From: Bacteroidota bacterium
Lineage (GTDB): Bacteria > Bacteroidota > Ignavibacteria > Ignavibacteriales > Ignavibacteriaceae
DNA: 56,668 nt
Assembly (NCBI GenBank): GCA_021824145.1
Contig: JAKALM010000019.1
Coordinates: 1 to 56,668 of the forward strand
Reading direction: 5' to 3'
Positions 1-56,668 of this stretch are shown here, in pieces. A program made the position numbers and the translations under genes. Position 1 is the first letter of the stretch; each line of letters begins with the position of its first letter. Under the pieces are notes generated by a model that was not told the origin of the DNA, searched no databases, and worked only from the letters and a program-made list of their open reading frames with translations.

Positions 1-28
1 GGGGATTGTTTTTAAGAATTTAATAAAT

Positions 29-86
29 CTGTCCAAAACGGATAATAGGCAAAGCTTTTTCTCTCTTTCTAATTTATTTTGGACAG
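29..86. repeat. 10-bp perfect inverted repeat upstream of the aldolase gene
   Basis: CTGTCCAAAA at 29-38 is matched exactly by its reverse complement TTTTGGACAG at 77-86, with 38 bases between them. It lies 110 bases upstream of the aldolase start and just upstream of a candidate promoter. It could be an operator or a long-loop hairpin from an upstream gene; the sequence alone cannot decide. Confidence 0.35.
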
Positions 87-110
87 CAATGTCTATATCC
101 CTAAATTTAA

Positions 111-142
111 ATTGAATCCAAATCGATTTAGCCTTATTTTTG
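111..142 (+). promoter_or_regulatory. candidate Bacteroidota-type promoter of the aldolase gene
   Basis: TATTTTTG at 135-142 fits the Bacteroidota -7 consensus TAnnTTTG. ATTG at 111-114, 20 bases upstream, is one mismatch from the -33 TTTG box with the expected spacing. The predicted start of transcription would be about 40-45 bases before the ATG at 196. The consensus is known from Bacteroides and Flavobacterium; its use in this organism is an assumption. Confidence 0.3.
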
Positions 143-195
143 TATCGGGTTTTTGTTTATAAAATGATTCATAAATTAAACTAACTGGAGATATA

Positions 196-1245
196 ATGTT
201 AGAGAAAATAAAAGAACTGCTAGGAAAAGAAGCTGATTCATTATTAAGCTATAAAGCTAAATTTCCAAAAGAAAAAATTCATTTACCCGGACCGGATTTT
301 GTTGACAGAATTTTTATGCAATCGGATAGAAATATAAATGTTCTTAAAAATCTGCAATGGATTTTTATGACTGGAAGATTAGCCGGTTCAGGTTATCTTT
401 CAATTCTTCCTGTAGATCAAGGAATCGAGCACTCTGCCGGAGCTTCTTTTGCACCAAATCCTGAATATTTTGATCCTGAAAATATTGTTAAGCTTGCAAT
501 TGAAGGCGGCTGTAATGCAGTTGCATCAACACTTGGTGTACTTGGAATGACTTCAAGAAAATATGCTCATAAAATTCCTTTCATTGTAAAGATCAATCAT
601 AATGAGCTTTTAACTTATCCAAACAAATTTGATCAAATTATGTTTGCAGGTGTTGAGCAAGCTTACGATATGGGCGCTGCAGCTGTTGGTGCTACAATTT
701 ATTTCGGTTCAGAAGAAAGCGGAAGACAAATTGTTGAAGTAAGCCAAGCTTTTAAATTTGCTCATGAACTTGGTTTAGCTACGGTGCTTTGGTGTTATCT
801 TAGAAATCCTGATTTCAAAACTAAAGAAAAAGATTATCATGTTGCGGCAGATTTAACAGGCCAAGCAAATCATCTTGGCGTTACAATTGAAGCAGACATC
901 ATTAAGCAGAAACTTCCAGAATGCAATGGCGGTTTTGATGCTTTGAAGTTTGGAAAGACAAGTAAGAAAGTTTATTCTGATTTATCAACTGAAAACCCAA
1001 TTGATTTAACTCGCTATCAAGTAATTAACAATTATATGGGCAGAGCTGGATTGATTAATAGCGGAGGCGCATCAGGCGATAATGATTTTGCTGAAGCTGC
1101 AAAAACTGCTGTCATAAATAAAAGAGCAGGTGGTATGGGATTAATTTCCGGAAGAAAAGCTTTTCAGCGTCCAATGGCTGAAGGAGTAAAATTGTTAAAT
1201 ACAATTCAAGATGTTTATCTTACAAAAGAAATAACTATTGCATAG
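196..1245 (+). CDS. fbaB: class I fructose-bisphosphate aldolase (DhnA/FbaB type)
   Basis: Cleaves fructose 1,6-bisphosphate to dihydroxyacetone phosphate and glyceraldehyde 3-phosphate, or the reverse in gluconeogenesis, in the cytoplasm. The 349-residue length matches the E. coli FbaB/archaeal DhnA family (about 350). The motif EADIIKQKL (232-240) carries the lysine expected to form the Schiff base (about K237), and LPVDQGIEH (71-79) is the typical early barrel motif. Start: ATG preceded by ACTGGAGATATA, a usable ribosome-binding site. The gene stands alone, with a candidate promoter upstream and a hairpin terminator after it. The class I mechanism means no metal is required. Family assignment is firm; flux direction is unknown. 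Confidence 0.93.
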
Positions 1246-1290
1246 GGAAGTGTTAGAAAATGCAGTGCAAGCTGCTTCTTAATTAATTTA

Positions 1291-1316
1291 AATGCCTCGT
1301 AAAATCGAGGCATTTT
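1291..1316 (+). terminator. Rho-independent terminator after fbaB
   Basis: Perfect 9-bp stem AATGCCTCG (1291-1299) / CGAGGCATT (1306-1314) with a 6-base loop, followed by a short T-rich run. It sits between the convergent aldolase and cytochrome genes and directly abuts the cytochrome stop codon, so it may serve both. Confidence 0.75.
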
Positions 1317-1317
1317 A

Positions 1318-1740
1318 TTATTTAAGATTCCGTAGATAATCGGCAATATTTCCTAAAACTTTTACGTCAATATTGTTAAATGATGGCATTATTACGTTGG
1401 GATATTTTGCCTTAAAATCCTGAAACCGTTTTGTACTCATGTATGAATTAGGATTTCGCAAATAGTTTATTAGCCCATCTCTTGACCAATTATCTTTTAC
1501 ATTATGAAGATCAGGTGCCATTTTTGTTCCAGAAAGGTCGCTTCCATGGCAGCTAGTGCAACCAAGACTTGTTATTAATTGTTCAGGTGTTTTAGCTTGT
1601 GCTGTTTGATCTGTTTGCGGCATGGCGCTTGGAGGAGCTCCTTTTACTTGTTCATCAGATCTATTAGTGTTTTTTTCTAAAAAAAATAATAAAAAGAATA
1701 ATACAAGAACTGCAGCAATCCAAATTTGAGGTTTAGTCAT
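1318..1740 (-). CDS. membrane-anchored monohaem cytochrome c
   Basis: Small electron-transfer protein of 140 residues. An N-terminal hydrophobic helix (about 7-22) can act as signal anchor, followed by a polar Pro/Gln linker (about 25-55). The cytochrome c domain has the haem-binding motif CTSCH at 61-65 and a downstream methionine, VIMPSF (M118), as probable sixth ligand. The domain would sit in the periplasm. No oxidase or reductase genes are adjacent, so its partner cannot be named from context. It resembles the single-haem c-type domains attached to cytochrome oxidases and to soluble shuttles. Confidence 0.85.
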   Translation of the reverse strand: MTKPQIWIAAVLVLFFLLFFLEKNTNRSDEQVKGAPPSAMPQTDQTAQAKTPEQLITSLGCTSCHGSDLSGTKMAPDLHNVKDNWSRDGLINYLRNPNSYMSTKRFQDFKAKYPNVIMPSFNNIDVKVLGNIADYLRNLK

Positions 1741-1854
1741 TATTGTCCAAAATTTTTATTCTACTAAAAAATCAAAAAATATTTTATACTTAAAAATAAA
1801 GAATAACTGTGACATAATTAAAACAAAAAATGCATTATGTGGCTTTTGATATTA

Positions 1855-2583
1855 TTACTCAATTTTAAATGATGCATTAACAACAGCAGTTATTTCTTTA
1901 TCAATTGAGCTGATATCGTTAATTCCATAATCTGAAACCTGATTTGAATATTTAGGAGTAATTTGAAGGACGCCCATTCTTGCGCTTTTCATAGCACCAA
2001 GACTTCTTCCTGTTGCTTGTGCAATTTTTTCTGCACGAATCATTGCATCTTTTGCAGCTTCTGCTTGCATATCAATTTTTAGTTTTGCCAATTTTGTATA
2101 ATAATATTCCGGAGGAGTAACATTAAAATTCACACCTTTTTCAATTACAGATGCAACATCTATTGAAAGTTGTTTTATTTTGTTTACATCATTTGATTGA
2201 ATTTGAACCTGTTGATTGTAAGTGTATCCTTTAATGTTTTGAGTTTGATAGCCATTTGCACCAACCTCATAAATTGGAAAATGAGTAATGGCAGAAAGTT
2301 CAACTTTTTCTTTGGGAAATCCTTTTGAAGCTAAAAATTGAAGCAGCGCAGGCCTTTCATTTTCCAATTCTTTATATGCTGCTTCTGCCGTTGAAGATTG
2401 TGTAGTTAGAGTTCCTTTTAAAATTGCAAGATCAGAAACGATTTGCTTTGTTGCCGATCCAGTGACGGTTATAGTTTGGCTGGAACTATAATTTGATTTC
2501 CATGTCATTGCTAAAATTATTATACTAATCAGGAAAATAATTCCCCCGATTGAAACCGGTACTATTAAATTATTTTTATTCAT
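1855..2583 (-). CDS. SIMPL domain-containing (DUF541) protein
   Basis: 242 residues if started at the ATG at 2583; a TTG codon two residues upstream (2589) is the alternative, and I prefer the ATG. One N-terminal membrane helix (about 8-28) is followed by a periplasmic DUF541/SIMPL domain, recognised from TVTGSATKQIVSDLAILKG near its start, the repeated A/E-rich helix with DAMIRAEKIAQATG, and the final INDISSIDKEITAVVNASF strand. SIMPL proteins are exported, beta/alpha proteins of poorly defined function; some relatives have been linked to oxidative stress (BP26/YggE). The gene is monocistronic and not obviously co-regulated with its neighbours. Confidence 0.85.
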   Translation of the reverse strand: MNKNNLIVPVSIGGIIFLISIIILAMTWKSNYSSSQTITVTGSATKQIVSDLAILKGTLTTQSSTAEAAYKELENERPALLQFLASKGFPKEKVELSAITHFPIYEVGANGYQTQNIKGYTYNQQVQIQSNDVNKIKQLSIDVASVIEKGVNFNVTPPEYYYTKLAKLKIDMQAEAAKDAMIRAEKIAQATGRSLGAMKSARMGVLQITPKYSNQVSDYGINDISSIDKEITAVVNASFKIE

Positions 2584-2713
2584 ATTCAAAATAGTTTTAT
2601 GGATGGAATAAATTTATAACAACATATTGAAAACCCAAATAAATTACAACCGCAAGTTATTTAAATTCACAATTTTAAAAACTTTTTAATTTTATATTAA
2701 ATGAAAAAATATT

Positions 2714-4792
2714 ATGAAACAGCAAAACCGATTATCTAAAGAACAAAGTCCATATTTACTTCAGCATTCCTTTAATCCAGTTGATTGGTATCCTTGGAGC
2801 GATGAAGCTTTTCAAAAAGCAATTGATGAAGATAAACCTATTTTTCTTTCAATTGGATATTCAACTTGTCATTGGTGCCATGTAATGGAGAAAGAATCAT
2901 TTGAAGATAACGAAATAGCAGAATTAATGAATCGAGCTTTTATTTCAATTAAAGTTGATCGGGAAGAGCGCCCAGATATTGATGGAGTTTATATGTCGAT
3001 TTGCCAAATGCTTACAGGGAGCGGAGGCTGGCCACTAACAATAATAATGACTCCAGATAAAAAACCATTTTTTGCAGGGACATATTTCCCTAAAGAAAGC
3101 CGTTTTGGAAGAATTGGAATGCTTGAACTTATTCCAAGAATTAGTGAATTATGGAATACAAAACGGAAAGAAATAAATTTTTCTGCCGATGAAATAGCAT
3201 CAAGCCTGAGCAAAAATATTCTTGATAGTAATGAAAATGATATTGATGAAAAAATTTTTGATTTAGCTTTTGATGATTTAAAAAATAGATTTGACGAACA
3301 ATTCGGTGGATTTGGTAATGCGCCTAAATTTCCAACACCGCATAATTTCTTTTTCTTATTGAGATATTGGAATAGAACAAAGAATTCTGATGTTCTAAAT
3401 ATTATTGAAACTTCTTTACAAAAAATGCGTTTAGGAGGCGTCTATGATCAAATAGGTTTTGGATTTCATAGATATTCAACCGACAGACAGTGGCTTGTTC
3501 CGCATTTTGAAAAAATGCTTTATGATCAAGCTTTGTTAGCAATTGCTTATGCTGAAACTTATCAAGTAACAAAAAATATTTTTTATAAAAAAACAGCCGA
3601 AGAAATTTTTTCTTATGTTTTAAGAGATATGACTTCTTATGAAGGTGCTTTTTATTCAGCAGAAGATGCAGACAGCGAAGATGAAGAGGGCAGTTTTTAT
3701 CTTTGGAAAGAAGAAGAAATAAAATCAGTTCTTCAAGAAGATTCAGAATTATTTATAAGAATTTTTGGTATAGAAAAAAATGGGAATTGGATTGATCATA
3801 TTCATGAAGAAAAAAAAAGAACGAATATACTTCATCTTAAAGAAGAATTAAAAAAAACAGCTATTGAACTTAAAATAACTTCAGATGATCTTGAACAAAA
3901 AATTGAATCAGCAAGAGAAAAACTATTTAGTTATAGAGAAAAAAGAATTCATCCATTTAAAGATGATAAAATATTAACAGACTGGAATGGATTAATGATT
4001 ACTGCCTTGGCAAAAGCAGCAAGAATTTTTAATAACCAAGAATATCTTAAAGCTGCCGAAAATGCTATGAAATTTATATTATTAAATTTGAAAACGAAAG
4101 AAGGACAGCTGCTTCACAGATATAGAAATGGAATTGCGGGGATAAATGCAAATTTAGATGACTATTCATTCATTATTTGGGCGCTTATTGAATTGTATGA
4201 ATCATCATTTAAAACTGAATATTTAAAAGAGGCATTTCAGTTGAATGAAAAAATGATAAAATTTTTTTGGGATAATGATAAGGGAGGATTCTTTTTTACA
4301 AACTGCAATTCCGATTCAATTTTATTCCGGCAAAAAGAAATATTCGATGGTGCTATTCCATCTGGTAATTCAGTTGCAGTTTTAAACTTATTAAAACTTT
4401 CAAAGATTTCTAGCAATATTAACTATACTAAGAAAACGGAAAAACTATTAAAAATATTTTCGCAGAAAATTAGAATTTCACCTTCGTCTTTTACTTATGC
4501 TTTGCTTGGTTTTGAATTTGTAATTGGACCCTCTCTAGAAATTGTAATTTCTTTTGAGGAAATGACTGAGGAATTAAAAAAAATATTAGAAATTTTGAAT
4601 AAAAAATTACTGCCAAATAAAATTTTAATATTAAATTCACATAGAGATAAAGAAATAAAATCACTTGCGCCATTTGTGTTAAATAAAAATCAAATAGACA
4701 ACAAACTTACAATTTACTTGTGCGAAAATTATCAATGCAGAAAGCCAGTAACTAGTGCTAAGGAACTCGAAAAATTGTTGAATCAATTTTAA
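2714..4792 (+). CDS. DUF255 thioredoxin-fold / six-hairpin protein (YyaL-SSP411 family)
   Basis: 692 residues, the usual length for this family. An N-terminal thioredoxin-like domain begins [13 protein letters not shown] and carries CHWC at 52-55, the CxxC equivalent. It is followed by an (alpha/alpha)6-barrel-like C-terminal part with [17 protein letters not shown], the [12 protein letters not shown] segment, and SAEDADSE. Family members include Bacillus YyaL and animal SPATA20; the molecular activity is not established, although the C-terminal fold resembles N-acylglucosamine 2-epimerases and glycosidases. No signal peptide is seen, so it is probably cytoplasmic. It stands alone between divergent and parallel neighbours. 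Confidence 0.88.
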
Positions 4793-4901
4793 ATATTTGT
4801 AGAAAGTTTTATTTGAGAAATGTAAATTTGCTCCAAAGTTTAATTCATAATTTAATAACATGGCTTTTATAATGTAAAATATTTTTTAAATGAGAGTATA
4901 A

Positions 4902-5639
4902 TTGAACCAAGATAATAAACTTATCAGATCACTTTTGCAGAATGTTAAAGCAGGAAGCAATGCTTCTTTTGAACAGCTTTACCATATTTATTCTGGAAGA
5001 ATTTTTACATTATGCTTTAGGCTTTTGGGAAACGCTAATCTTGCTGAAGAATTAACAAAAGATATTTTTATTACTGCTTGGCAGCAGATATCCACAATAA
5101 GGAATGATGTTCCATTTGCTTCTTGGATAATAGGAGTTTCTGTTTATAAGTCCCTTGATAAATTAAGAAACAGCGAAAAATATTTTAATTTCGAAGATGA
5201 GGAAAAGAAAAAAATTGATAAAAAAAATTATGTGTTGAGCGATCTTGAAAATGGTTTATTAACACTACCAATAAAACAGCGGATTGTTTTTGTACTTAAT
5301 GTTTTGGAAAAATATTCTGAAGAAGAAATATGCGATCTTTTATTGTTAAATAAAGAGGAAATAAAAAACCTTTTAAGTGAAGCCCAGATTAAAATGAACG
5401 CATTTCAAAATTTGATTCAGAAATCAGATTCAGTTAATTCACAATTTGAAACTTTTTCAACGATCAATATCAATAAGGATATTTGGAAAAATATATATTC
5501 TGAAATTAATAATGTACATTTAAAAAATAATGATAATGAGTTGAATAATGATTCGTCGTTTAAAGATTATAATGGTATAAAAAATAAATTAGGCAAAAAA
5601 GAAAAGAAGTTCGGTTTATTTAACTGGATGAAAAAGTAA
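4902..5639 (+). CDS. ECF-like sigma-70 family factor with long C-terminal tail
   Basis: Start is a TTG (4902) after TGAGAGTATAA. Region 2 (about residues 10-80) shows the core-binding helix FEQLYHIYSGRIFTLCFRLL and the AEELTKDIFITAWQQI motif. Region 4 (about 115-165) shows the helix-turn-helix LPIKQRIVFVLNVLEKYSEE with LLLNKEEIKNLLSEA. Unusually, about 80 further residues follow, including ININKDIWKNIYSEI, which looks like the short segment before the membrane helix of many anti-sigma factors, and a Lys/Asn-rich end. No anti-sigma gene is next to it. Expected to direct RNA polymerase to a small regulon; the regulon and signal are unknown. Confidence 0.75.
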   Translation: MNQDNKLIRSLLQNVKAGSNASFEQLYHIYSGRIFTLCFRLLGNANLAEELTKDIFITAWQQISTIRNDVPFASWIIGVSVYKSLDKLRNSEKYFNFEDEEKKKIDKKNYVLSDLENGLLTLPIKQRIVFVLNVLEKYSEEEICDLLLLNKEEIKNLLSEAQIKMNAFQNLIQKSDSVNSQFETFSTININKDIWKNIYSEINNVHLKNNDNELNNDSSFKDYNGIKNKLGKKEKKFGLFNWMKK

Positions 5640-5676
5640 TCCCTCTCGCAAAATTTCCAAACTACATTACTATAAA

Positions 5677-5716
5677 TTGAAGCTGCATTAAGGAAAATAC
5701 AGCTTCAAGAATATTT
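5677..5716 (+). terminator. probable terminator after the sigma factor gene
   Basis: Nine-base stem TTGAAGCTG (5677-5685) / CAGCTTCAA (5700-5708) with a 14-base loop, followed by a T-rich stretch running into the convergent lpdA stop codon. The loop is long but the stem is perfect. Confidence 0.55.
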
Positions 5717-7129
5717 CTATTTTTTTGGTTTGTACATGTGTGTGCTTTGCCCAAAAAATGTTTCGGCAGCTTCCATTATTGTTTCAGAAAGTGTCGGATG
5801 CGGATGAATTGTCAATTTTAAATCTGTAACATTTGCCCCCATTTCTATTGCAAGAACTGCTTCTGCAATTAATTCTCCTGCCCCAGGACCGCAGATTCCT
5901 ACGCCTAGTATTCTTTCAGAATCAGGATCGATAATTAATTTTGTAACGCCGTCACTTCTATCAAGCGTTGTAGCTCTTCCAGAGGCAGCCCATGGAAATT
6001 TTGCAATTTCAAATTTAATATTTTGCTCACGTGCTTTAGTTTCAGTTAATCCAGCCCAAGCAATTTCTGGATCAGTAAATACTACAGCTGGAATAGCTTG
6101 CGGCTCAAATGCTACTTTATGCCCTGCTATAGCTTCCACTGCAATTTTGCCTTCATGAGAAGCTTTATGTGCAAGCATTGGTTCGCCAGCAATGTCTCCA
6201 ATTGCATAAATATTTGGATCATCAGTTTGCAATTGATGGTTTATAATAATCCATCCTTTGCTGTTTATTTTCACTTTTGTATTTCCAAGTCCTAAGCCAT
6301 TTGTTACAGGCTTACGTCCAATCGACATTAAAACATAATCATAAACTTGTTCGGTTACATTCCCTTCGCCATCCTGAAAACTGACGTTGATTCCATCTTT
6401 TACTTCCTTCAATGAAAGTACTTTTGAGTTGACCATTACTTTTTCGAATTTCTTGTTAATGTTTTTTGCAAGAAATGCAACCAAATCTCGATCAGCTCCT
6501 GGCAGCAAGCCAGGCATCATTTCAACAACTGAAACTTTTGTTCCTAAAGCATTGTAAACTGATCCAAGCTCAAGTCCAATATAACCGCCGCCAATAACTA
6601 AAAGTTTATTTGGGATTTCAGGTAAATCAAGTGCAGTAGTAGAATTTAAAATCCTTTTACTTTCAATGTTTAAAAAAGGAATTGTTGCAATTTCAGAGCC
6701 GGTTGCAATTATTACCTTATCAAATGATAATTCTTCTATACCGCCGTCAAATTTTTCAATTTTTAATTTTGAAGAATTTACAAAGCTTGCAGTTCCTCTT
6801 ATGAAATTAATTTTTCTCTGCTTAGATACAATTCCTAATCCACCTGTAAGTTTGTTGACAACACTATTTTTCCAGTCACGCAATTTATTCAAATCAATTT
6901 TGGGTTTTGAGAAATCAATTCCCCAATTTTTTGCTTCTTCAGCTTCATTAATAAGTTTTGCAACATGCAATAATGCTTTTGAAGGGATACAGCCTCTGTA
7001 TAGACAAACTCCTCCAGGATTTTTTTCTTTATCAATTAAAGTAACTTCCATTCCTAAATCAGCGGCTAAAAACGCAGCAGCATAACCACCTGGTCCTCCG
7101 CCAATTACTGCTAATTTTATTTTATCCAT
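5717..7129 (-). CDS. lpdA: dihydrolipoyl dehydrogenase (E3)
   Basis: Reoxidises the dihydrolipoyl groups of the pyruvate dehydrogenase complex, passing electrons through FAD to NAD+. 470 residues, standard length. The N-terminal FAD site GGGPGGYAAA (10-19), redox disulfide CLYRGC (C42, C47) and a second nucleotide site GGGYIGLELG are visible. HPHPTLSE near the C-terminus (about 442-449) supplies the catalytic His/Glu from the dimer partner. It is the last gene of the aceE-aceF-lpdA operon, 119 bases after aceF. It could also serve a 2-oxoglutarate dehydrogenase or glycine cleavage system elsewhere in the genome. Confidence 0.95.
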   Translation of the reverse strand: MDKIKLAVIGGGPGGYAAAFLAADLGMEVTLIDKEKNPGGVCLYRGCIPSKALLHVAKLINEAEEAKNWGIDFSKPKIDLNKLRDWKNSVVNKLTGGLGIVSKQRKINFIRGTASFVNSSKLKIEKFDGGIEELSFDKVIIATGSEIATIPFLNIESKRILNSTTALDLPEIPNKLLVIGGGYIGLELGSVYNALGTKVSVVEMMPGLLPGADRDLVAFLAKNINKKFEKVMVNSKVLSLKEVKDGINVSFQDGEGNVTEQVYDYVLMSIGRKPVTNGLGLGNTKVKINSKGWIIINHQLQTDDPNIYAIGDIAGEPMLAHKASHEGKIAVEAIAGHKVAFEPQAIPAVVFTDPEIAWAGLTETKAREQNIKFEIAKFPWAASGRATTLDRSDGVTKLIIDPDSERILGVGICGPGAGELIAEAVLAIEMGANVTDLKLTIHPHPTLSETIMEAAETFFGQSTHMYKPKK

Positions 7130-7248
7130 TTGTTTCCAATTTTTTTTATATCATGAACATAATACAAACTCGTTATTATTATTTCATCTTGGAGACCGAG
7201 TTTAGATTTAAGTTCAAGAAATTTTACATTTTTAAGAATTAAAATTTT

Positions 7249-8901
7249 CTATCCTTCAATTAATAATTTAATCGGTTGTTCAAGAGCTTCGCAAACCCAG
7301 CGCAAGAACCTTGCCGCATCAGCACCATCAATTATTCTGTGGTCATAGGAAAGCGATAACGGCAGCATTAAACGCGGCTCAAACTTTCCTTCATTAAAAA
7401 CTGGTTCAAACGAGCTTCTTGAAACTCCAAGAATTGCAACTTCTGGAGAATTAATAATTGGAGTAAAGGATGTTCCTCCGATTCCACCCAAATTTGTAAT
7501 AGTAAAACATCCGCCTTGAAGTTCTTCGAGAGAAATTTTTCTTAATCTAGCTTTTTCTGCAATTGTGTTTAATTCAATTGAAAGTTCAATTAAATTTTTT
7601 CTATCAACATTTTTAATTACCGGTACAATTAAACCATGTTCAGTATCTACTGCAATTCCAATGTTGAAGAATTTTTTATATATAATTTCTTTCTTCTCCA
7701 TGTCTATGCTGGAGTTAAACTGAGGAAATACTTTTAGAGCTGATGAAATTATTTTTAGAAGAATCGCTGTTACAGTTAACTTTCCGCCGGATTTTTCAAT
7801 TCTCGGGTTGAATGTTTTTCTAACTTTTTCAAGTTCAGTTATATCCGCTTTATCATGCTGAGTAACATGTGGAATCGAAGCCCATGCATAACTCAGATGT
7901 TCGGCAGTTTTCGATCTAATGTTGCTCATAGATTTTTTTTCAACTTCACCAAATTTTACAAAATCGGGAAGCGGTTCGTATTTAACTCCAAATGTTGGTT
8001 GAGATTCTCTTCCTTCATTAAGTTTCTTTACAAAAGCTTTAACATCATCCATAGAAATTCTGCCAGATGTACCAGTGCCTGAGACCTTATTTATATCAAC
8101 TCCAAGTTCTCTTGCAATTCTTCTTACAGAAGGAGCAGCCGGAGCGGCACCTTTTAATATTGGCGGCTGCTGGTCTCTTTCATAAGGAAGTATACTTTCA
8201 CGCTCACCTTTTGGAACTTGTTTTTCAGTTGCAACAGTTGTTCCTGTTTTTTCTGAATGAGCAATTTTTTGTTGAACTGGTCTTTCTTCAACAAAAGATA
8301 TTGTATTGGTTTGAACCTTAATTAGTGTTTGTCCAACTTTTGCTTTTTCACCGGATTTAATTAAAACTTCTGTTACAGTTCCAGATAAAGTTGCGGGCAC
8401 TTCAATTGTAGCTTTGTCCGTTTCAATTTCTAAAATACTCTGATTTTTTTCTATCGAATCACCTGGTTTAACTAAAACAGTTAGAATATCTGCTGCATCA
8501 ATATTTTCGCCTAATTCAGGTAATTTCATTTCAACAATTTGTCCTTCGTTGGATTGTTTCTGTGGTACTGACGCAGGCGTTTTTTCTTGAGTTGTTTCCG
8601 GATTCTTTATTTCTTGTTTCGGCTCCGTTTTTTTTGTTTCAATAAATGATATTTGGCTATTTCCACCATCATCAATTTTAATTAAGGTTTGACCAACTTT
8701 TACTTTCTCACCAGATTTAATCAACACTTCATGAACAATTCCTGCTGTTGATGAAGGAACTTCAATCGTTGCTTTGTCAGTTTCTATTTCAATTACACCT
8801 TGATCTTTTTCTATTTTATCACCCGGATTTACAAGAACATTCAAGACATCAGCAGTTTCTATATTCTCGCCAAGTTCCGGTAATTTAAATTCTGTAACCA
8901 T
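7249..8901 (-). CDS. aceF: pyruvate dehydrogenase dihydrolipoyl acetyltransferase (E2)
   Basis: Core of the pyruvate dehydrogenase complex; transfers acetyl groups from E1 to coenzyme A. The 550 residues hold two lipoyl domains (about 1-78 and 122-198), each with the ETDKATIEVP lipoylation site (K43, K163). Flexible Pro/Lys/Gln linkers lead to a peripheral-subunit-binding domain (about 257-291, PSVRRIARELGVD) and the acyltransferase domain (about 315-550) with catalytic HRIIDG at 521-526. The first ATG follows AAGGTTTAAA. It is 83 bases after aceE and 119 before lpdA, clearly one operon. The two lipoyl domains are near-copies of each other, a common internal duplication in E2. Confidence 0.95.
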   Translation of the reverse strand: MVTEFKLPELGENIETADVLNVLVNPGDKIEKDQGVIEIETDKATIEVPSSTAGIVHEVLIKSGEKVKVGQTLIKIDDGGNSQISFIETKKTEPKQEIKNPETTQEKTPASVPQKQSNEGQIVEMKLPELGENIDAADILTVLVKPGDSIEKNQSILEIETDKATIEVPATLSGTVTEVLIKSGEKAKVGQTLIKVQTNTISFVEERPVQQKIAHSEKTGTTVATEKQVPKGERESILPYERDQQPPILKGAAPAAPSVRRIARELGVDINKVSGTGTSGRISMDDVKAFVKKLNEGRESQPTFGVKYEPLPDFVKFGEVEKKSMSNIRSKTAEHLSYAWASIPHVTQHDKADITELEKVRKTFNPRIEKSGGKLTVTAILLKIISSALKVFPQFNSSIDMEKKEIIYKKFFNIGIAVDTEHGLIVPVIKNVDRKNLIELSIELNTIAEKARLRKISLEELQGGCFTITNLGGIGGTSFTPIINSPEVAILGVSRSSFEPVFNEGKFEPRLMLPLSLSYDHRIIDGADAARFLRWVCEALEQPIKLLIEG

Positions 8902-8984
8902 TTTAAACCTTGTCTAAATTTTAATTGCAAAAAAATATAACCATTCAAAAAACATTTTGTTTGTAAACAAAATAGAATGTTGAA

Positions 8985-11651
8985 TTATAAATAAATTGGA
9001 TTTGGTTTTTCTGGATCTATTTCAAAATCCTTGATTGCTTTTTCAACCACACTATTTTTAATTTTATTTTCAATAGCAAGCGCATGAAGAGTAGCAACAA
9101 CTATATGCTTAGCATCCACTTCAAAGAAATCGCGCAATCCAGTTCTACCTTCGCTTCTTCCAAATCCATCAGTTCCAAGACTAACAAGCGGACGTGGAAA
9201 CCATTTCGCAATTGAGTCTGGTAATGCTTTTACGTAATCTGAAGCAGCTACAAAAACACCTTCCTCATCTTTTAACATTTTTGTAATGTAAGGAATTTTT
9301 GCCGTATCTGCGGGGTGAAGCATATTCCACCTATCAATATCAAGGCCATCTTTTCGAAGTTCTTTATAGCTTGTAACGCTCCAAACGTCCGTAGCTATTT
9401 TAAAATCATCTTCAAGAACTGTTTGTGCTTTTAAAACTTCGTTAAGAATTGTTCCGCTTCCGAAAAGCTGTGCTTTAAGTTTTAATGTTTTTTTGTTAGA
9501 TGCTTTAAATTTATACATCCCTTTCAAAATACCTTCTTGAACACCATTGGGCATCTGCGGCATTTCATAGTTTTCGTTCATTACAGTTAAGTAATAAAAA
9601 ACTTTTTCTTGTTCTTCATACATCCGTCTTATTCCGTCACGGATTATTACAGCAATTTCATAAGCAAAGGCTGGGTCATAAGCAACTAAATTTGGAACTG
9701 GATAAGCCATCAAATGGCTATTTCCATCTTGGTGCTGCAATCCTTCACCTGCAAGCGTTGTTCTTCCAGCAGTTCCTCCAACAAGAAATCCTTTGCAGCT
9801 CATATCACCTGCAGCCCAAATTAAATCTGCTGCTCTATTAAATCCAAACATTGAATAATAAACATAAAATGGAATCATATTTATTCCATGAGTTGCATAT
9901 GCAGTACCCGAAGCTATAAACGAAGACATAGCGCCTGCTTCTGTAATTCCTTCTTCTAGAATTTGGCCGTTAGTGGCTTCTTTATAATAAAGAAGAGTTT
10001 CTTTATCAACAGGTTCATATAATTGGCCAACATGTGAATAAATTCCAACAGCTCTGAACAGAGCTTCCATTCCAAAAGTTCTAGCTTCGTCAGGAATAAT
10101 TGGAACAATTAATTTTCCTATCTCTTTATCTCTTAAAAGTTTGGCAAGAATGCGTACAAAAACCATGGTTGTTGAAGCATCTTTACCTTCGGTTCCTTTA
10201 TAAAATTCTTCAAATATTTCTTCTGGCGGAGTTTTGAGTGGGCGAACTGAAGTTTTACGAGATGGGACATAGCCGCCTAAAGTTTTTCGTCTTTCTTTAA
10301 GATATTTAATCTCAGTACTATCATCAGAAGGCCGATAAAAAGGAGCTTGTGCAACTTCTTCATCAGAAATTGGAATTCCGAAGCGAGTTCTAAATTCTGC
10401 AAGTTCGTCTTCATTTAATTTCTTTTGTTGATGAGTTATGTTTTTTCCTTCGCCTGCTTCACCTAATCCGTATCCTTTAATTGTTTTTGCAAGAATTACT
10501 GTTGGTTGGCCTTTATGAGAAACAGCAGCTTTGTATGCAGCATAAACTTTTTCCGGGTCATGGCCGCCGCGCTTCATTTTTCTTAATTGTTCGTCAGTCA
10601 AATTTTCGAGCATCTTTTGTAAGTCTGGATCATTATTGCATAAATGCTGACGAATATATTGGCCGCTTTCTACTGAATATTTTTGATATTGTCCGTCAAC
10701 AATTTCGCCCAATCGCTTAACCATTTTTCCTTCAATATCTTTTGCAAAAACGGGGTCCCAATCACTTCCCCAAACTACTTTAATTACATTCCATCCAGTA
10801 CCGCGAAAGATAGCTTCAAGTTCTTGAATTATTTTTCCATTTCCTCTAACAGGCCCATCAAGGCGTTGCAAGTTGCAATTAATAACAAAAATTAAATTAT
10901 CAAGTTTTTCTCTTGCTGCAAGACTGATTGCGCCTAAAGCTTCAGGTTCATCAGTTTCACCATCTCCAAGAAATGCCCAAACTTTACTCCCGTTCATTTT
11001 CTTTAATCCGCGATCTTCTAGATAACGATTGAATCTTGCTTGGTAAATTGCCATGATAGGTCCAAGTCCCATTGATACAGTTGGAAATTCCCAGAAGTTT
11101 GGCATAAGCCATGGATGCGGATAAGATGAAAGTCCGGCTCCCGATTTAGATTCTCTACGGAAGTTTTCCATTTGCTCTTTTGTTATTCTTCCTTCAAGAA
11201 ATGCTCTTGCATAAAAACCCGGAGAAGCATGGCCTTGAAAATAAATTTGGTCGCCATCATAATCTTCACCTTTGCCTCTGAAGAAATGATTAAAAGCAAT
11301 TTCATAAAGCGTAGCCGCAGAAGCAAAAGTTGAAATATGCCCGCCTATGCCATGTTCAATTTTATTTGCTTTTACAACCATAGCCATAGCATTCCAGCGT
11401 ATAAGACTCTTAATCCTTCTTTCAATTTCTCTATCTCCGGGGAATGGAGGCTGCATTTCTCTTGGAATAGTATTTATATATGGTGTGTTTGCAGAAAATG
11501 GAATTTGTACGCCATCCTTATGTGCTCTTATTTGAAGTTCTTGCAATAATTCTTTTACTCTTTCTGGACCGCCGTGCTCTAAAACGTAATCAAGCGAATA
11601 TAACCATTCTCTAGTTTCTATGTCTAATTCATTTTGTTTATCGTTGTTCAT
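8985..11651 (-). CDS. aceE: pyruvate dehydrogenase E1, homodimeric type
   Basis: Thiamine-diphosphate enzyme that decarboxylates pyruvate and acetylates the E2 lipoyl groups. 888 residues, as in E. coli AceE, and unlike the split alpha/beta E1 of many bacteria. The cofactor motif starts GDGETDEPE (229-237) and reaches INCNLQRLDG about 28 residues later; GIGGHISTFAS (101-111) is the conserved substrate-side loop. First gene of the minus-strand aceE-aceF-lpdA operon. The ATG is preceded by GGAGTGAGGAAATTTTAA. A 307-base gene-free region upstream likely carries the promoter and any regulatory site. Makes acetyl-CoA under respiratory conditions. Confidence 0.96.
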   Translation of the reverse strand: MNNDKQNELDIETREWLYSLDYVLEHGGPERVKELLQELQIRAHKDGVQIPFSANTPYINTIPREMQPPFPGDREIERRIKSLIRWNAMAMVVKANKIEHGIGGHISTFASAATLYEIAFNHFFRGKGEDYDGDQIYFQGHASPGFYARAFLEGRITKEQMENFRRESKSGAGLSSYPHPWLMPNFWEFPTVSMGLGPIMAIYQARFNRYLEDRGLKKMNGSKVWAFLGDGETDEPEALGAISLAAREKLDNLIFVINCNLQRLDGPVRGNGKIIQELEAIFRGTGWNVIKVVWGSDWDPVFAKDIEGKMVKRLGEIVDGQYQKYSVESGQYIRQHLCNNDPDLQKMLENLTDEQLRKMKRGGHDPEKVYAAYKAAVSHKGQPTVILAKTIKGYGLGEAGEGKNITHQQKKLNEDELAEFRTRFGIPISDEEVAQAPFYRPSDDSTEIKYLKERRKTLGGYVPSRKTSVRPLKTPPEEIFEEFYKGTEGKDASTTMVFVRILAKLLRDKEIGKLIVPIIPDEARTFGMEALFRAVGIYSHVGQLYEPVDKETLLYYKEATNGQILEEGITEAGAMSSFIASGTAYATHGINMIPFYVYYSMFGFNRAADLIWAAGDMSCKGFLVGGTAGRTTLAGEGLQHQDGNSHLMAYPVPNLVAYDPAFAYEIAVIIRDGIRRMYEEQEKVFYYLTVMNENYEMPQMPNGVQEGILKGMYKFKASNKKTLKLKAQLFGSGTILNEVLKAQTVLEDDFKIATDVWSVTSYKELRKDGLDIDRWNMLHPADTAKIPYITKMLKDEEGVFVAASDYVKALPDSIAKWFPRPLVSLGTDGFGRSEGRTGLRDFFEVDAKHIVVATLHALAIENKIKNSVVEKAIKDFEIDPEKPNPIYL

Positions 11652-11958
11652 TTAAAATTTCCTCACTCCATTTTATCAATTGCTGAAAAAGTTTTGATAA
11701 TTTATATTTTTAATTTCAGATATAATACCTGAAAATGAATTTTATGAAAATTAAAGAACTAGAAATTAATCTCAATTCCTAATGTTTTATTTATTATGAT
11801 ATCAAGCCTTTAATAGGCTGAACGGGCAAGTGTTATCCGTAATTTTAGCAATTCAAAATAATTGTTTTGGCTTTGAAATACAAGAAAATGCACTTTTATA
11901 ATTGATTTAAGTGATTTAGAAATCAAATACTTGATTTAAGAAATACAGCAATTAGATT
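11652..11958. other. gene-free leader upstream of aceE
   Basis: This 307-base stretch has no convincing reading frame on either strand. It contains two small dyads, TTTCAG-N9-CTGAAA (11714-11734) and AGCCT-N5-AGGCT (11805-11819), either of which could be an operator or weak hairpin. No good TAnnTTTG box was found. It presumably holds the pyruvate dehydrogenase promoter and the 3' end signals of the hydrolase transcript that enters from upstream on the same strand. Confidence 0.4.
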
Positions 11959-12810
11959 TTAGTGTGTATCAGTTTTCAGATATTTATCTAACCAAAATCT
12001 TCTTAATTCATCAACCTCTTTTCTATGATTTTTTAAGAAATGATCGCCGCCTTCAAAAATTATAAGCCGGTGTGAAATTTTTAATTCAACCATTTTTTTT
12101 GCCATCTCAATCGATTGCAATGGAGAAACTGTTTTGTCGCTTCCTCCATGAATAATTAAATAAGGAATATGAGGAAGTTTATCAACAAAATTCATAATTG
12201 TTCTTTTTTGTAATTCTTCATCAAAATTTTTTCCGGTAATTAAATCTTTAAAAAGTATTTTCTTTTCTGGATTTACAAGTACATACTGTTTTAAATTAGA
12301 AATTGCACCACTTAAAATTGCACATTTAAAATTCGGATTTTTAAGAAGAGCTAAATAAGTCATCATCCCACCGCGGCTCCAACCCTCAATTCCCCAAACT
12401 TTTTTACAAGCTTGTGGAATTTCATCTGCAAGTGGAATGAGATTTAGAATATCATTTACATCGTCTCCACCAAGTTGCTCTTTTCCTTCACTGCCAGCAT
12501 TTCCGCGGTATTGAGAAGCAAAAACTACATAACCCCAGCTTGCTAACTGACCATAAATTCCGCGAGCTGTAAATGTATCAATAGCACCTTCATCACGACT
12601 TCCACCGCGATTCCAAATTACACAAGGATATTTTTTACTTTCATCTACAGGCCGAGCAATATAACCCTTTACTTTTAATCCATCAGAAAGATAAGTTATT
12701 TTTTCAACTATTGTAGTTTCAAGAACATTTTTTCCCCATCCGCTAATAATCATTTTCTCTTGCTGAGGTGTTAATGAAATATTTTTTCTGTTTATTATTA
12801 ACGATTTCAT
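11959..12810 (-). CDS. alpha/beta hydrolase, prolyl-oligopeptidase (S9)-like
   Basis: 283 residues without a signal peptide, so probably cytoplasmic. The nucleophile elbow GWSRGGMM (serine near 145), the acid region HGGSDKTVSP and the terminal GGDHFLKNH histidine form a complete Ser-Asp-His triad. The segment VKGYIARPVDESKKYPCVIWNRGG is typical of dipeptidyl-peptidase/acyl-peptide hydrolase relatives lacking the beta-propeller. The substrate may be a small ester or peptide and cannot be fixed from sequence. Transcribed toward aceE but separated from it by 307 bases; divergent from the DUF192 gene. Confidence 0.85.
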   Translation of the reverse strand: MKSLIINRKNISLTPQQEKMIISGWGKNVLETTIVEKITYLSDGLKVKGYIARPVDESKKYPCVIWNRGGSRDEGAIDTFTARGIYGQLASWGYVVFASQYRGNAGSEGKEQLGGDDVNDILNLIPLADEIPQACKKVWGIEGWSRGGMMTYLALLKNPNFKCAILSGAISNLKQYVLVNPEKKILFKDLITGKNFDEELQKRTIMNFVDKLPHIPYLIIHGGSDKTVSPLQSIEMAKKMVELKISHRLIIFEGGDHFLKNHRKEVDELRRFWLDKYLKTDTH

Positions 12811-12943
12811 TTAAGTAAAGTTAAAATTTTTCTATTAATTAAAACAATATATGATTTAGAACAAATAAAATTTTCTCAAAAGACATTTAAAAACAAATAA
12901 ACTTTTGTAAGTTTAGATTCAAAAAAATATTAAATTAAAATTT

Positions 12944-13507
12944 ATGCCAAAGAAAAAAAATATTAAACCAGAAATAAAACCTGCAAATGAAAAAAAAAGC
13001 AGTAAAAGTTTAATTTGGAAAATTGCCCCAATAATTTTACTGGTTGCAGTTGCTGCCTATTTATTTTTACCTAATTTAACAACGAAAAATTCTGAGGATT
13101 CAGAATACGTGTTTAAAAAAGATGGAACTTTAACTTTTACAGATTCGCTTAATAATGTTAAAGCAAAAATTGATATTCAAATTGCTGCTACAGATTTCGA
13201 CCGCGAACTTGGACTTATGTATAGAAAACATATGGAGGAAAATCATGGAATGTTATTTATTTTTCCTCAAGAAAATGTTCAAAACTTTTGGATGCGTAAT
13301 ACTTTTATCCCGCTTGATATGATATTTGTAAATTCAAAAAATGAAATTGTAACAATTCAGCATGCCACTCAGACTCTTTCAGATCAAACTTATTCTTCAA
13401 CAGGTCCGGCACAATACGTTATTGAAGTGAATTTAAATTTTACAGATAAGTTTAATATAAAAGTTGGTGATAAAATAAACTGGTCAAGAAATAAACCAAG
13501 TGAATAA
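12944..13507 (+). CDS. DUF192 family exported protein
   Basis: 187 residues: a Lys-rich cytoplasmic start, one membrane helix (about 24-43) and a DUF192 domain (about 60-180). The family core is visible in the ELGLMYRKHM segment, the GMLFIFPQ turn, FWMRNTFIPLDMIFV, and the closing QYVIEVN strand. DUF192 proteins are small beta-rich proteins, usually periplasmic or anchored, with no agreed function. The gene ends 12 bases before the convergent gmhA gene, with no hairpin between them. Confidence 0.85.
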   Translation: MPKKKNIKPEIKPANEKKSSKSLIWKIAPIILLVAVAAYLFLPNLTTKNSEDSEYVFKKDGTLTFTDSLNNVKAKIDIQIAATDFDRELGLMYRKHMEENHGMLFIFPQENVQNFWMRNTFIPLDMIFVNSKNEIVTIQHATQTLSDQTYSSTGPAQYVIEVNLNFTDKFNIKVGDKINWSRNKPSE

Positions 13508-13519
13508 TTAAACTAATTT

Positions 13520-14107
13520 TTATTCATTGCCATAAAGTTCTAGCTCAGTAAGTTCACAAATAATGTGGGCAATAGTTATATGCCCTTCTTGAATTCGCTG
13601 AGTATTTGATGATGGAATAATGATTGGTAGATCAACAATTGATTTTAACTTTCCGCCGGTTCCGCCGAGGAATCCAATCGTCCTAATATTCTTTGTTTTT
13701 GCTTTTTCAACTGCTTTAATAACATTTGGAGAATTCCCGCTTGTTGAAATTGCAATAAGAACATCGCCGCTGTTTCCTAATCCTTCAACATTTCTGGCAA
13801 AAACATTTTCATAACCAATGTCGTTCCCGCCTGCAGTTAAATTGGAAGTGTCTGTTGTTAACGCAATTGCTGCAAGTGCTGGTCTATTAATTTTATGATT
13901 TAATCTAATCATTAATTCTGTAGCAATGTGCTGACAGTCTGCTGCGCTTCCGCCGTTGCCGCAAAGTAAAATTTTATTTTGTTTTTTATAAGCATCAACT
14001 AGAAATTCTACTGCTAATAGAATGTCATTAGAACATTCATTTTCAATTTTAATTTTTGTTTCTGAACTTTCTTTTAATGAATCGGTTATAAATTTCTTTT
14101 TATCCAA
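13520..14107 (-). CDS. gmhA: D-sedoheptulose 7-phosphate isomerase
   Basis: Converts sedoheptulose 7-phosphate to D-glycero-D-manno-heptose 7-phosphate, the first step to the ADP- or GDP-heptose used in lipopolysaccharide core or surface glycans. 195 residues with a SIS domain; GNGGSAADCQH (50-60) and ISTSGNSPNV are the sugar-phosphate loops, and QEGHITIAHIICE contains the conserved Glu/His active-site region. Start codon is TTG (14107), with GAGG five bases before it. Last gene of the minus-strand run tex-pcrB-gmhA, 38 bases after pcrB. Other heptose genes (hldE, gmhB) are not in the window. Confidence 0.9.
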   Translation of the reverse strand: MDKKKFITDSLKESSETKIKIENECSNDILLAVEFLVDAYKKQNKILLCGNGGSAADCQHIATELMIRLNHKINRPALAAIALTTDTSNLTAGGNDIGYENVFARNVEGLGNSGDVLIAISTSGNSPNVIKAVEKAKTKNIRTIGFLGGTGGKLKSIVDLPIIIPSSNTQRIQEGHITIAHIICELTELELYGNE

Positions 14108-14145
14108 ACTTGCCTCAAAAAATATTTTTATAAAACTAAATTTTA

Positions 14146-14901
14146 TTAAACTGAAATAGGAACTTTGAAATGAATTGCGTCAGCAAAATTTTTTATTAAA
14201 TTCCAATTATTTTCATTCTCAAAAAAATTTCCGGTGACAATTATATTTGCACCGTTGTTAACTTTTTCTTTTGCGTCTTGTGGAGTTTTTATTCCTCCAC
14301 CAACAATTATTGGGATATTACAATAATTAGAAACTGCATTAATCATTTCATTCGGTACAGATTGAGAAGCGCCGGAACCAGCCTCTAAATAAATTAATTT
14401 CATTCCTAAATATTGTGAAGCTAACGCAGTTGCTGCCGCTATTTCCGGTTTATTTCTTGGTATTGGTTTGCTTCCGCTTATATATTCCGCTGTTGTTACC
14501 GATCCCGATTCTACAATAATATATCCGGTAGAAATAGGTTCGATATTTTTCTTTTTTATCATTGGTGCTGCTAAAATATGCTTTCCAATTAAATGTTCGG
14601 GATTCCTTCCGCTCACAACAGAAAGAAATAGAATTGCATCCGCTGGTTGGTAAACTTGATTTACTTCTCCGGGAAAAATAATTACTGGAAGGTCTGTTGA
14701 ACTTTTAACTTTCTTTAGAAAATTCTCAAAATCTCCGTCGATTAATAAACTTCCGCCGACTAAAAAACCATCTACTCCGCTTACTTCACAGTACTTTACA
14801 AATTCAGTTAATTTATCATTAGATAATTTATCTGGATCTAGGAGAATTAAATATGCCGCTCCTTTTGAGGAAATGATTTTTAGAAGTAGCTCGTAAATCA
14901 T
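14146..14901 (-). CDS. pcrB: geranylgeranylglyceryl/heptaprenylglyceryl phosphate synthase (PcrB/GGGPS)
   Basis: Joins a polyprenyl diphosphate to glycerol 1-phosphate to form a prenyl ether, the committed step of archaeal ether lipids that also occurs in some Bacteroidota and Firmicutes. The 251-residue TIM barrel shows ILLDPDK (19-25) binding glycerol phosphate, YLEAGSGASQ with the conserved YxEAGSGA signature, and the phosphate-binding IIVGGGIKTP loop. The length fits the group II enzymes of Bacteroidota and many archaea rather than the shorter Bacillus PcrB. Lies between tex and gmhA on the same strand. Whether the organism makes ether lipids cannot be told from this window. Confidence 0.9.
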   Translation of the reverse strand: MIYELLLKIISSKGAAYLILLDPDKLSNDKLTEFVKYCEVSGVDGFLVGGSLLIDGDFENFLKKVKSSTDLPVIIFPGEVNQVYQPADAILFLSVVSGRNPEHLIGKHILAAPMIKKKNIEPISTGYIIVESGSVTTAEYISGSKPIPRNKPEIAAATALASQYLGMKLIYLEAGSGASQSVPNEMINAVSNYCNIPIIVGGGIKTPQDAKEKVNNGANIIVTGNFFENENNWNLIKNFADAIHFKVPISV

Positions 14902-14971
14902 ATTAAATTATATATGTTATAATGAAATATATAAATTTTTGTTTTATTAAAAAATTTCTCTTTTAAAACTT

Positions 14972-17161
14972 TTATGATTTCATGCTCAATGAAATTCTTT
15001 TCCTATCCAAATCTATTGAAATTATAGTTACATCAATTATATCCCCAACATTAATTACATCAAGAGGATTTTTAACATATTTGTTGGCAATTTGCGAAAT
15101 ATGAAGCAAACCATCTTGCTTAACGCCAATATCCACAAACGCACCAAAGTCTACTACGTTTCTAACCGTTCCTTTTAATTTCATTCCAACTTGCAAATCT
15201 TCCATTTTTAAAACATCACTTCGAAGGATTGGTTTTGGAATGTCTTCTCTTGGGTCGCGGCCAGGCTTTTTTAAATTCTCGATTATATCAATAAGAGTCG
15301 GTTCGCCAATTCCAATTTCTTCCGCTAATTTTTTTGTTCCTTTTTGTTTAATGAATAATCCAATCAGCGCACCGGATTCTTTTATATTAGTTATGGGTAA
15401 ATTGATTTTTTCTAAAAATTTTTCTGTTGCTTGATATGATTCTGGATGAATGAAAGTGTTGTCCAATGGATTTTCGCCATTGCGGATTTTTAAAAATCCT
15501 GCCGATTGTTCAAAAGCTTTTTCGCCAAGTCCAGAAAATTCAATTAACTCTTTTCTAGTTTTAAACTTTCCGATTTTCTCACGGTGCTTAACAATATTTC
15601 CAGCAATCCTTTTATTTAATCCTGAAACGTAAGTTAATAATGATTCTGAAGCTGTATTGACATCAACTCCAACATAGTTAACGCAACTTTCGACAACATC
15701 ATCTAATTTTTCAGCAAGAAGTTTTTGATCAACATCATGTTGATACAATCCAACACCAATTGATTTAGGGTCAATCTTTACCAGCTCTGCAAGCGGATCA
15801 AGCAGTCTTCTTCCGATTGATATATTGCCGCGTTGGCTTGCTTCTAAATCTGGAAATTCTTTTTTGGCAATCGCCGATGCTGAATAAACCGAAGCGCCGG
15901 CTTCATTAACAATAATGTATTGGCATTTTAATTTGTATTTTTTTATCAGCTCGGCTATAAAAAATTCTGTTTCTCTGCTTGCTGTTCCATTGCCAATTGA
16001 AATTACATCAACTTTATACTTGTTAATAAAATTTAAGACTGTTTTTTCTGCTTCTTCAATTTTATTTTGCGGTGGATGAGGATAAATTGTCGAGCCTTCA
16101 AGATATTTTCCTGTTTCATCAATTATTGCCACTTTAGAGCCGGAAACAAATCCAGGGTCTATTCCCATAATTATTTTACCAAGCAAAGGCGGCTGAAGCA
16201 AAAGTTGTTTCAGATTTGAAGCGAAAATTTCTATAGCATGAAGATCAGCTATTTCAGTTAAATGATTCCGAACTTCTTTTTCAATAGATGGAAAAATTAA
16301 TCGTGTAAATGAATCCTCTATTGTTTGATTAATAATTTCCATAAAAACAGATTCGGAATATTTTAAGAATTTTTTGTTAACCAACTTCAATACCGATGGT
16401 TCATCAAAGCTTAAACTTATTTTAAGTATTTTTTCTTTTTCTCCTCGATTTAATGCCAATGTCTGATATGGCTTTATTTTGGAAATATCAATTTTAAATT
16501 CATAATAAATTTGATAAATCTCTTTTTTGTCCTTCTCTTTTTGCTTTTCGCTTATTTGTTCATCTGATGATTTTTCTTTTGCTTTTTCAGAGTTAACAAC
16601 CGAAGTTTCTGATAAATATTCTCTCACAGCTTTTCTAACTTCGGCATCGTCACTTATCATTTCTGCAATTATGTCTTTTGCTCCTTGCAGCGCTTCCTCT
16701 ATTGAAGCAACGCCAAGTTCTTCATTAATAAATTCCGAAAGTTTTTCATCAAAATTCCCTTGATAATTTGGGTTTCGCAAAATAAAAATTGCAAGCGGCT
16801 CAAGTCCTTTTGCTTTAGCAATTGTGCCGCGAGTTTTTCTTTTAGGTTTGTAAGGAAGATAAAGGTCTTCTAACTCTTGCAGCTTTATGCATTCCATTAT
16901 TTTTGATTTTAATTCATCAGTTAGTTTACCTTGTTCTTCAATACTTTTTAAAATTGTTTCGCGGCGTTCTTCAAGAAGGATTAAATAATTTTTTCTATCT
17001 TCAATTTGTCTTAAAATGTCTTCATCTAATCCGCCAGTAGCTTCCTTCCGGTATCTTGCGATAAATGGAATTGTTGCATCTTCAAGAAATAATTTAATTA
17101 CAGAATCTACTTGTTCAATTTTAATTTTTAGTTCATTTGCGATAATTGCCGGAATATTCAT
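14972..17161 (-). CDS. tex: Tex family RNA-binding transcription accessory protein
   Basis: 729 residues, full length for the family. An N-terminal helical Tex_N region includes RYRKEATGGLDED and the YKPKRKTRGTIAKAKGLEPLA motif. A YqgF/RNase H-like domain begins MGIDPGFVSGSK (about 330), helix-hairpin-helix elements follow (about 500-565, ISIGRRLLDPLAELVKIDPK just before), and a C-terminal S1 domain (about 655-728) has VGMKLKGTVRNVVDFGAFVD. Tex binds nucleic acid and affects transcription; it is the bacterial relative of eukaryotic Spt6. First gene of the tex-pcrB-gmhA run; the gap to the divergent hydrolase upstream is 271 bases. Confidence 0.95.
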   Translation of the reverse strand: MNIPAIIANELKIKIEQVDSVIKLFLEDATIPFIARYRKEATGGLDEDILRQIEDRKNYLILLEERRETILKSIEEQGKLTDELKSKIMECIKLQELEDLYLPYKPKRKTRGTIAKAKGLEPLAIFILRNPNYQGNFDEKLSEFINEELGVASIEEALQGAKDIIAEMISDDAEVRKAVREYLSETSVVNSEKAKEKSSDEQISEKQKEKDKKEIYQIYYEFKIDISKIKPYQTLALNRGEKEKILKISLSFDEPSVLKLVNKKFLKYSESVFMEIINQTIEDSFTRLIFPSIEKEVRNHLTEIADLHAIEIFASNLKQLLLQPPLLGKIIMGIDPGFVSGSKVAIIDETGKYLEGSTIYPHPPQNKIEEAEKTVLNFINKYKVDVISIGNGTASRETEFFIAELIKKYKLKCQYIIVNEAGASVYSASAIAKKEFPDLEASQRGNISIGRRLLDPLAELVKIDPKSIGVGLYQHDVDQKLLAEKLDDVVESCVNYVGVDVNTASESLLTYVSGLNKRIAGNIVKHREKIGKFKTRKELIEFSGLGEKAFEQSAGFLKIRNGENPLDNTFIHPESYQATEKFLEKINLPITNIKESGALIGLFIKQKGTKKLAEEIGIGEPTLIDIIENLKKPGRDPREDIPKPILRSDVLKMEDLQVGMKLKGTVRNVVDFGAFVDIGVKQDGLLHISQIANKYVKNPLDVINVGDIIDVTIISIDLDRKRISLSMKS

Positions 17162-17432
17162 GATTCACTTGAAGTTAATTAAACAATAAATAATTAAAGG
17201 TTTCAAAGAAAAAGCAAAGAAATTAATATTTCAACTTGATATTAAACTAAATTTTTGCAAAAGAGATTTTTTATCGAATAAATTTTAGAGAATTTTGTAA
17301 GCAAGGGTTATTTATCTCACAAAAAAATAATCAAAAGCATTTTCATGTTGAAATAAATTATCTGGTCAGATATTATACCAAATATAATCTTAAACTTTTC
17401 TAAAAATCATTTAAATAATCCCGGAGGAATTT

Positions 17433-18221
17433 ATGAGAAAATTACCGAATATTATTCTTACATTTTTCTTTTTTATTTCAATTATAAATTTGGTAAACGC
17501 GGAAACAATAATTAAATCAGAAAAAGCTTATTCAATAAAAGCTACAACAGTAAAATATGTAAGCGGAAATGATACGGTAAGCGCTTATTTGGCTGTTCCC
17601 AAGGGTAAAGGGAAATTTCCCGCATTAATTGTAATTCATGAATGGTGGGGACTAACTCCATGGATGAAAGGCAATACCGAAACATTTGCAAAAAAAGGTT
17701 ATGTTGCGTTGGCGATCGATCTTTATCACGGCAAAGTTACATCCGACCCCAAGGTTGCTGGAGAACTTGCACAAAGTTTGCCAATGGAAAGAGCAATTAC
17801 AGATTTAAAATCAGCATATTCATTTCTAAAGAACTTGTCGGAAGTAAATACAAAAAAAATCGGATCAATTGGCTGGTGCTTCGGCGGAGGATTTTCATTT
17901 CAATGTGCTCTAAATCTTCCGGGACTTAAAACCTGCGTAGTTAATTATGGGAAATTATCTTCAGACGAAAATCAAATTAAAAATATTCATTGTCCTATTC
18001 TTTGTGTTTTTGGAAATGAAGACAAAGCCTTTCCTCCGGCAACTGTAAATGCGTTTGATAAAGCAGCAAAAGCTGTTGGATTAAATGTGGAAGTAAAGTT
18101 TTATCCTGGTGTAGGGCATGCATTTATGAATCCTGGGAATAAAATTGGCTATAAAAAAGAAATTGCTGATGAGGCTTGGAAAGATATTTACTCATTTCTT
18201 GATAAGACCTTGAAAAAATAA
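17433..18221 (+). CDS. dienelactone hydrolase family protein, exported
   Basis: 262 residues. A signal peptide (about 1-23, cleavage near VNAE) sends it to the periplasm. The dienelactone hydrolase fold has the nucleophile motif GWCFGGG with C149, the acid in GNEDKAF (D197) and the histidine in GVGHAF (H229), giving the Cys-Asp-His triad of the family; HEWWGLTPW is also characteristic. Start chosen because GGAGGAATTT precedes the ATG. Classical members open dienelactones in chlorocatechol breakdown, but no such pathway is present, so a general lactone or ester hydrolase role is more likely. Confidence 0.9.
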   Translation: MRKLPNIILTFFFFISIINLVNAETIIKSEKAYSIKATTVKYVSGNDTVSAYLAVPKGKGKFPALIVIHEWWGLTPWMKGNTETFAKKGYVALAIDLYHGKVTSDPKVAGELAQSLPMERAITDLKSAYSFLKNLSEVNTKKIGSIGWCFGGGFSFQCALNLPGLKTCVVNYGKLSSDENQIKNIHCPILCVFGNEDKAFPPATVNAFDKAAKAVGLNVEVKFYPGVGHAFMNPGNKIGYKKEIADEAWKDIYSFLDKTLKK

Positions 18222-18229
18222 ATTTGAGC

Positions 18230-18258
18230 GAAACTCATTTTTAAAGTGAGTTTCACTT
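18230..18258 (+). terminator. possible terminator after the dienelactone hydrolase gene
   Basis: Eight-base stem GAAACTCA (18230-18237) / TGAGTTTC (18247-18254) with a 9-base loop, followed by a short T run. AT-rich and therefore weak, but correctly placed just after the stop codon. Confidence 0.45.
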
Positions 18259-18331
18259 TTAAAATTCTTATTTTTTCACTATTAAAGTTTTATTGTAATT
18301 AATTAAGTGAAGATTTAACTTCTTCTTTTTA

Positions 18332-18339
18332 TAACTTTG
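18332..18339 (+). promoter_or_regulatory. candidate -7 element of the gamma-lyase gene
   Basis: TAACTTTG fits the Bacteroidota -7 consensus TAnnTTTG exactly; I see no clear -33 box. If real, transcription would start near 18346, leaving only about 13 bases before the ATG at 18359 but about 58 before the ATG at 18404, which favours the downstream start. Confidence 0.3.
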
Positions 18340-18403
18340 CTCTGCATTTCCAAAAGAAATGGGGAGAAAAATAATCTACTCAAAAAGTAATAAGGGTTCC
18401 GTC

Positions 18404-19633
18404 ATGAATAAAGAACAAACAAAAGATTTCGAAACTAAATGTGTCCATTCTGGTATAAGCGAATATGAATTTGGTTCAGTAGTTCCTCCAATATATCAAA
18501 CATCAACTTTTAAATTTAAATCTGCACAACACGGTGCAGCACTTTTTGCTGGAGAAGAAAAAGGCTACATATATACAAGGATGCTAAATCCCACAGTTGA
18601 AGCGCTTGAAGATTCAATCGCTGATTTGGAAGGTGGTTATAAAGGCCTTGGATGTGCAAGCGGTATGGCGGCAGTTCATACGGTATTTGGAAGTTTGACT
18701 CAAGCTGGTGATCATGTGGTTTGCTCAAGCGCAGTTTACGGACCAACAACAACCCTATTAAACACAATTATGAAAAAGTATGGAGTTGAAACTACTTTTG
18801 TAGATTCATCAAATACTGAACTAGTTCGTAAAGCAATCAAACCAAATACAAAAGTTGTTTATATAGAAACGCCGGGAAATCCTACTTTATCAATTTCCGA
18901 TCTTGGAGCGATTTCAAAAATTGCTCACGCTAATAATGCAATTATGGTTGTAGATAATACTTTTATGAGTCCTGCTTTGCAAAGACCGATTGAATTTGGC
19001 GCTGACATTGTACTTCACAGCTTAACAAAATTTCTAAATGGGCATGCTGATGTGGTTGGTGGAATTATTGTTGTTAAAGATGAAGATACTTACAAACATT
19101 TTAGAAAACATTTAAACCAGTTTGGCGGAGTAATTGACCCATTTAATTCTTTTCTTGTTCACCGCGGACTAAAAACCTTAGCAATAAGAATGCAGAAGCA
19201 TTGTGAGAGTGCTATGGTTGTTGCAGAATATCTTGAGAAGCATCCGTTAATTAGAAAAGTTTTTTATCCTGGATTGAAAAGTCATCCTCAATATGAATTA
19301 GCAAAGAAACAGCAACAAGGTCCGGGCGGAATGATTTCATTTGAACTTGAAGGCGGATTTGAAGCCGGGCAGATTATGATGAATTCTGTTAAGCTTTGCC
19401 AGCTTGCTGTAAGTCTTGGCGGCGTTGAATCATTAATCCAGCATCCTGCAAGCATGACTCATTACTCGATGGGAAAAGAAGCAAGAATGGCTGCTGATAT
19501 TACTGATGGCTTGGTTAGGCTTTCAGTTGGAATTGAAAATGTAAATGATATTATAAAAGATCTTGAACAAGCTCTTGAAAAAGTAAGCGAAATAAAATAT
19601 AAAGATGTAGAACAATCTTTATTAAAAAAATGA
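18404..19633 (+). CDS. trans-sulfuration PLP enzyme, methionine or cystathionine gamma-lyase type
   Basis: PLP enzyme of the Cys/Met metabolism family; expected to release an alpha-keto acid plus a thiol or H2S from methionine, cystathionine or homocysteine. 409 residues from the ATG at 18404, chosen over 18359 because family members begin close to FETKCVHSG and because TAAGGG lies upstream. The PLP lysine is K209 in HSLTKFLNGH; YTRMLNPT binds phosphate in the partner subunit. At the position of the methionine gamma-lyase active-site Cys (YGC) this protein has Pro (YGP, 112-114), so true methionine gamma-lyase activity is doubtful. Overlaps the next gene by four bases. Confidence 0.85.
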   Translation: MNKEQTKDFETKCVHSGISEYEFGSVVPPIYQTSTFKFKSAQHGAALFAGEEKGYIYTRMLNPTVEALEDSIADLEGGYKGLGCASGMAAVHTVFGSLTQAGDHVVCSSAVYGPTTTLLNTIMKKYGVETTFVDSSNTELVRKAIKPNTKVVYIETPGNPTLSISDLGAISKIAHANNAIMVVDNTFMSPALQRPIEFGADIVLHSLTKFLNGHADVVGGIIVVKDEDTYKHFRKHLNQFGGVIDPFNSFLVHRGLKTLAIRMQKHCESAMVVAEYLEKHPLIRKVFYPGLKSHPQYELAKKQQQGPGGMISFELEGGFEAGQIMMNSVKLCQLAVSLGGVESLIQHPASMTHYSMGKEARMAADITDGLVRLSVGIENVNDIIKDLEQALEKVSEIKYKDVEQSLLKK

Positions 19634-20355
19634 TTGTAAATAAAATAAAATATTTTATTGGTGAAATTTTAGCACTTATCATTGTTTTATTTCTTTCATC
19701 TTGTTCTTCAAAGATAAAAATTGTTGATTCACCGATTTCATTTTCTCAAAAGAGAATTGAATTGACGAAACAATATATTGTGCAGCATTACGGAATAACG
19801 CCAAAAGACATTTCAATCATTCCTAAAATTATTGTCCTTCATTGGACTGCAATTGGAACTTATGATTCTTCATTTGCAGTATTTAATAAAGAAACATTAG
19901 AAGGATCAAGACCCGATTTAGTTTCGGCCAGCGATCTAAATGTTTCCATTCAATTTTTAGTTGATAGAGATGGTACAATCCATAGATTAATGCCGGAAAC
20001 ATGGATGGCACGACATTGCATCGGATTAAATTACGAATCAATCGGAATTGAAAATGTTGGCGGTGTTAATGATGTCGATAATTTAACAGATGCTCAAATA
20101 AAAGCGAATGTCCAACTTGTAAAGTATCTTGTCAAAAAATATCCGACGATAAAATATTTAATCGGCCATTTGGAATACAGAGATTTTGAAGGAACAAAAT
20201 ATTGGATGGAAAAAGATTCAACTTATAGAACTGTTAAATATGATCCGGGTGAAAGATTTATGACTGCTGTTAGAAAAGATGTTGCAGATCTTAATTTAAA
20301 AGGTCCATCGGATATTACTAAAGAACATACAATTGAGGTTAATACAGTTCAATAA
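19630..20355 (+). CDS. N-acetylmuramoyl-L-alanine amidase, lipoprotein
   Basis: Zinc amidase (Amidase_2/PGRP fold) that removes peptides from peptidoglycan. 241 residues; the signal sequence ends in a lipobox LSSC (C25), so it is a lipid-anchored periplasmic or outer-membrane protein. The catalytic domain shows VLHWTAIG (zinc His71), the DRDGTIHRLMPE strand, IGIENVGG and IGHLEYRDFEG with a second zinc His; the final YDPGERF supplies the usual third-ligand region. Its ATG overlaps the gamma-lyase stop codon (ATGA), so the two are translationally coupled although functionally unrelated. Role: cell-wall turnover or recycling. Confidence 0.88.
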   Translation: MIVNKIKYFIGEILALIIVLFLSSCSSKIKIVDSPISFSQKRIELTKQYIVQHYGITPKDISIIPKIIVLHWTAIGTYDSSFAVFNKETLEGSRPDLVSASDLNVSIQFLVDRDGTIHRLMPETWMARHCIGLNYESIGIENVGGVNDVDNLTDAQIKANVQLVKYLVKKYPTIKYLIGHLEYRDFEGTKYWMEKDSTYRTVKYDPGERFMTAVRKDVADLNLKGPSDITKEHTIEVNTVQ

Positions 20356-20411
20356 TTATAAATGGGTTTATAAAATAATTAACTAATTTCAAACAAAATG
20401 CGGGATAAAAA

Positions 20412-21536
20412 ATGGAAACACAAAAAGCAGAACGCCTTCTTTCGCTTGATGTCTTTAGAGGAATAACAATTGCCGGAATGATATTGGTAAATAATCCAGG
20501 GAGTTGGGGACATATTTATCCTGCGCTTGAACACGCAGCTTGGAATGGTGTAACTCCTACTGATTGGATATTCCCTTTTTTCCTTTTCATTGTTGGAGTT
20601 GCCATAACTTTTTCATTATCAAAAAGAAAGGAAAGAGGAGACAATCAAAAAAAATTAATGATCCAAATTTTTAGAAGAGCAATTATACTTTTCGTCCTTG
20701 GCTTGATAATGTACGGATTTCCTTACTTCAATTTAGCAACTCAAAGGATTCCAGGTGTACTTCAACGAATATCGGTTTGCTATTTTATTTCCTCTTTTAT
20801 TTTTCTAAAATTTAATTTAAAAACTATTTATTACATAGCTGGCTCGCTTCTTTTTATTTACTGGGGAATGATGACTTTAATTCCAGTGCCGGGAATTGGT
20901 TATCCGAATCTTGAGCCGGCAACTAATCTTGGTGCTTGGCTCGATCGCACAATACTTGGGCTTGGTCAATTGTGGAAAGGATCTAAAGTTTGGGACCCTG
21001 AAGGAATATTAAGCACGGTTCCAGCAATTTCCACTACCTTAATTGGAGTAATAACTGGCTATTGGCTTCAACGAAAAATTGATCCGGCAACAAAAATTGT
21101 TTGGATGTTTGTATTCGGTAATATAGGCTTAGTCCTTGCAGCAATTTGGGATATTTGGTTTCCGATTAATAAAGGAATCTGGACCAGCTCTTATGTTTTG
21201 TTTACCGGTGGAATGGCATTATTATTTTTAGGAATGTGTTATTGGCTTATTGATGTTAAAGGTTATAAATGGTGGACGAAACCTTTTGTTGTTTATGGCA
21301 TGAATGCGATAACCGTTTTTTTTCTATCCGGAATTGTAGCAAAAACTTTAACCTTAATTCAAATTACTGATGCTGGAGGCAAAACAAAATCATTGATGGG
21401 TTACTTATATAATTCATTATTTACTTGGTGGCTTAACCCAATTAACGCCTCGCTTGCCTGGGCTTTGCTGAATGTTCTTTTCTGGCTTGGAATCCTATGG
21501 ATTTTATACGCTAAAAAGATTTTTATTAAAGTCTAA
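20412..21536 (+). CDS. NagX/HGSNAT-like membrane acyltransferase (DUF5009)
   Basis: 374 residues with about ten membrane helices. The N-terminus RLLSLDVFRGITIAGMILVN and PTDWIFPFFLFIVG are the hallmark of the heparan-alpha-glucosaminide N-acetyltransferase / NagX family, which moves acetyl groups across a membrane onto amino sugars. Next to a peptidoglycan amidase, a role in acetylating or recycling wall amino sugars is reasonable but inferred. The histidine in ALEHAAWNG is the family's catalytic candidate. In Bacteroidota such genes often sit in glycan-use loci; none is obvious here except malQ two genes on. Confidence 0.85.
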   Translation: METQKAERLLSLDVFRGITIAGMILVNNPGSWGHIYPALEHAAWNGVTPTDWIFPFFLFIVGVAITFSLSKRKERGDNQKKLMIQIFRRAIILFVLGLIMYGFPYFNLATQRIPGVLQRISVCYFISSFIFLKFNLKTIYYIAGSLLFIYWGMMTLIPVPGIGYPNLEPATNLGAWLDRTILGLGQLWKGSKVWDPEGILSTVPAISTTLIGVITGYWLQRKIDPATKIVWMFVFGNIGLVLAAIWDIWFPINKGIWTSSYVLFTGGMALLFLGMCYWLIDVKGYKWWTKPFVVYGMNAITVFFLSGIVAKTLTLIQITDAGGKTKSLMGYLYNSLFTWWLNPINASLAWALLNVLFWLGILWILYAKKIFIKV

Positions 21537-21577
21537 TCATACATAAATTTCATCCCATAATTTTACTTGAATTTTTG

Positions 21578-21602
21578 CCGGAGAGTTTTTCTCTCCGGTT
21601 TT
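21578..21602 (+). terminator. Rho-independent terminator after the NagX-like gene
   Basis: GC-rich perfect 8-bp stem CCGGAGAG (21578-21585) / CTCTCCGG (21591-21598) with a T5 loop, followed by TTTTG. It closes the gamma-lyase/amidase/NagX transcript before the outer-membrane-protein gene. Confidence 0.8.
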
Positions 21603-21631
21603 GTACTCCCAACTTTTCGTAATAAATTTTT

Positions 21632-22294
21632 ATGAAGATATTTTTTTATTCATGCTTGCTTGTAATTTGTTTTATGAATGCTTCCTTTGCGCAATCTAAA
21701 TTTGGAATAGAAGCTAATGGTGTGGCGGCATTTCCTCAAAGTGATTTCGGAGATTTCTATAAGATTGGAACGGGAGGAAGAGTATCTCTATTTTATAATT
21801 CGAGTGACAGATTAAGCTTTGCTTTAACTAGTGGTTATCTAAATTTTAATTTTGATAATGAAAAATATAACTCAAACGTAAAAAGCGTTTATCCAAACTC
21901 TCAGAATGTAGACTTCAATATTAGTTTTAAAACAATTCCGCTTATGTTGGAAACAAGATTTTATTTATCCGATAATGAAATCAAACCATTTTTTAGCGTT
22001 GATCTTGGAATTCATTTTCTAAATTTTAGTTTACCTTCAATTGTTGATACAAATGCAACTCAATTTACAACAATATCAAAATCAGAAATAAAAGTTGGTG
22101 TAGGAATTGGAGCCGGAATTCTTATTCCAATAAATAATAATATAAAATTAGATTTTACTGCAAAATATAATTCAATAAATGAACAGACTCAGCAGTCATC
22201 AACATATTATTCACAATATACAGTTACAATTAATTCAAGTGATACGCCGGTTACTTTTTATTCAATTACTGCTGGCGTTTTAATAAAATTATGA
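21632..22294 (+). CDS. outer-membrane beta-barrel protein
   Basis: 220 residues: a Sec signal peptide (about 1-20, NASFAQ) and then alternating hydrophobic/polar beta-strands separated by Asn/Gly/Ser-rich turns, ending in an amphipathic strand TFYSITAGVLIKL as in small 8-stranded OmpA/OmpW-like or PorT-like barrels. There is no plug, POTRA or peptidoglycan-binding domain. Function is unknown; such proteins are often structural or stress-related. It has its own transcription unit between a terminator and malQ. Confidence 0.75.
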   Translation: MKIFFYSCLLVICFMNASFAQSKFGIEANGVAAFPQSDFGDFYKIGTGGRVSLFYNSSDRLSFALTSGYLNFNFDNEKYNSNVKSVYPNSQNVDFNISFKTIPLMLETRFYLSDNEIKPFFSVDLGIHFLNFSLPSIVDTNATQFTTISKSEIKVGVGIGAGILIPINNNIKLDFTAKYNSINEQTQQSSTYYSQYTVTINSSDTPVTFYSITAGVLIKL

Positions 22295-22389
22295 AGTCTT
22301 GCAAATTTCTAAATGAGTTATTGAAACATTATCTTTTTATTTTATTCAACCATTAATTATTTTTCACAGCAAAATAAAATGAGGCTAAG

Positions 22390-23925
22390 ATGAGATTTGA
22401 ACGTTCTGCAGGAATATTACTTCATCCAACATCTTTACCAGGTAAATTTGGAATTGGAGATTTAGGGCATGAAGCTTTTAACTTTGTAAACTTTTTAAAA
22501 GCTGCCGGTCAAAATATTTGGCAAGTTTTTCCTCTTGGTCCAACTGGCTATGGCGATTCTCCTTATCAATGTTTTTCTGCATTTGCAGGGAATCCTTTAA
22601 TTATAAGTCCGGAGAAACTTTACGAAAATGGATTTCTTTCCAAAGAAGATTTAGAACATATTCCGCATTCAAATCCTCATCAAATTGATTTTGGAAAAAT
22701 TATCGACTACAAAAAAAATCTTTTAAGAAAAGCGTTTGAAAATTTTAAGTTGAACAGCAATGGAACAAAGGAATCATTCGAATTATTTTGTGCTTCAAAC
22801 GATGAATGGCTGGATGATTTTTCATTCTTCATGGCTGCGAAAAATTATCATGGCGGTGGTGTTTGGACAAATTGGCCAAAGGAATTAATTGTTCGAGAAA
22901 AATCTGCTATGAAATTGTGGAGAGAAAAATTAGCTGACGATATCCTATATCATCAATTTGTGCAGTTTCAATTTTTTACTCAGTGGAAAGAATTAAAAAA
23001 ATATGCAAATGAAAATGGGATAAAAATTATTGGCGATATGCCCATATTTATTGCTTACGACAGCGCTGACCTTTGGGCGCATAAAGAACTTTTTACTGTT
23101 GATGAAAATGGAAAACTTGAAACTGTTGCCGGAGTGCCGCCAGATTATTTCAGTGAAACGGGACAGCTTTGGGGAAATCCGCTTTACAGATGGAAAGTAA
23201 TGGAGAAAGATGATTTTCTTTGGTGGCGGCAAAGATTTTCTCAGCTTCTAGAAATGATTGATATTATTCGCATCGATCATTTCCGCGGATTTGATGCATA
23301 TTGGGAAATTCCCGGCGATGCACCAACGGCTGTAAAGGGAAGATGGGTAAAAGCTCCCGGTGAAAAACTTTTCAATACAGTAAAAAAATATTTAGGCGAG
23401 CTTCCTATTGTTGCTGAAGATCTTGGTGTAATTACAAAATCTGTAACTGCACTTAGAGAAAAATTTAATTTTCCCGGAATGAAAATTCTTCAGTTTGCAT
23501 TCGGTACAGGAATGGAAAGAAAATTTTTACCTCATAACTTTGTTCAGAACTGTATGGTATATACCGGATCTCACGATAACGATACGACCAGAGCTTATTT
23601 TGAAAAAGCTAAAGTTGAAAATCATGATATTTATAATCACGCCCAGAGATATTTAAATTATTTTGGAGATGAAATAGTAAAAGAATTAATTAGAGCTGCA
23701 TATTCTTCAGTTGCAGACTTAGTAATAATTCCGATGCAGGATATTTTGAATCTTGGAGGTGAAGCTAGAATGAATTTTCCAGGCAAGCTTGGCGGAAATT
23801 GGACTTGGAGATTTACTTGGAATCAAGTTCATCACGATCTTGCTAAATATTATAAAGAGCTTGCAGAACTTTATGAAAGGCCTTCAAAACCAGAAGATAA
23901 TGTTGATATTGAAGTAGAAGAATAA
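22390..23925 (+). CDS. malQ: 4-alpha-glucanotransferase (amylomaltase)
   Basis: GH77 enzyme that transfers alpha-1,4-glucan segments between malto-oligosaccharides; cytoplasmic, used in glycogen or maltodextrin metabolism. 511 residues, the compact Thermus-like form. The active-site motifs are IIRIDHFRGFDAYWEIP (nucleophile Asp), VAEDLGVI (acid/base Glu) and YTGSHDNDT (stabilising Asp); the start SAGILLHPTSLPG...GIGDLG is typical. GAGGCTAAG precedes the ATG. No glycogen phosphorylase or maltose transporter is adjacent. Confidence 0.95.
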   Translation: MRFERSAGILLHPTSLPGKFGIGDLGHEAFNFVNFLKAAGQNIWQVFPLGPTGYGDSPYQCFSAFAGNPLIISPEKLYENGFLSKEDLEHIPHSNPHQIDFGKIIDYKKNLLRKAFENFKLNSNGTKESFELFCASNDEWLDDFSFFMAAKNYHGGGVWTNWPKELIVREKSAMKLWREKLADDILYHQFVQFQFFTQWKELKKYANENGIKIIGDMPIFIAYDSADLWAHKELFTVDENGKLETVAGVPPDYFSETGQLWGNPLYRWKVMEKDDFLWWRQRFSQLLEMIDIIRIDHFRGFDAYWEIPGDAPTAVKGRWVKAPGEKLFNTVKKYLGELPIVAEDLGVITKSVTALREKFNFPGMKILQFAFGTGMERKFLPHNFVQNCMVYTGSHDNDTTRAYFEKAKVENHDIYNHAQRYLNYFGDEIVKELIRAAYSSVADLVIIPMQDILNLGGEARMNFPGKLGGNWTWRFTWNQVHHDLAKYYKELAELYERPSKPEDNVDIEVEE

Positions 23926-24002
23926 TTAAAAAGTTTTCAAGTTAGCAAGTTCAAAATATTTATAAATTAACCTAATAATCGGTAACCTGAAAATTGGTCA
24001 TT

Positions 24003-25346
24003 CTAGTAATTAATTTTCTTAACATATAAAAAAGCAGGGTAACTTAAGATTACGTAAATTAAAGCAAAAAGAGAATTAAGCGGATCGCCTATAATATCTC
24101 CAATCAAAAAAATGAATGACCCAATTAGAAATACCATAGTTGTCCAAGGATAGCCCCAAACTTTAAATGGACGCGGAATATCAGGTTCTTTTTTTCTCAG
24201 AACAAAAAGTGCTGAGAAACCGGCAAAATAATTTGCAACATAAAAAAATGCTGAAAGACCAATCAATATTTCAACTGTTCCAGAAGAAATGAGCAGGACT
24301 GAAAATAAAGCACTTATCAATAATGCTGCTCTTGGTGTACCTGTATTACTCACTGAAGAAATTTTTGTAGTAAAAAGTCCGTCGCGTCCTAAGCCGTAGA
24401 TAATTCTAGTTGCAATCAGTAAAACAGCATTTAAAATTCCTAAAAGAGAAACTATCGAAAGAATGGTAATAATCTTTGCTCCTTCATTCCCCCAAATAGA
24501 TTGAGCCGCATCGGTTGCAGGTGCAATTGATCCGGCAAGTTTTGATACAGGTAGAACATAAAGGAATCCCAAATTAACTAGAATGTAAATAATAATTGTT
24601 GCAAGTACACCGCCAATAGCCGATTTTGGCAAATTCTTTCCCGGATTCTTATCTTCTTCAATAAAATAAACAGCACTGTACCAGCCATCGTACGTAAAAA
24701 TTATTGATTGCAGCGCAATTACAAAACCTATAAATAAAGCAGTAATAGAATTTGGAATTTTAACAGTGGAAGATATTGTTGTATTTACATGGCTGCCAAA
24801 TAAAAAACATGCAATAACCAATACGATAAAACCAATAGCTTTTAATAAACTTGTAAGCTCTTGAGTTTTACTGCCAGACTTCAATCCGATCCATTGAATG
24901 AAAGCAAAAATTAATACAATTATTATTGCGATTGTTTTTATGTCATAAGATAATTCAGGAAAAAGAACAGAAATAAATTCTCCAATGGCAATAGCTATTG
25001 AAGCCAATGAAGCGCTTGTTGCAATCCAGTCGCTCCAGCCTATTAAAAAGCCAGGGTAATCACCAAATGCTTTTCTAACAAAAACATACCAACCTCCGGC
25101 TTTAGGATACATCGTTCCAAGTTCAATAACAGAAATAGTTCCAAGCAGAGCGTAAATTCCTCCAATAACCCATGCAATAAAAATAAGCCATGAACTTCCA
25201 AGTTGAGAAGCAACCATTCCAGGAGTTCTTAAAATGCCAACACCAATCGTTCCTCCTATTGTTACAGCTATTCCAAAACCCACCCCAAGAATTTTTTTTA
25301 ACTTTTGATTTTCATGTACTTCTGAATGAAGGGGAGAGCTATTCAT
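24003..25346 (-). CDS. APC-family amino acid permease
   Basis: 447 residues with about 12 membrane helices. The helix-1 motif GGTIGVGILRTPG (about 36-48) contains the unwound substrate-binding GxG segment of amino acid/polyamine/organocation transporters, and EEDKNPGKNLPKSAIGG is the conserved loop after helix 6. A later stretch, FVLRKKEPDIPRPFKVWGYP, is typical of the LAT/serine-threonine exchanger branch. Import of an amino acid by proton symport or exchange is expected; the substrate is unknown. Divergent from the lipoprotein gene; a second APC permease lies 3.8 kb away. Confidence 0.88.
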   Translation of the reverse strand: MNSSPLHSEVHENQKLKKILGVGFGIAVTIGGTIGVGILRTPGMVASQLGSSWLIFIAWVIGGIYALLGTISVIELGTMYPKAGGWYVFVRKAFGDYPGFLIGWSDWIATSASLASIAIAIGEFISVLFPELSYDIKTIAIIIVLIFAFIQWIGLKSGSKTQELTSLLKAIGFIVLVIACFLFGSHVNTTISSTVKIPNSITALFIGFVIALQSIIFTYDGWYSAVYFIEEDKNPGKNLPKSAIGGVLATIIIYILVNLGFLYVLPVSKLAGSIAPATDAAQSIWGNEGAKIITILSIVSLLGILNAVLLIATRIIYGLGRDGLFTTKISSVSNTGTPRAALLISALFSVLLISSGTVEILIGLSAFFYVANYFAGFSALFVLRKKEPDIPRPFKVWGYPWTTMVFLIGSFIFLIGDIIGDPLNSLFALIYVILSYPAFLYVKKINY

Positions 25347-25722
25347 TTTTTATTCCAAAATTATTTGTGATGAACTTATAGAAATCATATACACGAAGCA
25401 ATAAAATTAAATTATTAATTTGTTTCACCTCATTCTGTGACCGATATCTAATTTGGTAACCGTGTGCTAAAGTATTAGTTGGATTATAAAAGTTATTTAG
25501 TAAATTAAAATTATATTATACTGATTATTTCATCCCGAAGTTACGTTGCGGAAGTACTACTTCTAATAAAATTTATTTAATGAGTGATTTTATTTTCTAT
25601 TTAAAAACATTTTGCGGCTAAACACTTTTTACTATAATAATTGAAATTTGAAATTCGATCTTGCATTTAACAAAATTTACCCAATTTAAAAACTTAACAA
25701 TAAAATTAACTTAGGAGAATTA
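25347..25722. other. divergent intergenic region between permease and lipoprotein genes
   Basis: 376 bases without a supportable gene. It must carry the promoters of the two divergent genes. The only structure I see is an exact odd palindrome GAAGTACTACTTC (25551-25563). On the right it ends in TTAGGAGAATTA, a good ribosome-binding site for the lipoprotein gene. No riboswitch-like fold or repeat was recognised. Confidence 0.4.
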
Positions 25723-26181
25723 ATGAAGAAAGTAATACTAGTTATGTTTTTTTTTAGCTTATTATTAGCTGGCTGCTCGGCTAGTTCAACAACAAAAGAA
25801 GAATCGTACTCAGCGAAGAATATTCCGCCAGGTCAGTGCCGATTGGTTGCTTCCGTAGTTAAGATAGACACTGTTTTATCAAGTATTAATGAAAAAGATC
25901 CGTGTTCTAAAGCGCCGTGTAATGCATGGATATTAGTTAAAAAAATTATTGGATATGGAGCTGGCTCTGTGGGCATAAATGTGGGAGATACATTAAGAAC
26001 AAAGTTTGCTTTTACACTCGATTCTACAAATCAAAAAACTTTTCCTTCGTTAAAAGAAAATCTTCCGGGTTTGAAAGAAGGTTCCGTATTCGAAGCTGAT
26101 GTTCAATTAATTCCTTCAAATCCTACGGATAAAAATAAATTGAAGGTTTACCTTGTTTATGGATACAAAATAATCGAATAA
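25723..26181 (+). CDS. small lipoprotein of unknown function
   Basis: 152 residues. The signal peptide ends with lipobox LLAGC (C18), so the mature protein is lipid-anchored. The rest is a beta-rich domain with four cysteines in a CR...DPCSKAPC arrangement that could form disulfides in the periplasm, and strands such as CNAWILVKKIIGYG and GDTLRTKFAFTL that recall an OB-fold or netrin-like module, by impression only. I do not recognise a family. Strong SD TTAGGAG eight bases before the ATG. Followed directly by the large secreted protein gene, so the two are probably co-transcribed. Confidence 0.7.
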   Translation: MKKVILVMFFFSLLLAGCSASSTTKEESYSAKNIPPGQCRLVASVVKIDTVLSSINEKDPCSKAPCNAWILVKKIIGYGAGSVGINVGDTLRTKFAFTLDSTNQKTFPSLKENLPGLKEGSVFEADVQLIPSNPTDKNKLKVYLVYGYKIIE

Positions 26182-26213
26182 AATTTATGAATTTGATAAT
26201 TGAAAGGATAAAA

Positions 26214-28970
26214 ATGCAAAAGAAAAATTTTTACATATTAATATTATTTGTTAGCTCTTTTTTATGTCAATTTGTTTCTGCTCAAGTATTGTTTAATAAA
26301 CAAAATAATATACAGCCTCAATTTATTAGTGGAATTCAAGTTACAAAAGAAAATCTTTCTTCAAGAAAAGAATGGGAGTTTATGAGATTAAGAGATCCTT
26401 ATACAAACAAAATCCCAGATAATATTTCTATGCTTGAAAGAAAATTTGCAAAGATGCTTCCAACCAATAAATTGCTCAAACTTCAGAAAAGAAACCAAAC
26501 ATTTTCATCAAATTGGACTTTTAGAGGACCTTATAATCAAGGTGGAAGATCAAGAGCAGTTGCTGTTGATGTGAATAATTCTAATGTGATTTTGGCTGGA
26601 GGAGCTACTGGAGGGATGTGGCGTTCTACAGATAATGGGCAAAGTTGGGTAAAAGTAACACCTGCACAGGATTCAGTTCAAACAGTAACGTGTATAGTTC
26701 AAGATACTCGAGCTGGAAAAACAAATATCTGGTATTATGGAACAGGCGAATATTCTTCAAACCTGCAATTGCCAGATAACGGTGCTGGTTTTACAACATT
26801 TTTAGGAGCGGGAATTTTTAAATCGACCGATGACGGATTAACATGGAACAGACTAACATCGACAATGCCGAACTATTCACCGACATTTACAAATCCTTTT
26901 CAAATTGTTTGGAACTTAGCTATCGATACTTCCAATAAAAGCGAAGATGTTATTTACGCCGCTGTTTATAGTGGTATTTATCGTTCATCTGATGGAGGCG
27001 CAAGTTGGAGCCAAGTTTTAGGCAACGGAAATAACTCTGTTTATACAAACGTTGCTGTTACAAGCAATAGTGATGTCTATGCCGCTTTAAGCAACGGAAC
27101 TGTTCAAGGAATATGGCATTCTACAGACGGAGTAAATAATTGGACTGATATTACACCTTCAAGTTTTCCAACTGTCTTTTCGAGGATAGTAATCGCAAAC
27201 TCACCAAATAATTCAAATATACTTTATGCACTGGCAAATACTCCAGGAAGTGGGATGTCAGGCGACCCTTCAAATGGTTCTGATGATTATCATAGTCTTT
27301 ATAAGTTTAGTGCTGCAACAAACCAATGGACTGATCTGACAAATAATTTGCCAGACTGGAATGGAAACGTTGCTGGATATTCTTCTCAGGGTGGCTATGA
27401 TATGGTAATTCGTGTTAGTCCTGCAGATTCTAATTTTGTTATAATAGGCGGTACTAATTTATATAGAACAACTGATGGTTTTTCTACTAAACTAGGAAAT
27501 ACTAATTGGATTGGCGGCTATTCAACAGCTAACGATATTTCTTCATATACAAATCAGCATCCGGATGAGCATGATCTTTTTTACTTACCTTCAAACCCGA
27601 AAGTTGTTTATTCCGCTAATGACGGCGGTGTAAGCTATACAACTGATGCAACAGCTTCAACAGTAAATTGGACAAGCATGAATAATGGTATAACAACTAC
27701 ACAGTTTTATTCGGTTGCACTTGATCATGCAACAGTAAATTCTCCATTGATTGTCGGCGGAATGCAGGATAACGGAAATATGATGGACACAACTTGGAAT
27801 GAAAATTCTAGCTGGGTAACTCTTCCTTATGGCGGTGACGGTTGTATTTCCGCAGTAGCTGATGGTGGAAACTATATTTATTTCTCAACTCAAAATGGAA
27901 ATATTATGGAAGGAAAAATATCTGATCAGACTGGAGCTTTAATTAAACCAGCTGGTGCAAGTGGATATCTCTTTGTAACTCCTTATGTTCTTGATCCGAC
28001 CAATACAAGTATTATTTATATCGCAGCTGGAGGAAATATTTGGAGAAATACTGATGTACAAAGCATACAAATTGGAACAGATAGTGCAACTACAATTAAC
28101 TGGACACAGTTTACAAACATTGATACAAACAGCAACATCAGTGCTCTTGCTGTATCTACTTCTCCTGCGCACATCCTTTATTACGGCACAACAGATGGAA
28201 AAATTTTCAAAGTAATTGGTTCTGATAACGGGAATCCGACTTCTCAAAATATTACTTCTTCAAGCTTTCCTGCTGGATATATAAGCAGTATTGCGGTTGA
28301 TCCATCGGATGCAAACAATATAATGGTTGACTTTTCAAACTATAACATTCTTAGTATTTTCTATTCATCAGATGGAGGAACTACTTGGTCTGTTGTGGCA
28401 GGTAATCTTGAACAAAATTCAGACGGAACTGGAAATGGTCCATCAATTAGAGCAGTTAGAATTTTGAATTTAAATGGTAGTAAAATTTATTATGCTGGTA
28501 CTAGTACTGGTTTGTACGCAACTACAATTTTAAATGGAATGTCAACCACTTGGGTTCAGCAGGGGACTGATAATATAGGTATGATTGATGTTGAAGCAAT
28601 TGATACAAGAGATAATGATGGAACAATTGCGGTCGGTACTTTTGGTAATGGCGTTTACAGTACAAAAGTTGCAGCAACTGTAATTAATTCTCAAAATTCT
28701 GTACCGTTTACATTTTCACTTTCGCAGAATTTCCCAAATCCTTTTAATCCTTCTACAAATATTAAATATAGTATTCCCAGTTCTGAATATGTTAAGCTAA
28801 CAGTTTATAATATACTTGGACAACAAATAGCCATACTAGTTAATCAAGTTCAAGCTGCCGGTAATTATGAGTTGAATTTCGATGCTTCGAAACTCTCAAG
28901 CGGAATTTATCTCTATAAATTAGATGCCGGAAGTTTAACCAACGTAAAAAAGATGATTTTGATGAAATAA
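26214..28970 (+). CDS. large secreted BNR/sortilin-like beta-propeller protein with T9SS sorting domain
   Basis: 918 residues from the ATG at 26214, chosen over 26187 because GAAAGGA lies just before it and the signal peptide then starts cleanly (MQKKNFYIL, cleavage near VSAQ). The body contains several Asp-box/BNR-type blade motifs (STDNGQSWVKV, STDDGLTWNRL, SSDGGASWSQV, SSDGGTTWSVV), implying one or two beta-propellers like sortilin or glycoside-hydrolase-74 relatives. The last 85 or so residues are a type IX secretion C-terminal domain (QNFPNPFNPST ... GIYLYKL ... KKMILMK). Probably exported across the outer membrane and surface-attached or released; substrate unknown. Confidence 0.88.
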   Translation: MQKKNFYILILFVSSFLCQFVSAQVLFNKQNNIQPQFISGIQVTKENLSSRKEWEFMRLRDPYTNKIPDNISMLERKFAKMLPTNKLLKLQKRNQTFSSNWTFRGPYNQGGRSRAVAVDVNNSNVILAGGATGGMWRSTDNGQSWVKVTPAQDSVQTVTCIVQDTRAGKTNIWYYGTGEYSSNLQLPDNGAGFTTFLGAGIFKSTDDGLTWNRLTSTMPNYSPTFTNPFQIVWNLAIDTSNKSEDVIYAAVYSGIYRSSDGGASWSQVLGNGNNSVYTNVAVTSNSDVYAALSNGTVQGIWHSTDGVNNWTDITPSSFPTVFSRIVIANSPNNSNILYALANTPGSGMSGDPSNGSDDYHSLYKFSAATNQWTDLTNNLPDWNGNVAGYSSQGGYDMVIRVSPADSNFVIIGGTNLYRTTDGFSTKLGNTNWIGGYSTANDISSYTNQHPDEHDLFYLPSNPKVVYSANDGGVSYTTDATASTVNWTSMNNGITTTQFYSVALDHATVNSPLIVGGMQDNGNMMDTTWNENSSWVTLPYGGDGCISAVADGGNYIYFSTQNGNIMEGKISDQTGALIKPAGASGYLFVTPYVLDPTNTSIIYIAAGGNIWRNTDVQSIQIGTDSATTINWTQFTNIDTNSNISALAVSTSPAHILYYGTTDGKIFKVIGSDNGNPTSQNITSSSFPAGYISSIAVDPSDANNIMVDFSNYNILSIFYSSDGGTTWSVVAGNLEQNSDGTGNGPSIRAVRILNLNGSKIYYAGTSTGLYATTILNGMSTTWVQQGTDNIGMIDVEAIDTRDNDGTIAVGTFGNGVYSTKVAATVINSQNSVPFTFSLSQNFPNPFNPSTNIKYSIPSSEYVKLTVYNILGQQIAILVNQVQAAGNYELNFDASKLSSGIYLYKLDAGSLTNVKKMILMK

Positions 28971-29025
28971 AAACTTAAAAATTCTTTTTAGAAATTAACC
29001 ACTAACCATTCTTTACATTTAAAAA

Positions 29026-29056
29026 AAGCCCTAAAAATTTTTTAGGGCTTTCATTT
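29026..29056 (+). terminator. Rho-independent terminator after the T9SS protein gene
   Basis: Stem AGCCCTAAA (27-35 of 29000) / TTTAGGGCT (29041-29049) with a short AT loop, flanked by A and T runs (TCATTTTTT). Strong candidate ending the lipoprotein/T9SS transcript. Confidence 0.75.
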
Positions 29057-29119
29057 TTTAAATAAATAATTTGTAGTTTAGAACCGCTTTATCATTACTT
29101 TTATTTTTGAAAGGAGTAT

Positions 29120-30607
29120 ATGACAGACAAGCCTAATTCTAATGAAGGGGAAAGCACTCCAAGAACATTTAAACGAGAACTTAAGCTTCTTGATTCGACA
29201 ATGATTGTAATCGGCTCTATGATCGGCTCAGGTATTTTTATTGTTAGCGCAGATATCGCAAGAACTGTCGGATCTCCAGGCTACTTGCTTTTAGTTTGGC
29301 TGATTACCGGTTTAGTTACTATAAGTGCTGCGTTAAGTTACGGTGAACTTGCAGGAATGCTTCCTCATGCAGGTGGACAATATGTTTACTTGCGCGAAGC
29401 TTATAATCCACTGGTTGGTTTTCTTTATGGCTGGACTTTATTTCTGGTAATTCAAACTGGAACTATTGCCGCAGTTGCTGTGGCTTTTGCAAAATTTACT
29501 GCTGTACTTTTTCCTTGGTTTGGCGAGTCAAATATTCTGTTTCAAGTTTTGGGATTGAAAATTTCTTCAGCACAAATTTTAGCAATCATTTCAATTCTGG
29601 TGCTTACAAACATCAATATTCGTGGTTTAAGAACCGGAAAAATCGTTCAAGATATTTTTACGTCAACAAAAACTTTAGCTCTATTTGGATTAATTGTGCT
29701 TGCTATTTTCGTAGGGAAAAATGTTGTTGCTGCTGGAAATAATTTTTCAAACTTTTGGAATCCAAGCTGGTCTCATCTTTCCAATGGTAAAGTTGTTTCA
29801 ATAGAACCCTTATCTGGAATAATGCTGCTTGCTGCGATTGGTGTTGCAATGGTTGGTTCACTTTTCTCAAGCGATGCGTGGAATAATATTACTTTTACTG
29901 CGGGCGAAGTTGTTAATCCAAAAAAAACTATTCCTTTAAGTCTATTTCTGGGAACTTTAATTGTAACTATTTTGTATATCCTTGCTAATTATGGATACAT
30001 CCTTGTTCTGCCGCTACATGGAAATCCCGGCGGAATTGATACGATTGATAGAGGAATTCAGTTTGCAACTAGCGATAGAGTTGGAACAGCAACAGCTTCT
30101 TTAATTTTTGGACCTACAGCAGTTGTAATTATGGCAATCTTAATTATGATTTCAACATTTGGATGCAACAACGGATTAATACTATCCGGTGCGCGGGTTT
30201 ATTATGCAATGGCAAAAGACAATTTGTTTTTTAAAAAGATTGGAACGTTAAATAAAAATTCTGTTCCCGGAGTTGCACTTATTGTTCAGACGATATGGGC
30301 AAGCATTCTTTGTTTATCCGGAACTTATAACGATCTTCTTGATTACGTTATCTTTGCAGTATTAATTTTTTATATTCTAACGATTTTCGGAATTTTTATA
30401 TTAAGAAAAAAACGCCCTGACGCTGAACGCCCTTATAAAGCATGGGGTTATCCTGTAATTCCAGCTGCTTATATAATAGCTGCCTTAGCCATTTGTATTG
30501 ATTTGTTGATATTCAAACCCATGTATACTTGGCCGGGAGTTGTTATAGTTTTGCTTGGTATTCCTGTTTTCTTTATCTGGAAAAGATTTGCTAAGAAAAA
30601 TGGATGA
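29120..30607 (+). CDS. APC-family amino acid permease
   Basis: 495 residues, about 12 membrane helices. IGSMIGSGIFIVSADIA in helix 1 is the classical APC substrate motif; FTAGEVVNPKKTIPLSLFLG follows helix 6 and FILRKKRPDAERPYKAWGYP precedes the last helices, as in LAT-type and basic amino acid transporters. Very strong ribosome-binding site AAAGGAGTAT next to the ATG. Related to, but clearly diverged from, the permease at 24003-25346. The stop codon lies at the start of an inverted repeat that flanks the next gene. Confidence 0.9.
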   Translation: MTDKPNSNEGESTPRTFKRELKLLDSTMIVIGSMIGSGIFIVSADIARTVGSPGYLLLVWLITGLVTISAALSYGELAGMLPHAGGQYVYLREAYNPLVGFLYGWTLFLVIQTGTIAAVAVAFAKFTAVLFPWFGESNILFQVLGLKISSAQILAIISILVLTNINIRGLRTGKIVQDIFTSTKTLALFGLIVLAIFVGKNVVAAGNNFSNFWNPSWSHLSNGKVVSIEPLSGIMLLAAIGVAMVGSLFSSDAWNNITFTAGEVVNPKKTIPLSLFLGTLIVTILYILANYGYILVLPLHGNPGGIDTIDRGIQFATSDRVGTATASLIFGPTAVVIMAILIMISTFGCNNGLILSGARVYYAMAKDNLFFKKIGTLNKNSVPGVALIVQTIWASILCLSGTYNDLLDYVIFAVLIFYILTIFGIFILRKKRPDAERPYKAWGYPVIPAAYIIAALAICIDLLIFKPMYTWPGVVIVLLGIPVFFIWKRFAKKNG

Positions 30608-30633
30608 TGGAAGATGGTTGATGGAACATGGGA
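30606..30633 (+). repeat. left flank repeat of the four-helix-bundle gene
   Basis: A 28-base GATGG/GAAGATGG-rich stretch that matches the reverse complement of 31057-31084 at about 22 of 28 positions. Together they bracket the 23S-IVP-type gene as an imperfect inverted repeat. Confidence 0.5.
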
Positions 30634-30675
30634 AATATGAATTCAAAATTAATTTATTAAAATCAGGATAAATTA

Positions 30676-31038
30676 ATGAATCCCAAAACAGAGGAATTAC
30701 TTCAAAGAGTTTTTAAGTTTGGAATTGATGTTCTAAATCTTTTGCTAGTTCTTCCAAAGAATAGGGTTTATGATGTGATAATTTTTCAACTGGCAAAGTC
30801 ATCTACATCAATAGGCGCTAATTATGAAGAAGCTCAAGCTGCAGAATCAACGAAAGATTTCATTCACAAGATAGGAATAGTTTTAAAAGAAATTAGAGAA
30901 AGTAACTATTGGCTTAGGGTCTTAGCTGCAATTTCGCCTAGAAATACTTCTAATTCGGAATTAAAAAGGTTACTGAACGAAAGTGTTGGACTAAGAAAAA
31001 TCTTTACTACTATAAAAATGAAAGCAGAGAAAAAATGA
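30676..31038 (+). CDS. four helix bundle protein (23S rRNA intervening-sequence protein family)
   Basis: 120 residues, predicted all-helical. LAKSSTSIGANYEEAQAAES and the later KEIRESNYWLRVL are the signatures of the S23/IVP family first seen in intervening sequences of 23S rRNA genes and now found as stand-alone genes in many Bacteroidota; diversity-generating-retroelement Avd proteins share the fold. Function is unknown; relatives form pentameric bundles and may bind nucleic acid. The gene sits between two transporters and is flanked by imperfect inverted repeats (30606-30633 and 31057-31084), which suggests insertion as a unit. AGGATAAATTA precedes the ATG. Confidence 0.88.
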   Translation: MNPKTEELLQRVFKFGIDVLNLLLVLPKNRVYDVIIFQLAKSSTSIGANYEEAQAAESTKDFIHKIGIVLKEIRESNYWLRVLAAISPRNTSNSELKRLLNESVGLRKIFTTIKMKAEKK

Positions 31039-31056
31039 AATACTTTAAACTACATC

Positions 31057-31084
31057 TTCCATCTTCTATCAAACATTTTCCATT
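31057..31084 (-). repeat. right flank repeat of the four-helix-bundle gene
   Basis: Inverted partner of 30606-30633 (about 22 of 28 positions identical when reverse-complemented). The CATCTTCCATCTTC-type composition differs from the surrounding sequence. Confidence 0.5.
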
Positions 31085-31113
31085 AACTTTTCACTTTTAA
31101 ATTGGGAGTCTAA

Positions 31114-32730
31114 ATGAAACAAACTCAAGATTCAGCTGTTCAAACCGAATTTAAATATAAATGGTTTGTTCCCGGAGATATCAACGGCTTCTTCGGATTA
31201 ATGATTGATAATCTTACTGTACTTTCTTTCCTTGCCGGCATTCTAATTTTTGCTTTTAAATATCCTGCCGATATAGTTTACGGAAAAATGTTCCCAGGAA
31301 CCGCTTTCGGTGTTCTATTTGGCGACCTTGTTTATACTTGGATGGCGTTTCGTTTAGCTAAGAAAAAAAATAATCCTAATGTAACAGCGATGCCGCTTGG
31401 ATTAGACACGCCTTCAACAATCGGAATTGCTCTTACTGTTTTAGGTCCGGCTTTTGTTTATTTGAAATCCAAAGGAATGGCTGAACATGATGCAGCAATG
31501 ATGACGTGGTACATCGGAATGGCTACCATGATAATTATTGGCGTATTTAAATTAGGATTTTCATTTATAGGAGGCTGGGTTCAGAAAATTGTACCGCAAG
31601 CAGGTTTGCTCGGAAGTCTTGCCGGCATTGGTTTGGCTTTAATAGGCTTTGTCCCTTTAATGGATATTTTCGGACTGCCGATTATTGGTTTGATTTCTCT
31701 CGGATTGATTTTATATACCTTGGTTGCAAAGATAAATCTTCCTAAAAATTTCCCCGGAGTATTTGCGGCAATATTAATTGGAACAGTTTTGTATTACATC
31801 TTTGCGCCGATGGGACTTTTAGGCGGAAGTTTTTCTTCGCCATCTATGCAGCTTCATTTCGGTGCGCCAATACCAACATTAGGATTTGTTAATGGCTTTT
31901 GGGAAGCATTAAAGTATTTGCCAATTGCTTTGCCTTTTGGAATTCTTACTGTTGTTGGCGGAATAAATGTAACAGAAAGCGCAAGAGTAGCCGGAGATGA
32001 TTTTAACACAAGAGATATTCTTCTTACCGAAGCATTCTCAACTTTAATTGCAGGAGTTTGCGGCGGCGTTGCTCAGACGACTCCCTATATAGGTCAGCCT
32101 GCTTATAAAGCGATGGGAAGCCGTGCCGGCTATACTGTGCTTACTGGATTATTCATCGGGCTTGGGGGAATACTTGGATATGTTTCTTTCTTTGTTGAGT
32201 TTATTCCTCGCGCTGTACTTGCACCGATATTAATTTTTGTTGCTCTTGATATTGCTGTACAAGCTTTCAAAGCTGTTCCGCCAGCTCATACAACTGCGGT
32301 TGCATTTTCATTATTTCCGAATATTGCACGGCTGCTGCAAATTCAGCTAAGCAATCCAGATATTGTTCCGCTTGCAAATTTTAATAACATGCTTACTCTT
32401 CCGGGAAAAACTTTGCCACAGCTTTTGGTTATTGTTGCGCTTGGAAATGGATTTATTTTAACCGCAATGCTTTGGGGTGCATTTGCGGCAAAGCTGATTG
32501 ACCGGAAGCTGAAACAGGCGAGCATTTATTTATTAATAACTGCAGCGTTCACTTTCTTTGGAGTAATTCACTCTGCTAGCCCTGATGGCAATATGTATTT
32601 GCCCTGGCAGTTGAGCGGAGTATCTCAGCAGATTCCATATCAGTTTACAGCGGCTTATGTGGTGCTTGCGGCAATGCTGTTCTTTTTATCTTATACCAGA
32701 CAAAGTAAAGAACCGGTTGTAGAGGAATAA
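31114..32730 (+). CDS. NCS2/xanthine-uracil-like permease family membrane protein
   Basis: 538 residues with about 13 hydrophobic segments. The TAMPLGLDTPST motif early on, NVTESARVAGDDFNTRDIL and the TTPYIGQPAYKAMGSRAGYT segment correspond to the substrate-binding half-helices and the QTTPYIES-like region of NCS2 nucleobase transporters of the AzgA type. It is longer than typical AzgA proteins and its key residues differ, so the substrate may not be a purine. GGGAG lies seven bases before the ATG. Convergent with the SSS symporter gene, from which it is separated by a strong terminator. Confidence 0.75.
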   Translation: MKQTQDSAVQTEFKYKWFVPGDINGFFGLMIDNLTVLSFLAGILIFAFKYPADIVYGKMFPGTAFGVLFGDLVYTWMAFRLAKKKNNPNVTAMPLGLDTPSTIGIALTVLGPAFVYLKSKGMAEHDAAMMTWYIGMATMIIIGVFKLGFSFIGGWVQKIVPQAGLLGSLAGIGLALIGFVPLMDIFGLPIIGLISLGLILYTLVAKINLPKNFPGVFAAILIGTVLYYIFAPMGLLGGSFSSPSMQLHFGAPIPTLGFVNGFWEALKYLPIALPFGILTVVGGINVTESARVAGDDFNTRDILLTEAFSTLIAGVCGGVAQTTPYIGQPAYKAMGSRAGYTVLTGLFIGLGGILGYVSFFVEFIPRAVLAPILIFVALDIAVQAFKAVPPAHTTAVAFSLFPNIARLLQIQLSNPDIVPLANFNNMLTLPGKTLPQLLVIVALGNGFILTAMLWGAFAAKLIDRKLKQASIYLLITAAFTFFGVIHSASPDGNMYLPWQLSGVSQQIPYQFTAAYVVLAAMLFFLSYTRQSKEPVVEE

Positions 32731-32740
32731 ATTTTATTAG

Positions 32741-32779
32741 TAGATACCCAACGTCTCTAAAAGTTGGGTATCTATTTTT
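32741..32779 (+). terminator. strong Rho-independent terminator between convergent transporter genes
   Basis: Perfect 12-bp stem TAGATACCCAAC (32741-32752) / GTTGGGTATCTA (32763-32774), 10-base loop, then TTTTT. It ends the NCS2-like transcript and directly abuts the stop codon of the minus-strand symporter gene. Confidence 0.85.
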
Positions 32780-34556
32780 AATTACTTAAAACTTCCCAGC
32801 CGCGTTTGTTCATTTGGTAGAAAATAATTCCACCGAAAACAAAACCGCCGATAAGAAATAAAATACCTAAAGGTAAGCTGCCGAGAATAATTTGGCCAAG
32901 CCCGAATAAGAAGCAATAAATCATTGCAACGCCGCTAATCCAATTTATCAAATTAAGAATTCCATCCTTTGAAGGAGTAATATCTGAAGCTTCCTTTGCT
33001 ATTGGCCCCCACATTGTTGAGTTTGGCCTTACTCTTCTATAAAACGAAAGTAATTTTTCTTTCGGTTCTGAGTCGGTTAAGTACGTTACAATTAACCAAA
33101 CAGTGGTTGTAAAAGCAACTGTAATTAAAAGTAAATATGCAAATTGTTTGGGATCGTTTTCATCAAAATGAAAACCAAATTGAAGTACGAGAGAAACTAC
33201 AAACGCAGCAATCATAGCAGAGATTTCGCTCCAAGCATTTATTCTCCACCAGAACCAGCGAAGGATATAAACCAAACCTGTGCCTGCGCCAATTGCCATT
33301 AGGAAACGCCATGCGTCTGCTATTGAATCCATGTAAAAAGTAACGATGGCAGAAAGAATCATCAAAACCATTGTTATGGCTTGAGAAAAATTAACGTAAT
33401 GTTTCTCAACTTTTTTCGGGACTAATCTTCTGTAAACATCATTAACTAAATAACTCGCACCCCAATTTAATTGTGTTCCTATAGTCGACATGTAAGCTGC
33501 TGCGAATGCTGCAATCATTAAGCCGCGTAAATAAGCAGGCAAATCAGAAACTAATATTCTTATATAACCTGTTTCAGGATCAGCTAAAAAGCTTGCATCA
33601 TGCTGAAGCCGAACAACAGCGACCAACGCTACAATAATCCATGGCCAAGGACGCAAAGCATAATGGGCAACGTTAAACCATAAGGTTGCAAGCAATGAAT
33701 GCTTTTCATTTTTTGCGCTGAAAATTCTTTGGGCAATATAACCCCCGCCGCCTGGTTCAGCGCCAGGATACCATGATGCCCACCAATTAACTGCAATAAA
33801 AACAAAGAATGTTATCATCGGCATCCAAGTAGAATTTAAATTCGGAACCATAGCCAAAATTGAGCTTGACGGATCGCGTGCTTTGTCAATTGCATGAAGC
33901 TGACTGATAAGTGAGCTCATTCCTCCAGTTGCATTAACAGCAAAAACAGCCAGCAGAATTACCATTCCCATTTTCAAAACAAATTGAAATAAGTCCGTCC
34001 ATAAAACTCCCCACAAACCAGATAAAGTTGAAATTGAAGCAGTAATAAACATTATTGCAATCGCAATTCCGAGAGCTTCAATTTTATTTATTCCAAGAAC
34101 AAGCATCATAATTTTTACAATTGCAAGATTAACCCATCCCATAATAATAAGATTGATTGGAAGTCCGAGGTAAATAGCACGGAAGATTCTTAAAAAGGCG
34201 GCCGGCTTTCCGCTGTAGCGAATTTCTGCAAACTCACAATCGGTAAGAACACCGGCGCGGCGCCAAAGTTTGGCGTAGAAGAAAACAGTAAGTATTCCGC
34301 TGAAAACCATACTCCACCAAATCCAGTTGCCTGCAATACCATTCTTTGCAACAAGACCAGAAACTACAAGCGGAGTATCTGCTGCAAAAGTAGTAGCCAC
34401 CATTGATGTTCCTGCAAGCCACCAAGTTACATTTCTGCCGGAAACGAAAAAATCGCTTACACTTTGTGTAGCTCTTTTTCTTAAATAAAGTCCTACACCA
34501 AGATTGAAAATAAAGTATAGGGCAATTACTATCCAATCAATAAAACTTAGCTGCAT
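32778..34556 (-). CDS. sodium:solute symporter family protein
   Basis: 592 residues if started at the ATG at 34556; an upstream ATG (34601) exists, but GGAG lies seven bases before 34556 and the protein then starts MQLSFIDWIVIALYF as SSS proteins do. About 13-14 membrane helices with a LeuT-like fold: SVSDFFVSGRNVTWWLAGTS in helix 1, ATTFAADTPL, and MSTIGTQLNWGASYLVNDVY late in the core, equivalent to the sodium site region of PutP/SGLT. This long WYPGAEPGGGGYIAQR-containing branch is common in Bacteroidota; the substrate is unknown. Confidence 0.87.
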   Translation of the reverse strand: MQLSFIDWIVIALYFIFNLGVGLYLRKRATQSVSDFFVSGRNVTWWLAGTSMVATTFAADTPLVVSGLVAKNGIAGNWIWWSMVFSGILTVFFYAKLWRRAGVLTDCEFAEIRYSGKPAAFLRIFRAIYLGLPINLIIMGWVNLAIVKIMMLVLGINKIEALGIAIAIMFITASISTLSGLWGVLWTDLFQFVLKMGMVILLAVFAVNATGGMSSLISQLHAIDKARDPSSSILAMVPNLNSTWMPMITFFVFIAVNWWASWYPGAEPGGGGYIAQRIFSAKNEKHSLLATLWFNVAHYALRPWPWIIVALVAVVRLQHDASFLADPETGYIRILVSDLPAYLRGLMIAAFAAAYMSTIGTQLNWGASYLVNDVYRRLVPKKVEKHYVNFSQAITMVLMILSAIVTFYMDSIADAWRFLMAIGAGTGLVYILRWFWWRINAWSEISAMIAAFVVSLVLQFGFHFDENDPKQFAYLLLITVAFTTTVWLIVTYLTDSEPKEKLLSFYRRVRPNSTMWGPIAKEASDITPSKDGILNLINWISGVAMIYCFLFGLGQIILGSLPLGILFLIGGFVFGGIIFYQMNKRGWEVLSN

Positions 34557-34671
34557 TATAATACTCCATTTGTAATTCAAAAGTGAAAATGCAGTAAGCA
34601 ACCTAAGAATTTTAAATTTTATTTTCTAATGGAAATGAAGAATTATTTTTACAAAATAAAAACTTGACAAA

Positions 34672-34702
34672 AAAGCCCAATCTCGTTAATAGATTGGGCT
34701 TT
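34672..34702 (-). terminator. Rho-independent terminator after pta
   Basis: Perfect 12-bp stem AAAGCCCAATCT (34672-34683) / AGATTGGGCTTT (34691-34702) with a 7-base loop. Read on the minus strand it is followed by a T run (TTTTTTGTC), so it ends the pta transcript. Confidence 0.8.
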
Positions 34703-34723
34703 CTAATTTTGAAGTGGAACTTG

Positions 34724-35701
34724 TTAACTCATCAAAGCAGCAATTGAAGCTGTGTTGACGATATCTTCGGCGCTGCAGCCGCGGCTCAAATCGAAATAAG
34801 GTTTGCTTAATCCTTGAATGATTGGGCCGATTGCTTCACATTTACCTAAGCGTTGAGCAATTTTATATCCAATGTTTCCTGAATTCAAATCCGGAAAGAT
34901 AAGAACATTTGCTCTTCCAGCAACATCACTGTTTGGAGCTTTACGTCTACCAATAGAATCAATAATTGCAGCATCAAATTGCAGTTCGCCGTCAATCATA
35001 AGATCAGGGCGTTTGCTCTTTGCAATTTTTAAAGCTTCAAGGACTTTATCTACCAATTCATGCTGAGCACTTCCTTTAGTTGAAAACGAAAGCATAGCGA
35101 TATAAGATTTTTCACCTGTAAGCTTTGCATGATTTTCTGCCGCTGAGATTGCAATATCAGCAAGCTGTTCTGCATTTGGATTTGGAACAACTGCGCAATC
35201 TGCAAATGTATAAGTCTTTTCTGGAAATACCATCAAAAAGAAACTTGATACAATTGAAATACCTTGCGGCATTCCAACGCATTGAATTCCAGCTCTTAAA
35301 ACATCCGCGGTAGAAGCTGTTGAGCCAGCAACGCTTCCATCAGCTAAGCCTTCTCGAACCATCATTGCGCCAAAGAATAAATCTTTCTTAATAGTTTCCT
35401 TAGCTTGTTCAATTGTTAGTCCTTTATTCTTTCTTAAGTTAAAATAAACATTGGAGAAATCACTAAGCTTTTCAGATTTTGTTGGATCTATTATTCTAAC
35501 TCCGGTTAAATCGATGGCAAGTTTATTAGCATTTTCTCTAATTTTATTTTCTTCACCCAATGTAATAATTGAGGCAATTTTCTCTTTGCTTAAAATTTCT
35601 GCAGCTTTTAACACTCTTTCGTCGTGAGATTCTGGCAGAACGATCGTCTTTTTAATTTTAGATGCTTTTTCTTTTATACTTTGTATTATTGTATTTTCCA
35701 T
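34724..35701 (-). CDS. pta: phosphate acetyltransferase
   Basis: Interconverts acetyl-CoA and acetyl phosphate, linking the pyruvate dehydrogenase product to acetate metabolism. 325 residues from the ATG at 35701; a TTG two codons upstream is the alternative. This is the short, catalytic-domain-only form. Motifs: VLPESHDERVLKAA, VAGSTASTADVLRAG (about 125-139), FADCAVVPNPNAEQLADIA and the C-terminal NVLIFPDLNSGNIGYK...RLG region, all typical of Pta and distinct from phosphate butyryltransferase. Acetate kinase is not in the window. A MITE-like element lies 30 bases upstream of its start and may contain or disturb its promoter. Confidence 0.9.
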   Translation of the reverse strand: MENTIIQSIKEKASKIKKTIVLPESHDERVLKAAEILSKEKIASIITLGEENKIRENANKLAIDLTGVRIIDPTKSEKLSDFSNVYFNLRKNKGLTIEQAKETIKKDLFFGAMMVREGLADGSVAGSTASTADVLRAGIQCVGMPQGISIVSSFFLMVFPEKTYTFADCAVVPNPNAEQLADIAISAAENHAKLTGEKSYIAMLSFSTKGSAQHELVDKVLEALKIAKSKRPDLMIDGELQFDAAIIDSIGRRKAPNSDVAGRANVLIFPDLNSGNIGYKIAQRLGKCEAIGPIIQGLSKPYFDLSRGCSAEDIVNTASIAALMS

Positions 35702-35721
35702 AAACAATCCATGTTAATAAA

Positions 35722-35730
35722 TAATTTACA
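35722..35730 (+). repeat. left copy of 9-bp direct repeat (candidate target-site duplication)
   Basis: TAATTTACA immediately left of the terminal inverted repeat of the element at 35731-35891; the identical 9-mer lies directly at its right end. Confidence 0.6.
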
Positions 35731-35891
35731 ACCAGTTGTGTGAATTAGATTGTAAGCCGTTGAAACGGCTCTAATAAAGCATGTTTTTCATATTAACCCA
35801 CGGATTAATCCGTGGGTTAATAAAATCACTCTTTAATTTAGTAACTGTTTCAACAGTTTCCTATGATTAATTTTTAATTCACACAACAGGT
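35731..35891. mobile_element. 161-bp MITE-like / REP-like nested-hairpin element
   Basis: Non-coding. Terminal inverted repeats ACCAGTTGTGTGAATTA (35731-35747) and its partner (35875-35891) match at 16 of 17 positions. The element is flanked on both sides by TAATTTACA. Inside, in order: hairpin AGCCGTT-GA-AACGGCT (35755-35770), a perfect 32-bp palindrome (35791-35822, centred on GGATTAATCC), and hairpin AACTGTT-TC-AACAGTT (35843-35858). The two outer hairpins share the core GTTGAAAC in opposite orientation, so the element is symmetric at several scales. This architecture suggests a non-autonomous element moved by a transposase encoded elsewhere. It occupies the 340-base gap between pta and yggS. 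Confidence 0.75.
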
Positions 35892-35900
35892 TAATTTACA
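35892..35900 (+). repeat. right copy of 9-bp direct repeat (candidate target-site duplication)
   Basis: TAATTTACA directly abutting the right terminal inverted repeat; identical to 35722-35730. Confidence 0.6.
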
Positions 35901-36047
35901 ATCCAAAATTAAGAAAATTAGAATTGAATAATTGAATAACTTGGTTTTAAATTGATTATTTTTAATAAGCAAAAATGGTAAGTTAGTTAGTCAATTTACG
36001 TTGATTATTGATATGAAAACTTCTAAATTCACAATCTTAATTTTTAT

Positions 36048-36752
36048 ATGATAGCTGAAAACATATACGAAGTTAAGGAAAAAATTAAAAGAAAATGCGC
36101 GGAAGTTAATCGCGATATTTCAGAAATAAAACTAATAGCAGTTTCGAAAAATTTTGGTATTGAAGAAATTGAAGAAGCTTTTAATGAAGGCGTTATAGAC
36201 TTTGGTGAGAATAGGGCTCAAGAGCTGGATATAAAATTTTCGAGACTAGGGAATAAGATTACTTGGCATTTTATAGGTAATCTTCAAAGGAATAAAGTTC
36301 GGTTCGTGGTTAATTCTTCTGATTATATTCATTCTGTAGATTCTCTTTTAATTGCAACAGAAATAAATAAGCGTGCTGGATTGATAAACAAGATCCAAAA
36401 AGTTCTTTTACAAGTTAACACTACGAATGAGGAAACGAAGTCTGGCCTTACAGATTATAATGAAATCAAAGATCTTGCTAATTATTGCATGGATTTTCCA
36501 AATATTGAACTGATTGGATTGATGACGATTGGCCCGTTAACCGATGATATAAATTTGATTAGGAAAAGTTTTAGCCAATTACGAAAAATAAAAAATCGGT
36601 TAAATGCAGATAACATTAATATAAATGAATTATCGATGGGAATGACATCAGATTATGAAATTGCAATTGAAGAAGGTTCTACAATGTTAAGGATTGGTTC
36701 AGCAATTTTTGGGCAAAGAGATTATTCAACAAGCTGGAAGGAGAAGCTATGA
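36048..36752 (+). CDS. yggS: YggS/PLPBP family pyridoxal-phosphate homeostasis protein
   Basis: 234-residue single-domain PLP protein (alanine-racemase N-terminal-like barrel) that buffers PLP and affects amino and keto acid balance. The PLP lysine is K34 in IAVSKNFG; FGENRAQEL and WHFIGNLQRNKVR are family motifs, and LSMGMTSDYEIAIEEGSTMLRIGSAIFG is the C-terminal phosphate-binding signature. It corresponds to Bacillus ylmE and opens the divIVA-ileS-lspA cluster. Its stop overlaps the divIVA ATG by four bases, which implies coupled translation. No clear SD of its own. Confidence 0.93.
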   Translation: MIAENIYEVKEKIKRKCAEVNRDISEIKLIAVSKNFGIEEIEEAFNEGVIDFGENRAQELDIKFSRLGNKITWHFIGNLQRNKVRFVVNSSDYIHSVDSLLIATEINKRAGLINKIQKVLLQVNTTNEETKSGLTDYNEIKDLANYCMDFPNIELIGLMTIGPLTDDINLIRKSFSQLRKIKNRLNADNININELSMGMTSDYEIAIEEGSTMLRIGSAIFGQRDYSTSWKEKL

Positions 36753-37285
36753 AGGTTTCCCCAATAAGCATTAAGAAACAAGAATTCAATAAAGTTTTAA
36801 GAGGATATGATAAAGATGAGGTTCAAGCATATCTTGAAAAACTTTCTGAAGAATTCGAAGCTCTTCAAAAAGAAAATGAATCTTTAAAAAATGAAGTAGA
36901 AGATTCTGCAGCTAAATTGGCAGAGTTCAGAAGGATAGAAAAAAACCTTCAAGATACTTTACTAAAAGCTCAGGAATCATCATCTAAATCAATTGAATCA
37001 ACAAAAAAACAAGCAAGCTTGATGATAAAAGAAGCTGAGATAAAAGCTTCGCAACTTGTTGAAAAAGCTAAAGAAAGTGCAAACGAAATAAGAAGTTCAG
37101 TAATAAATTTAAGAGAAGAAAGAGATTTAATTATTGCTAACTTAAAGTCTATAATAAATTCGCAGGCAAAACTTCTTGAGCTGAAAGTTGAAGATGCCGG
37201 TGAAGAGGAAATTGGAATTAAGGAAATTGAAAAACCGAAAAAACTTGATATAAATGTTGATGATGTAGTAAATAAACTTTTATAA
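36749..37285 (+). CDS. divIVA: DivIVA domain-containing protein
   Basis: 178 residues. The N-terminal DivIVA/Wag31 domain (about 1-45) has SPISIKKQEFNKVLRGYDKDEVQAYL, the loop that binds curved membrane, followed by a long coiled coil (to about 115) rich in Glu/Lys, then a charged tail ending in DVVNKLL. DivIVA proteins localise to poles or septa and recruit division, growth or chromosome-anchoring partners, mainly in Gram-positives; some Gram-negative lineages carry it beside yggS as here. AAGGAG precedes the ATG. The coiled-coil protein two genes downstream is a possible partner. Confidence 0.88.
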   Translation: MKVSPISIKKQEFNKVLRGYDKDEVQAYLEKLSEEFEALQKENESLKNEVEDSAAKLAEFRRIEKNLQDTLLKAQESSSKSIESTKKQASLMIKEAEIKASQLVEKAKESANEIRSSVINLREERDLIIANLKSIINSQAKLLELKVEDAGEEEIGIKEIEKPKKLDINVDDVVNKLL

Positions 37286-37289
37286 AATA

Positions 37290-38111
37290 ATGGATGATAT
37301 AATTTCTAAAATACACGATGCACTAAAAGTTATTCGTAAGAAAACGAATGAAGAATTTCCGGTGGGAATTATTCTTGGCACTGGTTTGGGCGGTTTGGTA
37401 AAAGAAATAATGATTGATTTCGAAATTGATTATGCAGATATCCCCCATTTCCCGATGTCAACAGTAGAATCACACAAAGGCAAATTAATTTTTGGTACGA
37501 TTAATAATACAAAAGTTGTCGCAATGCAAGGCCGCTTTCATTATTATGAAGGTTACTCAATGCAGCAGATTACTTTTCCAGTGCGAGTGATGAAATATTT
37601 GGGAGTTAAAACTTTACTAGTTTCAAATGCTTGCGGTGGAATGAATCCTCTTTTCCAAAGAGGAGATATTATGCTTATGGTAGATCATATAAATCTTCTT
37701 GGCGATAATCCTTTAATTGGGAAAAATGAAGATGAGCTTGGGCCTCGTTTCCCAGATATGAGCGAGCCGTATAATCATGAACTTATAAAACTTGCCGAAG
37801 AAGTTGCATTAGAAAATAAGATCAGAGTTCAAAAAGGTGTTTATGTTGCAGTCCCTGGGCCGAATCTTGAAACTAAAGCCGAGTATAGATTTTTAAGAGC
37901 AATTGGTGCGGATGTTGTCGGGATGTCTACAATTCCAGAAAATATTGTTGCCAATCATATGGGAATGAAAGTTCTTGGAATTAGTATAATTACAGATGAA
38001 TGTTTTCCCGATTCACTTCGACCAGCTAAAGTTGAAGAAATAATTGCTACTGCTATGAAAGCAGAACCAAGAATGACATTAATAATGAAAGAAGTAATTA
38101 AGAGGTTATAA
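37290..38111 (+). CDS. punA: purine nucleoside phosphorylase, class I trimeric
   Basis: Phosphorolysis of inosine and guanosine to base plus ribose 1-phosphate; cytoplasmic purine salvage. 273 residues. GIILGTGLGG (phosphate loop), MQGRFHYYEGYSMQQITFPVRV and LVSNACGGMNPLFQRGDIM are class I PNP signatures, and the AEYRFLRAIGADVVGMSTIPE segment with the Glu-Asn...Asn-type purine site follows. Five bases after divIVA and one base before the next gene, so fully embedded in the cluster. In Bacillus this position is not occupied by a PNP, so it is an insertion in the ancestral order. Confidence 0.93.
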   Translation: MDDIISKIHDALKVIRKKTNEEFPVGIILGTGLGGLVKEIMIDFEIDYADIPHFPMSTVESHKGKLIFGTINNTKVVAMQGRFHYYEGYSMQQITFPVRVMKYLGVKTLLVSNACGGMNPLFQRGDIMLMVDHINLLGDNPLIGKNEDELGPRFPDMSEPYNHELIKLAEEVALENKIRVQKGVYVAVPGPNLETKAEYRFLRAIGADVVGMSTIPENIVANHMGMKVLGISIITDECFPDSLRPAKVEEIIATAMKAEPRMTLIMKEVIKRL

Positions 38112-38726
38112 ATGGAAAGTAAAAAACTCCATTACTATTTTACACCCGCATTACTAGGGATATTAATGTTTGCTTCAAACTTTATGAATACAAACCTTTT
38201 TAAGTTCGGCGATAATAATTTTGCAGTTTGGTTTGTTATTTCTGTAATTTGTTTTGCTTGCGGCTGGTTTATAAACAAAACCCTTGGCTGGCGATACGGT
38301 GGCAAAGTAGTTTTCGCTATGATTGTTGCTGTTACTATAATCAGCTTACTTATGATTTCATTTTTTAGAGATTACTTTGCTGCAAATGAACTACTGACAG
38401 AGAATTTGATACTTTATAGCCTGAGAGATATAACTCTTGGCGCCATGGCATTTTTTGGAATGGCTGTCGTTGAAGTTCTAACTACTCAAAGAGATTCGTT
38501 GGTTCTTAAAGAGAAACTTAAGACTTATGAAGACCTTGTGAAAGATGCAAAGAAAGAGGCTGAACTGGAAATTAGAGAAGCAAAAGTTACTGCACAAAAA
38601 ATAATTAATGATGCTGAATTGAGCGCGAAAAATACTTTCTTGAAAAAAGAAAGAATTGAAAAAGAATTGAAAGAATTCATTCAAGCTGAAAAAGAATTAA
38701 TAAAAAAGTATGAAAATATCGGTTAA
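38112..38726 (+). CDS. membrane protein with cytoplasmic coiled-coil tail, unknown function
   Basis: 204 residues. Four hydrophobic segments (about 10-27, 36-54, 64-87 and 100-124) are followed by an uninterrupted charged helix (about 128-202; Glu/Lys/Ala heptads such as EAELEIREAKVTAQKI) that should form a coiled coil in the cytoplasm. I recognise no named family. The tail's composition (KEAELE, AKVTAQKIINDAE) resembles the coiled coil of the DivIVA protein two genes upstream and the b subunit of ATP synthase. GAGG lies within the end of punA, and the ATG directly follows the punA stop. The context suggests a membrane anchor or partner for DivIVA; this is inference. Confidence 0.75.
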   Translation: MESKKLHYYFTPALLGILMFASNFMNTNLFKFGDNNFAVWFVISVICFACGWFINKTLGWRYGGKVVFAMIVAVTIISLLMISFFRDYFAANELLTENLILYSLRDITLGAMAFFGMAVVEVLTTQRDSLVLKEKLKTYEDLVKDAKKEAELEIREAKVTAQKIINDAELSAKNTFLKKERIEKELKEFIQAEKELIKKYENIG

Positions 38727-38770
38727 CCGATAAAACCAAATTATAAGTCCAATTAAAAATTATTGTTGAA

Positions 38771-41700
38771 ATGTTTAAGCAAAATTTAGAAAAAATAAAT
38801 TACCCGGAAATTGAAGAAAAGATTTTAAAGTTCTGGCAGGAAAATAAAATTTTTGAAAAAAGTATCTCTTCAAGAGATGAATCCAAACCATTTACTTTTT
38901 ATGAAGGCCCGCCAACAGCAAATGGAAAGCCTGGCATTCATCATGTTATGGCGAGAACGTTAAAAGATTTAGTTTGCCGATACAAAACACTTCAAGGATT
39001 TCGCGTTGAAAGAAAAGCCGGTTGGGATACTCACGGCTTGCCTGTTGAAATTGAAGTTGAGAAAAAGATTGGGATAAAGCATAAAAGCGAAGTTCTTGAA
39101 TACGGCGTTGAAAAATATAACCAAGCCTGCCGCGATTCGGTTTTCACTTATCTTGATCTTTGGGAAAAGATGACAACGCGAATGGGTTATTGGATTGACC
39201 TCGATACCGCGTATATTACTTTAAAGAATGAATATATTGAATCAGTTTGGTGGGCACTTAAAACTCTTTTTGAAAAAGGATTAATTTATAAAGATTATAA
39301 AATCGTTCCGCAAGATCCAAAATCAGAAACGGTTCTTTCATCTCACGAGCTTGCACTCGGTTATCGCGAAACAAAAGATCCATCGGTTTATGTATTTTTC
39401 AAGATAAAAGATAAAGATGAATATTTTCTAGTTTGGACAACAACACCATGGACTCTCATTTCAAACGTTGCTCTTGCTGTAGGTAAAGATGTTGATTATG
39501 TGAAGATTAGTCATAAAGACAAAAAAATAATTTTGGCAAAAGAGCGATTATCTGTTATCGATGGTGAATATGAAATAATTGAAGAGATAAAAGGCGAGAA
39601 GCTTGAAGGAATCGAATACGAGCAACTTTTCAGTTACATAAAAGTAAATGGAAATCCTGTCTTCAAAGATAAGAATGCATTTACTGTTTGCCTTGGTGAT
39701 TTTGTAAGTACAGAAGACGGTTCCGGTATTGTTCACATAGCGCCGGCGTTTGGTGCGGATGACTATGAACTTTCCAAAAAATATAATTTGCCAATGCTTC
39801 AGCCGGTTACACGAGGTGGTTTATTCACGCCTGAAGTAACAGACTTCGCTGGGCAATTTGTAAAAGATGCCGATAAAGGTATCATTCAAAAAATGAAAGA
39901 GGAAGGCACGCTTTATAGAAAAGAAACTATAACGCACTCTTATCCTTTTAGTTGGCGCCATGAAAATGTTCCAGTAATTTATTATGCAAGAGAATCATGG
40001 TTTATACGGACCACTTCAATTGCTGATAGAATGGTTGAACTAAACAAAACAATTAATTGGCAGCCGCCGGAAGTAGGCGCAGGAAGATTTGGCAATTGGC
40101 TTGAAGAAAATAAAGATTGGGCTTTGTCGCGTGATAGATTCTGGGCAACACCACTTCCAATTTGGTTAAGCGAAGATGGCGATATGTTTGCCGTCGGAAG
40201 CATTGAAGAATTGAAGAACGGTTTCATTGAAGAAAGCGGGAAAAGAACTTCTGTAAAAGATGTTGAGAATATTGACCTTCACAAACCATTTGTTGATAAA
40301 ATTCTTTTTGAAAAAAATGGAAAGCTTTATAAACGAACTCCAGAATTAATTGATGTCTGGTTCGATTCCGGTTCTATGCCGTTTGCACAATATCATTATC
40401 CATTTGAAAATAAAGAATGGTTTGAGAAACATTCCTTTCCGGCTGATTTTATCTGCGAAGGAATTGATCAAACACGCGGATGGTTTTATACACTTCATGC
40501 AATTTCCACAATGCTGTTTGATAATGTTGCTTTCAAGAATATAATTGTTAATGAACTTATCTTGGATAAAAACGGATTGAAAATGTCCAAGTCGAGAGGC
40601 AACACAGTTGATCCGTTTATGCTTTTCGATAAATATGGTGCAGATGCAACAAGATGGTATTTAGTTACTAATAGTCCGCCATGGCGACCAACTTTGTTTG
40701 ATGAAGAAGGTTTAGTTGAAGTTCAAAGAAAATTTTTTGGAACGCTGCTTAATACATATTCGTTCTTCGCATTGTATGCTAACATTGATGAATTTGAATT
40801 CAAAGAAAAACCAGTTGCGTATGAAAAACGGCCGGAAATAGACCGCTGGATTATTTCCAAATTAAATTCTTTGATAGTTGATTATGAAAAAATGATGGAT
40901 GAATACGATGTAACAAAAGCGGCAAGAGCTGTTTCTGATTTTACGATCGATCATCTTTCAAACTGGTACGTAAGAAGATGCAGAAGACGATTCTGGAAAT
41001 CTGAAATGAACGAGAATAAACTTTCTGCATATCAAACTTTATATGAATGTTTAGTTGTTGTTGCAAAATTAACTTCACCTTTTGCGCCATTTATTTCAGA
41101 AGAGTTATTCCAAAACTTGAATTCCGTTACAAAAAATGAGATGTTTGCTTCGGTTCATTTAGCGGAATTTCCGAAACCAACTTTTTTTGAAAAAGAATTA
41201 GAAGATAAAATGGAAATTGCGCAAAAAGTTGTATATCTTACACGATCGATGCGGGCAAAAAACAATCTTAAAGTTAGGCAGCCACTTTTAAAGTTAATGG
41301 TAGTAGTTGATAAAGATAAAAGAGAATCACTTAGAATGATGAAAGAAGTAGTTCTTGATGAAGTAAATATAAAAGAATTAATTGTATTGAATGATGATTC
41401 TGAAATTGTAAATAAATCAGCTAAAGCAAACTTCAAATCTATTGGACCTAAGTTTGGCAAAAAAGTTAATCCGGTTGCGAATGCAATAAAATCTTTTAAC
41501 AAGAATGAAATTTCAATGGTTGAAAAAGGTGAACCAGTGAAAATTCAAATTGATGGTGAAGAAATTATTTTGACAAAGGATGATGTGGAAATAATAAGTT
41601 CAGAGATTACAGGCTGGCTTGTAGAAACACAAGAAGGCGTAACAGTTGCTCTTGATACTGAACTTAATGATAATCTAATTGCAGAAGGTTTGGCGAGAGA

Positions 41701-41944
41701 ATTTGTAAATAGAGTCCAAAATATGAGGAAAGATGCCGGGTTTGAAGTAACAGATAGAATTAAAATTAAATTTAATGGAAGCAGCAATATTGTTGAATCA
41801 GTAAAATCATTTAGCGAATATATATCCAATGAAACACTTGCCGAAGAAATTAAAAATGAAGAAAAATTCGGCGGTGGTTTTCATCAAGAATGGAAAATTG
41901 GAGAATATGATTGCTCAATTCAAATTGAAAAGGTGAATCCCTAA
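38771..41944 (+). CDS. ileS: isoleucyl-tRNA synthetase, long IleS2-type
   Basis: Charges tRNA-Ile. 1057 residues, the long form close to eukaryotic and IleS2 enzymes, without the C-terminal zinc finger of the short bacterial form. Class I catalytic core: the HXGH signature reads GIHH (55-58, in NGKPGIHHVM), that is, with positions 1 and 3 exchanged; KMSKS is intact at 604-608. The editing domain contains VWTTTPWTLISNVALAV and GSGIVHIAPAFGADDYEL. The C-terminal anticodon-binding region includes WYVRRCRRRFW. Central gene of the cluster; 45 bases after the membrane protein and 17 before the DksA-like gene. IleS2 enzymes are generally mupirocin-tolerant. Confidence 0.96.
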   Translation: MFKQNLEKINYPEIEEKILKFWQENKIFEKSISSRDESKPFTFYEGPPTANGKPGIHHVMARTLKDLVCRYKTLQGFRVERKAGWDTHGLPVEIEVEKKIGIKHKSEVLEYGVEKYNQACRDSVFTYLDLWEKMTTRMGYWIDLDTAYITLKNEYIESVWWALKTLFEKGLIYKDYKIVPQDPKSETVLSSHELALGYRETKDPSVYVFFKIKDKDEYFLVWTTTPWTLISNVALAVGKDVDYVKISHKDKKIILAKERLSVIDGEYEIIEEIKGEKLEGIEYEQLFSYIKVNGNPVFKDKNAFTVCLGDFVSTEDGSGIVHIAPAFGADDYELSKKYNLPMLQPVTRGGLFTPEVTDFAGQFVKDADKGIIQKMKEEGTLYRKETITHSYPFSWRHENVPVIYYARESWFIRTTSIADRMVELNKTINWQPPEVGAGRFGNWLEENKDWALSRDRFWATPLPIWLSEDGDMFAVGSIEELKNGFIEESGKRTSVKDVENIDLHKPFVDKILFEKNGKLYKRTPELIDVWFDSGSMPFAQYHYPFENKEWFEKHSFPADFICEGIDQTRGWFYTLHAISTMLFDNVAFKNIIVNELILDKNGLKMSKSRGNTVDPFMLFDKYGADATRWYLVTNSPPWRPTLFDEEGLVEVQRKFFGTLLNTYSFFALYANIDEFEFKEKPVAYEKRPEIDRWIISKLNSLIVDYEKMMDEYDVTKAARAVSDFTIDHLSNWYVRRCRRRFWKSEMNENKLSAYQTLYECLVVVAKLTSPFAPFISEELFQNLNSVTKNEMFASVHLAEFPKPTFFEKELEDKMEIAQKVVYLTRSMRAKNNLKVRQPLLKLMVVVDKDKRESLRMMKEVVLDEVNIKELIVLNDDSEIVNKSAKANFKSIGPKFGKKVNPVANAIKSFNKNEISMVEKGEPVKIQIDGEEIILTKDDVEIISSEITGWLVETQEGVTVALDTELNDNLIAEGLAREFVNRVQNMRKDAGFEVTDRIKIKFNGSSNIVESVKSFSEYISNETLAEEIKNEEKFGGGFHQEWKIGEYDCSIQIEKVNP

Positions 41945-41961
41945 TTAAAGGAGACCATAAC

Positions 41962-42693
41962 ATGGCAAAAAAATCAACTACACATAAAACTGCAGCTAAA
42001 CAATCAACTAAAAAAGCTGCTAAACAAAAACCGGCAATTAAGAAAAGCCAGTCAGCAGTGAAAAAAGCCGCAGTCAAAAACGCTGCAAAGAAGATTGTAA
42101 AGAAAACTGAAGCGACTAAGAAAACTACCAATGCTAAGAAAATAACTAAACAGAAAACTATAGAAAAAAAGACAGGAACAAAGACAAAAATGCCAAGAAA
42201 GAAGACTGTAAAAGAAAAAGTTCATGTAGAAAATCATGGAGTACCAACTGTAATTGAAGAACATCCAAAACCAATAACAAAAATTAAAGGCTACGGACAG
42301 AAAGATTTGGAGCATTTTAGGCAAATTATTTTAGCTAAGCGAGATGAAATTATTGAGCAGCTCCAAAATTTGAAGGAACAAATGCTTGATCCTACAACTG
42401 GTGAATATATCAATGAAAATTCACCATACTCTTTGCATATGGCTGAACAAGGAACCGATGCTATGGAAAGAGAAAAAACATTTTTGTATGCACAAAGAGA
42501 AAATAAATTTCTTGGTTATCTTGAAGATGCTTTAAAGAGAATTGATGCTGGAACTTATGGAATTTGTATCGAATGTATTGATGAACCGCAGTACTTGTGC
42601 GACACTTGTCCTCTAATTCCAAAAGCAAGATTGGAGGCTGTCCCTCACAGTCAGCTTTGTTTACCTATAAAACAAAGACAGGAAAAAAGATAG
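41962..42693 (+). CDS. TraR/DksA-type zinc-finger protein with histone-like Lys/Ala-rich N-terminus
   Basis: 243 residues in two parts. Residues 1-85 are Lys/Ala/Thr-rich, low complexity, like histone H1 or HctB tails, and likely bind nucleic acid or acidic surfaces. Residues 110-243 are DksA/YlyA-like: a coiled-coil hairpin (LEHFRQIILAKRDEIIEQL ... RIDAGTYG) and a zinc region with C202, C205, C213, C216 and C233. The normal second pair after RLEAVPHSQLC is reduced to one Cys, while an extra CDTC pair has appeared earlier. Position after ileS and before lspA matches Bacillus ylyA. DksA proteins act in the RNA polymerase secondary channel. Strong AAGGAG before the ATG. Confidence 0.85.
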   Translation: MAKKSTTHKTAAKQSTKKAAKQKPAIKKSQSAVKKAAVKNAAKKIVKKTEATKKTTNAKKITKQKTIEKKTGTKTKMPRKKTVKEKVHVENHGVPTVIEEHPKPITKIKGYGQKDLEHFRQIILAKRDEIIEQLQNLKEQMLDPTTGEYINENSPYSLHMAEQGTDAMEREKTFLYAQRENKFLGYLEDALKRIDAGTYGICIECIDEPQYLCDTCPLIPKARLEAVPHSQLCLPIKQRQEKR

Positions 42694-42759
42694 CTTCAAT
42701 ATAAGTTTGGCAAATAGTAAGAAAGATATTTCGAGTTTTTTAAGGCATGGAGATTAAGT

Positions 42760-43353
42760 ATGAAAGTTTTATTTGTCTCTCTTGCCGTTATTTTGATAGA
42801 TCAGATTTCTAAATTTTATGTAAAAGGGATTAGTATATCCTTTCTTAATTTAAACTTGAATGGAATGTACATTGGCCAAAGAATTCCAATTATTGGAGAT
42901 TTTTTTAACATTACGTTTGTAGAAAATCCGGGAATTGCATTTGGTATTGATCTAGGAAATTCTTTTAAAATTCTGATCTCAATTTTTTCAATTGCTGCAA
43001 GTGGGTTGCTATTATTTTACCTTTATAAGAGCCGAAAAAAAACATTAATTTTAAGACTATCTCTTGCACTTATTTTAGGCGGTGCAATTGGAAATCTTTT
43101 AGATAGAGTTTTTTATGGTATTATTTATGGCTATGCGCCTTTATTCCACGGCAAAGTTGTAGATTTTTTTAACCTAAGATTTTTCGATCTTTTTATGTTC
43201 AACAGAATTTTTGGCAGTTATGTTTTTAATATTGCTGATATTTCTGTTACAACTGGTGTTATATTATTCCTCTTTTCACTTAACAAGAATGGATTGAATG
43301 AAAAGGAAGAACTTGATACCGCTCAAAATTTTTTAGTAGAAAATAAGGAATAG
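42760..43353 (+). CDS. lspA: lipoprotein signal peptidase (signal peptidase II), copy 1
   Basis: Inner-membrane aspartyl protease that removes signal peptides from diacylglyceryl prolipoproteins. 197 residues, four membrane helices. Conserved motifs: DQISKFYV (14-21), ITFVENPGIAFG, GGAIGNLLDRVFYG with catalytic D115, VVDFFN, and FNIADISVTTGV with catalytic D160. Longer than the usual 150-170 residues because of an insert around 22-45. GGAG is seven bases before the ATG. Immediately followed by a second lspA copy. Substrates in this window include the lipoproteins at 19630 and 25723. Confidence 0.93.
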   Translation: MKVLFVSLAVILIDQISKFYVKGISISFLNLNLNGMYIGQRIPIIGDFFNITFVENPGIAFGIDLGNSFKILISIFSIAASGLLLFYLYKSRKKTLILRLSLALILGGAIGNLLDRVFYGIIYGYAPLFHGKVVDFFNLRFFDLFMFNRIFGSYVFNIADISVTTGVILFLFSLNKNGLNEKEELDTAQNFLVENKE

Positions 43354-43354
43354 T

Positions 43355-43960
43355 TTGAAAGTTTTATATATTTCTCTCTCCATCGTTATTGCAGACCAAG
43401 TTTCTAAATTATTGGTAAAGGGATTTTCAATTCCATTTTTGCATATTCAATATATTGGTATGTATTCCGGACAAAGAATACCAATCATTGGAAATTTTTT
43501 CCGACTTACTTTTATTGAAAACCCAGGGATGGCTTTTGGCTTTAATCCAGGCTCTAATATGAAGCTGTGGATTTCATTATTCTCTTTATTTGCAAGTATT
43601 GGCTTGCTGATATATTTGTATTTTATAAGAAATAAAAGTTTATCCCTTCGAATTGCAATTGCATGTATTTTAGGCGGTGCGGTAGGTAATTTAATAGATA
43701 GAATGTTTTATGGAGTTTTCTATAATTATGCGCCTTTGTTTTACGGCAGAGTTGTTGATTTTTTAGATTTCGATTTTTTCAAGTTTAATCTTTTTGGACG
43801 CAGCTTTGATCGCTGGCCAATTTTTAATTTTGCAGATGCATCGGTAACAATTGGAGTTCTGATATTGCTGTTTTTTTATCGCTCCGCAAAAAGTGAAGAC
43901 CAAAAAACTGAAGAACTTCAGGCCGAAACAAATTCCTCTAATAAGGTTGAGTCTAATTAA
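43355..43960 (+). CDS. lspA: lipoprotein signal peptidase (signal peptidase II), copy 2
   Basis: 201-residue paralogue of the upstream lspA, arising from a tandem duplication. Both catalytic aspartates are kept (D115 in GNLIDRMFYG, D161 in FNFADASVTIGV), as is the family-extending insert with GMYSGQRIPIIGNFF. The two copies agree through most of the helices but differ in the periplasmic segment after VVDF and at the C-terminus. Start is TTG at 43355, with AAGGA overlapping the stop of copy 1, so the copies are translationally linked. Either redundancy or different substrate preference is possible. Confidence 0.92.
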   Translation: MKVLYISLSIVIADQVSKLLVKGFSIPFLHIQYIGMYSGQRIPIIGNFFRLTFIENPGMAFGFNPGSNMKLWISLFSLFASIGLLIYLYFIRNKSLSLRIAIACILGGAVGNLIDRMFYGVFYNYAPLFYGRVVDFLDFDFFKFNLFGRSFDRWPIFNFADASVTIGVLILLFFYRSAKSEDQKTEELQAETNSSNKVESN

Positions 43961-44064
43961 TTATTTTTTCCTAATTTTTTTCTCGCTTGAACGTATTCTT
44001 TTAATTAGAGTTTTGTAATTTCCATTTTAATAAATATTCGGAATCAAGTGAGAATTCCCTTTTT

Positions 44065-45051
44065 ATGTCTAAAATTATTAATGAAAAAAAATATTCATTT
44101 AAAATTCCTGATGGGAAAAAGAAAGAACGATTAGACGTTTACCTAACAAACGTGCTTGAAAATGCAACCCGCTCAAGAGTTCAAAAACTAATCGAAGCTA
44201 AACTTGTTGTTGTTAATGGTAATTATGTTAAACCAAGTTATAAAGTTTTAGCCGGCGATATTATTGTAGCCACAATTCCAATTTCGCCAAGACCTGAAGA
44301 AGCAGAACCGGAAGAAATTCCATTAAACATTATTTATGAAGATGATTATCTTCTTATTGTAAATAAGCCTGCCGGAATGGTTGCTCATCCAGCTTATTCA
44401 AATTATACTGGAACATTGGTTAATGCGCTGCTTTATCATTCGCAAAAACTTAGTAATATAAACGAACCAGGCAGACCTGGAATTGTACATCGAATTGACA
44501 AGGACACAAGCGGCCTGCTTGTGGTAGCTAAAGATGATTGGACACACGCAAAACTTGCCGAACAATTTTCCAAACACTCAATTGAAAGAGAATACTGGGC
44601 TGTTGCATGGGGAATATTTAAAGAGAAGAAAGGCGAAATAAATTTAAATATTGCAAGAAGTAAATCAGACAGAAAAAAATTCACGTCAAGTAAAAGTGAA
44701 GGAAAAACTGCGGTTACTTTTTATGAAGTTATAGATGAATTCGAATTTGCATCTTTAATAAAATTGCGATTGAAAACTGGAAGAACACATCAAATAAGAG
44801 TTCATTTATCAAGCATTGGCCATCCAATTTTTGGCGATCCGGCTTACGGAGGCAGACAAATTATTTATGGATCAAACCTTCCCAAAATTAAAAACAGAGT
44901 TCAAAATTTACTTGAAATTATGCCAAGGCAAGCACTTCATGCAAAAACTTTAGGATTTATTCATCCGCATTCAAAAGAATTTGTAAGATTCGATTCCGAG
45001 CTTCCAGATGATATAATTTATTTAATAAAGAAATTAACAATTAAAGAATAG
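44065..45051 (+). CDS. rluD: RluA-family 23S rRNA pseudouridine synthase (RluD-like)
   Basis: Isomerises uridine to pseudouridine in RNA, most likely positions in helix 69 of 23S rRNA if it is a true RluD. 328 residues: S4 RNA-binding domain (about 18-75, RLDVYLTNVL ... SRVQKLIEAKLVVVNG) and catalytic domain with HRIDKDTSG (142-150, catalytic D145) and LKTGRTHQIRVHL. It occupies the place of Bacillus ylyB after lspA and closes the conserved cluster. A 104-base gap separates it from the second lspA, so it may have its own promoter. Confidence 0.92.
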   Translation: MSKIINEKKYSFKIPDGKKKERLDVYLTNVLENATRSRVQKLIEAKLVVVNGNYVKPSYKVLAGDIIVATIPISPRPEEAEPEEIPLNIIYEDDYLLIVNKPAGMVAHPAYSNYTGTLVNALLYHSQKLSNINEPGRPGIVHRIDKDTSGLLVVAKDDWTHAKLAEQFSKHSIEREYWAVAWGIFKEKKGEINLNIARSKSDRKKFTSSKSEGKTAVTFYEVIDEFEFASLIKLRLKTGRTHQIRVHLSSIGHPIFGDPAYGGRQIIYGSNLPKIKNRVQNLLEIMPRQALHAKTLGFIHPHSKEFVRFDSELPDDIIYLIKKLTIKE

Positions 45052-45082
45052 GCGCATCAATAACATTTTCTATTTTAATTAG

Positions 45083-45090
45083 TAAATTTG
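45083..45090 (+). promoter_or_regulatory. candidate -7 element upstream of cysS
   Basis: TAAATTTG fits the Bacteroidota TAnnTTTG consensus, 45 bases before the cysS ATG. No convincing -33 box accompanies it, and such a motif is easy to find by chance in AT-rich DNA. Confidence 0.25.
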
Positions 45091-45134
45091 TAATCGAAAT
45101 AATTACTTGCGAATAATTTTAAAATAAAAATAAA

Positions 45135-46553
45135 ATGCTTTTAATTTATAATACTTTAACCAGAACAAAAGAAGAATTTAATCCGATCAACCCACCTAAT
45201 GTAAAAATGTATGTTTGCGGCCCAACTGTTTACGATTATTTTCATATCGGTAATGCACGGTCCTTTATAATGTCAGACATTATTAGAAGATATCTTGAGT
45301 ATAAAGGGTATGAAGTTAAATTCGTAATGAATCTAACAGACGTTGACGATAAAATAATTAAAAAATCGATTGATCAAAAAAGAGATGCAAAATCAGTTGC
45401 AGAAGATTATTCAAAAGCATTTTTTGAGGATATACAAAAATTAAAAATCAAACCGGCAAACGATTATCCAAAGGCTACAAATCATATTAAAGAAATAATC
45501 GATCTGATTAAAAAGTTGGAACAAAAAGGATTCGCATATAATATTGACGGCAATGTTTTTTATAATGTAAATAGATTTAGTAATTATGGAAAACTTAGCG
45601 GGAAAAAAATAGATGAACTTGAATCCGGTGCGCGAATAGAAATTAATGATGAGAAAAAAGATCCGCTTGATTTTGCATTGTGGAAAAAAGCAAAAGAAGG
45701 AGAACCGTTTTGGGAAAGCCCGTGGGGGAAAGGCCGCCCTGGCTGGCATATTGAATGCTCGGCAATGAGTTGTAAACATTTGGGTGAAACATTTGATATC
45801 CACGCCGGAGGAAATGATTTAATTTTTCCGCATCATGAAAATGAAATTGCACAAAGTGAAGCTGCAACGGGTAAAAAATTTGTTAACTATTGGATTCATT
45901 TCGGTTTCTTAAATATCAATAATGAAAAGATGTCCAAGTCACTTGGTAATATTTTTACAGCGAGAGACATTCTAAAAATATATTCGGCTGAAGCAGTTAG
46001 ATTAGCATTTGCACAGACTCATTATGCCGGCCCGCTAAATTTTAGCGATGAACTTTTATCTTCGGCAGAAAAAGGTTTGGAAAAATTAAAAAACCTTGCT
46101 GAGAAAATAGAAGAAGAAATAAAAGAAAATAGGCAAGAAGGGATTGTGCCAAAGTTAGATTTTGAAAAATACAAAAATAATTTTGGAACAGCGATGGATG
46201 ATGATTTTAATTCGCCTCAAGCATGTGCTGTAATTTTTGACTTTGTTCGCGATGTAAACAGGGCAATTGCAGAAAACGAAAATATCAGTTTAAAATTTTA
46301 TTTAAGCGTAAAAGAATTCCTTCAAAACACAGCGGAAGGTGTTCTTGGAATTTTAGATTTTTCCGAAACAGCAAATCAAAGCAACGGCGCCCTAGAGAAT
46401 GATTTGATTGAACTTTTAATAAAACTTCGCCAAGATGCAAAGCTGGAAAAAAATTATGTCCTTTCAGATAAAATAAGAAATGAATTGAAGAATATTGGTA
46501 TTGAACTTCAAGATTCTAAAAGCGGAACAACTTATAAGAAGAATAAAAAATAG
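45135..46553 (+). CDS. cysS: cysteinyl-tRNA synthetase
   Basis: Charges tRNA-Cys. 472 residues, standard length. Zinc-binding C28 in YVCGPTVYD, class I HIGH motif as HIGN (37-40), the second zinc site in GWHIECSAMSCKHLG with HHENEIAQSEA, and the KMSKSLGN loop are all present. Terminal DALR-type helical domain and the KNYVLSDKIRNELKNIGIEL end are typical. No SD is obvious. Followed 42 bases later by the metallopeptidase gene, possibly in the same transcript. Confidence 0.96.
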   Translation: MLLIYNTLTRTKEEFNPINPPNVKMYVCGPTVYDYFHIGNARSFIMSDIIRRYLEYKGYEVKFVMNLTDVDDKIIKKSIDQKRDAKSVAEDYSKAFFEDIQKLKIKPANDYPKATNHIKEIIDLIKKLEQKGFAYNIDGNVFYNVNRFSNYGKLSGKKIDELESGARIEINDEKKDPLDFALWKKAKEGEPFWESPWGKGRPGWHIECSAMSCKHLGETFDIHAGGNDLIFPHHENEIAQSEAATGKKFVNYWIHFGFLNINNEKMSKSLGNIFTARDILKIYSAEAVRLAFAQTHYAGPLNFSDELLSSAEKGLEKLKNLAEKIEEEIKENRQEGIVPKLDFEKYKNNFGTAMDDDFNSPQACAVIFDFVRDVNRAIAENENISLKFYLSVKEFLQNTAEGVLGILDFSETANQSNGALENDLIELLIKLRQDAKLEKNYVLSDKIRNELKNIGIELQDSKSGTTYKKNKK

Positions 46554-46595
46554 AAATATAGATTGTAAGATTTTCGTTTTGCATAGGGAAAAATT

Positions 46596-47291
46596 TTGAA
46601 GCAGCTTAAGCAAACTTTCACTCGTTCAATTTTAATTAATCAAGAAGAAATTTCTTATAATCTTAGCTATAGCAAAAAAGCTAAATATATGAGAATGCAA
46701 ATAAGCCGCGCTGGCGGTCTTGAAATAATACTTCCGCGAGGCTTTGATTTGGTTGATGCAGAAAAATTCATTCAAAATAAATCCGGCTGGATTAAAAAAC
46801 ATTTAAAACATCGAACATCTTTTCAAGATAAATTTTCTCTTTTCGGCAATGAAATAAAAGTAATTCAAGAATTTGATTTTTTTATTCGTAATCATAAAAT
46901 AAAATTTGAAAAGAATGAATTAAAAATTGTAAGTCCGCAGCGAAGTAGAATAGAATTAAAAAAACTTTATGAAATCTGGTTGAAACATCAAGCGAAAAAA
47001 TACTTATCTGAAAGGGCAGAAGAGATTGCTGCAGTTAACAATTTTAGGATTAATAAAATTACAATTCGCGGACAAAAAACCAGATGGGGAAGTTGTTCTT
47101 CAAAAGGGAATCTTTCTTTTAATTTTAGCCTTCTTAAATACAGAAAAGAAGTTATTGATTACGTGATTGTTCACGAACTTTGCCATCTGCGCGAAATGAA
47201 TCATTCAAAAAAATTTTGGCTTTTAGTTGGAAGCATATGCCCAGAATATAAATTGTTACGGAAAGAATTAAAGGGCTTTTTTGAAGCTTAA
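46596..47291 (+). CDS. YgjP-like (DUF45/M48-related) metallopeptidase domain protein
   Basis: 231 residues starting with TTG after AGGG. The zinc motif HELCHLREMNH (193-203) gives HExxH plus a third His, and RGQKTRWGSCSSKGNLSFN (159 onward) is the YgjP/DUF45 signature. No signal peptide, hence cytoplasmic. YgjP family proteins are SprT/WssH-like putative metalloproteases, often near restriction or DNA-repair genes, though not here. A proteolytic role is inferred from the motif only. Confidence 0.88.
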   Translation: MKQLKQTFTRSILINQEEISYNLSYSKKAKYMRMQISRAGGLEIILPRGFDLVDAEKFIQNKSGWIKKHLKHRTSFQDKFSLFGNEIKVIQEFDFFIRNHKIKFEKNELKIVSPQRSRIELKKLYEIWLKHQAKKYLSERAEEIAAVNNFRINKITIRGQKTRWGSCSSKGNLSFNFSLLKYRKEVIDYVIVHELCHLREMNHSKKFWLLVGSICPEYKLLRKELKGFFEA

Positions 47292-47374
47292 AAATAATGT
47301 GAATCATTCATAAGTATAATTCATCTAACGAACAAATGAAAAATATTGAAATAGAATACCAAGGGAAAGAAAAT

Positions 47375-47992
47375 ATGTTAAACGAAATTTTTGAAAAGAA
47401 AATTCTGCAAAATGGAATGACCTATAAAGGATATACTAAAAGTATTATTGAAGAAGTTGGCAACACAAAACCGGAAATATTGAATGAACACGATTTAGAA
47501 TTATTTGAATATAAAAAATTAAATATACAGCGAAGCGCCAGAATTGAAAAAATTTATGATGTATCTGATGAATTGAAAAGTGAAATTCAGAATATAAAAG
47601 ACAAGCAAATCTGGATGGTTATTACAGAGGCTTGGTGTGGTGATTCGGCACAGAACCTTCCGTATATTGCAAAAATGGCATCGCTAAATTTCAATATTGA
47701 ACTAAAAATTATTTTGCGGGATTCCAATCTTGATGTAATGGATTTATATTTAACAAACGGAGCGCGAAGCATTCCAAAACTGGTTGCGTTAGATGAAAAT
47801 GGGAATGAATTATTTACTTGGGGACCGCGGCCTAAAGCTGCTCAAGATCTAATGAAACAATGGAAAGATGAAGGTATTGTTAAACCAGAACTTTATGAAA
47901 AACTTCACTTATGGTATGGCAGAAATAGAGGGAGAGAAATTGAATCAGAGTTTCTTAAAATTATTTCTATGATGAATCAAGTTCAGGTTTAA
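47375..47992 (+). CDS. thioredoxin-fold protein with CxxS site
   Basis: 205 residues from the ATG at 47375, which has AAGGG nine bases upstream; an in-frame ATG at 47336 would add 13 residues and has no SD. The thioredoxin-like domain (about 65-190) has ITEAWCGDSAQNLP, so the second redox Cys is Ser (C88, S91), and the cis-Pro loop SIPKLVALDENG. No export signal. Family members are common in Bacteroidota and are annotated as thioredoxin family proteins without known substrate. The single Cys suggests monothiol chemistry (for example with bacillithiol, CoA or glutathione-like thiols), by inference. Confidence 0.82.
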   Translation: MLNEIFEKKILQNGMTYKGYTKSIIEEVGNTKPEILNEHDLELFEYKKLNIQRSARIEKIYDVSDELKSEIQNIKDKQIWMVITEAWCGDSAQNLPYIAKMASLNFNIELKIILRDSNLDVMDLYLTNGARSIPKLVALDENGNELFTWGPRPKAAQDLMKQWKDEGIVKPELYEKLHLWYGRNRGREIESEFLKIISMMNQVQV

Positions 47993-48102
47993 TAAAGCTA
48001 AATGAAAATTCCTATTATTAAAATATTTTATTAATAATTTCGCACCATTTAATTCTTCCATTTGTTATTTTGTAACTGCATTTTTTATTAAAGGAATAAT
48101 TA

Positions 48103-49221
48103 ATGAAAATAGAAACAATTGCAGTTCACGCAGGAAGAAATATTGATCCTTCAACTGGTGCAGTTACTCCTCCAATTCACCTTACAACAACATTTGAACG
48201 CGAAGCAAACGGAGAATATCCTAAAGGATTTAATTATTCAAGAAGTAATAATCCCAACAGAGAATCTTTAGAAAAATGTTTAACAGAGCTAGAAGGCGGA
48301 AATGAAGCCGCCGCATTTTCGTCTGGTTCTGCTGCAACAATGAGTGTCCTTCAATCATTATCGCCTGGCGATCATGTTTTGGCTTGCGATGATATTTATC
48401 ATGGTACGCGTCGCCTTATTAAATTATTTGAAGAGTGGGAGATTAAATCAAGTTTTGTTGATTTAACAAAAATCAAAAATCTAAAATCAGAAATTAAAAA
48501 AGAAACAAAATTAGTTTGGATTGAAACTCCGTCTAATCCTTTGCTTAAAATAATAGATTTAAAAAAAGTTTCAGACATTGCTCATCATGCTGGTGCTATT
48601 GTTGTTTGCGATAATACTTGGGCAACTCCTGTGCTTCAATCGCCATTTAAATTTGGTGTTGACTTAATTATGCATGCAACTACAAAATATATTGGTGGCC
48701 ACAGCGATATTTTAGGCGGTGCAGTTATTTCAAAAAGTGATAATAAGTTTTTCCAAAAGATTAGAGTGATTCAAAAGTCGGGTGGTGCAGTTCCATCGCC
48801 ATTCGAATGCTGGCTTACTTTGCGCGGAGTTCAAACGTTGCCGCTGCGGGTTCGTGCTCAATCGGAAAGTGCAATGCAAATAGCTGAATTTTTGAATTCG
48901 CATCCTAAAATTACAAAAGTTCATTATCCTGGTTTGGCAAAACATCCTGAGCATCCGCTTGCTTCTGTTCAAATGAAACTTTACGGCGGAATGATTTCGT
49001 TTGAAGTAAAAGGCGGAAAAGATGACGCGATGAGAGTTGCATCAAAAGTAAAATTATTTATAAGAGCAACAAGTCTTGGTGGACCAGAAAGTTTAATAGA
49101 ACATCGAGCATCAGTTGAAGGACCAGAAACTAAAACGCCGCAATCACTTTTAAGATTATCTATCGGATTAGAACATCCTGATGATTTAATAGAAGATCTT
49201 GAACAAGCATTGACAAAATAA
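48103..49221 (+). CDS. cystathionine gamma-synthase/lyase-type PLP enzyme
   Basis: 372 residues, Cys/Met metabolism PLP family. PLP lysine K195 in HATTKYIGGHSD; YSRSNNPNRE binds phosphate; the N-terminus IETIAVHAGRNIDPSTGAVTPPIH is typical of cystathionine gamma-synthase, gamma-lyase and O-acetylhomoserine-using enzymes. C-terminal SLGGPESLIEHRASVEG fits CGS/CGL. Which reaction it runs (making cystathionine from an activated homoserine, or splitting it to cysteine) cannot be decided from sequence. A second family member lies at 18404. AAGGAATAATTA precedes the ATG. Confidence 0.88.
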   Translation: MKIETIAVHAGRNIDPSTGAVTPPIHLTTTFEREANGEYPKGFNYSRSNNPNRESLEKCLTELEGGNEAAAFSSGSAATMSVLQSLSPGDHVLACDDIYHGTRRLIKLFEEWEIKSSFVDLTKIKNLKSEIKKETKLVWIETPSNPLLKIIDLKKVSDIAHHAGAIVVCDNTWATPVLQSPFKFGVDLIMHATTKYIGGHSDILGGAVISKSDNKFFQKIRVIQKSGGAVPSPFECWLTLRGVQTLPLRVRAQSESAMQIAEFLNSHPKITKVHYPGLAKHPEHPLASVQMKLYGGMISFEVKGGKDDAMRVASKVKLFIRATSLGGPESLIEHRASVEGPETKTPQSLLRLSIGLEHPDDLIEDLEQALTK

Positions 49222-49249
49222 AAAAACGAAATAGGAGAGTGTTAGAATC

Positions 49250-50146
49250 ATGAAAATATTAAAATTAATTATTGCCGTTTCTGTTTTCACTTCTTTTTCA
49301 ATTAATGCACAAAGTTTGCTTACAAGGTATTCTGATTATGGCAGCATGATAGTTACACACCTGCACAACGCTTCATTTCCTGATACAGGAAGAGCGAACG
49401 GCCATACATATAATAATCAACTATTTCCTTTTAAAGATCATTATGATGACAGCACAGTTGCAGTATTTGTACCTAAAGGTTATCAGAAAAAAAATGAAGT
49501 TGACCTTGTAATTCATTTTCATGGGTGGAGTAATAATGTTGACAGCACATTTGTTCAATATAATCTTATTCAACAATTTATTGAAAGCGGCAAAAATGCT
49601 TTACTTGTAATTCCAGAAGGGCCAAAAAATTCACCAGATTCCTACGGCGGAAAGTTAGAAGATACAGATGGATTTAAAAAATTTGTTAAAGAATTAATCG
49701 ACACTCTTTATCAGAAAAAGATAATTTCCACACAAAAAATTGGGAAAATAATTTTATCCGGCCATAGCGGAGGTTATCGAGTAATCGCTTTTATTTTGAT
49801 GCGAGGCGGATTGGATAAATACATAAAAGAAGTTTATTTGTTTGATGCCCTTTACGCTGAAGAAGAAAAATTTGCTTATTGGATTGATCATTACAAAGGC
49901 AAGTTAATCGATATTTATACTGAGCACGGCGGCACTAAAGAAGATTCACAAAAATTTGCAGATGACTTTAAAGGGTGGGGAATTCCATGTGCATCTTTTC
50001 TAGATGAACAAAAAGTAACTCCAGCTGATTTAAAAAATAATAGAATTATTTTTATCTATTCAGATCTTCAACATAATTTTGTGGTTTCCGCTCGAAACGA
50101 ATTTAGAGATTATCTTAAAGCAAGTTGTCTTGATGATATAAAATAA
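49250..50146 (+). CDS. secreted alpha/beta-hydrolase (esterase-like)
   Basis: 298 residues with a signal peptide (about 1-20, INAQ) and an alpha/beta-hydrolase fold. LVIHFHGWSNN forms the oxyanion region, ILSGHSGGYRV holds the nucleophile (S173), and an acidic residue plus the late His in YSDLQHNFVV complete a plausible triad. Resembles esterase/feruloyl-esterase-like proteins of Bacteroidota; substrate unknown. Lies 28 bases after the cystathionine enzyme gene with AGGAGAG before its ATG, so possibly co-transcribed, though functions are unrelated. Confidence 0.8.
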   Translation: MKILKLIIAVSVFTSFSINAQSLLTRYSDYGSMIVTHLHNASFPDTGRANGHTYNNQLFPFKDHYDDSTVAVFVPKGYQKKNEVDLVIHFHGWSNNVDSTFVQYNLIQQFIESGKNALLVIPEGPKNSPDSYGGKLEDTDGFKKFVKELIDTLYQKKIISTQKIGKIILSGHSGGYRVIAFILMRGGLDKYIKEVYLFDALYAEEEKFAYWIDHYKGKLIDIYTEHGGTKEDSQKFADDFKGWGIPCASFLDEQKVTPADLKNNRIIFIYSDLQHNFVVSARNEFRDYLKASCLDDIK

Positions 50147-50239
50147 TTAATTTCTACTGCGAGAATAAAAAGTAAATTTAAAATAAAAATTATTGTTTAA
50201 ATTTATTTTAGTTTGACTTAAGTTTACTATCATTAATTA

Positions 50240-50252
50240 ACCGGGGACCGGT
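50240..50252 (+). promoter_or_regulatory. hairpin overlapping the ribosome-binding site of the MFS gene
   Basis: ACCGG-GGA-CCGGT directly abuts the ATG at 50253. The 5-bp all-but-one GC stem encloses the only SD-like purine run (GGGGA), so folding could mask it. This may simply be a chance dyad. Confidence 0.3.
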
Positions 50253-51650
50253 ATGAAAGAAGTTCAAATAGAAAAAAAAGCGGAAGAAAATATTTTCCTC
50301 AAAACGCTTCACGAAGTAACTCAGCCATTTAAAGATTTATTTAAAGCATCGCGAGCAATGTGGGGTTTAAATTTATCTTATCTTCTTGAAGGAATAACTT
50401 ATTTCGGTGTACTTTCACTTTTAGCAATTTATTTTAATAATTATGTCGGCTTGAATGATATTCATGCCGATCAAATGGTGGGAATACTAACCGCGGGAAT
50501 AACCTTGAGCATGTTATTCTTAGGCGCAACTGTCGATTTGATTGGAGTTCGAAAATCATTTTTGATTGCACTGTCTCTAATGCTTGTCGGAAGAATATTG
50601 TTGGCGTTAGCTCCTGATCTTTCAAACTCAAAGGGACTTTGGTCAGGCATTCACAGCATTGCCATGTTTGGAATTTTCTGGATAATTCTTGGTTATGGAA
50701 TTTATCAACCCGCTGCTTATGCAGGTGTTAAACAGTTTACAAATGAAAAAACTTCTGCTATGGGTTATGCAATGCTTTATGCAATTATGAATCTTGGCGG
50801 ATTTCTTCCCGGAATAATTTCGCCACCAGTTAGGCAGAACTTTGGAATGTTGGCAGTGTTTTGGGTTTATGTTGCGTTAACTGTGGTTGGAATTATTGTT
50901 GTAGCTATTGTTATAACAAAGAAAGCTGTCAAACAAGCTACGTTAAATTTAAGTGAAGATAAACAAAAAGAAGTTGAAGAAGAGAAAGAAATGACTTTTA
51001 AAGAGAAAGTTAGATATTATCTTAAAAACTTTCCGTTAAAAGATATGAGATTCCTTTTCTTTATTTTTGTTTTAATACCAGTTCAGACGCTGTTTGCACA
51101 TAACTGGCTTACGCTTCCGCAGTATTTCAGCAGGGCTTTTACGGGAATGGTAAAAAATAATTTTGAGTTCTTTGTAAACTTGAATCCTATTTTGATATTC
51201 ATTTTAACGCCGATGATTGCAGCTCTTACTTCTAAGCGAAATGCTTATAAGATGATGATTGTCGGTACTTTTGTAATGGCTTCGCCAACCTTCATTTTAG
51301 CTTTTGGGCCAAGCTTATACACAGCATTTGCTTATCTAATTATTATGACAATTGGTGAAGCAATGTGGCAGCCAAGATTTTTGCAATGGGTTGCAGAAAT
51401 CGCTCCCAAAGGTATGACTGGAATTTACATGGGCATTGGACAGTTTCCATGGTTTTTAACTAAAGTTATAACTAGTTTATATGCTGGCTGGTTTTTGATG
51501 AAATATTGTCCCGCCGGTGTTCCACCTTCAAGTATGAATACTGAAACTATGTGGCTGATTTACGGTTTCATTGCTATTATTAGCCCAATTGGATTATTCT
51601 TAGCAAAAAATTGGATGATGAAAGGATTTAAAACTAAAGTAGAAAATTAA
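50253..51650 (+). CDS. MFS transporter
   Basis: 465 residues with 12 predicted membrane helices in two halves and a charged cytoplasmic loop (about 225-265, EDKQKEVEEEKEM). The segment GATVDLIGVRKSFLIALSLMLVGR matches the MFS loop 2-3 motif; YGIYQPAAYAGVKQFTNEKTSAMGYAM resembles peptide/oligosaccharide or POT-like members. Substrate unknown. It is followed by the CstA carrier gene 50 bases later; both may take up small organic acids or peptides, but this is speculative. Confidence 0.85.
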   Translation: MKEVQIEKKAEENIFLKTLHEVTQPFKDLFKASRAMWGLNLSYLLEGITYFGVLSLLAIYFNNYVGLNDIHADQMVGILTAGITLSMLFLGATVDLIGVRKSFLIALSLMLVGRILLALAPDLSNSKGLWSGIHSIAMFGIFWIILGYGIYQPAAYAGVKQFTNEKTSAMGYAMLYAIMNLGGFLPGIISPPVRQNFGMLAVFWVYVALTVVGIIVVAIVITKKAVKQATLNLSEDKQKEVEEEKEMTFKEKVRYYLKNFPLKDMRFLFFIFVLIPVQTLFAHNWLTLPQYFSRAFTGMVKNNFEFFVNLNPILIFILTPMIAALTSKRNAYKMMIVGTFVMASPTFILAFGPSLYTAFAYLIIMTIGEAMWQPRFLQWVAEIAPKGMTGIYMGIGQFPWFLTKVITSLYAGWFLMKYCPAGVPPSSMNTETMWLIYGFIAIISPIGLFLAKNWMMKGFKTKVEN

Positions 51651-51700
51651 TTTCACTTAAAATTAAAAGATTAGAATTCCTCAAATTAACTTAGGGTGTT

Positions 51701-53473
51701 ATGATGAATGTTCTACTGTTTTTAGCTTTAGCAATTTTGTTATTTTATATTGCCAGTAAATTTTATGCTTCATACATAGCAAAAAAATTAGGGGAAAATC
51801 CTAACAACCCAACACCTGCAACAATTCAAAATGATGGAAGAGATTATGTCCCTTCTAAACGTTATGTTGTTTTTGCTCATCACTTTTCTGCTATTGCCGG
51901 TGCAGGCCCTATAATTGGACCAACAATGGCAATATTGTATGGCTTGATTCCCGCCTGGATTTGGGTTGTATTCGGTGGAATTTTTTTTGGTGCTGTTCAT
52001 GATTTCACTTCTCTGTTTATCAGCATTCGAGAAGGCGGCAAGTCAATGGCTGAAGTTGCCCGAAAAACTTTAGGCAAAACAGGTTTCAATCTTTTCATTT
52101 CATTTACAATATTAATGCTTGTACTAGTTACTTCATCATTTCTAAGTGCAACTGCAATTTCATTAACTTCTTTATGGCCATTAACAAAACTGGGCGTTTC
52201 GGGAAACAATACAGTGCTTCATACTGTTGTTAAAGATGGTGTAACTTATGGAAGAATCGGAGGTATAGCTTCTACATCGGTAATATTTATTACTTTAATG
52301 TCGCCGTTACTTGGCTGGCTGATTTTTAAGAAAGGGATAAAAACTTTATTAGCTTATGCTCTTGCATCATTTATATGTATTGTCTCTGTTTTATTAGGAA
52401 TTATGTATCCAGTAAGTTTATCTCCAACAATCTGGATGCTTATTATTTCAGTTTATGTTTTGTTTGCTGCTGGAGCTCCCGTTTGGACAATTCTTCAGCC
52501 GCGGGATTTCATAAATGTGCAAATTCTTTATGGTGGAATTGTTTTAATGGTATTTTCACTCATAACAACGGGATTCAGCGGTGCAACTATTTCAATGCCC
52601 AACTTTAATATTTCAGAAGGTGCAAAAAGTTTAGGATTCATCTGGCCGATGATGTTTATTACAATCGCTTGCGGCGCAATTTCCGGGTTTCATTCTTTAG
52701 TTGCCGGAGGAACAACAAGCAAACAGCTTTCAATTGAAGGCGATGCGAAGAAAGTTGGATTTAACGCTATGCTGCTTGAATCAATTCTTGCCGTTTGCGT
52801 TTTGCTTGCAATCGGAGTCGGTTTAAGTTTTGTTGATTATAAATCAATTGTTTGGCCGTCAGATCCATCTGTAAAATCAAATCCGATTTTAGGTTTCTCG
52901 TTGGCTGCCGGACATTTATTCAATCAAGGTGTAGGAATTCCGATTTCACTCGGAACTGTTTTCGGAATTTTATTAGTTGAAGGTTTTGTAATTACAACTC
53001 TTGATGCTTCAGTAAGATTGAACAGATATTTATTCGAAGAACTTTGGTCTATTATTTTTAAAGATCCGCCAAAATTATTAAAGCATTATTGGTTCAATTC
53101 TGGATTGGCAGTTTTACTAATGCTGCTGCTCGGTTATTCTAATGCATTTTCTGTTTTGTGGCCTATTTTTGGAACAGCTAATCAGCTGCTTGCAGCGCTT
53201 GCATTGCTTGCTGTTTCAAGTTGGCTTCTGCTGAAAGGCAAAAAATATTTCTTCGCTCTTTATCCAGCAATCTTTATGATTGTTACTACAATGACGTCTC
53301 TAATTATCCTTCTTGAGAGCTATATTAAAACTAAAAATTTTATCTTGATATTCGTTGATATATTAATGTTTATTTTAGCCATAGGAGTAACGGTTTTAGT
53401 CATTAAAACTTTTCTAAAACCGATAAAGAAGAAAGAAGTATTAGCTGAAGAAAAAATTACGCAGGCAGTTTAA
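51701..53473 (+). CDS. cstA: CstA family carbon-starvation/pyruvate-type transporter
   Basis: 590 residues, about 15 membrane helices. DYVPSKRYVVFAHHFSAIAGAGPIIGP and FFGAVHDFTSLFISIREGGKS are unmistakable CstA signatures; the middle contains CGAISGFHSLVAGGTTSKQL and the end FGTANQLLAALALL. E. coli CstA and BtsT import peptides and pyruvate. This shorter form (about 590 rather than 700 residues) is common outside enterics. A start at the next ATG (51704) is equally possible. It may feed pyruvate to the pyruvate dehydrogenase encoded in the same window, as a functional rather than operon link. Confidence 0.93.
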   Translation: MMNVLLFLALAILLFYIASKFYASYIAKKLGENPNNPTPATIQNDGRDYVPSKRYVVFAHHFSAIAGAGPIIGPTMAILYGLIPAWIWVVFGGIFFGAVHDFTSLFISIREGGKSMAEVARKTLGKTGFNLFISFTILMLVLVTSSFLSATAISLTSLWPLTKLGVSGNNTVLHTVVKDGVTYGRIGGIASTSVIFITLMSPLLGWLIFKKGIKTLLAYALASFICIVSVLLGIMYPVSLSPTIWMLIISVYVLFAAGAPVWTILQPRDFINVQILYGGIVLMVFSLITTGFSGATISMPNFNISEGAKSLGFIWPMMFITIACGAISGFHSLVAGGTTSKQLSIEGDAKKVGFNAMLLESILAVCVLLAIGVGLSFVDYKSIVWPSDPSVKSNPILGFSLAAGHLFNQGVGIPISLGTVFGILLVEGFVITTLDASVRLNRYLFEELWSIIFKDPPKLLKHYWFNSGLAVLLMLLLGYSNAFSVLWPIFGTANQLLAALALLAVSSWLLLKGKKYFFALYPAIFMIVTTMTSLIILLESYIKTKNFILIFVDILMFILAIGVTVLVIKTFLKPIKKKEVLAEEKITQAV

Positions 53474-53546
53474 ATAGTTTTGGAGTTCTTTAATCTCATC
53501 CTAAGATTTAAGAAAAATACTATAATTATGGAAACAAACCTAAAGT

Positions 53547-54545
53547 ATGAATTCTAAAAAAATTTTAGTTTTAAGAATTTTTATCGGTTGTTTATTTCTT
53601 TTTTCCGGATTAACAAAACTTTTTCCACTATTAGCATTCGAAGTTCAGCTAATCGTTCATGGAATTACAAGCTGGTTTGTTGTTACTTGGCTATCAAGAT
53701 TCATTGTTGCTGCGGAAATTTTTCTCGGGCTTTCATTTTTCCAAAAAAATTACTTAAAACAATTTTTTGTTCCTGCCGCAATTGGTTTACTAATAATTTT
53801 TAGCGTGGATTTAATTCACCAAATAATTGTTCGTGGGTTTGGCGGCGATTGCGGATGCTTTGGACAAATTTTAACGATGACTCCGCTTGAAGCACTGATC
53901 AAGAATATCATTTTGATTTCTGCTCTTATCTATTTGAATAGTTTATTAAAAGAGCAATCATCAACAAAAATTTTATTTCCGGTATCATTCATTTTAGTTT
54001 CTTTCTTGCCGGTGTTTCTGTTATTTCCGCCAAGGCATTTTCTAATAAAAACCGGCAGCTTAAATCAGACATCTTCGTTTAATTCTTCAAATGACAAATC
54101 GACAGATAAAACTTTAGGAAATTCTAATACAAAGTCAGAAGTTCAAAAGAAAACCACGGTAAAAAAGATTACAAATATTACGTCGATAAAAAATTTTAGC
54201 CATGGAGTATATGCTGATTTGACAAAAGGAGAGAACATTGTTGCAATGTTGAGTATGAACTGCGGAAGCTGCGTTGAAGCCGGTTTAGAAATTGGTAAAT
54301 TAAAAAATGAAATCAAACTGCCGCCGGTTTATTATTTGCTCTTCGGTGAACAAAATCAATTAGCGGAATTCTTCAACAAGACGAAAGTAAAATTTCCATA
54401 CAAAATTTTAGATGAAGAAAATTTCTTTTCGCTTGCCAAAGGTTCCGCGCCAAGGGTTTTCCTTTTGCGGAATGGAAAAATTATTGACGAATGGGATTTC
54501 AAAAATTTTACCGTTGCCGCTCTCAAACAGGCAGTTGAAAAATAA
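53547..54545 (+). CDS. DoxX/MauE-like membrane protein fused to a thioredoxin-like domain
   Basis: 332 residues. The N-terminal half (about 1-165) has four or five membrane helices with a GGDCGCFG motif (C102, C104), as in MauE/DoxX redox membrane proteins. The C-terminal half (about 205-330) is a periplasmic thioredoxin-like domain with MNCGSCVEAG (C239, C242) and a cis-Pro-like SAPRVFLLRNG. The arrangement suggests disulfide transfer across the inner membrane, comparable in principle to VKOR-DsbA or DsbD fusions. It is known in Bacteroidota as a conserved uncharacterised family. Confidence 0.85.
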   Translation: MNSKKILVLRIFIGCLFLFSGLTKLFPLLAFEVQLIVHGITSWFVVTWLSRFIVAAEIFLGLSFFQKNYLKQFFVPAAIGLLIIFSVDLIHQIIVRGFGGDCGCFGQILTMTPLEALIKNIILISALIYLNSLLKEQSSTKILFPVSFILVSFLPVFLLFPPRHFLIKTGSLNQTSSFNSSNDKSTDKTLGNSNTKSEVQKKTTVKKITNITSIKNFSHGVYADLTKGENIVAMLSMNCGSCVEAGLEIGKLKNEIKLPPVYYLLFGEQNQLAEFFNKTKVKFPYKILDEENFFSLAKGSAPRVFLLRNGKIIDEWDFKNFTVAALKQAVEK

Positions 54546-54662
54546 AAAATAACCGATAACTTATCTTACATTTTTTCCCTGAATGGAAAAATGCATACAA
54601 CATTCCATAACTCCATCATTCCAGTTTCCCGAAGTCTTAAGAAATTGAACTTTTATAAATAA

Positions 54663-55094
54663 TTATTTCTTTTCTGCTTCAATTCTAAATGAATGAGTTA
54701 TCTTTACTGATTTTTCCAACATTGCGGTAACGCTGCAATATTTTGTCTGCGAAAGATCGATTGCTCTTTCCACATCTTTCGGATCGATGTCTTTGCCGTA
54801 AAAAACAAATTCAATGTGAATGCTTGTAAAAACTTGCGGATGGGTTTCTGCCACTTCAGCGCTTATGTTCATTTCAAAGTCATCAACTTTGACTCGCTTT
54901 TTAGAAAGTATCGAGACGACATCGCTGCCGGTGCAGCCGCCAAGACTGATTAATATTAATTCTTTCGGCCTAATGCCTGCATTGCTTCCGCCAAAATCTT
55001 CGGGGCCATCCATTGTTACCCAATGATTCGAATCAGTCTTGCCTGCAAAAGTTATCCCTTTGATTTGTTTAATGTATGCTTTTCTGCTTGCCAT
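54663..55094 (-). CDS. OsmC family peroxiredoxin-like protein
   Basis: 143 residues. Two reactive cysteines of the OsmC/Ohr family are present: C54 in LGGCTGSDVVSIL and C120 in TKYCSVTAMLEKS. The opening KGITFAGKTDSNHWVTMDGPEDFGGSNAGIRPKEL fits the YhfA/OsmC-like rather than the Ohr branch. Reduces organic peroxides or handles reactive sulfur in the cytoplasm. AAGGA precedes the ATG. Co-directional with, and 68 bases downstream of, the NifX-domain gene, so probably in one transcript. Confidence 0.9.
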   Translation of the reverse strand: MASRKAYIKQIKGITFAGKTDSNHWVTMDGPEDFGGSNAGIRPKELILISLGGCTGSDVVSILSKKRVKVDDFEMNISAEVAETHPQVFTSIHIEFVFYGKDIDPKDVERAIDLSQTKYCSVTAMLEKSVKITHSFRIEAEKK

Positions 55095-55162
55095 AATTTA
55101 TTCCTTCATTTAAAATTTTGTACTTCAAATAAATTCATGAACATCAGTGAAATAAAATTTCA

Positions 55163-55552
55163 TTAATGATGATTGCATGAATTATCTTCTTTTATTTCGA
55201 GTTTGCCGTTTAATAATTTCAAAACAGCATCATCGGCAATTCTTTCATCCGTTAAAATAGGAATTATATTGTTCGATTTTAAGTCCTCTATCACGCGCAT
55301 GCCGCCACTTTGAAAAATAACGTGGCTGCAGTCTTTTAAGCCGTCAACTAAAGCTTGATGACTATGATGCCCTTCGCCATGATGCTCTTCATGATGAGAT
55401 GCCCCGCTAATTCTGTGGTGAGTAAAAGTATTTTCACGTAATTCTTTATTCATAATTCCGGATTCGTTTGTTTCATAAACTAAAAATGAACGGCATCTTC
55501 CAAGATGTCCGGTAACATGTTTTTGATCGTTAGTTGCAACTGCTATTTTCAT
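55163..55552 (-). CDS. NifX/NifB-type (dinitrogenase FeMo-cofactor family) protein with His-rich insert
   Basis: 129 residues with the NifX/NafY fold: MKIAVATNDQ at the start, VTGHLGRCRSFLVYE, and HVIFQSGGMRVIEDL near the C-terminus. Between them is a histidine-rich loop (45-65, with HH repeated) and a C-terminal SCNHH, which together form an obvious metal-binding surface. No nitrogenase genes are nearby; such proteins occur widely outside nitrogen fixation and are thought to carry Fe-S or Fe-Mo clusters. GAGG precedes the ATG. Likely co-transcribed with OsmC downstream. Confidence 0.88.
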   Translation of the reverse strand: MKIAVATNDQKHVTGHLGRCRSFLVYETNESGIMNKELRENTFTHHRISGASHHEEHHGEGHHSHQALVDGLKDCSHVIFQSGGMRVIEDLKSNNIIPILTDERIADDAVLKLLNGKLEIKEDNSCNHH

Positions 55553-55673
55553 TTTATAGACCTCTAATAAAAATAAAATTTATCAATGAATATGATAATA
55601 AAAAAACGAATTGGATTCTGTTAAATATAGTTGGTGTAAATTATTATTACCGCCTTTTTTAGGTTAGTTAAAA

Positions 55674-56380
55674 TTATTTTGTAAGATCCATCTTTTTCGT
55701 TGAAATGAAATTGCCTGATTCTATCTGATATATGTAAATTCCGCTTGATATGTTAGAACCATCGAAGTTAACTGTATAATACCCTTTTGATTTATACTCA
55801 TTTACAAGCGTTCTTATCTCTCTTCCAAGCGCATCAAAGATTTTTAAACTTACAAATCCATCCTGAGGTAATTGATAAATAATAGTTGTAGTTGGATTGA
55901 ATGGGTTTGGGAAATTCTGATTTAGAAAAAAATTAAATGATTTGGAAAATAAGTTTTCATTTTTTTCTTTTCTCATCTCCCCATTTACGCAAAGCTGTTC
56001 AGATGCTGCTGATTCTTTTGTATTGTTAACGGTTTTTATATAATAATAAATATTCTACGCGCCTGGTACTAATATATCCCAGTCAACCCAAGAAGTTGCA
56101 TTTTTATCAGCACCACCAACTTTATAGAATACTCCAGCCCCACCACCTTGCTGATTGATACTTCTATAAATATCATATCGCGTCCAAAAATCTTGATTTG
56201 ATGTATATTGCCACTGAAGTTTTGCATAACCATCTTGTATTCCAACTGAAAAGTTAGTGGGAGAATAAGGCTCAAACTTATCTGTTGTCGGAGAACCCTT
56301 GGAGCTGATAAGTCTTGGTTAATTTAACCATATGTGATAACATTGTAAATTATGTAGGTTATTAAAAAAATCTTTTTCAT
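55674..56380 (-). pseudogene. decayed secreted protein with fibronectin-like and T9SS domains
   Basis: Reading the minus strand from 56380: MKKIFLITYIIYNVITYG, a signal-peptide start, stops at TAA (56324-56326). In another frame, bounded upstream by TAA (56319-56321), lies a fibronectin-like segment (YAKLQWQYTSNQDFW ... RYDIYRS ... SWVDWDILVPGA), which is cut by an in-frame TAG (56055-56057). The frame resumes with NIYYYIKTVNNTKESAASEQ and runs without break into a complete T9SS C-terminal domain (QNFPNPFNPTT ... IYIYQIE ... KKMDLTK) ending at 55674. At least one frame change and one nonsense codon are needed, so a broken gene is the best reading. Assembly error is the alternative. The intact tail alone (55674-55976) might still be translated. 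Confidence 0.7.
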
Positions 56381-56390
56381 TTAATACGCT

Positions 56391-56668
56391 TTACTTAATT
56401 ATTAAAATACTATTTGAAAGAAAAGTTGGATAGAACATTGTGCCATCTTCTGCTATAGCTGGGGAAGCACCAAGAGAAGGCTCATCTTTTATGGGAAGTT
56501 TCCATGTTATATTTCCACTTGAAGTAATTGAATAAATATAGGAATCGCCATAATCTTTTATCAGCCCCGCAAAAATGTTTCCGTTCTTATCACAAACGAT
56601 TGGGCTGGTAACATGATAGCCATCTAAAGAAACTTTCCACCTAAGGCTGCCATTGTTATTTAAAGAAT
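56391..56668 (-). CDS. C-terminal part of a beta-propeller (PQQ-like repeat) protein, cut by window edge
   Basis: An open frame enters from the right edge and ends at TAA (56391-56393), 92 codons inside the window. Repeats of the type NGSLRWKVSLDGY ... SPIVCDKNGNIFAG and SGNITWKLPI ... ASPAIAEDGTMFY are characteristic of PQQ-like or YWTD-type seven- or eight-bladed propellers, often secreted. The protein ends FLSNSILIIK with no T9SS domain visible. Its stop lies 11 bases upstream of the pseudogene start, so the two may have formed one transcript. The start and full function lie outside the window. Confidence 0.75.
   Translation of the reverse strand, partial: SLNNNGSLRWKVSLDGYHVTSPIVCDKNGNIFAGLIKDYGDSYIYSITSSGNITWKLPIKDEPSLGASPAIAEDGTMFYPTFLSNSILIIK

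Follow-up and report, generated by a model that had tools for sequence, protein, structure and literature searches.

A probable IS982-type MITE in Ignavibacteriaceae carries a three-hairpin interior that recurs between different terminal repeats

Introduction

The IS982 family of insertion sequences is described as having ends of the form AC(N)6T(N)5TT, a mean length of 996 bp and direct repeats (DR) of 2–10 bp (PMC7335449). MITEs derived from this family include MITECca01 and MITECca02 of Cardinium (~240 bp), which derive from the resident ISCca4 and were found in a single strain (PMC9769881). Palindromic hairpins are associated with transposases of another kind, the Y1 (HUH) enzymes. Known members of IS200/IS605 are said to make no target duplications (PMC2817692), and the TnpA-Y1 proteins of subclass 1.2, which carry the signature DHIH, WQ and Y---Q--HH, were described in 2018 as generally lacking IS200-like terminal structures (PMC6006769).

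Here we characterize an element that joins features of both groups. It lies within a 56,668-nt stretch of Ignavibacteriaceae DNA (the window), between pta and the gene of a YggS-family protein, and was followed through its own genome and through 80 genomes of the family.

Results

The element at the pta–yggS locus has the structure of a MITE (Table 1). It is short and has no transposase gene, and it carries terminal inverted repeats (TIRs) and a target duplication and is present in several copies. A sequence-only reading had described a 161-bp element with 17-bp TIRs that differ by one mismatch and abut a 9-bp repeat, all of which was recovered exact to the base (the mismatch lies at position 4), and the two opposed side hairpins and perfect central palindrome that it listed are likewise present. 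The element stands 29 bp from the ATG of pta and 156 bp from the start codon of yggS. When folded as a single strand, its 161 nt reach −60.5 kcal/mol, whereas 200 dinucleotide shuffles average −25.2 (s.d. 3.6) and all fold less stably (z = −9.8; other strand, z = −9.1). With up to three mismatches allowed, the central 24-mer matches nowhere else in the window (0 in 100 shuffles), a scan of the window against Rfam returned no family at gathering score, and promoter-like sites are about as frequent as in shuffles (4 versus 3.3). The central palindrome was also considered as a terminator and rejected, no terminator-like site being found. A block just upstream of yggS (35998–36047), which in relatives reads ACGTTGATTATTGATxxxAAAACCTATAAATTCACA, is kept in 11 of 12 genus genomes compared and is left intact by the element; this block may be the yggS promoter.

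Table 1 Coordinates of the element, its parts and its neighbours (window positions), with incomplete or diverged relatives elsewhere in the genome (contig:position)
Feature	Position	Strand	Basis
pta, phosphate acetyltransferase	34724..35701	-	PF01515 E 1.5e-124; TIGR00651 E 6e-116
Target-site duplication, left copy, TAATTTACA	35722..35730	.	exact match to right copy
Whole 161-bp non-autonomous element, probable IS982-type MITE, short form	35731..35891	+	copies and empty site
Left TIR, ACCAGTTGTGTGAATTA, 17 bp	35731..35747	+	fits AC(N)6T(N)5TT
Side hairpin A, AGCCGTTGAAACGGCT, two central bases unpaired	35755..35770	.	
Central hairpin B, perfect 32-bp palindrome, TTAA at centre and both sides	35791..35822	.	
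Side hairpin A', AACTGTTTCAACAGTT, two central bases unpaired	35843..35858	.	
Right TIR, 17 bp, ACCTGTTGTGTGAATTA on minus strand	35875..35891	-	fits AC(N)6T(N)5TT
Target-site duplication, right copy, TAATTTACA	35892..35900	.	exact match to left copy
YggS-family PLP protein, divergent neighbour	36048..36752	+	TIGR00044 E 6.3e-64; orthologues
Single arms and diverged relatives	C7:69526, C7:75268, C35:7791, C24:1907, C27:601090, C23:24099, C10:18197		

The element had been read as one that moves, and it does recur. Comparison of the whole element with its own genome (G000; a 3.48-Mb draft in 37 contigs, 95% complete) gave 44 BLAST rows, arms and both strands included, which were resolved by hand into 18 candidate copies, 17 of them with both ends. 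Five of these two-ended copies are short (160–162 bp) and 12 are long (267–272 bp), and the flanks differ for each. An exact and flush duplication of 7–9 bp borders 14 of the 17 (7 bp in seven copies, 8 bp in five, 9 bp in two), while one of the remaining three has a 5-bp repeat and two have a repeat with one mismatch; when left flanks were paired with the right flanks of different copies, at least 7 bp was matched in 1 of 272 pairs and at least 5 bp in 6 of 272. The long copies hold, in place of the central hairpin, a piece of ~130 bp with GGGGCTGTCC-like ends (ends measured in 9 of the 12), which lies in one orientation in ten copies and inverted in two. These composites have their own duplications and have thus spread as units. 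The inverted pieces are found at C32:7548-7826 and C12:12651-12928, where the outer arms keep their orientation. Six of the 17 two-ended copies are on contig C7 (144 kb), far above its share of the genome; 20 kb of this contig, inspected by eye, resembles ordinary chromosome. A lone exact 17-bp TIR at C27:319249 (L043 1501) was examined as a possible full insertion sequence and discarded: it is a fragment overlapping the end of a gene that we take to be radical-SAM-like, and no partner end lies close by.

The locus is empty in relatives. yggS is present in all 13 genomes of the genus, and the element is absent from the pta–yggS gap in 10 of the 10 relatives in which the gap is fully read (G012, with a gap of 594 bp, is included; G023, with only 130 bp visible upstream, and G014, cut within the gene, are left out). 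When the flanks of the insertion were joined through a single TAATTTACA, they matched G021 at 166 of 202 columns, where no gap close to the target exceeds 1 nt, and G016 at 116 of 162; the alignments with G018 (148/221) and G017 (129/190) are poorer and more gapped. The gap of G021 is clean and holds a single TAATTT-like copy, and so supplies the empty site in a relative by which the sequence-only reading was to be judged.

The ends of the element resemble those of IS982. Both fit the family consensus letter by letter, and a scan of named genomes for IS982 yielded 80 loci. An inverted repeat was recognised at 43 of the 45 loci that were examined, in 24 cases with an exact duplication of 6–9 bp, a length close to the 7–9 bp of the present copies. 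Since just 5 of these 43 repeats fit the strict consensus at both ends, and five more at one end, the consensus is a loose marker, and end identity with two particular insertion sequences weighs more. The first, a 1029-bp IS982 with 300 codons open in a Bacteroidetes MAG (L304), agrees with ACCxGTTGTGTGAATT, in which position 4 is free, at each of the 15 specified positions of either end; it shows no exact duplication. The second emerged from a TIR scan of the 13 genus genomes: in G018 the pair ACTCGTTGTGTGAATT/ATCAGTTGTGTGAATT, 1009 bp apart, encloses a broken transposase. Its three pieces match the NCBIfam IS982 model at E 6.2e-10, 3.8e-7 and 3.2e-28, none of them attaining the cut-off for a whole protein, and the locus taken together exceeds that cut-off (180.9 bits versus 130). 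At the specified positions, one of these ends has one mismatch and the other two, and the count can be higher depending on the frame of comparison. The transposase with matching ends that had been anticipated is thus of the IS982 family, intact in ends at L304 and decayed in G018. Furthermore, the ends of an IS982 in a Melioribacteraceae MAG (L300) match the window TIR at 14 and 13 positions, and two genus genomes hold IS982 frames at contig ends with ACCCGTTGTTCGAAAT at the visible end, an open one of 304 aa in G021 (253.9 bits) and a partial one in G022 (197.8 bits). Within the genus, the IS982 that retains an open frame carries TTCG in place of the GTGT of the element, and the copy with the closer match is broken. 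Among 20 stretches around single or oddly spaced TIRs in the genus genomes, a transposase was recognised by eye only in G018:C18.

With ends, duplications, copies and empty site all directly observed, we consider it very probable that the element is an IS982-type MITE, with IS982-like ends around a gene-free interior. An IS982-family DDE transposase would move it in trans and duplicate 7–9 bp of AT-rich target, a mode of mobilisation that we infer from the matching ends. The IS982 transposase model (NF033520) has no match in the 95%-complete draft of its own genome, and the copies there are therefore probably stranded now, unless the transposase lies in the missing part. The only IS982 trace in this genome is a 184-bp remnant (C24:54651-54834), both sides of which resemble IS982 ends. 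Across the family, the transposase was detected at E 1e-25 in 3 of 80 genomes, all of the same genus.

The interior of the element is a module composed of hairpin A, central palindrome B and hairpin A', with the two side hairpins in mirror symmetry. A pattern combining one side hairpin with the central palindrome was matched in 25 of the 80 family genomes, from 9 of 29 genera, while a reversed control pattern gives five matches over all 80 genomes, such that a few lone pattern matches may be chance. In an alignment of 37 complete and distinct modules (101–111 nt), 97.9% of cells are paired and nine pairs have changed on both sides, in all three helices; covariation is 0.186, against 0.092 for shuffled alignments (0 of 500), and pairing falls to 19–50% when the partners are shifted by 1–3 columns. 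As the modules were collected with a pattern that demands hairpins, and near-symmetric modules were oriented by best fit, only the unspecified positions (e.g., columns 5–18, 53–60 and 54–59) are independent evidence. The three-hairpin module is kept paired by compensatory changes. Its consensus begins GTAAACC, and no GTAG/GTGG or CGTC tag is present at the hairpin foot.

In relatives, at least three different kinds of terminal repeat enclose this module. The first type is the IS982-like one; within its own genome, diverged three-hairpin elements carry GTTGTTCGAAAT-type ends on both sides at C27:601090 and on one side at C10:18197. The second type, ACTCAAGTTGACCGCT, is flanked by an exact and flush duplication of 5–6 bp in 10 of 13 module-bearing elements measured, compared with at least 5 bp in 10 of 156 mismatched flank pairs, and occurs at up to one mismatch in at least 36 of 80 genomes (three control matches; some lone matches may be chance). 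As the IS982 transposase was detected only in the genus of the window (3/80), the detected IS982 does not explain the type 2 ends. These ends start with AC and have T at position 9, and an IS982-like element is a possible owner; no full-length insertion sequence with them was found among the loci examined. The third type, ATGAGTCTGGTCTAAAAAGGT, was met in G011, where a terminal repeat with a score of 12 or more borders 12 of the 20 copies retrieved and a single side hairpin was detected in each of the 20. Of 17 further loci in genomes G066–G068, 14 lack clear ends within 75 nt; among the other three, L411 has type 2 ends, L415 shows a weak repeat and L405 is cut short. Some additional loci of these genomes appear, by eye, to carry decayed type 2 ends, and two other G066 loci (L101 and L103) carry type 1 ends. 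The module appears to change carriers.

Hairpins of like plan also stand beside Y1 transposase genes, of which the genome of the window has two (L221 and L220). The first (L221; G000:C17, 1084-1527) has cas2 as one neighbour and a type II cas1 as the other; a pair of side and central hairpins stands on each side of the gene and a third pair beyond cas1; the spacers within the pairs are 46, 31 and 31 nt, compared with 29 in the window element, and none of 200 mononucleotide shuffles of the locus shows the pattern. Its protein scores 56.6 bits against the NCBIfam IS200/IS605 model (cut-off 55) and 21.7 bits, below the cut-off of 80, against the REP-associated one, and it has the motifs DHIH, WQ and Y---Q--HH, which make up the signature reported for TnpA-Y1 subclass 1.2 (PMC6006769). 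In G048, which also has one control match, the sole pattern match adjoins a Y1 gene (L257) 52% identical to L221, with hairpins on one side and the locus ending inside the gene. A search of 30 module loci with the L221 protein found a Y1 gene only at L257, such that the link to Y1 genes rests on two loci. The other Y1 gene of the genome (L220; G000:C29, 1290-2550) has hairpins of another kind, arrays of the CCCAGCCGTGAACGGCTGGG type, which likewise have two unpaired central bases. Because like hairpins flank an IS200/IS605-like gene, our analysis suggests that the module may stem from a single-strand transposition system and have been caught between IS982 ends. The combination of REP-like hairpins with DDE-type ends proposed from the sequence was thus found, but the hairpins lack the GTAG/CGTC tag and the Y1 gene is of the IS200/IS605 rather than the REP-associated kind.

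Discussion

The usual account of a MITE is that it is what remains of a single parent transposon. In the present case, one paired interior occurs with at least three kinds of ends, and the duplication length differs between the two kinds measured, which requires that MITEs exchange ends, that different transposons have captured the hairpin unit, or that the hairpins are under selection. We tentatively propose, as a possibility well short of even, that the module is a mobile cassette, a substrate of orphan TnpA-Y1 subclass 1.2 (HUH) transposases that is placed into, or exchanged among, unrelated DDE ends. Its carriers would then be IS982 ends with 7–9 bp duplications, ACTCAAGTTGAC ends with 5–6 bp and ATGAGTCTGGTCTAAAA ends, and MITEs would change carrier as partner transposases come and go. 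The module also provides a candidate DNA substrate for the TnpA-Y1 proteins of subclass 1.2.

Selection might instead act on the module as a functional RNA or protein-binding site, the MITE being a mere carrier. The two-sided changes in all three helices, the narrow range of module lengths and the recurrence between different ends would all be expected of such a site, but neither an Rfam match nor a terminator-like site was obtained, the orthologous site lacks the element in every readable relative, and the 12 copies that have another insert for the central hairpin have still spread; we regard this account as improbable.

Least probable, and only marginally credible to us, is an origin as a REP/BIME-type repeat that owes its spread to a single-strand transposase (RAYT or IS200-like), with TIRs and duplication incidental: for all that the three hairpins in mirror symmetry, the same-plan hairpins flanking a Y1 gene in the genome of the window and adjoining one in G048, and the 14 of 17 G066–G068 loci without recognised ends agree with it, most copies end at TIRs with 7–9 bp duplications, the consensus has no GTAG or CGTC tag, some end-less loci may carry decayed type 2 ends (by eye), copy number is below the usual >100 of REP (7 pattern rows in this genome), and the CCnCG..CGnGG central hairpin lies inside three-hairpin elements at 3 of 3 places in this genome, of which two show clear IS982-type ends and the third (C24:1907) has decayed flanks. 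For the pta–yggS copy it is largely refuted by the empty site and the duplication.

An IS982-derived MITE is in itself of a known kind; the hairpin interior shared with different ends makes this element an unusual variant. Searches of the open-access literature brought up neither this module nor REP-like hairpins enclosed by IS982 ends, and passages of PMC4596501 and PMC10969869 hold nothing closer. REP/BIME with TnpA-Y1 (RAYT) systems have palindromic hairpins beside Y1 genes (PMC2817692, PMC3733652, PMC6006769), and hairpins of like plan stand on both sides of the Y1 gene at L221 and on one side at L257, but not at L220; unlike the REP/BIME described there, the module is untagged, few in copies and enclosed by DDE-type TIRs with duplications. 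With the IS982 family the element shares AC-starting ends and a duplication within the reported range, and it differs in having no transposase gene and in measuring 161 bp versus ~1 kb (PMC7335449). The closest counterparts, MITECca01 and MITECca02, likewise have IS982 ends and no transposase and are numerous, lying for the most part between genes or within other mobile elements, and the text consulted mentions no three-hairpin module (PMC9769881); the present element, by contrast, has no resident partner seen here and has an interior common to several genera and end types.
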